A DNA stretch of 35,805 nucleotides, taken from contig JAUWIN010000015.1 of assembly GCA_030605345.1 (NCBI GenBank), positions 1-35,805 on the forward strand, in the 5' to 3' direction. Below are positions 1 to 35,805 of the stretch, in pieces (the stretch's first letter is position 1; every line of letters starts with the position of its first letter). The DNA is from Candidatus Brocadiia bacterium. GTDB lineage: Bacteria; Planctomycetota; PUPC01. A program made the translations under genes and the position numbers. The notes under the pieces are model-generated. The model did not search any database. It was not told the DNA's origin and saw only the letters and a program-made list of their open reading frames with translations.

Positions 1-776
1 AGGGGGCGCAGCAGAAGGCCGCGGCGGCGGACGTGCCCAAGCGCCCGCCACAGTTCTGGCCCGGATGCGGCCTCCGCGGCATCTTCTACCTGCGGCGCAA
101 GCACAAGCTCATCGTCAACGGCGACATCGGCTGTTACGGCCTCGCCGCCCTCCCCCCTTACGATGCGATGGACACCCTCATCTGCATGGGCGCCTCCATC
201 GGGATGAACCACGGAATGGACAAGGTCCGGAACGATGCAAAGCACTCGGTGGCGGTGATCGGCGACTCCACCTTCTTCCACTCCGGGATGGCGAGCCTCG
301 CCAACCTGGTCCACAACGGCGGCCACAGCGTCACAATCATCCTGGATAACCGCATCACCGCGATGACGGGGCACCAGCCGAACCCGACGACGGGCCGCTC
401 GGCCACGCGGGATGAGGCGCCAATCCTCCGCATAGCGGAGGTCTGCCACGCGCTCGGCGTCCAGCATGTCTACGAGGTGGACGCTAACGACCTGAAAGGG
501 ATGGAGGAGCAGCTGCTCGCCGAGCTCGAGCGGCCGGAGCCCTCCGTCATTATCGTCAATCAAAAGTGCGTGATTGTTGAGCGGAAGAAAACAGGCCAGC
601 CCTACATGGTGAATGAGCAATGCCGGGCCTGTGGAAAATGCTTCACGCTGGGCTGCCCGGCGATTACAGTCGAGGACGGGAAGGCCGTGATTATGGAGGA
701 TTTCTGCGACGGATGCGGCGTCTGCGCGCAGGTCTGCCCGACGGGGGCGATTGTGCAGAAGGAGAAAGCCACGTGA
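1..776 (+). CDS. iorA: Indolepyruvate:ferredoxin oxidoreductase, alpha subunit (C-terminal part)
   Basis: The frame is open from base 3, so the gene starts left of the window and only about 257 C-terminal residues are visible. The visible part begins with the end of the linker and the thiamine-diphosphate-binding domain: PGCGLRGIFY, then GDIGCYGLAALPPYDAMDT and the ICMGASIGMNHGM stretch, which is characteristic of IorA. The C-terminus carries two 4Fe-4S motifs, CRACGKCFTLGCP and CDGCGVCAQVCP. The enzyme oxidatively decarboxylates aryl pyruvates (from Trp, Phe and Tyr) to aryl-CoA and passes electrons to ferredoxin in the cytoplasm. The TGA stop overlaps the GTG start of iorB by 4 bases, so the two are translationally coupled. 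The reduced ferredoxin could feed the Rnf complex encoded at 21.4-23.5 kb (inference). Confidence 0.95.
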   Translation, partial: GAQQKAAAADVPKRPPQFWPGCGLRGIFYLRRKHKLIVNGDIGCYGLAALPPYDAMDTLICMGASIGMNHGMDKVRNDAKHSVAVIGDSTFFHSGMASLANLVHNGGHSVTIILDNRITAMTGHQPNPTTGRSATRDEAPILRIAEVCHALGVQHVYEVDANDLKGMEEQLLAELERPEPSVIIVNQKCVIVERKKTGQPYMVNEQCRACGKCFTLGCPAITVEDGKAVIMEDFCDGCGVCAQVCPTGAIVQKEKAT

Positions 777-1357
777 GCGATAACACGGTCACCAACGTGC
801 TCGCCGTGGGCGTCGGCGGGCAGGGCATTATCCGGCTCTCGAACATTCTCGCCCAAGTGGCGTTCGAGGCGGGGCACGACGTGAAGAAATCCGAAATCCA
901 CGGCCTGTCACAGCGCGGCGGCAGCGTCACCAGCCACGTCCGCTGGGGCGAAAAGGTGCATTCTCCCGTCATCATGGACGGGGAGGCCGACTTCATTATC
1001 GCCCTGGAAGAGCTGGAAGCACTGCGCTACGCGCACATCCTGCACCCGGACGGTATGCTGGTCGTGAACGAGTTTCGCATGCTGCCGACGACCGTGGTCA
1101 CTGGGAAATCTGAATATCCGAAGGACATCGACGCCCGACTGCGGGAATACGGCCGGGTCCACCGCGTGAACGGCACGGGCATCGCGAAAGAACTCGGGAA
1201 CACCCGCGCCTGCAACGTGGTATTGCTCGGCTTCCTCTCGAAACACCTCGACCTGGCCTACGACGGGTGGCTGTCGGTCATTCAGCAGAGCTTCCCCGAC
1301 AACTTCGTCGAGCTGAACCTGAAGGCGTGCGAGGCCGGGCGCGGTCTGGCTGGCTGA
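773..1357 (+). CDS. iorB: Indolepyruvate:ferredoxin oxidoreductase, beta subunit
   Basis: This 194-residue protein has the pyruvate:ferredoxin oxidoreductase gamma-type fold. The N-terminal GVGGQGII loop is typical of the family, followed by KKSEIHGLSQRGGSVTSHVRWG, the conserved IorB block. It pairs with IorA to make the active oxidoreductase. I chose the GTG at 773 because it lies in a GTGA overlap with the iorA stop and because the glycine loop then sits at the usual distance from the N-terminus; the longer open frame upstream only reads through iorA in another frame. A GC-rich hairpin at 1368-1382 follows the stop codon. Length is normal for the family. Confidence 0.95.
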   Translation: MSDNTVTNVLAVGVGGQGIIRLSNILAQVAFEAGHDVKKSEIHGLSQRGGSVTSHVRWGEKVHSPVIMDGEADFIIALEELEALRYAHILHPDGMLVVNEFRMLPTTVVTGKSEYPKDIDARLREYGRVHRVNGTGIAKELGNTRACNVVLLGFLSKHLDLAYDGWLSVIQQSFPDNFVELNLKACEAGRGLAG

Positions 1358-1367
1358 CGCTTCCCTT

Positions 1368-1382
1368 CCCGCCAGAGGCGGG
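1368..1382 (+). terminator. Hairpin after iorB
   Basis: CCCGCC-AGA-GGCGGG forms a perfect 6-bp stem 10 bases after the iorB stop and is followed by CCTTTGG. The T-tract is short, so it is a weak intrinsic terminator or a 3'-end stabiliser. The window also encodes Rho, so factor-dependent termination is possible. Confidence 0.5.
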
Positions 1383-1549
1383 CCTTTGGCGGGTTCAGGA
1401 TGAACTCCCTGCCAACATCTTCAGCAAATCCCGCCACATACCTATAGCGACTCAACCCGCAACGCCCCGATGCCTGAGCACCATAAGACTTGGCTCTCCC
1501 GTGTCTTATGAACGTGTGTGAATGTAACTTTTCCTGAAGCGCACAAAGC

Positions 1550-1566
1550 GCTACAACGTTTGTAGC
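1550..1566. promoter_or_regulatory. Single GCTACA-N5-TGTAGC palindrome
   Basis: GCTACA-ACGTT-TGTAGC is a perfect 6+6 palindrome with a 5-base spacer, identical in its arms to the tandem sites at 1741-1777 and 33867-33903. It is followed by ATATACG, which could be a -10-like element. The flanking GCCCCTCC block (about 1571-1578) is the complement of part of the GAGGGGCGG block at about 1791-1799 downstream of the tandem sites. It is probably an auxiliary operator for the same DNA-binding protein (inference). Confidence 0.6.
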
Positions 1567-1740
1567 ATATACGCCCCTCCGCTGCTATTTTCAGAAAAAA
1601 CCAAAAAGTTTTGAGCGGCGCGTGGCGCTGCCCTGCCGGCTGTGCAACAACGTAAGCACCGGGTTTATCAGTGGTTATCACCCAGGGCAAAAAGGAGGCC
1701 GGCGCTCGAAAAGCGTATTATTTTGAAACATTAGCAAAAT

Positions 1741-1786
1741 GCTACAGCGCTTGTAGCAATGCTACAGCATTTGTAGCACGTATAAG
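1741..1786 (+). promoter_or_regulatory. Tandem palindromic operator and putative promoter of the PEP-CTERM gene
   Basis: Two perfect palindromes, GCTACA-GCGCT-TGTAGC (1741-1757) and GCTACA-GCATT-TGTAGC (1761-1777), are separated by AAT, giving a 20-bp centre-to-centre distance, so both lie on about the same DNA face. They are followed by ACG and TATAAG (1781-1786), a plausible -10. There is no TTGACA-like -35; the second palindrome occupies that position, which suggests an activator-dependent or tightly repressed promoter. The same layout, including ACG-TATA, precedes the sugar transferase gene at 33.9 kb. A start near 1793 would give a 5' leader of about 309 nt before the gene at 2102. Confidence 0.65.
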
Positions 1787-1985
1787 GGTAGAGGGGCGGT
1801 TGTGCATTGCCCCATTTTCGCATCGGGATGGTGTACTCAGCCACGGTTCGGAGGGTATTGTAGGAAAGGTTTTCACAGAGGGCGGATCGTACGGAATATG
1901 AAAAAAGGGAGCGTTGTGACACTCGCACCACAGGGAGTTCGCGCATTTATTCTCGCTATTCTCACATACACCCATTTTTATACGA

Positions 1986-2040
1986 GGAGGTGGTGCAAAT
2001 GGAGCAAATCTGACGCAGCGGCGTCGGACCTTCCGGCGCC
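1986..2040 (+). promoter_or_regulatory. Structured leader element, copy 1, upstream of PEP-CTERM gene
   Basis: GGAGGTG (1986-1992) is followed exactly 34 nt from its start by the hairpin GGCGTCGGA-CCT-TCCGGCGCC (2020-2040), a 9-bp stem with one G-U pair. The second PEP-CTERM gene has GGAGGTG at 2911 and, again 34 nt on, GGCGCCGGA-TGG-TCCGGCGCC. The change T to C in the stem converts G-U to G-C, so pairing is kept while the loop changes. GGAGGTG is also followed by a tiny ATG GAG CAA ATC TGA frame, which may or may not be translated. I do not recognise a named riboswitch class. Confidence 0.55.
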
Positions 2041-2101
2041 GGCCAGGAAGCTAGAGTTCTTCGTGTTAGTGACGCACAGTTCTGTAAGAAGGAGATATCC
2101 G

Positions 2102-2860
2102 ATGAAGTATTATGCACGTAAATATCTGCTTGTTCTGATGACCGCGGCAATTGGGCTCGGGCTTGGTAGCCAGGTGACCGCGGAGGTGATGCTGGCTGAG
2201 GATTTCGAGGCTTACGACCTCGGAACTTGGCCTTCAAGTTGGGTTCCCGACGCCAACGCTAATGATTCCGGTAACAATTACGTGGCTCAGGATCCGTTGG
2301 ATTCAGGAAACAAGACGTTGCGGCTCTTTGGGTCGATGGGGGGCTGCTGGGCGGCACTAGCCTACCACCCTATAAGTTTCACGGCCGAGTTCACTGTTGA
2401 GACCCGCATATACAACGGCTCCGAGACACTGACAGGGTGTCACCCTGATAGGGGAGGGATAGTCATGAGACATGGGACCTACTGGTACGGGCGTACGAAT
2501 CCATCGCGTCGTCTGATCCAGTTCAGGGGGGATGGTGCAGTAAGAGCAACTGGCGCAACTATCCTTGGGACCTATGAGACTGACAGATGGTATGACGTAA
2601 AAGTTCACTATTACCGGGAAGGCACCGATCTGTCGCTACGTTACTGGGTAGATGGAGACGACTTCGGGGAGGTCCACGTAACGATCGAGGATCTCGAAAA
2701 AGAACTATCTTTTGATCACTTTGAGTTATCGGTACAAGAGGGTTCCGCGTATTTCGACGACTTGGAAGTCACTGAGGGTTCAGCCCCCATCCCCGAACCA
2801 GCGACGCTGGGGCTGATTGGCCTTGGTCTTATTCCACTCATCCGCAGACGGAGGAGGTAA
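2102..2860 (+). CDS. PEP-CTERM sorting domain protein, lectin/LamG-like
   Basis: The 252-residue secreted protein starts at an ATG preceded by a strong AAGGAG (2089-2094). A signal peptide follows (charged MKYYARK, then a hydrophobic stretch ending near VTAE). The middle looks like a concanavalin-type beta sandwich: EDFEAYDLGTWPSSW at the start and WYDVKVHYY...YWVDG...FDDLEV near the end. The C-terminus is a classic PEP-CTERM signal: IPEPATLGLIGLGLIPLI followed by five Arg. Such tails are recognised by exosortase for processing at the membrane, often with exopolysaccharide; no exosortase gene is seen in this window. The reading frame stays open far upstream, but the ribosome site and signal peptide fix the start. 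Ligand unknown. Confidence 0.85.
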   Translation: MKYYARKYLLVLMTAAIGLGLGSQVTAEVMLAEDFEAYDLGTWPSSWVPDANANDSGNNYVAQDPLDSGNKTLRLFGSMGGCWAALAYHPISFTAEFTVETRIYNGSETLTGCHPDRGGIVMRHGTYWYGRTNPSRRLIQFRGDGAVRATGATILGTYETDRWYDVKVHYYREGTDLSLRYWVDGDDFGEVHVTIEDLEKELSFDHFELSVQEGSAYFDDLEVTEGSAPIPEPATLGLIGLGLIPLIRRRRR

Positions 2861-2910
2861 CGAATAGTCACGCGCTCCCGGTGAAACGTCGTGGAGAACT
2901 ACGAACGAAA

Positions 2911-3105
2911 GGAGGTGATGCCGGCGAGAAACAATCAATGTTGTGGCGCCGGATGGTCCGGCGCCAACAAGGGACGAAAGACGCCGTGTGGTGGATTGCC
3001 GTGCGAGCACGGCACAAAGCGCGTCCCTCGCAGGACGAGGCCGGTTTTTCTGGTCTTATCACTTTTCATGCCGAGGAGACGAGGAGCATGAAAAATGGGA
3101 CCAGA
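2911..3105 (+). promoter_or_regulatory. Structured leader, copy 2, upstream of kelch PEP-CTERM gene
   Basis: GGAGGTG (2911-2917) is followed 34 nt from its start by a perfect 9-bp hairpin, GGCGCCGGA-TGG-TCCGGCGCC (2945-2965), matching copy 1 before the first PEP-CTERM gene. Further structure follows: GGGACG (2971-2976) can pair with CGTCCC (3022-3027) enclosing GCCGTG-CGAG-CACGGC (2998-3013); and TCTGGTC (3049-3055) with GACCAGA (3099-3105) encloses TTTTCATGC (3063-3071) / GCATGAAAA (3086-3094). The last stem buries an in-frame GGAGC-ATG. The density of perfect stems in this stretch without a convincing gene argues for a folded RNA leader. Confidence 0.5.
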
Positions 3106-3195
3106 TCTCTGGCAGGCAAAGTGGCCGCCTACTCGCTGGACGGTCGTTACCAACTTAGTTTCGAGGTCGAAAAACAAATCAGAAGGGAGATGGAC

Positions 3196-4356
3196 ATGAG
3201 CAGCAAATTGAAAAGTGTGGTTACATCGGTCCTGTTTCTTTTCCTGGCATCGGCAATTTCTAACGCTGAGGGCATCGTGCACACGACCGCTGACCTATCC
3301 GAGGCCCGGTACAACTTGGCATCTGTGGCAGTCGGGGACAAGGTGCTTTTTGCGGGCGGTTTCGTCGCAGACGGTCAGGGCAGCGCGACCGTGGACATCT
3401 ACGATATTCACACAGGCCTGTGGAGCACCGCCTCCCTGTCGCAGGCAAGAGGACACCTTGCCGCAGCGGCTGTAGGGACCAAAGCTTTCTTCGCTGGCGG
3501 GGCTGAGATAATCGACGGTCCAGTATATAGCAGCAGGGTGGATATTTACGACGCCGCCACCGGCGAATGGACGACGGAGGAACTGTCCCAGGCTCGATGG
3601 GAGTTCACAGGCACAACCGTTGGCAATAAGGTGCTTTTCGCCGGCGGCGATATTGCGGGGACTAAGTCCGCTGTTGTTGACATTTTCGATTCGGCGACCG
3701 GTCAGTGGTCCGTTGAATCCCTGTCAACGGCCAGGTCCACGCCAGGCGCTACATCCGTTGGGGACGAGGCGTTCTTCGCCGGTGGATTCCCGATAAGAAA
3801 GACGGTCGATGTATATGACAATGCAGGCGGTACGTGGACTACAGCTGGCCTCTCAGAGGCTCGGGACTGGGTTGCGGCAACGTCCGCCGGAGGGAAGGCG
3901 TTGTTCGGTGGAGGCTTCGTGGGTAATTACTACGGTCAGACGCGTTCTGACGTAGTAGACATCTATGATCCTACCAATGGCGACTGGTCAGTCAGCCATC
4001 TTTCACTTGGTCGCGAAGCCTTGGCGGCGGCGGCTTGGGGCGATTTAGCATTCTTCGGCGGCGGGTCGCCCAACAAGTACGACGATCCGACCGATATTGT
4101 AGATGTCTACGATGTATGTGCTGAGCAATGGTCCACTCTAGCCCTTTCGGTGGGCAGGTATTGTCTGTCTGCGGCGTCGAACGGCGGCATGGTCTTCTTT
4201 GCTGGGGGTGTTGGCGATGCTGAATGGGAGCCAACCCCTCCAACACCCAGCAGTGTTGTCGACATCTACACGATTCGCGAGCCGGTCCCCGAACCGGCGA
4301 CGCTGGCGCTGCTTGGCTTTGGTCTCATCCCGCTCATTCGCAGACGGAGGAGGTAG
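3196..4356 (+). CDS. PEP-CTERM protein with seven-bladed kelch-type propeller
   Basis: The 386-residue protein has a signal peptide (MSSKLKSVVTSVLFLFLASA...NAEG) and then seven repeats of about 48 residues. Each repeat contains a K/E-x-L/F-F-x-G-G strand (FAGG or FGGG) and a VDIYD...WS/T strand, the signature of kelch propellers. It ends in VPEPATLALLGFGLIPLI plus five Arg, a PEP-CTERM signal for exosortase. I chose the ATG at 3196 over the in-frame ATG at 3190 because AAGGGAG (3183-3189) is then 6 bases away and the signal peptide is compact; longer upstream starts would bury the signal. It probably acts as an exposed or matrix-associated binding protein; ligand unknown. It is co-oriented with the first PEP-CTERM gene, 335 bases downstream. 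Confidence 0.85.
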   Translation: MSSKLKSVVTSVLFLFLASAISNAEGIVHTTADLSEARYNLASVAVGDKVLFAGGFVADGQGSATVDIYDIHTGLWSTASLSQARGHLAAAAVGTKAFFAGGAEIIDGPVYSSRVDIYDAATGEWTTEELSQARWEFTGTTVGNKVLFAGGDIAGTKSAVVDIFDSATGQWSVESLSTARSTPGATSVGDEAFFAGGFPIRKTVDVYDNAGGTWTTAGLSEARDWVAATSAGGKALFGGGFVGNYYGQTRSDVVDIYDPTNGDWSVSHLSLGREALAAAAWGDLAFFGGGSPNKYDDPTDIVDVYDVCAEQWSTLALSVGRYCLSAASNGGMVFFAGGVGDAEWEPTPPTPSSVVDIYTIREPVPEPATLALLGFGLIPLIRRRRR

Positions 4357-4364
4357 GACCACGG
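4305..4364 (+). repeat. PEP-CTERM tail repeat, copy A (end of kelch gene)
   Basis: These 60 bases, the end of the kelch gene plus 8 following bases (GACCACGG), are repeated at 4424-4483 with six mismatches. The weaker match at the end of the first PEP-CTERM gene (about 2812-2850) shows the block encodes the hydrophobic helix and Arg tail. Confidence 0.8.
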
Positions 4365-4388
4365 ATGGACACAGATAAACACAGATGG
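4358..4388. repeat. Interspersed CACGGAT/CACAGAT-type repeat
   Basis: ACCACGGATGGACACAGATA followed by AACACAGATGG is a short quasi-periodic sequence. On the other strand it reads as the familiar spurious peptide ICVHPW. I recall such sequences as dispersed intergenic repeats in many uncultured bacterial genomes; only this one copy is seen here, so the family assignment rests on recognition. Confidence 0.5.
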
Positions 4389-4423
4389 GAGAACGCCTGC
4401 GGGGGCAGCGGCGGATCCTCTGG

Positions 4424-4483
4424 GGCGCTGCTTGGCCTCGGTCTCATCCCACTCATCTGCAGACGGAGGAGGTAAGACCACGG
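4424..4483 (+). pseudogene. Orphan PEP-CTERM tail, copy B
   Basis: A 60-bp near-copy (six mismatches) of the end of the kelch gene, 119 bases downstream of it. It still encodes GALLGLGLIPLICRRRR and a TAA stop but has no PEP motif, signal peptide or body in front; an in-frame read from upstream passes through the dispersed repeat. It is either the stump of a third PEP-CTERM gene or a tail duplication. It ends in the same GACCACGG as copy A. Confidence 0.65.
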
Positions 4484-4564
4484 CCTCGCCCTGCTAACGC
4501 TCAGGAGGAAACGGAGCTAACTACAGCAGAACCGAGCAACGTTCGGTCAGGTGAATTAGAGCAC

Positions 4565-5158
4565 CTACTTACAGCTACACTGAAACGCCGCCACTCCACC
4601 CCACCACACGACAGGCAAAGGCCAGCCCAACTCCCGGTAAATGTCTTCACACACGGCGGCGTTCTCTTCGGTCTGCTCCGGCAGGAAACCGAGTTTCAGA
4701 TACGTTTTGATGGCCGCCAGACGGCGGTTGTCTGCGGTCACATCTAAAGTAAGGAGGGAGACGGCCTTGTAGCCACGTGACCTGAAATAGCGGAGGACAG
4801 ATACGCACACTCCGAAGCCCAAGTCTTTGCCACGGTGACCAGGCCTGACACAGACATAATCCAGCACTCCCCATGCTGGGCAGAACTCCGCCCGCTGCGT
4901 AGCAAAGCACGAGGCGACCAATTCGCCGCCATGTTCAACCACGTATGAACCGTGTCGCCTTTCAGGGCAGTCGAGATACTCCTGCATGTGTGGCAGGTCA
5001 AAAGGATTTTGAGCCCATTCTGCGGTCGCACCTGCCAATAATTCTGCCAGACGTTCTTCGTCGTTCTGTTGGATTTTTCGAAGAGCATACCCTTCGGGCG
5101 GCTGCCAGGACGGAATAGCGTCTATCGCGTCCGGCGAGATATTCATCCGAATCTGCAA
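4565..5158 (-). CDS. GNAT-family N-acetyltransferase
   Basis: This 197-residue protein has a GNAT fold. The core motif A reads LDYVCVRPGHRGKDLGFGVCVSV, with the R-G-K-D-L-G acetyl-CoA pyrophosphate loop; the following SLLTLDVTADNRRLAAIKTYLKLGF stretch is the usual motif B with the Asn/Tyr region (NRxxxxxxYxxxGF). These enzymes transfer an acyl group from CoA to an amine; the substrate cannot be told from sequence. It is monocistronic and divergent from the metallophosphoesterase gene. The C-terminus (VVWWGGVAAFQCSCK) beyond the fold is unusual and Trp/Cys-rich. Confidence 0.85.
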   Translation of the reverse strand: MQIRMNISPDAIDAIPSWQPPEGYALRKIQQNDEERLAELLAGATAEWAQNPFDLPHMQEYLDCPERRHGSYVVEHGGELVASCFATQRAEFCPAWGVLDYVCVRPGHRGKDLGFGVCVSVLRYFRSRGYKAVSLLTLDVTADNRRLAAIKTYLKLGFLPEQTEENAAVCEDIYRELGWPLPVVWWGGVAAFQCSCK

Positions 5159-5449
5159 GGTCCCGTCCTCCGCTTAGTCTTTCACCTATCTGGGCCTGAT
5201 GGCGAGAGAATATGCTGCGCACATCTCCACCGCGTGTGGCGGCCGACCCGCCGCCGGGTATCATCCGGTGGCGACGTGTATGATAGCACAGGGCCGCCTT
5301 TGCTCACAGAAGTATTCCTATACACGGAGGAGTCCCCCAAAAAATTACCGCCCTGGTGTTACGTGCCACGCACATTCCAAGAAGGGATAATGGTGTATTG
5401 ACTGCGTTCGAGGCCCATGGAAGGCAAGGGAAAAGTCAGGAAGCTGAAC
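5159..5449. other. Divergent intergenic region
   Basis: No convincing gene lies between the acetyltransferase start and the metallophosphoesterase promoter. Minus-strand TATCAT (about 5281-5286) could be a -10 for the acetyltransferase, but I see no good -35. The rest shows nothing. Confidence 0.5.
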
Positions 5450-5478
5450 TTGACCTCGACTTCCAAAGGCGCTATACA
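5450..5478 (+). promoter_or_regulatory. Sigma-70-type promoter of the metallophosphoesterase gene
   Basis: TTGACC (5450-5455), a 17-bp spacer, and TATACA (5473-5478) stand 60 bases before the ATG at 5538. Both hexamers match consensus in 5 of 6 or better at key positions. Confidence 0.65.
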
Positions 5479-5537
5479 GGGCACGAGTTTGGATGGTATG
5501 TGGTGTCATTGATGCCGTACAAATGGAGGGTTGGAAC

Positions 5538-7292
5538 ATGCGGAATCTGCTGGGTTGTCTGCTGGTCTGTCTCGTGTCCGTCGGCTGCGCATCTACATCT
5601 GTTGACAGGCTTCAGCCTGCCATTGGCTGTTTGGAGCCGGAAGGCGCAGGAGATTACCGATTTGTAGTGATGGGCGACAACCGGCCCTGGGGGCAGAGTG
5701 AGGACCCTGTGCCCCAGAACGAGTACTTTTCGGACAACATCGCCCGCGCGAATCAGAGCGGCGCAGACTTCGCAATTGTCGTGGGCGACCTGATCCTCGG
5801 CTATGTGAATGACGTTGTGCTCATCAACAAGGAGTGGGATGCTTACGACAAAGCCTGCGAGAAGTTCAAGATACCGTTCATCTCGGTCGTTGGGAATCAT
5901 GATGTCTGGAACAAGCAGAGCCAGGACATATTCAGGAAACGCTTCGGCCGGCTATACTTCTCCTGGGAGCACAAGGGATGTCACTTCATCGCGCTCGACA
6001 CAGAAATCGTGGGTGAAATGAACAAAATTACCGGCAAGCAGCTTGCATGGCTGAAGAACGACCTCAAACATGCAGCTGGCACCAGGCGCATTTTCGTGTT
6101 CATGCACAAGCCGCTCTGGAAAGCTAATTGGGGGAAAGGACCATCCGAAAATCAGTGGAATCGCGACGTACATCCTCTGCTTGCGAAGCACGGGGTCGAT
6201 ACGGTCTTTGCCGGGCACGAACACGTCTACTGCCTGCACCCAACAAGGGACGATGTCCGATACGTTGTCACGGGCGGTGCTGGGGCGGAACTGGAGAGCC
6301 CGAACAGATTAGGAGGCGGGTTCTTCCATTTCCTGACCGTGGACGTGGCCGGAGCGGACACGCCGATAAGGGTTATCACACCCAAAGGTGAGGTCCCTGT
6401 GGATTACGTGACGCCGGAGAAAATCGCTGCACTAAACAACGGCTTGGAGATTCAGCCGCTTGAGTATGTTCCGGAAGGCGGGAGCTTTTCGTTGAAAATG
6501 CGCGTTCTCAATCCCACGGATAGCCCGGCCAAGGCCGAGCTACACTGGCACACTGACGGTAGCTCGTGGTCCGTTGCCGACTTAACAAAGACGATTCCTG
6601 CCCGAGGGCACGAGTGGTTCGAGGTCCCCGTTCAGTTGGCCGGTCGGATGTTTCCCCTGCCGCACGCCGACATCGAGCTCGTTCGGGATGACTGCAGGCT
6701 CTACGGCTGGGGTGCCGTCGTTCCGCCGATAAATCCAGGGATCGCCCGGCCAATACCGGAATGGAATGTCGCAGGCCCCTTTGCTACGGCGTTCTCAAGT
6801 TTTGAGGAACTTGAGGACGTGGAGACTGTGCAGGACTATCTGGATGCAACCGCAGAATATAAGGTGCCGGTAGCTGCCGCAGGCGAAATTGACCTGACAG
6901 CCACCTATAACGGAAAAGGCGGCAAGAAAGTCGCGTGGCAAACCGTGCGCTCGGAGGGGCAATATGGGCAAATCGATTTGGATAAACTCTACCACGACGA
7001 CCTCGCGCTTGCCTGCGCCGTAAGCTACATATACGCGCCAGAAGCCGGCACCTATGACTTCCTTGCCGGAAGTGACGACGGTGTGGTCGTGACCATTAAT
7101 GGTGCGGAGGTCTGGCGCAAACACGTCCTACGCTCACTGAAGCCGGATGAGGATATGTTCTCATCCAAACTCAAAAAGGGCTGGAATGTGGTGGTGCTGA
7201 AGGTCATGGAGCTCAGGGGGGGCTGGGGGTTCGCGTTCCGCGTGGTGGACCCGGGACACACGCTCCGATTCTCGCTGCGGCAAGGCGAATAA
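5538..7292 (+). CDS. Calcineurin-like metallophosphoesterase, secreted lipoprotein with PA14-like C-terminus
   Basis: The 584-residue protein begins with a short signal ending at VSVGC, giving a likely lipidated Cys17 (the -3 residue is Ser, slightly atypical). The catalytic domain (residues about 35-290) carries the full metallophosphoesterase set: MGDNR, VVGDL, VVGNHD, FMHKP and FAGHEH. A middle beta-rich region (about 310-410) is followed by a PA14/GLEYA-like module with DFLAGSDDGVVVTINGAEVW, a likely carbohydrate-binding unit. GGAGGG (5525-5530) sits 7 bases before the chosen ATG; the upstream in-frame extension lacks a signal peptide. It should hydrolyse a phosphoester outside the cytoplasm; the substrate is unknown. 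The secreted protease at 10.1 kb ends in a similar PA14-type module. Confidence 0.85.
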   Translation: MRNLLGCLLVCLVSVGCASTSVDRLQPAIGCLEPEGAGDYRFVVMGDNRPWGQSEDPVPQNEYFSDNIARANQSGADFAIVVGDLILGYVNDVVLINKEWDAYDKACEKFKIPFISVVGNHDVWNKQSQDIFRKRFGRLYFSWEHKGCHFIALDTEIVGEMNKITGKQLAWLKNDLKHAAGTRRIFVFMHKPLWKANWGKGPSENQWNRDVHPLLAKHGVDTVFAGHEHVYCLHPTRDDVRYVVTGGAGAELESPNRLGGGFFHFLTVDVAGADTPIRVITPKGEVPVDYVTPEKIAALNNGLEIQPLEYVPEGGSFSLKMRVLNPTDSPAKAELHWHTDGSSWSVADLTKTIPARGHEWFEVPVQLAGRMFPLPHADIELVRDDCRLYGWGAVVPPINPGIARPIPEWNVAGPFATAFSSFEELEDVETVQDYLDATAEYKVPVAAAGEIDLTATYNGKGGKKVAWQTVRSEGQYGQIDLDKLYHDDLALACAVSYIYAPEAGTYDFLAGSDDGVVVTINGAEVWRKHVLRSLKPDEDMFSSKLKKGWNVVVLKVMELRGGWGFAFRVVDPGHTLRFSLRQGE

Positions 7293-7379
7293 GAAGAGGT
7301 CCTCGAGAGTATCGCTGGTTGAGCATACCGTGGAGGCGACAGAATCAACGCTTACACATCGCCGGCAATTAGCAGGGAC

Positions 7380-8162
7380 GTGCTCGAGGAACTGCACGCC
7401 ACGTACAACCGCAGGGAGATGGTGCACCCCGACCCGCTCGAGTTCCTCTACGGTTATGAAGACGTCCGTGACCGGGAGATAGTGGCGCTGATGGCGTCGT
7501 TCCTTGCCTATGGGCGCGTCGCACAGATATTGAAAAGTGTCGGGCGCGTTCTGGAGCAGATGCCGGCCCCGGCGATATTCCTTGAACGGTCCTCGCCAGA
7601 CACAATCAGAAGCGCATTCGCCGAGTTCAGGCACCGGTTCACGAGCGGGGAAGCACTTGCGAGCCTGCTGATTGGCGCCAAGCGTGTCATCCACCACTAT
7701 GGCTCGCTGAGTGCATCCTTCAAAGCCGGGCTGAGTGACACGCACGATACGGTGCTCCCGGCACTGGCGGTTTTCGTGCGAGAGCTAGCCAAAGGAACTG
7801 GGCCCAGCAAGATCTTTCCCCTGCCTTCTCCGGCGGACGGGAGCGCGTGCAAAAGGCCCAACTTGTTCCTCCGCTGGATGGTGAGGCGCGATGCGGTCGA
7901 TCCGGGAGGATGGGATCACGTGCCGGCCTCAAAGCTCATCGTCCCGCTCGATACACACATGCTGAGGATGAGTCGTGCGCTCAGGCTCACCCGGCGCAAA
8001 CAAGCAGACATTCGGACGGCCGAGGAAGTGACGGTTGCCTTCAGGCAATTCGCCCCCGAAGACCCTGTGCGCTATGACTTCGCCTTGACCCGGCTCGGCA
8101 TCAGACATGACACCGACCTGGGCGCTTTTCTGGGGCGCTGCCTGGCATCGGAGGGAACATAA
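7380..8162 (+). CDS. TIGR02757/DUF2400 family protein
   Basis: This 260-residue protein is recognisable by DPLEFLYGYEDVRDREIVALMASFLAYGRV near the N-terminus and by VPLDTHMLRMSRALRLTRRKQAD...ALTRLGIRH near the C-terminus, the hallmarks of the TIGR02757 family, whose biochemical role I do not know. GTG at 7380 is the first usable start after the in-frame stop at 7320, and it aligns with the usual N-terminus. Ribosome-binding support is weak (AGGG very close). It follows the metallophosphoesterase by 87 bases and its TAA directly abuts the ATG of the short frame at 8163. Confidence 0.8.
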   Translation: MLEELHATYNRREMVHPDPLEFLYGYEDVRDREIVALMASFLAYGRVAQILKSVGRVLEQMPAPAIFLERSSPDTIRSAFAEFRHRFTSGEALASLLIGAKRVIHHYGSLSASFKAGLSDTHDTVLPALAVFVRELAKGTGPSKIFPLPSPADGSACKRPNLFLRWMVRRDAVDPGGWDHVPASKLIVPLDTHMLRMSRALRLTRRKQADIRTAEEVTVAFRQFAPEDPVRYDFALTRLGIRHDTDLGAFLGRCLASEGT

Positions 8163-8276
8163 ATGCCCGGCTTGCTTCTCAGCTTCGTCGAAGAGTTCTG
8201 GAACGTCATGGGCGAAATGGCTCCGTCCGCGCTTTTGAGGACCGCGGATCCTGGAGTCGCGGATGAATCAGGATAA
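8163..8276 (+). pseudogene. N-terminal remnant of a permease-like gene
   Basis: Starting right after the TAA of the previous gene, a 37-codon frame encodes LLLSFVEEFWNVMGEMAP, which resembles the start of SO_0444-type predicted metal-efflux permeases (a hydrophobic helix with EFW...EMAP followed normally by YLLFG). Here the sequence diverges after EMAP and stops, with no membrane protein downstream. I read it as a gene stump left by deletion; a short translated peptide cannot be excluded. Confidence 0.4.
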
Positions 8277-8398
8277 TTGCTATGCCAGCGAGAAACTGGC
8301 AGAAGGGACAAGGTCAGACAGGAGGCATTGCGGTCATCAGCCGCCGCGATAAAGAAAGTGCAGCAGCAGGTTGGTCTCTTATAGAAAGGAGTAAGAAG

Positions 8399-8971
8399 AT
8401 GGAATTGAAGGGCTCACAGACTGAGCGTAATCTTCTGACCGCGTTCGCCGGGGAGTCGCAGGCCAGGAACCGCTACACCTACTTCGCCAGCCAGGCAAGA
8501 AAGGACGGTTACATCCAGATCGCCGACATCTTCACAGAGACTGCCGACCAGGAAAAAGAACATGCCAAGCGCGAGTTCAAACTTCTGGAAGGCGGCGAGG
8601 TGCAGATCCAAGCCGCTTTCCCGGCCGGTGTGATAGCAACAACGCCTGAGAACCTGAGGGCGGCCGCGGCCGGCGAGAACCACGAATGGTCGGAGATGTA
8701 TCCGGGTTTTGCCAGGGTGGCGCGTGAGGAAGGCTTTGAGCAAATCGCAGATATGTTCGAACACATCGCGGTGGCAGAAAAACAACACGAGAAACGCTAC
8801 CTCGGTCTGCTGGCCAACATCAAGGCGGGAACGGTGTTCAAGAAGGGCGAACGAGTCGTATGGCGGTGCCGCAATTGCGGGTATCTGCACGAAGGCACCG
8901 AAGCGCTTAAGAGCTGCCCCGCCTGCCAACATCCGCAGGCATATTTCGAGCTGCTGGGCGAGAATTGGTAG
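8399..8971 (+). CDS. rbr: Rubrerythrin
   Basis: A 190-residue classic rubrerythrin. The N-terminal four-helix diiron domain has two E..H-type ligand sets (FAGESQARNRY, TADQEKEHAKREF, and ARVAREEGF...HIAVAEKQHEKRY). The C-terminal rubredoxin-like domain has CRNCG and CPACQ for one iron. It reduces hydrogen peroxide to water using NAD(P)H-derived electrons in the cytoplasm of anaerobes. AAAGGAG (8385-8391) lies 7 bases before the ATG, which settles the start. It heads a three-gene oxidative-stress cluster with desulfoferrodoxin and a ferritin-like protein. Confidence 0.96.
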   Translation: MELKGSQTERNLLTAFAGESQARNRYTYFASQARKDGYIQIADIFTETADQEKEHAKREFKLLEGGEVQIQAAFPAGVIATTPENLRAAAAGENHEWSEMYPGFARVAREEGFEQIADMFEHIAVAEKQHEKRYLGLLANIKAGTVFKKGERVVWRCRNCGYLHEGTEALKSCPACQHPQAYFELLGENW

Positions 8972-9073
8972 CCGTGCCCTTAATGGCGGCGGCGCTGAAG
9001 CTGCTGTCCGAGTGGTGATGGACTGCGTTTCGGTAGTGATGCGAACTCATTACCCGAGAGAGGAGCATGTAAG

Positions 9074-9448
9074 ATGACGGAAACTCTTCAGATTTACAAG
9101 TGTGAGGTGTGTGGCAACATCGTGGAGATGCAGCACAGTGGGGCCGGAGAGCTCGTCTGCTGTGGCCAGCCGATGAAACTCTATGAGGAGAACACCGTTG
9201 GTGCCGCGGCCGAGAAACATGTCCCGGTAATTGAGAAGACTGACGCCGGCGTCAAGGTAAAGGTCGGCAGTGTTCCCCACCCGATGACGGAAGAACACTA
9301 CATCGAGTGGGTGCAAGTGATAAAGGGCGACAAGGTGTGCCGCAAATACCTCAAGCCCGGCGATGCTCCCGAAGCCGAATTCTGCGGCCAAACCGAGGCC
9401 GTTGTCGCGCGGGAATACTGCAGCCTGCACGGGCTGTGGAGGGCCTGA
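9074..9448 (+). CDS. dfx: Desulfoferrodoxin (superoxide reductase)
   Basis: A 124-residue two-iron superoxide reductase. The N-terminal desulforedoxin domain holds centre I with Cys10, Cys13, Cys29 and Cys30. The catalytic centre II ligands His49, His69, His75, Cys116 and His119 are all present, as are Glu47 and Lys48 in the EKHVP loop that assist catalysis; these positions are as in well-studied desulfoferrodoxins. It reduces superoxide to peroxide without making oxygen; the neighbouring rubrerythrin would remove the peroxide. AGAGGAG lies about 9 bases upstream. Confidence 0.97.
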
Positions 9449-9515
9449 GGCAACGGACATGGGCCTGCCGCAGGCAGATAAGGTCCTGCGATAAGAAGCG
9501 AAAAGGAGGTAAACA

Positions 9516-10001
9516 ATGGGTTTGAACTTCAGTGCAGGCGAGATCTTTGAGATAGCGTCCCAGATCGAGCGTAACGGAGCCAAGTTCTACCGCAAGGCGG
9601 CGGATGCAGCCGGCGACAGCGACAACAAACGAAAGCTGCTCGACCTCGCTGCAATGGAGGACGATCACCTGGCCACTTTCACCGCCATGATGGAGGAGCT
9701 TTCAGACCAGGAGCGAACCGAGCCGGTTTACGATCCGGACAACCAGGCTGTGCTATATCTGCGGGCCCTCGCGGACGCACGTGTCTTCCGCGCAAAGGCG
9801 GACCCCTGTGAAAAACTTACCGGCAAGGAAAGCCTCGAGGAGATTTTGCGGATAGCGATCGAGCTCGAAGAAGACTCTATCACGTTCTACGTCGGCATGC
9901 GAGAGGTGGTTCCTGAGCGGCTTGGCAAGGACAAGATCGACCACATCATCAAAGAGGAAATGAACCACGTTGTGACGTTGAGTAAAGAGCTGGTAACCTG
10001 A
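9516..10001 (+). CDS. Ferritin-like (rubrerythrin-type) diiron protein without rubredoxin domain
   Basis: This 161-residue protein is a four-helix ferritin-like domain: EIFEIASQIERNGAKFYRKAA, LAAMEDDHLATF, LRIAIELEEDSITFYVGM and IIKEEMNHVVTLSKEL supply E and E..H ligand patterns. It lacks the C-terminal CxxC rubredoxin pair of true rubrerythrin. It likely works in peroxide removal or iron handling alongside the two genes upstream. A near-perfect AAAAGGAGGT (9503-9512) precedes the ATG. Confidence 0.88.
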   Translation: MGLNFSAGEIFEIASQIERNGAKFYRKAADAAGDSDNKRKLLDLAAMEDDHLATFTAMMEELSDQERTEPVYDPDNQAVLYLRALADARVFRAKADPCEKLTGKESLEEILRIAIELEEDSITFYVGMREVVPERLGKDKIDHIIKEEMNHVVTLSKELVT

Positions 10002-10077
10002 TAATTCGCAGCGACATGGCCGCAGTCAGCAACATGAAAAGAGCCGAATTGCGAATTGAAAGAAACAAGGAGACAGA

Positions 10078-11538
10078 ATGTACCCACGAATGAAACATTT
10101 GATCGTTGCCTCTGCGCTCGCGCTCTCCGTCCTCACTGGTCACGCTATAGCCGCCAGCCCGCGCCGCTGTGCACCGGTCCGCAAGCCCCCCCCAAGACAA
10201 TCTCCAATGCCCGGGGCCCGGCTCGAGAGGTTCTGTGCGCCACTCGCCGTTGACCTGCTTGTTTATAAAGGTGGCCAGTCCCAGGGATTTCACGTTGAAC
10301 GTGGTGCCGGCACCCTCATCCATGAGAACGGCTATATCCTGGCGGCATATCACGCTACGTCCGGCGGTCATATGCACATCATGTTCATGCACGACGGCAA
10401 GAAACTCGACAAAACAAAACGGGGGTTCCGCATCGTGGCCACCGCATCTGACTACGACACCGCACTGCTCAAGATGGAGGTCGGCCCTCACGGCGTCCGC
10501 GCCGCACGTCTCGGCCGGGACACTGACACGGGTGTCGGCCAGAAGGTGCTGTTGATAGGCAATCCGGGCGGGAAATCCCACACGATTCATCACGGAGTCG
10601 TCACATACATGCATGAGGAAGGCGGCAGGCTGCTGTTCGACAAAACTGACGTCAACCCCGGTGACTCCGGCGGTTCCACGTTCAATACTCGTGGCGAGCT
10701 GATTGGCATGGTTCAACTGAAGCTTTTTGGGGGCCAGAACTATACAGGTGCGTCGGTCCACATAGACCGCCTGCGCATGGGCTTTGCCAAGGTGCTTGCG
10801 GACGAGACCAATCACGACTACAAACTCGGCCTGACCGTGGACATGTACGGGCCGGCAAAGGTCACGCGCGTCACAGCTGACTCACCCGCCGCAGAGGCAG
10901 GCATCAAAGTCGGCGACGTCATACGCCAGCTAGGTGACATGGTGATAGACGACGGCATGCATTACGTCTGTGCTCTGTACGATATCGACTGCGCTCGCCC
11001 CAGAAGCGTCAAGTTCGAGCGAAACGGAGAAACTTATAAGACTTTCGTGACACCGCAAACAACAAGCGACCTCAGGGAACCCGAAGGCGTGGAAGGCGAA
11101 CTAAAGCCCGGATTGAACTGTGCCGTTTACAAGGGCAGATGGGGCAAGTTGCCTGATTTCGCATCGCTGGAGCCGGAGGGCAGAATGGTCGTGCGCAAGG
11201 TGGGACTTCGGGCCGCTCCGTCAAAGGATAAGTTCGGCCTGACATTCAAGGGCTACATCAGGATTCCGCGGGATGGAAGGTGGACCTTTTACACGCGATC
11301 GGACGACGGCAGCAAACTTTGGATTGGGAATCAGCTCGTGGTTGACAACAATTACATGCACTCTGCCACTATCGAGCAGAGCGGAATCATCCTGTTGAAG
11401 AAGGGCTGGCACCCATTAAAGATACACTACTTCGAGCTGGTCGGCAAAGAGAGCCTGTCGATGCTAATTGCAGGACCACAAACCCAAAAGCAGGAAGTGC
11501 CGGGCACCGCCCTGGGCCACAGGCCGTCCGCCCAGTGA
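10078..11538 (+). CDS. Secreted trypsin-like serine protease with PDZ and PA14 domains
   Basis: The 486-residue protein has a signal peptide ending near AIAA (about residue 26). The protease domain shows the catalytic triad His92 (AAYHATSGG), Asp127 (DYDTALL) and Ser197 (NPGDSGGS), as in S1C/DegP-like enzymes. A PDZ domain follows (about 250-335: KVTRVTADSPAAEAGIKVGDVI), then a PA14-like module (about 345-475) with FYTRSDDGSKLWIGNQLVVDN. This mix suggests a periplasmic or surface protease/chaperone held to a glycan. AAGGAG (10067-10072) supports the ATG at 10078; an in-frame ATG lies four codons later. The acidic C-terminal family is unassigned. It ends where the integration scar begins. Confidence 0.85.
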   Translation: MYPRMKHLIVASALALSVLTGHAIAASPRRCAPVRKPPPRQSPMPGARLERFCAPLAVDLLVYKGGQSQGFHVERGAGTLIHENGYILAAYHATSGGHMHIMFMHDGKKLDKTKRGFRIVATASDYDTALLKMEVGPHGVRAARLGRDTDTGVGQKVLLIGNPGGKSHTIHHGVVTYMHEEGGRLLFDKTDVNPGDSGGSTFNTRGELIGMVQLKLFGGQNYTGASVHIDRLRMGFAKVLADETNHDYKLGLTVDMYGPAKVTRVTADSPAAEAGIKVGDVIRQLGDMVIDDGMHYVCALYDIDCARPRSVKFERNGETYKTFVTPQTTSDLREPEGVEGELKPGLNCAVYKGRWGKLPDFASLEPEGRMVVRKVGLRAAPSKDKFGLTFKGYIRIPRDGRWTFYTRSDDGSKLWIGNQLVVDNNYMHSATIEQSGIILLKKGWHPLKIHYFELVGKESLSMLIAGPQTQKQEVPGTALGHRPSAQ

Positions 11539-11602
11539 CGTCGGCCACAGCGCTCTACAATGATCGGAAACCAATCACCGATAAAGGATAAACCGGTGTC
11601 GG

Positions 11603-11824
11603 ATGTCGCGGTGGAGCAGCGTGAGGGACCTCGACGACCTCCGACACAGCTTCGCGAGCATCTGGGCCGAACGTGCTCCCTCCAGCGTCCGGAACACATG
11701 GATGGGGCACAGCTCCATCTTTCGGGGGATTTCAAGCAAAAAAGGCCGCGACCATAAATGGCTACCGCCCTTTCACTTGCTGGTAGCGGGGGCAGGATTG
11801 GAACCTGCGACCTCCGAGTTATGA
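11603..11824 (+). pseudogene. Tyrosine recombinase (integrase) C-terminal remnant
   Basis: The frame from 11603 encodes DLRHSFASIWAERAPSSV and WMGHSSI. These are the conserved box II of tyrosine recombinases (catalytic R of LRH and the H of GHSS). Upstream of it there is no catalytic N-terminus, and after GHSSI the expected TxxxYxH with the nucleophilic Tyr is missing; the frame runs instead through a lysine-rich stretch into the tRNA-derived VAGAGLEPATSEL. The gene is therefore a truncated, probably frameshifted, relic. Its end overlaps the tRNA-Met fragment, as happens when an integrase gene abuts its own attachment site. Confidence 0.75.
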
Positions 11825-11825
11825 G
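11781..11825 (-). other. tRNA-Met 3' half, probable attachment-site scar
   Basis: On the minus strand, the 45 bases run from the anticodon loop (CTCATAA, anticodon CAT) through the variable region, a T arm (GCAGG/CCTGC), the acceptor strand CCCCGCT, discriminator A and encoded CCA. The 5' half of the tRNA is absent: the bases beyond (11826 onward) do not make a D arm or acceptor partner. The T loop reads TTCCAAT instead of the canonical TTCRANY, a sign of drift. This is what remains when an element integrates into a tRNA 3' end and displaces the original half. Confidence 0.8.
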
Positions 11826-12351
11826 TGTGTTTTGCCCGGTTTTCGCAAGTTCTTCGCCATCACCCGCTTACACGTATCCGCTTCAAGCGTACAGAGTCCC
11901 ATCGCATAGCACGCACGGCACACACAGCATGCAGTGCAAACTCTAGTAGCATTTTAGTAGCAAATTTCTGGGCGTCAAGTGCGAGGATTTGACCGGTTTG
12001 CGAAGTAGCTCAAAGTGCCCTTGATCAAACTCGACAAGGGGAGCATCAGCGACGAGACGATCCGGGCGCGTGTAGCAGCGACGCAGAGCTGCAAAATGCT
12101 GCCGACGCGGTGCGGAGGAGTCCCCGAAGCGATTTCAGCGAAAACAATCTCTTCCGCGCCGCGGAAGACTTCCATGGCAGATATTCCGCCGCTTCCGCCG
12201 GCAGACAAAAGGGAGAAAAGGGTGGATGGTACAATTCATCTGACAACGAAAGAGAGGAGGTTCTTGAAAGACGTTTTGCAGCACGAGATGTCATCGCAGA
12301 ACTGAAAAAGTGCGAAAGTCCACGTATAGTAGTGGCTCCCCACATCGAGTT
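11826..12351. other. Intergenic part of the integration scar
   Basis: No gene is recognisable. There is a short direct repeat TAGTAGCATTTTAGTAGCAA around 11945-11964 next to the tRNA fragment, possibly part of an old attachment core. Several overlapping open frames of 75-150 codons exist on both strands, none with a recognisable domain or good ribosome site. Probably decayed element DNA. Confidence 0.45.
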
Positions 12352-13479
12352 TCAAGGAATGTTGCTTCCCAACCGCTCGGCTAAGCGCCGTGCCAAGCGC
12401 GCTGCAATCTCCCTGGTTAGTTTCTCCCCTTTGTGCTGGTCGAGCACTTCTGCGAACACCTCGTCAACGGCTTTGTCACGAGCCAGTTCAAAAAACTTTG
12501 CTGCTATCCGGCGCAATCTAGCCTCGAACGCCTTCCATCCCTCAGGAGTGCTCTTCCTGGATTGATCATCGAAGAGAGGAACTGCGTCCGCCGCGAATTC
12601 TGGGTGTCGGTCTTCTGCTGGATTAGCCTCACGATGTGGATCAACGAGATACCCGACATGCAGCGCCTTTCCGGAATATAAGTTTGACAGGCGGAAAGAG
12701 TGCACAATGTCGCCGAAGAACTGGACCACGCCTTCCACCGATTGGCCACGTGTGATGATGCCGATAAACTGGTCAGTCGGGCCAAGCCGCGGGATCTGGA
12801 GGGGCTCGGGATCTAGGATCCACCTGACGAATCCCTCCATGTCCCCCTGTCCGTTCAGGATGAAATCCCGAACGGGGTCAAAACAGGAGTCGAGCGCGAG
12901 GGCCGGATGACTCACGCCGAGGAGGTTGAAGCAAGACTTCAGCATCCCTCGGAAGTACTCACTTCCACCGACAGATACCACGAGCTCGACAGGTCCTCCT
13001 ACGGGGCTGTTGACACTTCGCGCCAAGTGGCGGATGGAATCTGCCTCTATGGTGACGTGAGGCAGCTTCTTACGCAGCAAGGCCAGAGCCCACTTAAGTT
13101 GGTCGGCCGTGCCAAGCTCAATCCGGATCTCCGATTCCCCTTTCGGCAGGTGCCTGACACTGACCCGCGGCTCCCGAAGACGGGGTCTGGCGCCCGGTTC
13201 AAGATCGATAGCTCCCCCGGTCGCCAAGGAAACTTTCTTCAGTGTGGGCCCGGAATTGCCGCGGCCCCCGCGCGTCCCAAACAGGTTGCGTACGGGCTGT
13301 AGTCCCCGTTCAAGCGCAACATCAATCGTCTTCCCAAACTGATCTTGTACCTTGTCGGAGACAATCCTGCCCGACGTCCATCGAGCGCCCAGGAAGTTCT
13401 GCATGATGTGCTCACCTCGGGCCTCGGTAAAATTGCTCCTCGAATAGATGCAAGTGTGGACAGTAGCTGCTGTGCTCAT
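12352..13479 (-). CDS. HNH-endonuclease-like protein lacking zinc-knuckle cysteines
   Basis: The 375-residue protein starts HTCIYS...GEHIMQNFLGARW...IVSDKVQDQFGKTID, which follows the pattern of HNH proteins that begin CxYC...EHxxxxxLGG...VCxxCNxxFG. The EHI residues remain, but the second Cys of the first pair is Ser and both Cys of the second pair are Ser and Val (S-D-K-V), so three of four zinc ligands are gone. The remaining 300 residues have no recognised domain, apart from an Arg/Lys-rich C-terminus (ARLARRLAERLG). A GGAG sits just 2-3 bases before the ATG. It lies beside an integrase relic and a tRNA fragment, so it may be cargo of the lost element. Catalytic function is doubtful. Confidence 0.55.
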   Translation of the reverse strand: MSTAATVHTCIYSRSNFTEARGEHIMQNFLGARWTSGRIVSDKVQDQFGKTIDVALERGLQPVRNLFGTRGGRGNSGPTLKKVSLATGGAIDLEPGARPRLREPRVSVRHLPKGESEIRIELGTADQLKWALALLRKKLPHVTIEADSIRHLARSVNSPVGGPVELVVSVGGSEYFRGMLKSCFNLLGVSHPALALDSCFDPVRDFILNGQGDMEGFVRWILDPEPLQIPRLGPTDQFIGIITRGQSVEGVVQFFGDIVHSFRLSNLYSGKALHVGYLVDPHREANPAEDRHPEFAADAVPLFDDQSRKSTPEGWKAFEARLRRIAAKFFELARDKAVDEVFAEVLDQHKGEKLTREIAARLARRLAERLGSNIP

Positions 13480-13868
13480 ACTCCGCAGAGTACCTCTACA
13501 GTCCCAGAGACAAGATCTCCAATAACATCCCTTTCATTTTAGCGCACCGCGCTCCGCGCGGCTACTGACTAGGCCGTTGGCCGCCTCTGATGCCTCACAC
13601 GGGTTTGTTCTAGTCTCTCGCGGGCCGCCGGGTCCCGGACGTATCTTCTCCCCCGGAGCGGCGCACGCTAGGCTGTCGCCTTCCGTCCCTATTCGCGACG
13701 CGGCACACACATCGAACCCCCACCACACGCGCTACGGCCGACGGCTTCTCGCCCCGGGCCAGAACTTTGGCGGCACGCAACCGGCGTGCCTCCAGCTGTG
13801 ACGGGCTTTCTTTCGATCTAATATAATATACATCGACAAAACATCATATTTTCTTTAATTATATGTAG
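13480..13868. other. Intergenic region, GC-rich then AT-rich
   Basis: No gene is supported. From 13535 to 13805 the sequence is GC-rich without recognisable coding; from about 13816 to 13866 it turns AT-rich (TAATATAATATAC, TTTCTTTAATTATAT), which is where the promoter of the FG-GAP gene must lie, although no clear -35/-10 pair stands out. Confidence 0.45.
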
Positions 13869-15197
13869 GTGAATAAAATGGTTGCGAAGGTAGGTGACAT
13901 ATGTGAAAATATCAAGATGGGGAAAGATGCCGACTTCTTCAACGTGACATATACCGGCGACCCGCCGACCGAGGTAGCCGCCATCAGGCCGATCGCCACT
14001 GTGCCGCTGTCTCGCAAGGAAGACGGGGAATGGTTCGTCACCGGCGACATCGACGGTGACGGCGCCGTCGAAATAGTCACCGCTCGCAATTTCTGCGACG
14101 ACGACACGCCGCCCTTTGTCACGTCCGTCACCGCACACAAGCTGGACGGCAGCGTCCTGTGGCGCTGGGGCGACCCGGCCGCCGGAGGCTGGCCACTGGG
14201 CTACGACGTGGCCTGCCAAATTCACGACTGGGACGGCGACGGCCGTCCGGAGGTCATCCTCGCCACACGCGGCCAGCTGGTCGAACTCGACGGCGCCACC
14301 GGCGCCGAACGCCGCCGCCTGAGCATCCCCGACACAGCGACCGACTGCCTGACATTTGCCGACCTCGATGGCTCCGGCCAGAAGCGGCAACTGCTGCTCA
14401 AGGACCGGTATTTCCAGATTTGGGCGATCGACTACGATGGCAACGAGCTGTGGACGATTCGCATGCCAGGCGGCTATCGCACCGCCCATCAGCCCTACCC
14501 GCTGGACATCGACGGCGACGGTCGGGAGGAAATCATGGTCGGCTACGCCCTCGCCGACCCCGACGGCAAAATCCGTTGGACGTTCGAGCCGCCGCCCTAC
14601 GATGAGCCGCTGGGCCATTTGGACTGCTGTCGCGTTGTTCGCCGCGGCACCACGCCGGCTGAATGGCGGCTGGCCTGCACGGCCTGCGGGCATCGCGGCC
14701 TCGTCATGCTCGATGGCGATGGCCAGAAGTTGTGGATGCTCACCGGCCGTCACTACGAATCTATCGACGTCGGCCGACTCGACCCACAAGACCCCGCCCC
14801 GCGGCTGGTAGTCGATCTGGCGCAGGAGCCGACCGAATTACTGCCGTTGATGGTAATCGACGAAGCTGGCCGGCAGCTCGGCCAGATTATGCTCGAAGAG
14901 CCACGGTTCCACGCACTAATAGACGTGCTGGGAAGAGGACACGACCAGATAGTCCTACCCCACGTCCGCGGCATCTTCGACCAGCGCGGCCGGTGGCTGG
15001 CGCGGTTCGACCTGCCTCACTCCGGCAACATCATCCAACGCGGCGACATGACCGGCACCGGCACCGCCGGCATTGCCATCAGCACCCCCGGCCACGGCAA
15101 GCCAGAAGCTCCAGCCATTCACATGTTCGAGCTCACCCACGCCCACGCACGCAAGACCGACACCCTCGGCTGCGGACCGAACTTCACGTTGTATTGA
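13869..15197 (+). CDS. FG-GAP/VCBS-type repeat protein
   Basis: The 442-residue protein is a beta-propeller with calcium-binding loops: DIDGDGAVEIV, DWDGDGRPEVI, DLDGSGQK, DIDGDGREEIM, each followed by the strand pattern of FG-GAP repeats. It resembles the propellers of family 11 rhamnogalacturonan lyases and of secreted polysaccharide-binding proteins. No signal peptide is visible at the N-terminus (MNKMVAKVGDICENI), which is odd for a family that is normally extracellular. GTG at 13869 and ATG at 13878 are both possible starts and ribosome-binding support is thin (GTAGGTG). The end converges with the Nif3-like gene. The activity is unknown. Confidence 0.75.
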   Translation: MNKMVAKVGDICENIKMGKDADFFNVTYTGDPPTEVAAIRPIATVPLSRKEDGEWFVTGDIDGDGAVEIVTARNFCDDDTPPFVTSVTAHKLDGSVLWRWGDPAAGGWPLGYDVACQIHDWDGDGRPEVILATRGQLVELDGATGAERRRLSIPDTATDCLTFADLDGSGQKRQLLLKDRYFQIWAIDYDGNELWTIRMPGGYRTAHQPYPLDIDGDGREEIMVGYALADPDGKIRWTFEPPPYDEPLGHLDCCRVVRRGTTPAEWRLACTACGHRGLVMLDGDGQKLWMLTGRHYESIDVGRLDPQDPAPRLVVDLAQEPTELLPLMVIDEAGRQLGQIMLEEPRFHALIDVLGRGHDQIVLPHVRGIFDQRGRWLARFDLPHSGNIIQRGDMTGTGTAGIAISTPGHGKPEAPAIHMFELTHAHARKTDTLGCGPNFTLY

Positions 15198-15229
15198 CGG
15201 CTCGGCGATCTCCCTTTTACTTTCTTCTT

Positions 15230-16009
15230 TCAGACGACGAAGCTGTACGGATACGCAACGTCGATGTACTCAATCGCCGTGTCCGGGAACACTTTCTTCA
15301 GATACGTAGCCATCGCCTGCATTCCCGGCTTCTCGGCTGTTGCGTGATTCACAATAAGCAGCGGGATGTCGAGGTCGGTTGCCCACAGGCCGTCGGACCA
15401 GAAATTCATGCCGTCATCTGTGGCCAGGATAACGTCCGGCTTCAACTTGTACATGGTCGGAAGATGCGTGATGGCCCCGGTGCCAACCGCCATTCTCGTC
15501 ACCTGCCTGGTCTTGTCCCCGAAGATGAGCACGGTCTCCTGTCCAAGAGCGCGGACTTTTTCGAGTACCAGCCGTGCGGCTTCGGCAACACTGACCGGGT
15601 CGAGAAGGCATATCTTGTAATAGGACTCAACAGGTCTCTCTTCGCTGCCGAATCCCAGAAACGAAGCCCATGCGTCCGGGATGCCAAACTCCGGCATTCT
15701 GTCCCACGTATCGTGGCAGCGAACGAGCGTCATGCCGCATTCATCGAGCAGGCGCTTTTTGTCCGCGACGAGGTGTCGGCCGGTCTCGGTGTCTTCATAG
15801 CCTGGATAGAATGCCGGTTCATGGGTGACGAAGAAGTTGAGCCCTCTCTTTGCGGCTTGTCGTATGGCGGCATTTGTTGGAATCCAGGCGGTCGCAATGC
15901 CAGTTACATCCGATTCTGGATCGCCGTGCAGAAACTGGTCGCACGTCGCGTCCCAGTCCACCCATTTTCCAACTTCTCGAAAATGGTTCATGACCTCTTT
16001 TGCTTTCAC
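15230..16009 (-). CDS. Nif3-like dinuclear metal-centre protein
   Basis: The 259-residue protein matches the Nif3/DUF34 family: VTGIATAWIPTNAAIRQAAKRGLNFFVTHEPAFY contains the THE/H metal-binding motif; MAVGTGAITHLPTMYKLKPDVILATDDGM and LLIVNHATAEKPGMQAM supply the later conserved glycine-rich and NH/E ligands. Members form hexamers with a dimetal site; proposed roles include a hydrolase or chaperone-like function, and I can say no more. It converges with the FG-GAP gene and diverges from the DUF4091-type gene, and has its own promoter. Confidence 0.85.
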   Translation of the reverse strand: MKAKEVMNHFREVGKWVDWDATCDQFLHGDPESDVTGIATAWIPTNAAIRQAAKRGLNFFVTHEPAFYPGYEDTETGRHLVADKKRLLDECGMTLVRCHDTWDRMPEFGIPDAWASFLGFGSEERPVESYYKICLLDPVSVAEAARLVLEKVRALGQETVLIFGDKTRQVTRMAVGTGAITHLPTMYKLKPDVILATDDGMNFWSDGLWATDLDIPLLIVNHATAEKPGMQAMATYLKKVFPDTAIEYIDVAYPYSFVV

Positions 16010-16096
16010 GACTCGCCTCCTCGCTCAACGTGCCGAAGAACTCAGGGCCAGCTGCGCCATCCACAGGATTAGCGCACTTCCGAAGTGACGTCGTTG

Positions 16097-16124
16097 ATCT
16101 TAGCTGCTGGACTCAGATTGTCAA
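16097..16124 (-). promoter_or_regulatory. Sigma-70-type promoter of the Nif3-like gene
   Basis: On the minus strand, TTGACA (16124-16119), 16-bp spacer, TAAGAT (16102-16097), about 85 bases before the start codon at 16009. Matching hexamers and spacing are good, -10 imperfect. Confidence 0.55.
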
Positions 16125-16225
16125 TGTTGGCGGCGCTCGTATTGTCCTGTTCTCTTGCAAACCACACCGCCATTGCTCAGAATGGACGCCATGACGGGAA
16201 ACGAGTGGAACAACAGGGGGCGAAG

Positions 16226-18949
16226 ATGAAAACCGCAGGCTTGCACGCAGTAGCCGGGTTGTTCCTTTGCGTGCTGTGCTGTGACGCGGGAAACGCCGCG
16301 GAAGGCCCAATCGTGATTACGGACTTCGAGCATTCGTCGGATAAACGCCTTGTGGACACGCAGCACGGGGCAATGATATCGGACGACATCTCCTCCCATG
16401 GGCGCTGTTCGCTGAAAATACAGGCCGCAGAATATGTCAACATCCGGACGCAGCGGCTTGGCCTGAGCCGCCCGCACGACCTGCTCAAAATCGACCTGTT
16501 CAATGCGTGCGGTACGGTGCAGCAGGTCCGGGCGGAGATTTTTGACGAAACATCTTTAAGGGGCTACTGGTACCGGCACGTGCGCCGGTACGCCCTCCGG
16601 CCGGGCTGGAACACGCTCAGCATCACCGTCGCCAGACTTTACCGCGGCGAAAAGAACGCCAGAAGGATCAACGACGCATACCTCGACCCGGCGAAAATCA
16701 ACCGGATAGACCTGGCGTTCCAGTCCGGTCCGGGGCGCGGGTTCATTTACATCGACAACATCCGTTTCGAGCCGGACGCGCCGATGCCGCCGGTTGAGGG
16801 ACTTCTACCCTTCGATTTCGGCCCTGAAAACCAAGCTGCGCGCCACGGCTTCATTACTTCATCGCGCGAGGAATATGAACCAAAACGCGGTTACGGCTGG
16901 TCGAGCGACGGCTGGCCCGGAGCGGTCCGTGACTACATTCACCCTAACTCCCTGCTTGGGGATTTTCGCGAAGCCAGAGGGGAGACCTTCTCGCTACGGG
17001 TGCCCGACGGCAAGTATCACGTGCGCGTTTACTACGAGGATCATGGATGGTGGTCGGACCAGTTCGCGCGGTTCTCGTGGCGGACGATAAACATGGAGGG
17101 GAAGCAAGTATACGAAGAACGCCTCACGCAGGAAGCGGCCGCGGCGCGGTTTTATCGGTTCGCCGACGTCGAGCCGCGGCCAACCACCGACCTGTACGAA
17201 ACGTACATCAAAAATGGCCGCTACAAGCCCAAAGAGTTTGACATCACGGTCAGCGACGGAAAGCTTGACGTTCGATTCGATGCGGACAGAGCGTGGGCCT
17301 GCCGCGTCTCGGCGCTGGTAGTGTGGCCCGCTGACCAGGCGGAAGCAGCCGCCGAATGGTGTGCTGAACTCGACCGCCGGATGCACGCGCAGTTCGACGC
17401 CGGAAACGTTTACATCTGCTCCGCCCCGCGCGGACGACACATCACCGACATCCCCGAAAGCGCCCGCAAAGAGGGGTTCCTCGTGTTCTCCGCAGGAGGG
17501 ACAACACCGACGGGCCCGAATTATGTCCCCAGCAAAACCGAGCTGCTCTCGGCCCTGGAACTCTTCTGTGTCCCTGGCCAAGACACCGGCGCCGCGTTCA
17601 GTTTCAGGGCGGAGCACGGCGGGTCTCTAAAGCTCAGCACCAGTGTGCCAGGGCTTGGGGCTGAACTAAACCTCGTGCAAAACCGCATCAAGCGGAAGGG
17701 CGACGGCGCCTACACGATTGTGCCCGATACACTCCAACCCACCACTGAAGTGGCCGTCCGGGCAACGGGAACCCGCCAGTTCTGGATTGAAATCACTGCG
17801 CCTCCCGACACGGAACCAGGCAGATACAAGGGCGAGGTAAGCCTCAAGTTTCGCGAGAAAAACAAGATAATCCCTGTCTCGGTCGATGTGCTGCCAATTG
17901 AGTTGTCCGAGCCGAGTTTCACATTCGGGATGTTCGGCTTGATGCCCGACAACTACGCAGCGCCGGGGGCTCTGGAAAAGGTCATCGAACTGCTCAAGCG
18001 CCACGGCATGTCATCGGTCGCGGACGCCCCACTGGGCCGTGTGAGCGTGGAAGACGGCCGCGTGAAGGTCGATTTTACCCGAGCCGACGAGGTAATGAAA
18101 TTTCTGAAAAAGACGGGCTTTACCCTCCCGGTCGATACCTACGGCGGAGGGTTGAGGGGTCTCAGCGGTGCGGCGAAGAAACTCGGAGTCCCGGCCGAAG
18201 AAGCGTTCCGGCTGGCTGCAGCACGCCTTCGCGGCCACGCAAAAATCATGGGATGGCTCCCGGTGAGTTATTCGATGGTGGACGAGCCGCAGTGGTCGGA
18301 CGAAGCACTGGAGCGTGCCACGCAGCGCGTCAGGCAGGTCAACGCCGCCGCGCCCTGGCTCCTGACCAATGGATACTGGAGCCCCAGCGCCGGCAACAGG
18401 TCCCACAGAAAACTGATGGACACACTCGACAGGACGACCCTCGGCAGGGTGACACCGGAGGCGGTGCGGTACCTCAAATCGAAAGGCAAGAGCATTGGGT
18501 TTTACAGCGGCTGCTCGCGTCACGAGTTCGGCCTGAAACAATGGGCCGCTGCCTCCGAAGGCCTCGATGCGCACTACGCCTGGCACTTCTACATCCGGTA
18601 CGGCGACCCATACTACGACCTCGACGCCCGTGAGCCGGACGTCTGTATGGTCTATTACACCCCGACGGAGGTCCGACCGTCGCTCCGGCTCAAGGACGTG
18701 CGCGCCGGAGCCTATGACTTCCTGTACCTGCAAACCCTTTCAGATGCGCTGCGTAGTGCCCGGGACGACACCGCGGCGGAGGAAGCAAGGCAACTCCTCG
18801 ACAAGGCGGCAAAGGCGGGAAATATATATCTCGACAGGTCGGCGCCCAGGATTGCCGACCGCGACGCTTTCCGCCGCAAAGTGGCCGAGGCGATACTTGA
18901 ACTGACGAAGGGCAAGAAAAAAACCGGGGAACTCGGACTCCGAAAGTAG
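16226..18949 (+). CDS. Secreted malectin/DUF4091-type carbohydrate-active protein
   Basis: The 907-residue protein starts at an ATG behind AGGGGG; its signal peptide runs MKTAGLHAVAGLFLCVLCC to about AGNAA. A jelly-roll module (about 29-185: ITDFEHSSDKR...RGFIYIDNIRFEP) is followed by a malectin-like module (about 190-375: LPFDFGPENQAARHG...GYGW...DGKYHVRVYYED), both usual for glycan binding. The C-terminal half (about 570-880) is a glycoside-hydrolase-like barrel ending in a DUF4091 pattern, WHFYIRYGDPYYDL...SLRLKDVRAGAYDFLYLQTL, with SMVDEPQW a candidate acid/base region. Such proteins are common in polysaccharide-degrading uncultured bacteria; the substrate is unknown. The in-frame extension upstream of the ATG lacks a ribosome site. 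Confidence 0.8.
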   Translation: MKTAGLHAVAGLFLCVLCCDAGNAAEGPIVITDFEHSSDKRLVDTQHGAMISDDISSHGRCSLKIQAAEYVNIRTQRLGLSRPHDLLKIDLFNACGTVQQVRAEIFDETSLRGYWYRHVRRYALRPGWNTLSITVARLYRGEKNARRINDAYLDPAKINRIDLAFQSGPGRGFIYIDNIRFEPDAPMPPVEGLLPFDFGPENQAARHGFITSSREEYEPKRGYGWSSDGWPGAVRDYIHPNSLLGDFREARGETFSLRVPDGKYHVRVYYEDHGWWSDQFARFSWRTINMEGKQVYEERLTQEAAAARFYRFADVEPRPTTDLYETYIKNGRYKPKEFDITVSDGKLDVRFDADRAWACRVSALVVWPADQAEAAAEWCAELDRRMHAQFDAGNVYICSAPRGRHITDIPESARKEGFLVFSAGGTTPTGPNYVPSKTELLSALELFCVPGQDTGAAFSFRAEHGGSLKLSTSVPGLGAELNLVQNRIKRKGDGAYTIVPDTLQPTTEVAVRATGTRQFWIEITAPPDTEPGRYKGEVSLKFREKNKIIPVSVDVLPIELSEPSFTFGMFGLMPDNYAAPGALEKVIELLKRHGMSSVADAPLGRVSVEDGRVKVDFTRADEVMKFLKKTGFTLPVDTYGGGLRGLSGAAKKLGVPAEEAFRLAAARLRGHAKIMGWLPVSYSMVDEPQWSDEALERATQRVRQVNAAAPWLLTNGYWSPSAGNRSHRKLMDTLDRTTLGRVTPEAVRYLKSKGKSIGFYSGCSRHEFGLKQWAAASEGLDAHYAWHFYIRYGDPYYDLDAREPDVCMVYYTPTEVRPSLRLKDVRAGAYDFLYLQTLSDALRSARDDTAAEEARQLLDKAAKAGNIYLDRSAPRIADRDAFRRKVAEAILELTKGKKKTGELGLRK

Positions 18950-19092
18950 CCCGCGCTCGTAGAGCATGTCGTAGCCGTAGGCGGCCCGGCAAAGAGCGCG
19001 GGGCGGTTGAGCATATAGCGCAACATATTCCATATGCCCTGCGCGGGGCTCACGATGTTCGTTCCGCTCTCCCAAAATCGCTCCGGTTTTAC
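18950..19092 (-). other. Intergenic region with possible coding remnant
   Basis: Between the DUF4091-type gene and the rplM promoter, the minus strand reads WNMLRYMLNRPALFAG in one frame and then, after a shift, AAYGYDMLYERGLLSESE in another. Joined they look like the C-terminus of a real protein broken by a frameshift, but I cannot name it and the stretch overlaps the real gene at its left end. Confidence 0.25.
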
Positions 19093-19121
19093 TTGACTCG
19101 CGCCCTGAGCACGGCTATAAT
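19093..19121 (+). promoter_or_regulatory. Consensus promoter of rplM-rpsI
   Basis: TTGACT (19093-19098), 17-bp spacer, TATAAT (19116-19121), about 52 bases before the rplM start: a near-consensus housekeeping promoter, as expected for ribosomal proteins. Confidence 0.85.
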
Positions 19122-19172
19122 CCCCCGACGTAGCTATGCTGATGTGTGTGTGAATGTTCAGGTAGGATGCCC

Positions 19173-19616
19173 ATGACGCAAAGTTTCATGGCCAAGTCAG
19201 CTGATGTCGAGCGCAAGTGGTGTCTGGTCGATGCCGAAGGCCAGATCCTCGGCCGGCTTGCTGCCAAGGTGGCAACTGTTCTCCAGGGCAAACATAAGCC
19301 GACCTACACGCCGCACGTGGACACGGGCGACTTCGTGGTGGTGGTCAACGCAGAAAAAATTGCGGTCACCGGCCACAAGTTGCGTGACAAAAAATACTAC
19401 CGCGCCTCGGGCTACCCTGGGGGGCTGAAGGAAATCTCACTGGACAAGCTGCTCAAGAAGAAGCCGGCGGAAGCGGTGAGGCTGGCGGTCAAGCGGATGC
19501 TGCCGAAAACCAAACTCGGTCGTAAGATGTTCACGAAATTTAAGGTCTATGCCGGGCCCGACCATCCCCACGCCGCCCAGAAGCCCGAACCGTTGAAACT
19601 ACAATTTGCGGAGTGA
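19173..19616 (+). CDS. rplM: 50S ribosomal protein L13
   Basis: 147 residues, close to the usual 142-150. The family signatures are [15 protein letters not shown] near the N-terminus, [28 protein letters not shown], and [30 protein letters not shown] at the C-terminus. It binds 23S rRNA early in 50S assembly. AGGTAGG upstream at 19160-19166 is about 6 bases before the chosen ATG; in-frame ATGs at 19167 and 19188 are alternatives. It forms the usual pair with rpsI, whose start follows 5 bases after this stop. Confidence 0.97.
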
Positions 19617-19620
19617 CACC

Positions 19621-20016
19621 GTGGCGCAAGGCCCTGTTTACCTTGGCACCGGGCGAAGGAAATCTTCGGTCGCGCGCGTCCGGCTGATGCGCGGCACCGG
19701 CACGGTCACGGTCAACGGCGCCGACGCGGCTAAGTACTTCCCTCACGAACGAGCGCTGCAGTTCGCCGTGCGGTCGCTCGATGCTACTGAAGTAAGGAGT
19801 AAATACGACGTGGCGGCGCGGTGTAGCGGCGGTGGGTTCACCGGTCAGGCGGGCGCACTCCGGCTGGGGATCGCACGGGCGTTGCTCAAGGCGGACAAGT
19901 CCCTCGAATCAAGGCTCAGGGACGGCGGCCTGCTGACCCGCGACCCGCGTGAGAAGGAACGCAAGAAATACGGCCGACGCGGCGCCAGGGCCGGGTTCCA
20001 GTTCTCCAAACGCTGA
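19621..20016 (+). CDS. rpsI: 30S ribosomal protein S9
   Basis: 131 residues, typical for S9. It has YLGTGRRKSSVARVRLMRGTGTVTVNG, then GGGFTGQAGALRLGIARALL and RDPREKERKKYGRRGARAGFQFSKR, including the conserved C-terminal KR that reaches the P-site tRNA. GGAG (19610-19613) lies 7 bases before the GTG at 19621; a longer TTG start at 19606 would overlap the rplM end and is less likely. A perfect hairpin follows at 20039-20063. Confidence 0.97.
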   Translation: MAQGPVYLGTGRRKSSVARVRLMRGTGTVTVNGADAAKYFPHERALQFAVRSLDATEVRSKYDVAARCSGGGFTGQAGALRLGIARALLKADKSLESRLRDGGLLTRDPREKERKKYGRRGARAGFQFSKR

Positions 20017-20038
20017 ATTCCACGATGTTCAGTGTGTT

Positions 20039-20063
20039 CGCCACTGCGTGCGCCGCAGTGGCG
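20039..20063 (+). terminator. Hairpin after rpsI
   Basis: CGCCACTGCG-TGCGC-CGCAGTGGCG is a perfect 10-bp stem 22 bases after the rpsI stop. No T-tract follows (CCTCGGT), so it may stabilise the 3' end or stop polymerase with help from Rho. Confidence 0.6.
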
Positions 20064-20231
20064 CCTCGGTCACAAGTACCTTCATCCCGCTAATATCAAC
20101 TGGGTTTCAACCTCCCGAAAAGATACAATAAAATGTTTCGTTACTGGAAACTTGAAATAAGGGATTGGGAGATTTAGTGCAATTTACAGTCGTTGAGCTG
20201 GATAAACACCATCCAAGTAAAGGGTGATAAA

Positions 20232-21311
20232 ATGTCACAGTTTCCGCTTCAGAACCCGTCGCCAGATTTTCAGAGCCTGGAACAAGTTTTGAAGGGTGAA
20301 AAAGAGCCGGACAAAGTTTACTTTGCAGACTGGGCCCTTGATGGGGAAATGGTCAGATACATTATAGAAAACCTTTTCGGAGAGAAGGCGGTCCCCATAA
20401 CAGACGGGACACTCGAAGCGCGTCGACGACAGGACATCAATTTCTACTACAGAATGGGCTATGATTATGTTCAGTCAGGACCTTCTTTCCAAAATATGCC
20501 TCAATTCAAATCGAGAAAAACAGCAAATACAGCTGCGCTTGCTGAGAGCGACAGAACCTGGGTAGAAGAAGGCGGCGGCATAATCAAGAACTGGGAAGAT
20601 TTCGAAAAAGTAGGATGGGATAACATAAAACACAACTTACAAGGATTAGAACAGGCTGAAAAATATCTTCCAGAAGGAATGAAAATAACTGTCGGCACTA
20701 CTGCGTTCGAAATGATTTTAGAAAACTTCTTAGGATACGAGGATTTGTTTATTCTCTCTCATGACAATCCCCAACTTGTAGAAGCAGTTTTCCAGCAGTG
20801 GGGACAAAAAATATACAATGCCTACGAAGAAGCGGTTCAACACCCCAAAGTAGGAGCAATCTTTCATGCTGATGATTTGGGTTTCAAAACTGCTACCATA
20901 ATGAGTCCTGAGTTTTTGAGGAAAAATGTATTCCCATGGTTTAAGAAATACGCCTCCCTTGCCCATGAGCAAGGGAAAACGTATTGGTACCACTGTTGCG
21001 GTAATGTTTTAGATGTAATGGATGACTTGATTGAAGATGTAAAGATTGACGCCTTCCATTCCTTTCAGGATGTAATCATTCCTATCGATGAGTTTATGAC
21101 CAGATATCCGCAAGTTGCCGCACTTGGGGGAATAGATGTAGATAACCTGGGAAGGATGAGCGAGCAGGAATTAAGAAAATGTGTACGAGATACCTTGGCC
21201 AAATGCATGCCCGGAAAGTACGCCTTGGGTTCAGGGAGTTCAGTAACAAATTATACCCCTCCTCAAAACTACCTGGCCATGATGGAAGAAGGGGTTAATT
21301 GGCGGGGTTAA
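20232..21311 (+). CDS. Uroporphyrinogen decarboxylase-family protein (methyltransferase-like)
   Basis: The 359-residue protein has the URO-D superfamily fold: GMKITVGTTAFEMILENFLGYEDLF, HADDLGFKTATIMSPEFLRKNVFPWFKKY, YHCCGNVLDVMDDLIEDVKIDAFHSFQ and AALGGIDVDNLG. The H-x-C-G-N motif and absence of the N-terminal substrate Arg pattern of HemE point to the MtaA/CmuA-like branch (methyl or corrinoid-linked metabolism) rather than haem synthesis; the substrate is not known. The gene is clearly richer in A/T than its neighbours and stands alone between rpsI and rnfB, which suggests recent acquisition. AAGGGTG before the ATG at 20232 supports that start. Confidence 0.8.
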   Translation: MSQFPLQNPSPDFQSLEQVLKGEKEPDKVYFADWALDGEMVRYIIENLFGEKAVPITDGTLEARRRQDINFYYRMGYDYVQSGPSFQNMPQFKSRKTANTAALAESDRTWVEEGGGIIKNWEDFEKVGWDNIKHNLQGLEQAEKYLPEGMKITVGTTAFEMILENFLGYEDLFILSHDNPQLVEAVFQQWGQKIYNAYEEAVQHPKVGAIFHADDLGFKTATIMSPEFLRKNVFPWFKKYASLAHEQGKTYWYHCCGNVLDVMDDLIEDVKIDAFHSFQDVIIPIDEFMTRYPQVAALGGIDVDNLGRMSEQELRKCVRDTLAKCMPGKYALGSGSSVTNYTPPQNYLAMMEEGVNWRG

Positions 21312-21397
21312 CAATCAATAGACTTGGTGCGTTGGTCTGACGCGGCAGCCGGAACATATCCAAGGCAGTCGAATTCTTCTCGCACGTTTCCACTTGT

Positions 21398-22252
21398 TTA
21401 TGAGTTGTCACTGCCGGCACCGGCTGGCTGTTTCTCTTTGGCCGCGGGGCGGGCGGCGGCGCGCAGGTCAACGATGGTGTTCCTGGGACAGACTTCGGCG
21501 CACTTCCCGCAGAGGTCACACTTCTCGTAGTCAATCACCGCCAAGTTGTTCACCCCGTAGATGGCGTCGGAGGGCCATTCCTTCTCGCACTTGCGGCACG
21601 CAATGCAACCGGTCTGGCAGATTTTGTTCACCACCTTGCCGCGGTCGTGCGACTGGCATTTGACCCAGATGAGGCGGGACTTGGGCATCACTTTGATTAC
21701 GTTGGTCGGACAGACACGCTCGCACACGCCGCAGCCGGTGCAGCGCTCTTCGATGACGTGCGGCAGGCCGTCGCTACCCATGAAGAGGGCTTCAAACGGG
21801 CAGGCATCCACGCACGAGCCCAGCCCGAGACACGCGTAGTCGCACGCCTTGGGGCCGCCGTGGACCAGCACGGCCGCCCGGCAGTCGTCCACGCCGCGGT
21901 AGTCCTTGTTGGTTTTGCAGCCCATCCCACCGCCGCAGAGCATTCGGGCCACAGCGGGCTCCCGCTCCTCGACGGCTATCCCGAGCAGCCTGGAAATTTC
22001 CGCCCGTGCCTCCTCAGAGCAGACAGGGCAGATGTGCGGCGAGACATCGCCGGTGACCATGCGTTCGGCGGCTGTGGCGCAACCGGCCAGTCCGCAGGCG
22101 CCGCAATTCGCACCCGGCAGTAACTCCTCCACTTGCTCGATGCGGGGGTCCACATCCACCTGAAAGACCCTCGACGCCAGGGCCAGAGCAGTGCCCAAGA
22201 GGAGCGCCAACAGGCCCAGGACAATCAGCGAACCAACAGCGAAAGTGGTCAA
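21398..22252 (-). CDS. rnfB: Rnf electron-transport complex subunit RnfB
   Basis: The 284-residue iron-sulfur subunit begins at a TTG (22252) with GAGAGG just upstream; earlier in-frame ATGs would overlap rnfA heavily. An N-terminal membrane helix (VGSLIVLGLLALLLGTALAL) anchors it. Then come the RnfB-specific cluster CGACGLAGC...C and four ferredoxin-like motifs: SCVDACP, CTGCGVCERVCP, CIACRKCEKEWP and CDLCGKCAEVCP. The third motif has Trp where the last Cys should be. RnfB takes electrons from ferredoxin into the Rnf complex, which couples ferredoxin:NAD oxidoreduction to ion pumping. It is the last gene of rnfE-rnfA-rnfB. Confidence 0.93.
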   Translation of the reverse strand: MTTFAVGSLIVLGLLALLLGTALALASRVFQVDVDPRIEQVEELLPGANCGACGLAGCATAAERMVTGDVSPHICPVCSEEARAEISRLLGIAVEEREPAVARMLCGGGMGCKTNKDYRGVDDCRAAVLVHGGPKACDYACLGLGSCVDACPFEALFMGSDGLPHVIEERCTGCGVCERVCPTNVIKVMPKSRLIWVKCQSHDRGKVVNKICQTGCIACRKCEKEWPSDAIYGVNNLAVIDYEKCDLCGKCAEVCPRNTIVDLRAAARPAAKEKQPAGAGSDNS

Positions 22253-22263
22253 GATATTACCTC

Positions 22264-22911
22264 TCAACCCGCCATTCCGGCGAATCCCAGAAACGCCAGC
22301 GACATCAATCCGGTGCACAGGAAGGCGATTGGCGCCCCCTGCATGCAGCGGGGAAGGTTGAGGTGCCGCAGACGTTCGCGGATGCCCGCCATCAGCAGCA
22401 TAACCATCGTGAACCCCAGCCCGGCAAAGAACCCCTGGAGCACCGCGCCGACCAGTCCGATCTCGCTCGGCGTGTCCCCGCTGGTGTTCAGAAGCGCACC
22501 GCCCATCACCGCGCAGTTCGTGGTGATGAGGGCAAGATAGATGCCCATCGCGCGGTAGAGCGCGGGGACGTATCTTCGCAGGAACATCTCCACAAACTGG
22601 ACCAGCGACGCGATTACCAGAATGTACGACGCGGTCCTCAGCACCTCGACCAGCCCGTCGTCCGCAATAGGCCTCAGGAACGGAATCGCGGTCAGGAACG
22701 CTGAGTTCGGCACGAGCACATACACGTACACCAGATACGTGACAAACGACGCCATGGTCATCACGAAGGTCACGGCAATGCCCATTCCTATGGCCTTGCT
22801 CTTATCGTCGGACTGACCAATAAACGGGCACAAGCCCAGAAACCGGGCCACCACGAAGTTCTGCACGAAAAGGTTGAGGATGGCGATCTGGACAATGAGT
22901 TCAACGCTCAT
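22264..22911 (-). CDS. rnfA: Rnf complex membrane subunit RnfA
   Basis: The 215-residue integral membrane protein has six predicted helices. It shows the RnfA signatures NLFVQNFVVARFLGLCPFIG near the N-terminus and TTNCAVMGGAL in the middle. It forms, with RnfE, the inverted membrane pair that holds a 2Fe-2S cluster (Cys in LCPF and NCAV). Its ATG overlaps the rnfE stop in ATGA. The length is slightly more than the usual 190-195, mostly in the loop after the third helix. Confidence 0.96.
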   Translation of the reverse strand: MSVELIVQIAILNLFVQNFVVARFLGLCPFIGQSDDKSKAIGMGIAVTFVMTMASFVTYLVYVYVLVPNSAFLTAIPFLRPIADDGLVEVLRTASYILVIASLVQFVEMFLRRYVPALYRAMGIYLALITTNCAVMGGALLNTSGDTPSEIGLVGAVLQGFFAGLGFTMVMLLMAGIRERLRHLNLPRCMQGAPIAFLCTGLMSLAFLGFAGMAG

Positions 22912-23549
22912 TCGGGTGTCCCCTCGTGGAGATTGACCTGCCGCCTTTTGTGGCCGACAAACCGGAACAGCGCCAACAGCAGCCCGATGACGAGGAACGC
23001 ACCCGGCGACAGCACCAGGGCCGTCATCGGCACATAAACCGTCTGACCCGAGCTATCAAGCCAGATGGGATAGCCAAGGAACGTGCCCGACCCAAGCACT
23101 TCGCGGATGGTGGCGATCAGTAGCAGTGCCAGGGTAAAGCCAAGGCCGGTGCCAACACCGTCGAGCACCGATTTAAAGACGCCGTTCTTCGAGGCGAACG
23201 CCTCCGCCCTACCCAAGATGATACAGTTCACCACAATCAGCGGGACAAAAATGGAGAGAGCCTTGCTCTGCTCCCAAAAGAACCCCTTCAACACCATGTC
23301 CGCGATAGTAACGAAACTGGCGATGACCACGATGAAGCAAGGGATTCGGACCGCCTTGGGAATCAAACCCCGCAACATCGAGATGATGAAGTTCGAGCAA
23401 ATAAGCACTGCGCTGGCCGCGAGACCCATGGCGAACGCGTTCTTGACGTTGGTTGTCGTCGCCAGCGCCGGGCAAAGCCCCAGCATCAGAACGAAAATAG
23501 GGTTGTTTTTGAGGATGCCCTTGGTGAACTCTTCCCGGCTCTTGGTCAA
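22908..23549 (-). CDS. rnfE: Rnf complex membrane subunit RnfE
   Basis: The 213-residue membrane protein carries LKNNPIFVLMLGLCPALATTTNVKNAFAMGLA and VPLIVVNCIILGRAEAFASKNGVFKSVLDGVGTGLGF, both diagnostic of RnfE/RsxE, with the paired Cys (LCPAL and NCIIL). It begins with TTG at 23549 behind GGGAG at 6 bases. A consensus promoter lies just upstream (23576-23603), so rnfEAB is a separate unit; rnfC, rnfD and rnfG are not present next to it or elsewhere in the window. Confidence 0.95.
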   Translation of the reverse strand: MTKSREEFTKGILKNNPIFVLMLGLCPALATTTNVKNAFAMGLAASAVLICSNFIISMLRGLIPKAVRIPCFIVVIASFVTIADMVLKGFFWEQSKALSIFVPLIVVNCIILGRAEAFASKNGVFKSVLDGVGTGLGFTLALLLIATIREVLGSGTFLGYPIWLDSSGQTVYVPMTALVLSPGAFLVIGLLLALFRFVGHKRRQVNLHEGTPE

Positions 23550-23575
23550 GTTATGCTCCCGGTGAAATCGTGCGA

Positions 23576-23603
23576 ATTATATGCAGTACCGACCTCCTGT
23601 CAA
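23576..23603 (-). promoter_or_regulatory. Consensus promoter of rnfEAB
   Basis: On the minus strand, TTGACA (23603-23598), 16-bp spacer, TATAAT (23581-23576): both hexamers are perfect. Transcription should begin about 20 bases before the rnfE start codon. Confidence 0.8.
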
Positions 23604-23826
23604 GCGAGGCGGCTGCGACGCGAGGAGATGTTGCGGTGTATAACGTGGCAAGTGGTGTTGTCCTGCGGAGGAATCACAGGGACCGCTGGTTATTTGGCAG
23701 GAGGAGCAACACGCGCATCGCAATGACAAAGCCGCTTTTCGCGTGGGATTGTGTTGAGGACAGCCCAGGTCTGCTGTTACTCCGGCGTACTCGGGCGCTT
23801 ACTGGGCGTGAGCAAGTGCAGGTGTG
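23604..23826. other. Intergenic region between rho and the rnfEAB promoter
   Basis: I see no gene and no clear hairpin terminator for rho here. Confidence 0.5.
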
Positions 23827-25233
23827 TTACAACTTGGCGTTGCCCATGCTCATGAGGAATTCAGCGTTGGTCTTGGTCCGCTTGATCCGTTCGAGCAGGA
23901 GTTCGACGGCTTCGAAGGCGTTCATTTCGGCGAGGACTTTGCGGAGCGCCCACATGCGCTGGAGTTCTTCGGGATGCAGGAGGAGTTCTTCCTTGCGTGT
24001 CCCCGAGCGGTTGACGTCGATTGCGGGGTAGATGCGGCGGTCGGAGAGCCGCCTGTCGAGCACCAGTTCCATGTTCCCAGTGCCTTTGAACTCCTCGAAG
24101 ATTACTTCATCCATTCTGGACCCGGTCTCGATGAGTGCGGTGGCGAGGATGGTGAGGCTCCCACCCTCTTCGATGTTCCTGGCCGCGCCGAAGAAGCGCT
24201 TTGGCTTTTGCAGTGCGGTGGCGTCCACACCACCGGAGAGTATTTTGCCGGAGTGTGGGACTTCGGTGTTGTAGGCGCGGCCGAGGCGGGTGATGCTGTC
24301 GAGGAGTATTACGACGTCTTTTTTGAATTCAACCAGCCTGCGGGCCTTGTTGATAACCATTTCTGCGACCTGGCAGTGGCGGCTTGCGGGCTCGTCGAAG
24401 GTGGAACTGATGACTTCGGCGTCAACGCCGCGAGCCATCTCGGTCACTTCTTCGGGCCGTTCGTCAATCAAGAGGACCATGGCCTCGACTTCCGGGTTAT
24501 TAGCAGTAATGCTGTTGGCCATCAATTTGAGCAGGACGGTCTTGCCGGCTTTTGGGGGTGAGACGATGAGTCCGCGCTGACCTTTGCCAACGGGTGCAAT
24601 CAGGTCGATGATTCTCATCTCCTTGCCTTCCGGCTGAAGTTCGAGCAGGAACCGGTCTTCCGGGTGAAGTGGGGTAAGGTCATCGAACACCACTATATCG
24701 GTGAGGATTTCGGGGTCTTCGAACTCGACAGCCTCGACGCGAAGCAGTGCGAAGTATCGCTCGCTCTCTTTGGGAGGTCGGATCTGCCCGGTGATGAGTT
24801 GCCCGGTACGCAAGCCGAACCGCCTGATCTGTGAGGGCGAGACGTAAATGTCGTCCGGGCACGGGAGGTAATTGTAGGCGGGGGAACGCAGGAAGCCGAA
24901 ACCTTCGGGCAGTACTTCGAGTACGCCTTCGCCGAACATCAGGCCGTTTTTCTTGGCGCGGTGTTCGAGTATGTGCAGGATGACGTCTTGTTTCTTCAAC
25001 CCGCTGTATCCCTCCACCTCGTCTTTTTTTGCGACCTCATGGAGTTGGACCATGGTCATTTTTTTCAGTTCGCCGATGTATGTGCCACCCTTCTTCGCCT
25101 GTTCGTAGCGGTGCGGCGAACCGGCCTCCCTGGGCTTGTGGTTACCTGCGGCTTGTTTCTTTGCTGTTCTCTCGTCAATCCTGTTCTTTGTAGCGGTGGA
25201 TGCGGTGGGCCTTTTCGGTTTTTTCTCAGCCAT
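23827..25233 (-). CDS. rho: Transcription termination factor Rho
   Basis: 468 residues. A basic, low-complexity N-terminal extension of about 55 residues precedes the Rho N-terminal helical domain ([17 protein letters not shown]) and the cold-shock-like RNA-binding domain ([43 protein letters not shown]). The ATPase domain has the Walker A SPPKAGKT, Walker [13 protein letters not shown], and the Q/R-loop regions with [21 protein letters not shown]. It is a hexameric RNA translocase that ends transcription. It follows coaE by 2 bases. The many plain hairpins without T-tracts in this window fit a Rho-using organism. Confidence 0.97.
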
Positions 25234-25235
25234 TT

Positions 25236-25841
25236 TCAGTCTCCAGTTTGCTTGAGGTGTGCAGCGATTTGTTCAACGTGTTCTCTGAGGGTCGCTAGGT
25301 CTCCGGTGTTGGTGATGACGAAGTCTGCGGTTTGGCGCTTGCGGTCGAGCGGCTGTTGATGGGCCTCTCGCCGGTCCACCTGGTCGGGGGCCCAGCCGCG
25401 GCTTTCGGTAAGCCGCCGGGTGCGCGTGGCCTTGTCACACTCGACAAAGGCGGTGACGTCGCAGAGACGTTCCAGGCCGCTTTCTTGAAGAAGCGGTGCG
25501 TCGATGACGCACAGAGCGGGGCCTCCGCAAGCGCCACACTCGGCCACTTCCTGTTCGATCTTACTTATGACTTTGGGATGCATTACGTGGTTCAACTGCT
25601 CGAGCCCTTGAGAGTCTGCAAAGACGATATCGGCGAGCTTCGCCCGGTCGAGCTCTCCGTCGGGTCCGAAGACCGCCCTGCCCCATTTATCGCGGATGGC
25701 CTGTTTAACCTCGGTGGTTTTGTGCAATTCGGCGCAAACCGCATCGGCGTCGATCACCTTGGCGCCCTTTTCACTCAGTATCCCGGCTACGGTGCTCTTT
25801 CCGCTTCCAATCCCGCCGGTGAGGCCGATCACCGTAGTCAT
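25236..25841 (-). CDS. coaE: Dephospho-CoA kinase
   Basis: 201 residues, normal for CoaE. The Walker A loop [12 protein letters not shown] is at residues about 6-17; [13 protein letters not shown] and [16 protein letters not shown] are the conserved CoA-substrate blocks, and [11 protein letters not shown] lies in the lid. It phosphorylates dephospho-CoA to CoA, the last step of CoA synthesis. The start codon overlaps the polA stop by 4 bases (ATGA), so it is translated with polA. Confidence 0.95.
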
Positions 25842-28543
25842 TCCATCTCCAGCCAGTTATGCCCCAGGGCGATGTTCACCTTGACGGGCACGGCGAGCTT
25901 CGCCGCGCCGGTCATTTCCTTCTCGATCATTTGGCGCTCTGCCCGGACTTCGCCGGCGAGCACCTCGAACAGCAGTTCGTCGTGTATCTGCAACAACATC
26001 GTTGAAGGGCGTTTTTCTCTCTCGATCCGCGCGTGTATGTGATTCATTGCGATCTTCACCAGGTCGGCTGCGGTGCCTTGGATGACGGCGTTGATGGCCA
26101 TCCTTTCAGCGTATTTGCGCTCAACATCGTTCTCGGAATTGATGTTGGGAAGGTAGCGACGCCTGCCGAACATCGTAGTGACATGCCCCCTGCTCCGGGC
26201 GAGCTCCGTGGTCTGGTCGATGAAGCTGCGGACGCGGCTATACCGTGCAAAGTAAGCGTCGATGAACTCCCTGGCCGCAGCAATGGAGACCCCAATTGCC
26301 TTGGACAGGCCGTACGGCGTGAGGCCGTAGATGATGCCGAAATTGACCGCCTTCGCCTGCCGCCTCATTTGTGAGTCCACGTCGCCGATGCCTACCCCGT
26401 GCACTTCTGCCGCGACGAAGGCGTGAATGTCGAGGTCGGACAGGAATGCGTCCCGTAGTGCCTCGTCTCCGGAGAAATGCGCCAATATCCGCAACTCGAC
26501 CTGGGAGTAGTCTGCGGAGAGCAGAAGTGTATTGGAGCCAGAGGGGACAAATGCCCGTCTGATCTCACGGCCTTCCTCCGTTCTGACGGGTATGTTCTGG
26601 AGGTTGGGGCCGCTGCTCGACAGCCGGCCGGTGGCAGTCGTGGTCTGGTTGAAGGAGGTATGCACTCGGCCCGTCGAGCGATTGATTATCTTGGGCAATG
26701 CGTCGGCGTAGGTGGTTTTCAGTTTCTTGAGTGCTCGGTACCGTGCGACCTTTGCGGCAATAGGATAGCGGGCCGCAAGTTCGTCCAGAACGCCCGCGTC
26801 GGTGGATAAACCGGTCTTTGTCTTTTTCGATGTTGGCATGTTCACCTTGTCAAAAAGGACGCCCGACAATTGCTTGGGCGAATCGATGTTGAACTCTTCG
26901 CCGGAGTCCTCGTGAATCTCGGCGGCAAGTTGCTCGACCTCCCCCTCCAACTGTTTGGAAATCTCCCCCAGCGTCTCGGTGTCCACCTTGACCCCGGTAT
27001 GTTCCATTTCAGCAAGAACCGTTATCAGCGGGAATTCCAGCTCGCTCGCGAGGTCCGCCAAGCCGTAGTTTTCAAGTTCCGGGGATAACACACCGAAGAG
27101 CCGCATAACAGTATCGGCATCTTCACACGCGTATTCAGCAACTTTTTCTACCTTCACCCTGTCCATGGTGAGTTGCTTGCGCCCCTCCCCTATCAGCGCT
27201 GAGATGGGGATTTTTTTGATGCCGAGATAGCCCAGCGACAGGTCGTCGAGGTTGTAGCGCCTTCGCTCGGGGTCCAACAGATACGCCGCCACCATCGAAT
27301 CGAATGCGACCCCGGCCATCCGCACGCCAGCGTTGCGCAAAACCACGTAGTCATACTTTATGTTCTGCCCCAGCTTCGCCGGTTCCGCCGATTCAAGTAT
27401 CGGTCCGAGATGCGCCAGCGCCGTGTCAAGCGGTATGGTCGTGCTTCCGACAGGGCCGGCGACGGGAACGTAGTACGCCTCGCGTTCCTTCCAGGCGAAC
27501 GAAAAGCCGACTATCCGCGCCTTCATCGGCAGCTGGCTGGTGGTTTCAAGGTCCACGGATATTCGTTCCTGCGCCTTCAGCTGGGAGGCGAGCGACCTCA
27601 GGGCATCCTCAGTGTCCACCGTGTGATAGTTGACCTTGTCGCGGGCGACGGCCCTGGGCCGCTTAGCCGCAGGTTGCTGCGGGCGGCCTGACGCACCGCC
27701 GAGGTCGCTGAGGAACTTTTTGAACCCGAGATCAGCGAACAGTTTGCGGAGGCGCTCGGTCTCCGGCTCGCCGACGGTGCAGTCGGTCGGGCCAACATCG
27801 AGTGGCACGTCGATATGGATGGTAACGAGTTTGCGGGCGGTTGCCGCCGCTTCCGCCCCCTCTACCAGCCGCTTCTCGAGAACCTTGCCGCTAACGTCCT
27901 CGGTATGCTCGAAAACGTTCTCCAGCGTTTCGTATTGCTTAATCAACTTGAGCGCGGTCTTCGGCCCGATGCCCGGAATGCCGGGTACGTTGTCGCTGGT
28001 GTCGCCCGAAAGCGCCATCATGTCAATGACCTGGTCAGGCCGGATGCCCTTGTCCTTCGCGAGGTCATCCACAGTGTATTCCCTGCCCAGTTTCGTATCG
28101 TACACTCGGATGTGCTCGTCGAGCAGTTGCAGCGCGTCCTTGTCGCTTGTGGCGATATAGACGTCCGTCCCTTGGTTGGACGCTTGCTTCGCCAGGGTGC
28201 CGATGACGTCGTCGGCTTCGTAGCCGGGGACGGAGAGTATGGTCACGTTGACCGCTTCAACGATCTGCTTGATTACGGGTATCTGCGGCTGGAGTTCGTC
28301 GGGCATTGGCATCCGCTGGGCCTTGTATTCGGCAAATTCGTCGTGCCTGAAGGTCGGACCCGGTTCGTCGAACACCACTGCTGCGTAGTCGGGTTCCTCT
28401 TCCTTCAGCACCTTCAGCAGCATGCCGGTGAACCCGAAAACTGCGTTTGTTGGCCTGCCGTCCGGGCTCGAGAGATGCGGTATGGCGTAAAACGCCTTGT
28501 AGCAATGCGAGTGAGCGTCAATCAGAAAAAGTTTCTTTCTCAT
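25838..28543 (-). CDS. polA: DNA polymerase I
   Basis: 901 residues with all three parts. The 5' nuclease domain (about 1-290) has LIDAHSHCYKAFYAI, VVFDEPGPTFRHDEF and SGDTSDNVPGIPGIGPKTA. The 3'-5' exonuclease domain (about 300-490) looks active: D-x-E in VDLETTS, NIKYDYVVL and YACEDADTV are in place. The polymerase domain has motif A DYSQVELRILAHFSGD, motif B RRQAKAVNFGIIYG and motif C QIHDELLFE. It fills gaps in repair and replication. It leads the polA-coaE-rho unit; its putative promoter is about 290 bases upstream. Confidence 0.97.
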   Translation of the reverse strand: MRKKLFLIDAHSHCYKAFYAIPHLSSPDGRPTNAVFGFTGMLLKVLKEEEPDYAAVVFDEPGPTFRHDEFAEYKAQRMPMPDELQPQIPVIKQIVEAVNVTILSVPGYEADDVIGTLAKQASNQGTDVYIATSDKDALQLLDEHIRVYDTKLGREYTVDDLAKDKGIRPDQVIDMMALSGDTSDNVPGIPGIGPKTALKLIKQYETLENVFEHTEDVSGKVLEKRLVEGAEAAATARKLVTIHIDVPLDVGPTDCTVGEPETERLRKLFADLGFKKFLSDLGGASGRPQQPAAKRPRAVARDKVNYHTVDTEDALRSLASQLKAQERISVDLETTSQLPMKARIVGFSFAWKEREAYYVPVAGPVGSTTIPLDTALAHLGPILESAEPAKLGQNIKYDYVVLRNAGVRMAGVAFDSMVAAYLLDPERRRYNLDDLSLGYLGIKKIPISALIGEGRKQLTMDRVKVEKVAEYACEDADTVMRLFGVLSPELENYGLADLASELEFPLITVLAEMEHTGVKVDTETLGEISKQLEGEVEQLAAEIHEDSGEEFNIDSPKQLSGVLFDKVNMPTSKKTKTGLSTDAGVLDELAARYPIAAKVARYRALKKLKTTYADALPKIINRSTGRVHTSFNQTTTATGRLSSSGPNLQNIPVRTEEGREIRRAFVPSGSNTLLLSADYSQVELRILAHFSGDEALRDAFLSDLDIHAFVAAEVHGVGIGDVDSQMRRQAKAVNFGIIYGLTPYGLSKAIGVSIAAAREFIDAYFARYSRVRSFIDQTTELARSRGHVTTMFGRRRYLPNINSENDVERKYAERMAINAVIQGTAADLVKIAMNHIHARIEREKRPSTMLLQIHDELLFEVLAGEVRAERQMIEKEMTGAAKLAVPVKVNIALGHNWLEME

Positions 28544-28906
28544 TTGGGAGTCAATATCTTGAGCCGCACGTACCGCGGCAGGCGCGTTTACAGGCTCCTT
28601 ACCCCAAGATCCGGGCCCACGCCGTCAACCGGGGCTGTGCCCGGGCGAGGCTTCGTCTGGTTTTAATAGTTTTTATGCAGATTCAGGGGTTCATTCTCTG
28701 TTGGCGTTGCTCGCGGCCGATCTACACGAGGTGCGCTTCCTTACGAGGTCACTTGGAGATGTCCAGCGAAGAAGCTACTCACATAAGGAGTCATACGGAA
28801 TGTGGGCGGCTTGGAAATAAATCCCAACTCACGCCAATATAACCACTCTGTCCCGGCCTGTCAAGAACAAAATGGGAAATTTCCCGACGTGCTCCTCCCA
28901 GGCATC
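28544..28906. other. Leader/intergenic region before polA
   Basis: About 360 bases with no supported gene. It includes a strong minus-strand promoter at 28836-28864, leaving a leader of roughly 285 nt before polA. I found no named riboswitch or attenuator in it. Confidence 0.5.
28836..28864 (-). promoter_or_regulatory. Promoter of polA-coaE-rho
   Basis: On the minus strand TTGACA (28864-28859), 17-bp spacer, TATATT (28841-28836). The -35 is perfect and the -10 five of six. Confidence 0.75.
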
Positions 28907-29587
28907 CTATCCGGACGGTTTCTGCAAATACGCAGCGGCCCGGCTGATGTTGGCGGTGTCCGCCGCGAGGAACAGCTTGTCGCCGGCACGCACCTGCTTG
29001 GTGCCGCGTGGTATGATAAACTCTCCTGTCGCGTCGCGGTAGATGCCAGCGATGACGCACGCCTGGGGGAACCGCTCGTCCTTGGCGATATCGGCGACAG
29101 TTTTGCCGTGGGCGGCTGAGTTCTCCGGGATTATGGCGATAGTGACCGATGCCCTGCCCCCGCCGAGGCTCGCCACCTGCCTGAGCTGCGGCTGCTCAAT
29201 CTCAAGCGCCAGCTGGTTCACGAAAAGCTCCACCACGTTGATAACCTTCGTCACACCTGCGCTCTTATAGGCGGCCTCGTATTTCTGGTTCCTCATTCGC
29301 GCGATAATGCGCGGCACACCGAAGTGATTGGCAAGGACCGCCAGCGCCAGGTTGTCCGCGTCCTTCGGCATGACGGCAGCCGCCACCTCTGCCTTGTTCA
29401 GCCCGGCTTCCTCCAGCACCTCGATGTCGGTTGCGTTCCCCAACCGCACCAGCGCTCCGGTGCGCGCCGCTATCCCCTCGCATACTGCTCGGTCTCGGTC
29501 GATGACCACCACGTCGTGCTTGTGTGCTATGAGCGCTCGCGCCAGCGATCGTCCCACCGCGCCGCCACCTGCAATTACAACATACAT
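28907..29587 (-). CDS. trkA: TrkA-type potassium channel/transport regulatory protein
   Basis: 226 residues: an RCK_N Rossmann domain starting MYVVIAGGGAVGRSLARAL (G-x-G-x-x-G for NAD(H)/nucleotide) with VVIDRDRAVCEGIA, LVRLGNATD and VAAAVMPKDADNLALAVLANHF, then an RCK_C domain near the end (GEFIIPRGTKQVRAGDKLFLAA). It gates a K+ channel/transporter at the membrane inner face. I use the ATG at 29587, with GAGGG about 7 bases upstream, rather than the longer start 10 codons before. No TrkH/KtrB partner is present in the window. It is the last gene of the M48-HEAT-MraY-like-TrkA series. Confidence 0.88.
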   Translation of the reverse strand: MYVVIAGGGAVGRSLARALIAHKHDVVVIDRDRAVCEGIAARTGALVRLGNATDIEVLEEAGLNKAEVAAAVMPKDADNLALAVLANHFGVPRIIARMRNQKYEAAYKSAGVTKVINVVELFVNQLALEIEQPQLRQVASLGGGRASVTIAIIPENSAAHGKTVADIAKDERFPQACVIAGIYRDATGEFIIPRGTKQVRAGDKLFLAADTANISRAAAYLQKPSG

Positions 29588-29630
29588 TGTTTTCCCTCTT
29601 TCTCTTATGGCTAACATTCTAGCTGCGCCA

Positions 29631-30776
29631 TCAGCGCAACTTCAACATTGCCAGCGCCACGACGGCGAACGCCGCGGAAAGCAGCCACAGCCGGACGGTC
29701 ACCTTGCTCTCGCTCACCCCGCGATGAAGCATGGACGAATGAACCGGAGACCTCAAGAAAATGCGCCTTCCCAGGAGCTTCAACCCAATGTAGTCCTGTA
29801 TGAACACTGAACCTATCTCGATGATGAATACGCCGCCGGCAATAACGAAGATGGCCTCCTGACGGATAAGCACCGCCGCGGCTCCCAGCAGCGCCCCCAG
29901 TGCCAGCGAGCCGGTGTCGCCCATCATCACGGTGGCTGGAAACGCATTATACCACAGGAACCCAGCGCAGGCGCCCGCCCCGGCGCAGCAAAGCACGGCA
30001 AGCTCGCCAGCGCCCGGCAGGCAATGATTGACCACCACCCCCGATTCGTCCGCATAGGGGAAGAACTGTAGAAACGTAGCCAGGTCCTTCTGCCCGATGA
30101 CGAAAGCAAAGACAGCCAGTACCAGGAACACCAGACCCGACGGGACAACTGCAAGGCCGTCCATGCCATCGGTCAGATTCACCGAGTTGGTCGAGACACC
30201 CATAAAAACAGCAATCAGCGCAACGTTGCCCCAGCCCACCGTATAGCCCCATTTGACCGGGAGGAAATACGCAGAGTATCGGACCTGCTCTGCGGCGATT
30301 GGTGAGACCGCATCGCTGAGAAGCGCCACCGCCAGTCCGGCGCCGATGGCTGTCTGTGCCACATACTTGGCCCGGCGGGAGAGGCCGCTGTCGCTCCCGC
30401 CGTGGCGGAGTTTGGCCACATCGTCCACCACTCCCAGCAATCCTCCGCACAACCCCACTGCGAGCGCCAGCAGCACGAACCGGTTTGCCGGATCGCACCA
30501 CAAGAAACTGGAAAGCATCGCCGCGCCCAGCAGGATCAGGCCGCCCATGGTCGGGACCGCCGACTTCCGGCCAAAGTCAAGTTCACTGTAATGCCGCGCC
30601 TGCTCGCTCACTCCCCTCCGCCGCATCAACCTGATAAACCACGGCATGGCGACGAATACGAGCACGAAAGCCGTGACTGCGGCGCACATCGACCGGAATG
30701 GCTGCGACTTGAATAAACGCAGGAACCTCAAAAGGCTGTCCGGGTCGTGAAACCATTTATAGATGAGGTAGAACAT
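29631..30776 (-). CDS. mraY: MraY-like phospho-N-acetylmuramoyl-pentapeptide transferase
   Basis: 381 residues, about ten membrane helices. It has the family motifs KSAVPTMGGLILL, GVVDDVAKLRHG, NSVNLTDGMDGLAVVPSG (the catalytic Asp region) and VMMGDTGSLALGALLGA. The enzyme attaches phospho-MurNAc-pentapeptide to undecaprenyl phosphate, the first membrane step of peptidoglycan synthesis. The usual C-terminal P-x-HHH loop reads SPVHSSMLHRG, so two of three His are replaced. It lies outside any mur/fts cluster. The ATG at 30776, behind GGGGGAG, fits the family N-terminus (MFYLIYKWF); a longer start is possible. Confidence 0.85.
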   Translation of the reverse strand: MFYLIYKWFHDPDSLLRFLRLFKSQPFRSMCAAVTAFVLVFVAMPWFIRLMRRRGVSEQARHYSELDFGRKSAVPTMGGLILLGAAMLSSFLWCDPANRFVLLALAVGLCGGLLGVVDDVAKLRHGGSDSGLSRRAKYVAQTAIGAGLAVALLSDAVSPIAAEQVRYSAYFLPVKWGYTVGWGNVALIAVFMGVSTNSVNLTDGMDGLAVVPSGLVFLVLAVFAFVIGQKDLATFLQFFPYADESGVVVNHCLPGAGELAVLCCAGAGACAGFLWYNAFPATVMMGDTGSLALGALLGAAAVLIRQEAIFVIAGGVFIIEIGSVFIQDYIGLKLLGRRIFLRSPVHSSMLHRGVSESKVTVRLWLLSAAFAVVALAMLKLR

Positions 30777-30862
30777 TCTCCCCCCGTCGCCATAGCCACG
30801 AAATAATGAATGGCCGACAGAACCACCCACCGGAGCAGCGCCTTCCGGCGTGCGTCATAGCA

Positions 30863-31666
30863 TCAATCGTCATTTCCCTTCAGCCATCCCTGCTTGAGGT
30901 GGAGATAGCGGCGCCTGAGCGACGCTGCCGAAGGAAACGGCCGGCCGCCGGCCGTCAGGTCCACCAGTTCCAGGATGTGCCGCCTGAAGACCGACGTTGT
31001 AGCCGTCCCCTCCGCCAACAGGTCCAGGTTACGAATCACGTCCGCCGCGTCTTCCGCCAGGTCCGGCCTACGCGCCCCCATCTCTGCCAGTGCGACCGAG
31101 GCCTGGTGCCGCACCAGCCACCGACCGCCCGCGGCGAGCCCGGCAAGCGCACCAAACGCATCCCGGCTGACGCCGAGCCCGCCAAGCGCCTGAACCACCG
31201 CAACCCGGACCTCCAGATTCTTCTCCACTGCGAGTAAGGAGAGCAACTCGCCCTCGAGCTCCGCCGACCCCTCACAAAGTTCCGAAAGCGCCCGCGCCGC
31301 TTCGGCGCGCACCTCCCAATAGGCATCTCGGAGTGCCCGGCGCAGTGCTCGTACCACTTGGGGCGTACGCAGGCCAACCACCGGCAGGAGCTCCGCACAG
31401 TTGCGCCTCACTATCCCCGCCTCGCACGGCTCCGCCAATTTCTCGGCCAGCACGCCGTACAGGGCTTCGCACCGAGTTCTGGCGATAACCTTGACGGCGC
31501 AGTTGCGCACCTCCCACGAGTCACTGCCCAGGAAGGCTCGGATATCGTCCGCCACGCCATCGGTAGCCTCAGTGACCGACCGCAGCATTCGCTCGGCCTC
31601 CGCCAGTTCAGTTTTATAGCGGCGGCGATTCAACAGCACCTTGATGTTTCGCCGTATCAGGCCCAT
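30863..31666 (-). CDS. HEAT-repeat protein
   Basis: The 267-residue, helix-rich protein has about five to six HEAT-type repeats: DSWEVRNCAVKVIAR, AGIVRRNCAELLPVVG, AYWEVRAEAARALSEL, KNLEVRVAVVQALGGLG, GRWLVRHQASVALAEMG. Each has the D/W-x-V-R...A motif. No signal peptide or catalytic residues are present. Such proteins act as binding scaffolds. It starts 19 bases after the M48 gene ends and may be co-transcribed with it. The partner is unknown. Confidence 0.8.
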   Translation of the reverse strand: MGLIRRNIKVLLNRRRYKTELAEAERMLRSVTEATDGVADDIRAFLGSDSWEVRNCAVKVIARTRCEALYGVLAEKLAEPCEAGIVRRNCAELLPVVGLRTPQVVRALRRALRDAYWEVRAEAARALSELCEGSAELEGELLSLLAVEKNLEVRVAVVQALGGLGVSRDAFGALAGLAAGGRWLVRHQASVALAEMGARRPDLAEDAADVIRNLDLLAEGTATTSVFRRHILELVDLTAGGRPFPSAASLRRRYLHLKQGWLKGNDD

Positions 31667-31684
31667 CTCATAATCTCGGAATAT

Positions 31685-32827
31685 CTACAATAATGAACGT
31701 GCAAATCGGATCCGTCTGGAGATTGACGGATGGCTGAACAGGAATATTTCGGCCAGTTTGTTCGGCCGAACGTCGGCGAGGTTCATCGCACCGAGTTTCT
31801 TCATCGCCGAGATAAACACCTCCGGATCGGCCGTGGAGCGCACAGCATACTCGTCGCTCTCCAGTTCGCGCCTGCGGCTGTACCACTTTCCAAAAGGCAG
31901 CACAAACAGTTGGATACCCGCCAGCACCGCCACCAACACCGGGAGGATCTCAATATCGTAGACCTGTTCGATGCCCAGCATGCCGGCAGTACGAGTAAGG
32001 ACCAAGCTCCCAGCATACAGGCTGCCCACGGAGAGCGCCGCGGTCAGCGCAAACCCCTTCGCCAGGTGCCGGTGCACCACGTGCCCCAATTCGTGAGCGA
32101 ACACAGCCGCAATCTCGTCCCGGGTGAACTTCGCCAGGAGGGTATCGCCGAGCACCACCCGCCGCGTCGAGCCCAGCCCCACTACCGCTGCGTTCGCCTT
32201 CCTCGTCTCGCGCGACATGTCCATCCGGTACACTCCCGCCAGACGAATCCCCGCCCGCGCGGCTAGTCCGGCCAGCCTGCTGGCCAGCCGTTCGTCTTCG
32301 ATCGGCTTGAGCGTGTAAAAAACGGGGATCAGAATTCTTGGCGCGAACTTCGTCAGCACATAACTCACGAAAATCCACACCAGCGACGCCGGCAACCACC
32401 ACATCTGCGGCCAGCGCCGCAGCGTCCAGTAGAACACGACGACCAGCGGTGCGGCCACAACGAACGAGAACAGCCACTTCTTCACCCGGCGCCCGGCCCA
32501 CCGCCGCAGTGTCTGTGTCGACAGGCCGAACTGCTGCTCGAGCAGGTAGCCGCCGTAAAACGTGAGCGGGAGCGTCACTATCAGATACCCCACGGAGAAG
32601 CCCGTGAAGTAGATAAGACCCGTCGTCAGGAACGCGCCGGGCCCGGCTATCTCTCTTGCCCGGTCAGCAAGGACCTCTGAACCGCGGGCCATCATTGCCG
32701 CCAGAAAACCGGCGCCTAACGCGAGGTGGGCGAGGAAAAGCAAGTATTTCCTGCGAGCATAGCGCTTGACCACTTCCGGCGGACGTTCGACTACCTTTAT
32801 GTTTTCGCCAGGTCGCCTGTCGGACAT
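31685..32827 (-). CDS. M48-family (Ste24-type) membrane metalloprotease
   Basis: 380 residues. Several N-terminal membrane helices (about 30-200) precede a zinc protease domain with HELGHVVHRHL (HExxH) and the third ligand in ESDEYAVRS. The layout matches CAAX-protease-like M48A. It probably cleaves membrane or lipid-linked proteins near the inner membrane. It is the first gene of a minus-strand run with the HEAT protein and MraY-like transferase. The chosen ATG is close to the usual N-terminus; I saw no clear promoter in the 206 bases upstream. Confidence 0.9.
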   Translation of the reverse strand: MSDRRPGENIKVVERPPEVVKRYARRKYLLFLAHLALGAGFLAAMMARGSEVLADRAREIAGPGAFLTTGLIYFTGFSVGYLIVTLPLTFYGGYLLEQQFGLSTQTLRRWAGRRVKKWLFSFVVAAPLVVVFYWTLRRWPQMWWLPASLVWIFVSYVLTKFAPRILIPVFYTLKPIEDERLASRLAGLAARAGIRLAGVYRMDMSRETRKANAAVVGLGSTRRVVLGDTLLAKFTRDEIAAVFAHELGHVVHRHLAKGFALTAALSVGSLYAGSLVLTRTAGMLGIEQVYDIEILPVLVAVLAGIQLFVLPFGKWYSRRRELESDEYAVRSTADPEVFISAMKKLGAMNLADVRPNKLAEIFLFSHPSISRRIRFARSLL

Positions 32828-33033
32828 CGGGAGTGCTCGATCAACTGCCGCAGTGAGGGGCCACAGCTCGGGTCTCGGGCTTTATTTTCGAAGCGGCGCC
32901 CATGCTAACAGCAGCTTGAAACCCCCGCAAGTTTTAATTGAAGCACCGGATTTCCGGTATGAGTCTCAGAGCCCGGCTCTGGCAGGTGGCGAAGCGCCGT
33001 CGGAGGGTTCGGCCGAAGTAGGAGCGGTGTTCT

Positions 33034-33690
33034 TCAGTTTGCGTTCCGGCCGTTGACCGTGCGGAGGGTCCACAGGAGGATACGCGTGTCCATCCCCCAG
33101 GACATTCTCTTGACGTAAACCAGGTCGTAGGTTAGTTTGTTCCTCACATCGGCCAGACTTTCGTCATATTTGTACCGGACCTGGGCGAGGCCGGTGATGC
33201 CCGGCTTGACGGCCAGGCGCATCTCGTAATTTGGGATCTCCCTGCGGAAGCGATTGACGAAGAACGGCCTCTCCGGCCGCGGGCCAATGAGGCTCATCTC
33301 GCCGCGAAGGACGTTGATGAGTTGAGGGAACTCGTCAATGTGCGTTTTGCGGAGGAAACTGCCCAGCTTGGTAATCCGGCTGTCGCGCCGCCTTGCCCAG
33401 ACAGGGCCGGTAGCTTTTTCTGCCCCGGTTTGCATCGTCCGGAGCTTGATGATTTCGAACAGTTTCCCACTTTTGCCCACTCGCGCCTGTTTGAAGAACG
33501 CCTGGCCTTTGCTCGTCAGCTTGATGAGGACTGCAAAGAATAAAATAACCGGCCCGAGGACGAGGAGCAAAAACGAACCCCCTAAGAGGTCTAGCGCGCG
33601 CTTTATCTCCCGGAAACCGCGACGTGCGAATCGAAGCGTCAGCCCGGTCAGCCCTCCGCCCATTACCGCCATTGTGATAGGCTCCGGCAT
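33034..33690 (-). CDS. Bacterial sugar transferase (polyprenyl-phosphate glycosyl-1-phosphate transferase)
   Basis: The 218-residue protein has one membrane segment (GGSFLLLVLGPVILFFAVLIKL) and the catalytic bacterial sugar transferase domain: FKQARVGKSGKLFEIIKLRTM, RITKLGSFLRKTHIDEFPQLINVLRGEMSLIGPRPERPFF, and YEMRLAVKPGITGLAQV. It lacks the extra N-terminal helices of WbaP-like enzymes. It would place the first sugar-phosphate on undecaprenyl phosphate for an exopolysaccharide. Upstream (33858-33903) lies the same tandem operator-promoter as upstream of the PEP-CTERM gene. PEP-CTERM/exosortase loci often include such a transferase, so the shared regulation makes sense. Confidence 0.93.
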   Translation of the reverse strand: MPEPITMAVMGGGLTGLTLRFARRGFREIKRALDLLGGSFLLLVLGPVILFFAVLIKLTSKGQAFFKQARVGKSGKLFEIIKLRTMQTGAEKATGPVWARRRDSRITKLGSFLRKTHIDEFPQLINVLRGEMSLIGPRPERPFFVNRFRREIPNYEMRLAVKPGITGLAQVRYKYDESLADVRNKLTYDLVYVKRMSWGMDTRILLWTLRTVNGRNAN

Positions 33691-33857
33691 CGTCGTCTCC
33701 TCTACTGGTCCCCAATCAGGTTACTGTTAGTTCACCAATTCTGTTCTTGTGCGGTGTATCTTGTACGAACACTGGCTTCACGGCCGCAAGATGCGCGCCC
33801 GCCGCCGACAACACTGACCAAGTCGACAACACGACCCCACGCCGCCCGGCCTCCACT

Positions 33858-33903
33858 AATATACGTGCTACAAACGCTGTAGCATTGCTACACGGCGTGT
33901 AGC
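33858..33903 (-). promoter_or_regulatory. Tandem palindromic operator and putative promoter of the sugar transferase gene
   Basis: On the minus strand, GCTACA-CGCCG-TGTAGC (33903-33887), AAT, GCTACA-GCGTT-TGTAGC (33883-33867), then ACG and TATATT (33863-33858). The arms, the AAT between palindromes and the ACG-TATA that follows are identical to the element at 1741-1786. No -35 is present; the second palindrome sits there. The transferase start codon is about 168 bases downstream. Confidence 0.65.
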
Positions 33904-34219
33904 AATTTCTCTGCGGGCAGCGCAGCGTGACGTCCGTTTGCTTGTAAGATAAGGCACTACGGAGACTTACGCCACCTCCGCGCCAGCGCGTTACGGCCGC
34001 GTCTGCCTGCATTTTTTTCTGCCAGGTTGTAGGCGAAGTTGACAAAGTAATATTGCCAAAATCAATGTCTAAACGATATAAGAGCAAATACCGTGCCAGC
34101 CGAGGGGAGGAATTTTTCCGCGTCGACGGCCGTCCGCGCAATCGCCTGCGCAGCAAGGAGTTACGGCACATATTTCTTCACAATCGAAGGAAATAGCCGG
34201 AATGATGAACGTCTCAGTC
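33904..34219. other. Intergenic region
   Basis: No gene is supported on either strand. Small open frames (for example the one beginning at 34093) show no recognisable domain. Confidence 0.45.
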
Positions 34220-34235
34220 GTTGCGAAAACGCAAC
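34220..34235. promoter_or_regulatory. GTTGCG-N4-CGCAAC palindrome 1
   Basis: GTTGCG-AAAA-CGCAAC is a perfect 16-bp palindrome, overlapping a second palindrome AAAACGC-AAC-GCGTTTT (34226-34242). Confidence 0.6.
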
Positions 34236-34298
34236 GCGTTTTGGAGGAAAAAGCAGCTCAAATGCCCTAAGTCGCCGCAATTACACGTGTTACCGCAT

Positions 34299-34314
34299 GT
34301 TGCGTATGGTCAAC
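34299..34314. promoter_or_regulatory. GTTGCG-N4-CGCAAC palindrome 2 (imperfect)
   Basis: GTTGCG-TATG-GTCAAC keeps one perfect arm and a degraded second arm (GTCAAC for CGCAAC), with the same 4-base spacing. Outer bases T..A extend the symmetry. Confidence 0.5.
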
Positions 34315-34328
34315 ATAAAAGGAAGGAT

Positions 34329-34344
34329 GTTGTGAAAACGCAAC
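34329..34344. promoter_or_regulatory. GTTGCG-N4-CGCAAC palindrome 3
   Basis: GTTGTG-AAAA-CGCAAC has one mismatch and is flanked by AT..AT so the symmetry extends to 20 bp. It begins exactly 30 bases after palindrome 2. Confidence 0.55.
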
Positions 34345-34402
34345 ATGTTTCGCGTGCAAAACCGCCATGCGCGCGATGCAGGCTCTCCCCTAGGGTCGTT
34401 TT

Positions 34403-34446
34403 CCCAGGCCAGCTGACAAGATTTACTCTCGAACGGCTGGCCTGGG
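34403..34446. repeat. Inverted repeat downstream of the PilZ gene
   Basis: CCCAGGCCAGC (34403-34413) and GCTGGCCTGGG (34436-34446) form a perfect 11-bp stem with a 22-base loop, 50 bases after the PilZ stop. No T-tract follows on either strand, so the function could be transcript-end stabilisation. Confidence 0.55.
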
Positions 34447-34495
34447 CAAGTTAGCCGATCGGAACCGCCGCCCAGCCCACATCGGCGCGTGTGGC

Positions 34496-34909
34496 CTACT
34501 CCTGCCGGTCCTCCCACAGGAGATGCTCAAGCGACTGCAACTCGACAGTGGGACGCTGCTGGAACTGGAGTGCTAGACCCCACATCCCCTGCTGGAGCAG
34601 GTCTTCGGACCAGTCGCCGAGCACTTGGCTGGGCTCAAGTTTTTCGGCGCGCTGTACAGCGCCCGCACCCACCAGTGTCAGGTTCGGCTGTTCTTCGCCC
34701 TCGCGAGCTGGCACTGCAATGCGGAGCAAAAGTGGGTCGTCAGGGGTGACCTGACCGACCGGGGCTTCGAAGTAAACCCCACTGGAACTGACGTTGTGCG
34801 TCAGCCCGTCACGCGGTGCCAGGCTACCGTCGAGGCTCATGAAAAACCTTACAGGCAGCGCAAGCTCGAGCCTCTGGGCTCGTCTCTTGTCAGGTTCAAC
34901 TGATGGCAT
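34496..34909 (-). CDS. PilZ-domain protein
   Basis: The 137-residue protein is a single PilZ domain. The c-di-GMP binding motifs are visible: RRAQRLELALPV (R-x-x-x-R) near the N-terminus and NVSSSGVYFEAP (D/N-x-S-x-x-G) about 25 residues later. It would bind cyclic di-GMP and adjust a target such as exopolysaccharide synthesis or motility. It is monocistronic. GGGGAG lies about 8 bases before the ATG. It is flanked by GTTGCG-type palindromes on both sides. Confidence 0.85.
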   Translation of the reverse strand: MPSVEPDKRRAQRLELALPVRFFMSLDGSLAPRDGLTHNVSSSGVYFEAPVGQVTPDDPLLLRIAVPAREGEEQPNLTLVGAGAVQRAEKLEPSQVLGDWSEDLLQQGMWGLALQFQQRPTVELQSLEHLLWEDRQE

Positions 34910-34953
34910 GGTATCGTCTCCCCGCGCGTGCTTCTTTCATGCCAATCCCTCCC

Positions 34954-34983
34954 AATTTAGTCAATAACCTGCCTAACTAAATT
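34954..34983. promoter_or_regulatory. Inverted repeat upstream of the PilZ gene
   Basis: AATTTAGT (34954-34961) and ACTAAATT (34976-34983), an 8-bp inverted repeat with a 14-base centre, lie 45-74 bases before the PilZ start in an AT-rich stretch where its promoter should be. Possible operator; no clear -35/-10. Confidence 0.4.
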
Positions 34984-35121
34984 TAACTGCAAATAGCATG
35001 CCATCGCGCCGGTAAAAACGCGCCCAATTTTGCCCATCCTCACAACCTCTTGAGCGTCGGTCACTTGAGCGGGCCTCGCCGCCAGAAACAGGGTGTGGCG
35101 CGGACGACCGATTTTTCTCAT

Positions 35122-35137
35122 GTTGCGCAAACGCAAC
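35122..35137. promoter_or_regulatory. GTTGCG-N4-CGCAAC palindrome 4
   Basis: GTTGCG-CAAA-CGCAAC is a perfect 6+6 palindrome between the PilZ gene and the citramalate-synthase-like gene. Two further half sites (GTTGCG at 35153-35158, CGTTGC at 35171-35176) follow. Confidence 0.6.
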
Positions 35138-35181
35138 AAAAAAACGGCCAGCCGTTGCGAAAAAAACACACGTTGCTTCGA

Positions 35182-35805
35182 CTAAACAGATCCAGAGCCG
35201 CCGCCGCGAGCGGATTCAGCGCCCTGTTTCCTTGCGTTCTGTGCGGAAGAACCGTGTGCGTCTTTTGCCCCCCTATGTTTCCCTTCGGTCAGCCCGTACT
35301 CGATGGCGTCTAACAGCGCCTGATAACTTGCCTCGATGATGTTATGTGAGACGCCAACGGTGCCCCAGTTGGCCTGTCCGTCGCTGGACTCGATCAGCAC
35401 CCGCACGTCGCTGGCGGTGCCATAGGAACTATCGAGCACCCTGACCTTGTAGTCGGTGAGAACGATGTTTCTGATGTCAGGGTATAGCTCAGCCAGGGCC
35501 TTTCGGAGGGCGTTGTCGATGGCGCCGACCGGCCCCTTACCGTCGGCGGCCGTGTGGACCTCGCGGTCGCCGAGTCTGACCTTGATGGTGGCCTCGGAGG
35601 TCATCGTGCCGTCCTCGCGCCTCTCGCAGATAACCCGGAACCCGCAGCGGTGGAATAGTTCCTTCCTCCCCCCGAAGACCTTCCTCATCAGCAGCTCGCA
35701 CGAGCCCTCTGCCCCGTCATACAGGTCTCCCTTGCTTTCGATTTCGACCAGCTGCTCGGTCAGTTTACTGACCTCCGGCGAAACCTTGTCCTAGTCGGTC
35801 CGGTG
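35182..35805 (-). CDS. cimA: Citramalate synthase-like protein, C-terminal part, with in-frame TAG
   Basis: The minus-strand frame from the right edge reads HRTD, then TAG (35793-35791), then DKVSPEVSKLTEQLVEIESKG...YDGAEGSCELLMRKVFG and the LeuA-type regulatory domain (ATIKVRLGDREVHTAADGKGPVGAIDNALRKAL...DYKVRVLDSSYGTASDVRVLIESSDG...GVSHNIIEASYQALLDAIEYGL). This is the C-terminal half of the citramalate/2-isopropylmalate synthase family (isoleucine pathway); the catalytic barrel lies off the window. The stop is inside what should be continuous sequence, so either the gene is broken, or the stop is a sequence error. A shorter start at ATG 35688 would make only the regulatory domain. The C-terminus has a low-complexity tail rich in Gly, Ser and Ala. 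Confidence 0.75.

Follow-up and report, generated by a model that had tools for sequence, protein, structure and literature searches.

A probable tandem-palindrome operator with a -10-like box before PEP-CTERM and sugar-transferase genes in a Candidatus Brocadiia bacterium, and its putative winged-helix regulator

In the genome of a Candidatus Brocadiia bacterium seven tandem pairs of 17-bp palindromes, each followed by a -10-like box, precede genes for PEP-CTERM proteins or for an exopolysaccharide-type sugar transferase; and we consider this module to be probably the bipartite operator–promoter of a small PEP-CTERM/exopolysaccharide regulon, to which a winged-helix regulator of the ISTGY family would bind as two dimers, the working name of the family having been taken from its C-terminal motif. 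The original prediction, made from the window alone (the whole stretch of 35,805 nucleotides analyzed), had described at 33858-33903 a 46-bp layout of paired palindromes, AAT, ACG, and TATATT, and both the coordinates and the letters were found to be as described. The minus strand 33903..33858, at the sugar-transferase locus, reads GCTACACGCCGTGTAGC-AAT-GCTACAGCGTTTGTAGC-ACG-TATATT, and the plus strand 1741..1786, at the PEP-CTERM locus of the window, reads GCTACAGCGCTTGTAGC-AAT-GCTACAGCATTTGTAGC-ACG-TATAAG. The paired units alone occupy 37 bp (33867-33903), to which the interval 33858-33903 adds the ACG and the TATATT box. The features of the two loci are as follows:

33887..33903, minus strand: operator unit 1 (distal), GCTACACGCCGTGTAGC, from the sequence
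33884..33886, minus strand: AAT separating unit 1 from unit 2, invariant in 7/7 pairs
33867..33883, minus strand: operator unit 2 (promoter-proximal), GCTACAGCGTTTGTAGC, from the sequence
33858..33863, minus strand: TATATT, the -10-like box, 3 bp past unit 2, TATAWT-like in 7/7 loci
33850..33857, minus strand: AGTGGAGG, the conserved RGTRGAGR stretch past the -10-like box
33034..33690, minus strand: bacterial sugar transferase (Bac_transf; EPS_sugtrans/XrtA-type glycosyltransferase models), from profile matches
1550..1566, plus strand: lone unpaired 17-bp unit
1741..1757, plus strand: operator unit 1 of the PEP-CTERM locus
1761..1777, plus strand: operator unit 2 of the PEP-CTERM locus
1781..1786, plus strand: TATAAG, the -10-like box of the PEP-CTERM locus
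2102..2857, plus strand: PEP-CTERM protein downstream of the 1741 operator (TIGR02595, 17.9 bits, cut-off 16)
2881..4356, plus strand: second PEP-CTERM protein, with Kelch repeats; its start codon may lie further downstream

A 151-aa open frame (33716-34171, minus strand) spans the sugar-transferase operator and is probably spurious.

We surveyed 2.28 Mb of this genome (91.9% complete), with the reversed motif as the control pattern. In the window, GCTACAN5TGTAGC with up to two mismatches had five matches, all of them perfect, against an expected 0.64 and with 0/100 shuffles reaching five, while the whole genome contained 15 perfect GCTACA-N5-TGTAGC units versus 0 for the control; which counts bear out the earlier contention that the shared layout exceeds chance. 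Since one-mismatch copies numbered 0 genome-wide, and the remaining matches, all with two mismatches, were rarer than those of the control (40 sites versus 201), the motif is sharply defined. Fourteen of the 15 perfect units form the seven tandem pairs, with a period of exactly 20 bp in each, the remaining unit being unpaired; and the oriented consensus of the seven pairs is AAW-GCTACA-n5-TGTAGC-AAT-GCTACA-n5-TGTAGC-(acg)-TATAWT-RGTRGAGR. At the usual spacing to the -10-like box we found no -35-like hexamer in the seven loci.

Regarding the genes so equipped, six of the pairs precede PEP-CTERM genes and one (33858-33903) the sugar transferase, with none at unrelated genes, so that the proposed sharing of one regulon by PEP-CTERM proteins and exopolysaccharide synthesis is supported genome-wide by 7/7 pairs. 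Those outside the window, on C15, C56 (two), C60, and C67, all stand before genes whose products have PEP-CTERM-like tails; the C15 tail and that of the first C60 gene score just under the curated PEP-CTERM cut-off, and those of C67 and of the second C56 gene were assigned by eye along with weak subfamily matches. On C60 the genes headed by the pair include at least five clustered ones for PEP-CTERM proteins. A PEP-CTERM/exosortase system is present in the genome, which encodes one exosortase (PF09721; C32:55-1068, the gene start lying at the contig edge and its promoter outside the readable sequence) and several PEP-CTERM proteins, with 25 PEP-CTERM motifs above the cut-off; and because further PEP-CTERM genes (on C80, C82, and others) are without the element, the latter marks a sub-regulon. 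The genes that follow the sugar transferase in the window—those of an M48 peptidase, HEAT repeats, a WecA-type transferase, TrkA, and DNA polymerase I—are mixed, which leaves the first gene as the one clear coat gene.

Two further observations pertain to the leaders of these genes. The sequence AAGGAGGTGRTGC, a near-full complement of the 16S rRNA 3' end, has six copies in the genome versus 0 for the control (window 2909-2921, on C47; C56:39861; C60:32369; C60:34838; C67:19986; and C67:21390), all confined to operator, PEP-CTERM, or regulator loci and several far ahead of the coding start, as a shared leader element; and the copy at 2909 is the reason why the 2881..4356 gene may start later. 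In addition, a small Zn-ribbon-like ORF of about 60 aa (...RFHSIQ..GNQPPVELWHCPSCNS...) comes first after the operator in two genera, being located between the operator and the PEP-CTERM gene in L018 (C60), L019 (C67), and L071 (G001).

The candidate regulator is encoded by two intact genes, whose products are 62% identical over 200 residues:

C60:35428-36132: intact ISTGY gene, 235 aa, directly upstream of the C60 pair region
C67:20173-20979: intact ISTGY gene, 269 aa, ending 30 bp short of the C67 pair

The ISTGY gene and the perfect pair of C60 are separated by a decayed copy of the gene tail and operator. The ISTGY domain had no match among the Pfam, NCBIfam, PHROG, and PADLOC models, and the likely regulator is new, belonging to an undescribed family of predicted DNA-binding proteins with an unnamed C-terminal domain. 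Within the phylum, 29 of the 294 genomes searched had homologues, many of the latter fused to TPR, helicase, or QueC/QatC-like parts; the last of these, known from the QatC-like proteins of the Qat defence system, stands N-terminally ahead of the domain in 4/29 scanned homologues, whereas the stand-alone regulators of the present genome do not have it. We also considered autoregulation in this genome, which we rejected upon finding no half-sites within 400 bp upstream of either the C60 or the C67 regulator gene.

The kinship of the operator to sites in other genomes surfaced only via the regulator gene, after pattern scans of the relatives, among which the exact pair occurred in 0/98 other genomes and a relaxed pair pattern had no match in eight. 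In G001, which belongs to another genus of the same family, a regulator homologue 36% identical is followed by GCTACACGCTATGTAGC-AAT-GCTACGTGGTTTATACC, and the gene order is kept, namely regulator, GCTACAcgctaTGTAGC-AAT-GCTACG..., small Zn-ribbon ORF, and PEP-CTERM gene; in G008, from another family, the sole perfect unit in 4.5 Mb is directly behind an ISTGY homologue. We then have the scan for tandem 17-bp palindromes with a period of 19–22 bp within 90 nt past the stop codon, for which the ORFs of the same loci served as controls: at a score of at least 19 such palindromes followed 12/30 homologues versus 1/540 control ORFs, and at a score of 18 they followed 16 of the 30 versus seven of the 540, with about half of the homologues being without them. 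The arms of the two units agreed at 10.75 of 12 positions within a genome versus 7.7 of 12 between genomes (0/20,000 permutations), the variants being GCTAC/GTAGC, GCGAC/GTCGC, GTTAC/GTAAC, GTAAC/GTTAC, and ATCAC/GTGAT around a core AC...GT flanking the loop, in which A4, C5, and T14 are invariant in 38/38 units and G13 in 37/38. That the arms of two separate palindromes change in concert is to be expected if a single sequence-specific protein reads both.

The same concerted change would not be needed by RNA hairpins, which consideration bears on the possibility that the palindromes act in RNA, as a pair of short hairpins within a leader or 3' UTR, either bound by the ISTGY protein or belonging to an attenuator. 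The position of the element in phages and other genomes speaks in favor of such a role, as outside the present genome the site lies behind a gene, after the stop codon and often ahead of a terminator; and on inspection the sequences seem able to form a third hairpin and to pair CCCGGC with GCCGGG. Nevertheless, we regard an action in RNA as unlikely: the mismatches at arm positions 1–5 are mostly not G-U (two G-U versus seven others), both units have the same arms although RNA pairing alone would not require it, the folds beyond the operator are mostly no better than those of shuffles, no Rfam family matched, and in this genome a -10-like box comes directly after the operator.

Returning to the ISTGY protein as a reader of DNA, we obtained AlphaFold2 models for two phage or deltaproteobacterial domains, with pLDDT values of 76 and 78, in which strands come first, followed by two helices, a coiled-coil hairpin, one long and one short helix, and a final two strands (bbb-H-H-coiled coil-H-H-wing). 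The modeled order fits an OmpR/PhoB winged helix that a coiled coil splits after helix 2, ahead of the recognition helix, and we regard this fold as likely. With the first model the top 18 PDB matches in Foldseek were all of the OmpR/PhoB superfamily, though none was significant (best E 0.12), the best ones being the weak matches to PhoB, RstA, VicR, and OmpR (E of 0.12 or above); the second model gave mixed matches that included coiled-coil and other helical proteins; and a sequence search of the PDB with the family profile gave mostly coiled-coil or designed-helix matches confined to the coiled-coil part.

From the genetic linkage and the concerted variation we infer that the ISTGY protein is the binder. 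Against this reading count the weak fold matches, the palindrome-free half of the homologues, the want of a site ahead of either regulator gene in this genome, and the position of the sites elsewhere, which follow a gene instead of preceding an obvious -10 box. Two dimers of the protein would occupy the 17-bp palindromes side by side, two helical turns apart along the same face of the DNA, from where, upon some presumed signal, they would contact the RNA polymerase at the -10-like box 3 bp past the second unit. As no -35-like hexamer is present, activation is somewhat likelier than repression, and by analogy such activation might proceed in the manner of PhoB at the pho box. The likeness to the OmpR/PhoB regulators and their pho box extends to the predicted order of secondary structures and to two sites about two turns apart by the -10 region; but the ISTGY domain would carry its coiled-coil insert after helix 2, ahead of the predicted recognition helix, the fold match is not significant, the stand-alone ISTGY proteins have no receiver domain, and the half-sites here are palindromic, whereas the pho-type boxes are direct repeats.

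The history of the seven loci is in part recorded in what lies upstream of the pairs, as may be seen in the window:

1602..1729, plus strand: relic of the 3' end of an ISTGY regulator gene (alignment score 94, against a highest score of 60 among 500 shuffles)
1652..1678, plus strand: 27-bp spaced dyad GTAAG-N17-GTTAT, within the relic
33944..33970, minus strand: 27-bp spaced dyad GTAAG-N17-CTTAC, from sequence inspection

At five of the seven loci—the 1741 locus (w1), C15, C56a, C60, and the intact C67—the 128 bp ahead of the pair align with the 3' end of the regulator gene far above shuffles, several of these tails being decayed coding sequence, and the regulon has therefore probably grown by the copying of the gene tail together with the operator. 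A relic before the sugar-transferase operator was likewise sought and rejected as not significant, since 112/500 shuffles reached its score; that locus and C56:47386, which have the class-B promoters, share an upstream segment of their own. The dyad, with the consensus RTAAG-N17-STTAY, is present in 7/7 loci at either 67–68 or 88–89 bp upstream of unit 1, which two distances differ by 21 bp, or two helical turns; in the intact regulator genes the same 27 bp are coding sequence for the ISTG...Y motif. We also noted an identical 17-mer, ACTTTGTCAACTTCGCC, on the minus strand of both the window (34032-34048) and C56 (C56:47784-47800), at differing distances upstream of the class-B promoters, with one more copy, having one mismatch, on C111.

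Such descent recalls the alternative foreseen along with the original prediction, that the regions might be copies of one mobile repeat also found at unrelated sites; of which alternative the kinship stood, the loci being related by descent, but the unrelated sites did not, as no unrelated gene carries a copy. That the pairs are mobile or duplicated repeats devoid of regulatory function has on its side the regulator 3' ends upstream of five loci and the common segment of the other two, and is yet highly improbable. Identity between loci is 88% within the 37-bp pair, 64% over the next 23 bp, and 27–34% in the flanks farther out than some 30 bp upstream or 60 bp downstream; the half-sites, perfect in 15/15 copies, have thus been held while the surroundings drifted down to some 30%. 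Furthermore, on C60, where the tail and the operator are tandemly duplicated, the regulator-proximal copy is decayed (two mismatches and the second unit lost), whereas the PEP-CTERM-proximal copy is perfect, which contrast may be viewed as a natural experiment favoring function.

A pattern scan of the GTDB on DNA alone yielded 38 loci, and one of these, the deltaproteobacterial L032, encodes an ISTGY domain (E 1.5e-42) that was absent from the training set of the profile; the 3' end of this domain gene overlaps its own pair, and the neighbouring genes encode a sigma factor and a phage-type exonuclease. In the IMG/VR the element occurred on 35 viral contigs, in six of which a domain gene ends 7–31 nt before the element, and in several more a domain gene is within a few kb. 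The linkage of site and domain thus extends across genera, phyla, and phages. It is quite possible, though we would stop short of calling it probable, that a regulator–operator pair common to phages and mobile elements was domesticated as a surface-coat switch and then spread through copying of the gene's 3' end and the operator, with the tail serving as a portable promoter cassette.

The same GTDB scan, however, raised the question of whether an ordinary winged-helix protein of the HxlR family might read the sites here, inasmuch as about 22 of the 38 loci have an HxlR-like gene within some 90 bp of the pattern and 4/4 of the tested proteins matched PF01638; tandem CTACAN5TGTAG, 4–6 bp apart, stands directly before HxlR genes in the Bacteroidota, the Colwelliaceae, and the Rhizobiales. 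These HxlR autoregulatory operators (CTACA-N5-TGTAG pairs) have nearly the same pattern and spacing as the present one, but they belong to another protein family and lie before that family's own start codon. We rejected HxlR as the binder, an attribution that we hold to be very unlikely, since no PF01638 gene was found in this genome (91.9% complete; 0 matches at E up to 10, with 14/14 control genomes positive), the neighbours of the sites in this genome are ISTGY genes, and it is the ISTGY family that the concerted variation of the arms tracks. The HxlR loci are a convergent use of a similar operator.

Among known systems, the proteobacterial PEP-CTERM genes have been associated with PrsR, PrsK, and PrsT and with an upstream sigma-54 site (Haft et al., 2006; PMC1569441), an RpoN-dependent PEP-CTERM gene has been described in the Proteobacteria (PMC9850573), and a response regulator of Desulfovibrio has been shown on PEP-CTERM targets (PMC3333781). 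The present module resembles the PrsR/sigma-54 system in its common cis-element before many PEP-CTERM genes, its long leaders, and its link to exopolysaccharide, and differs from it in that its site is a tandem palindrome adjoining a -10-like box and its candidate regulator is not NtrC-like. Sigma-54 control was rejected, the best matches to TGGCAC-N5-TTGC having two to three mismatches in the 10 fixed positions in all seven regions. In the open-licence literature we found no published description of the operator site, which is weak evidence of absence, nor a described regulator of PEP-CTERM genes outside the Proteobacteria, the sigma-54/PrsR system being the only one that we encountered for such genes. 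The present data accordingly point to a specific candidate protein, give its presumed operator to the letter, and outline a putative PEP-CTERM regulon of seven loci; define an undescribed protein domain whose putative cognate site has a set position immediately past the domain's own gene; provide, in the concerted variation of the half-sites between genomes, a natural data set on how a winged helix may read DNA; and suggest, through the relic gene tails, a route of regulon growth.

Other loci of the scans merit mention. In L036, L037, L055, and L058, from deltaproteobacterial and Brocadiales MAGs, CTACAN5TGTAG tandem pairs precede type IV pilin-like genes by about 200 bp (the L037 product matches N_methyl), which loci are possibly another regulon under a look-alike operator. 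In L032, L087, L152, and other phage-type loci we noticed by eye, past the tandem palindrome, a GCGCC, what may be a third hairpin, and a CCCGGC able to pair with the terminator-loop GCCGGG, all ahead of a small conserved protein (...NFGRIE...); these downstream elements may form an attenuator, the single folds being not significant.
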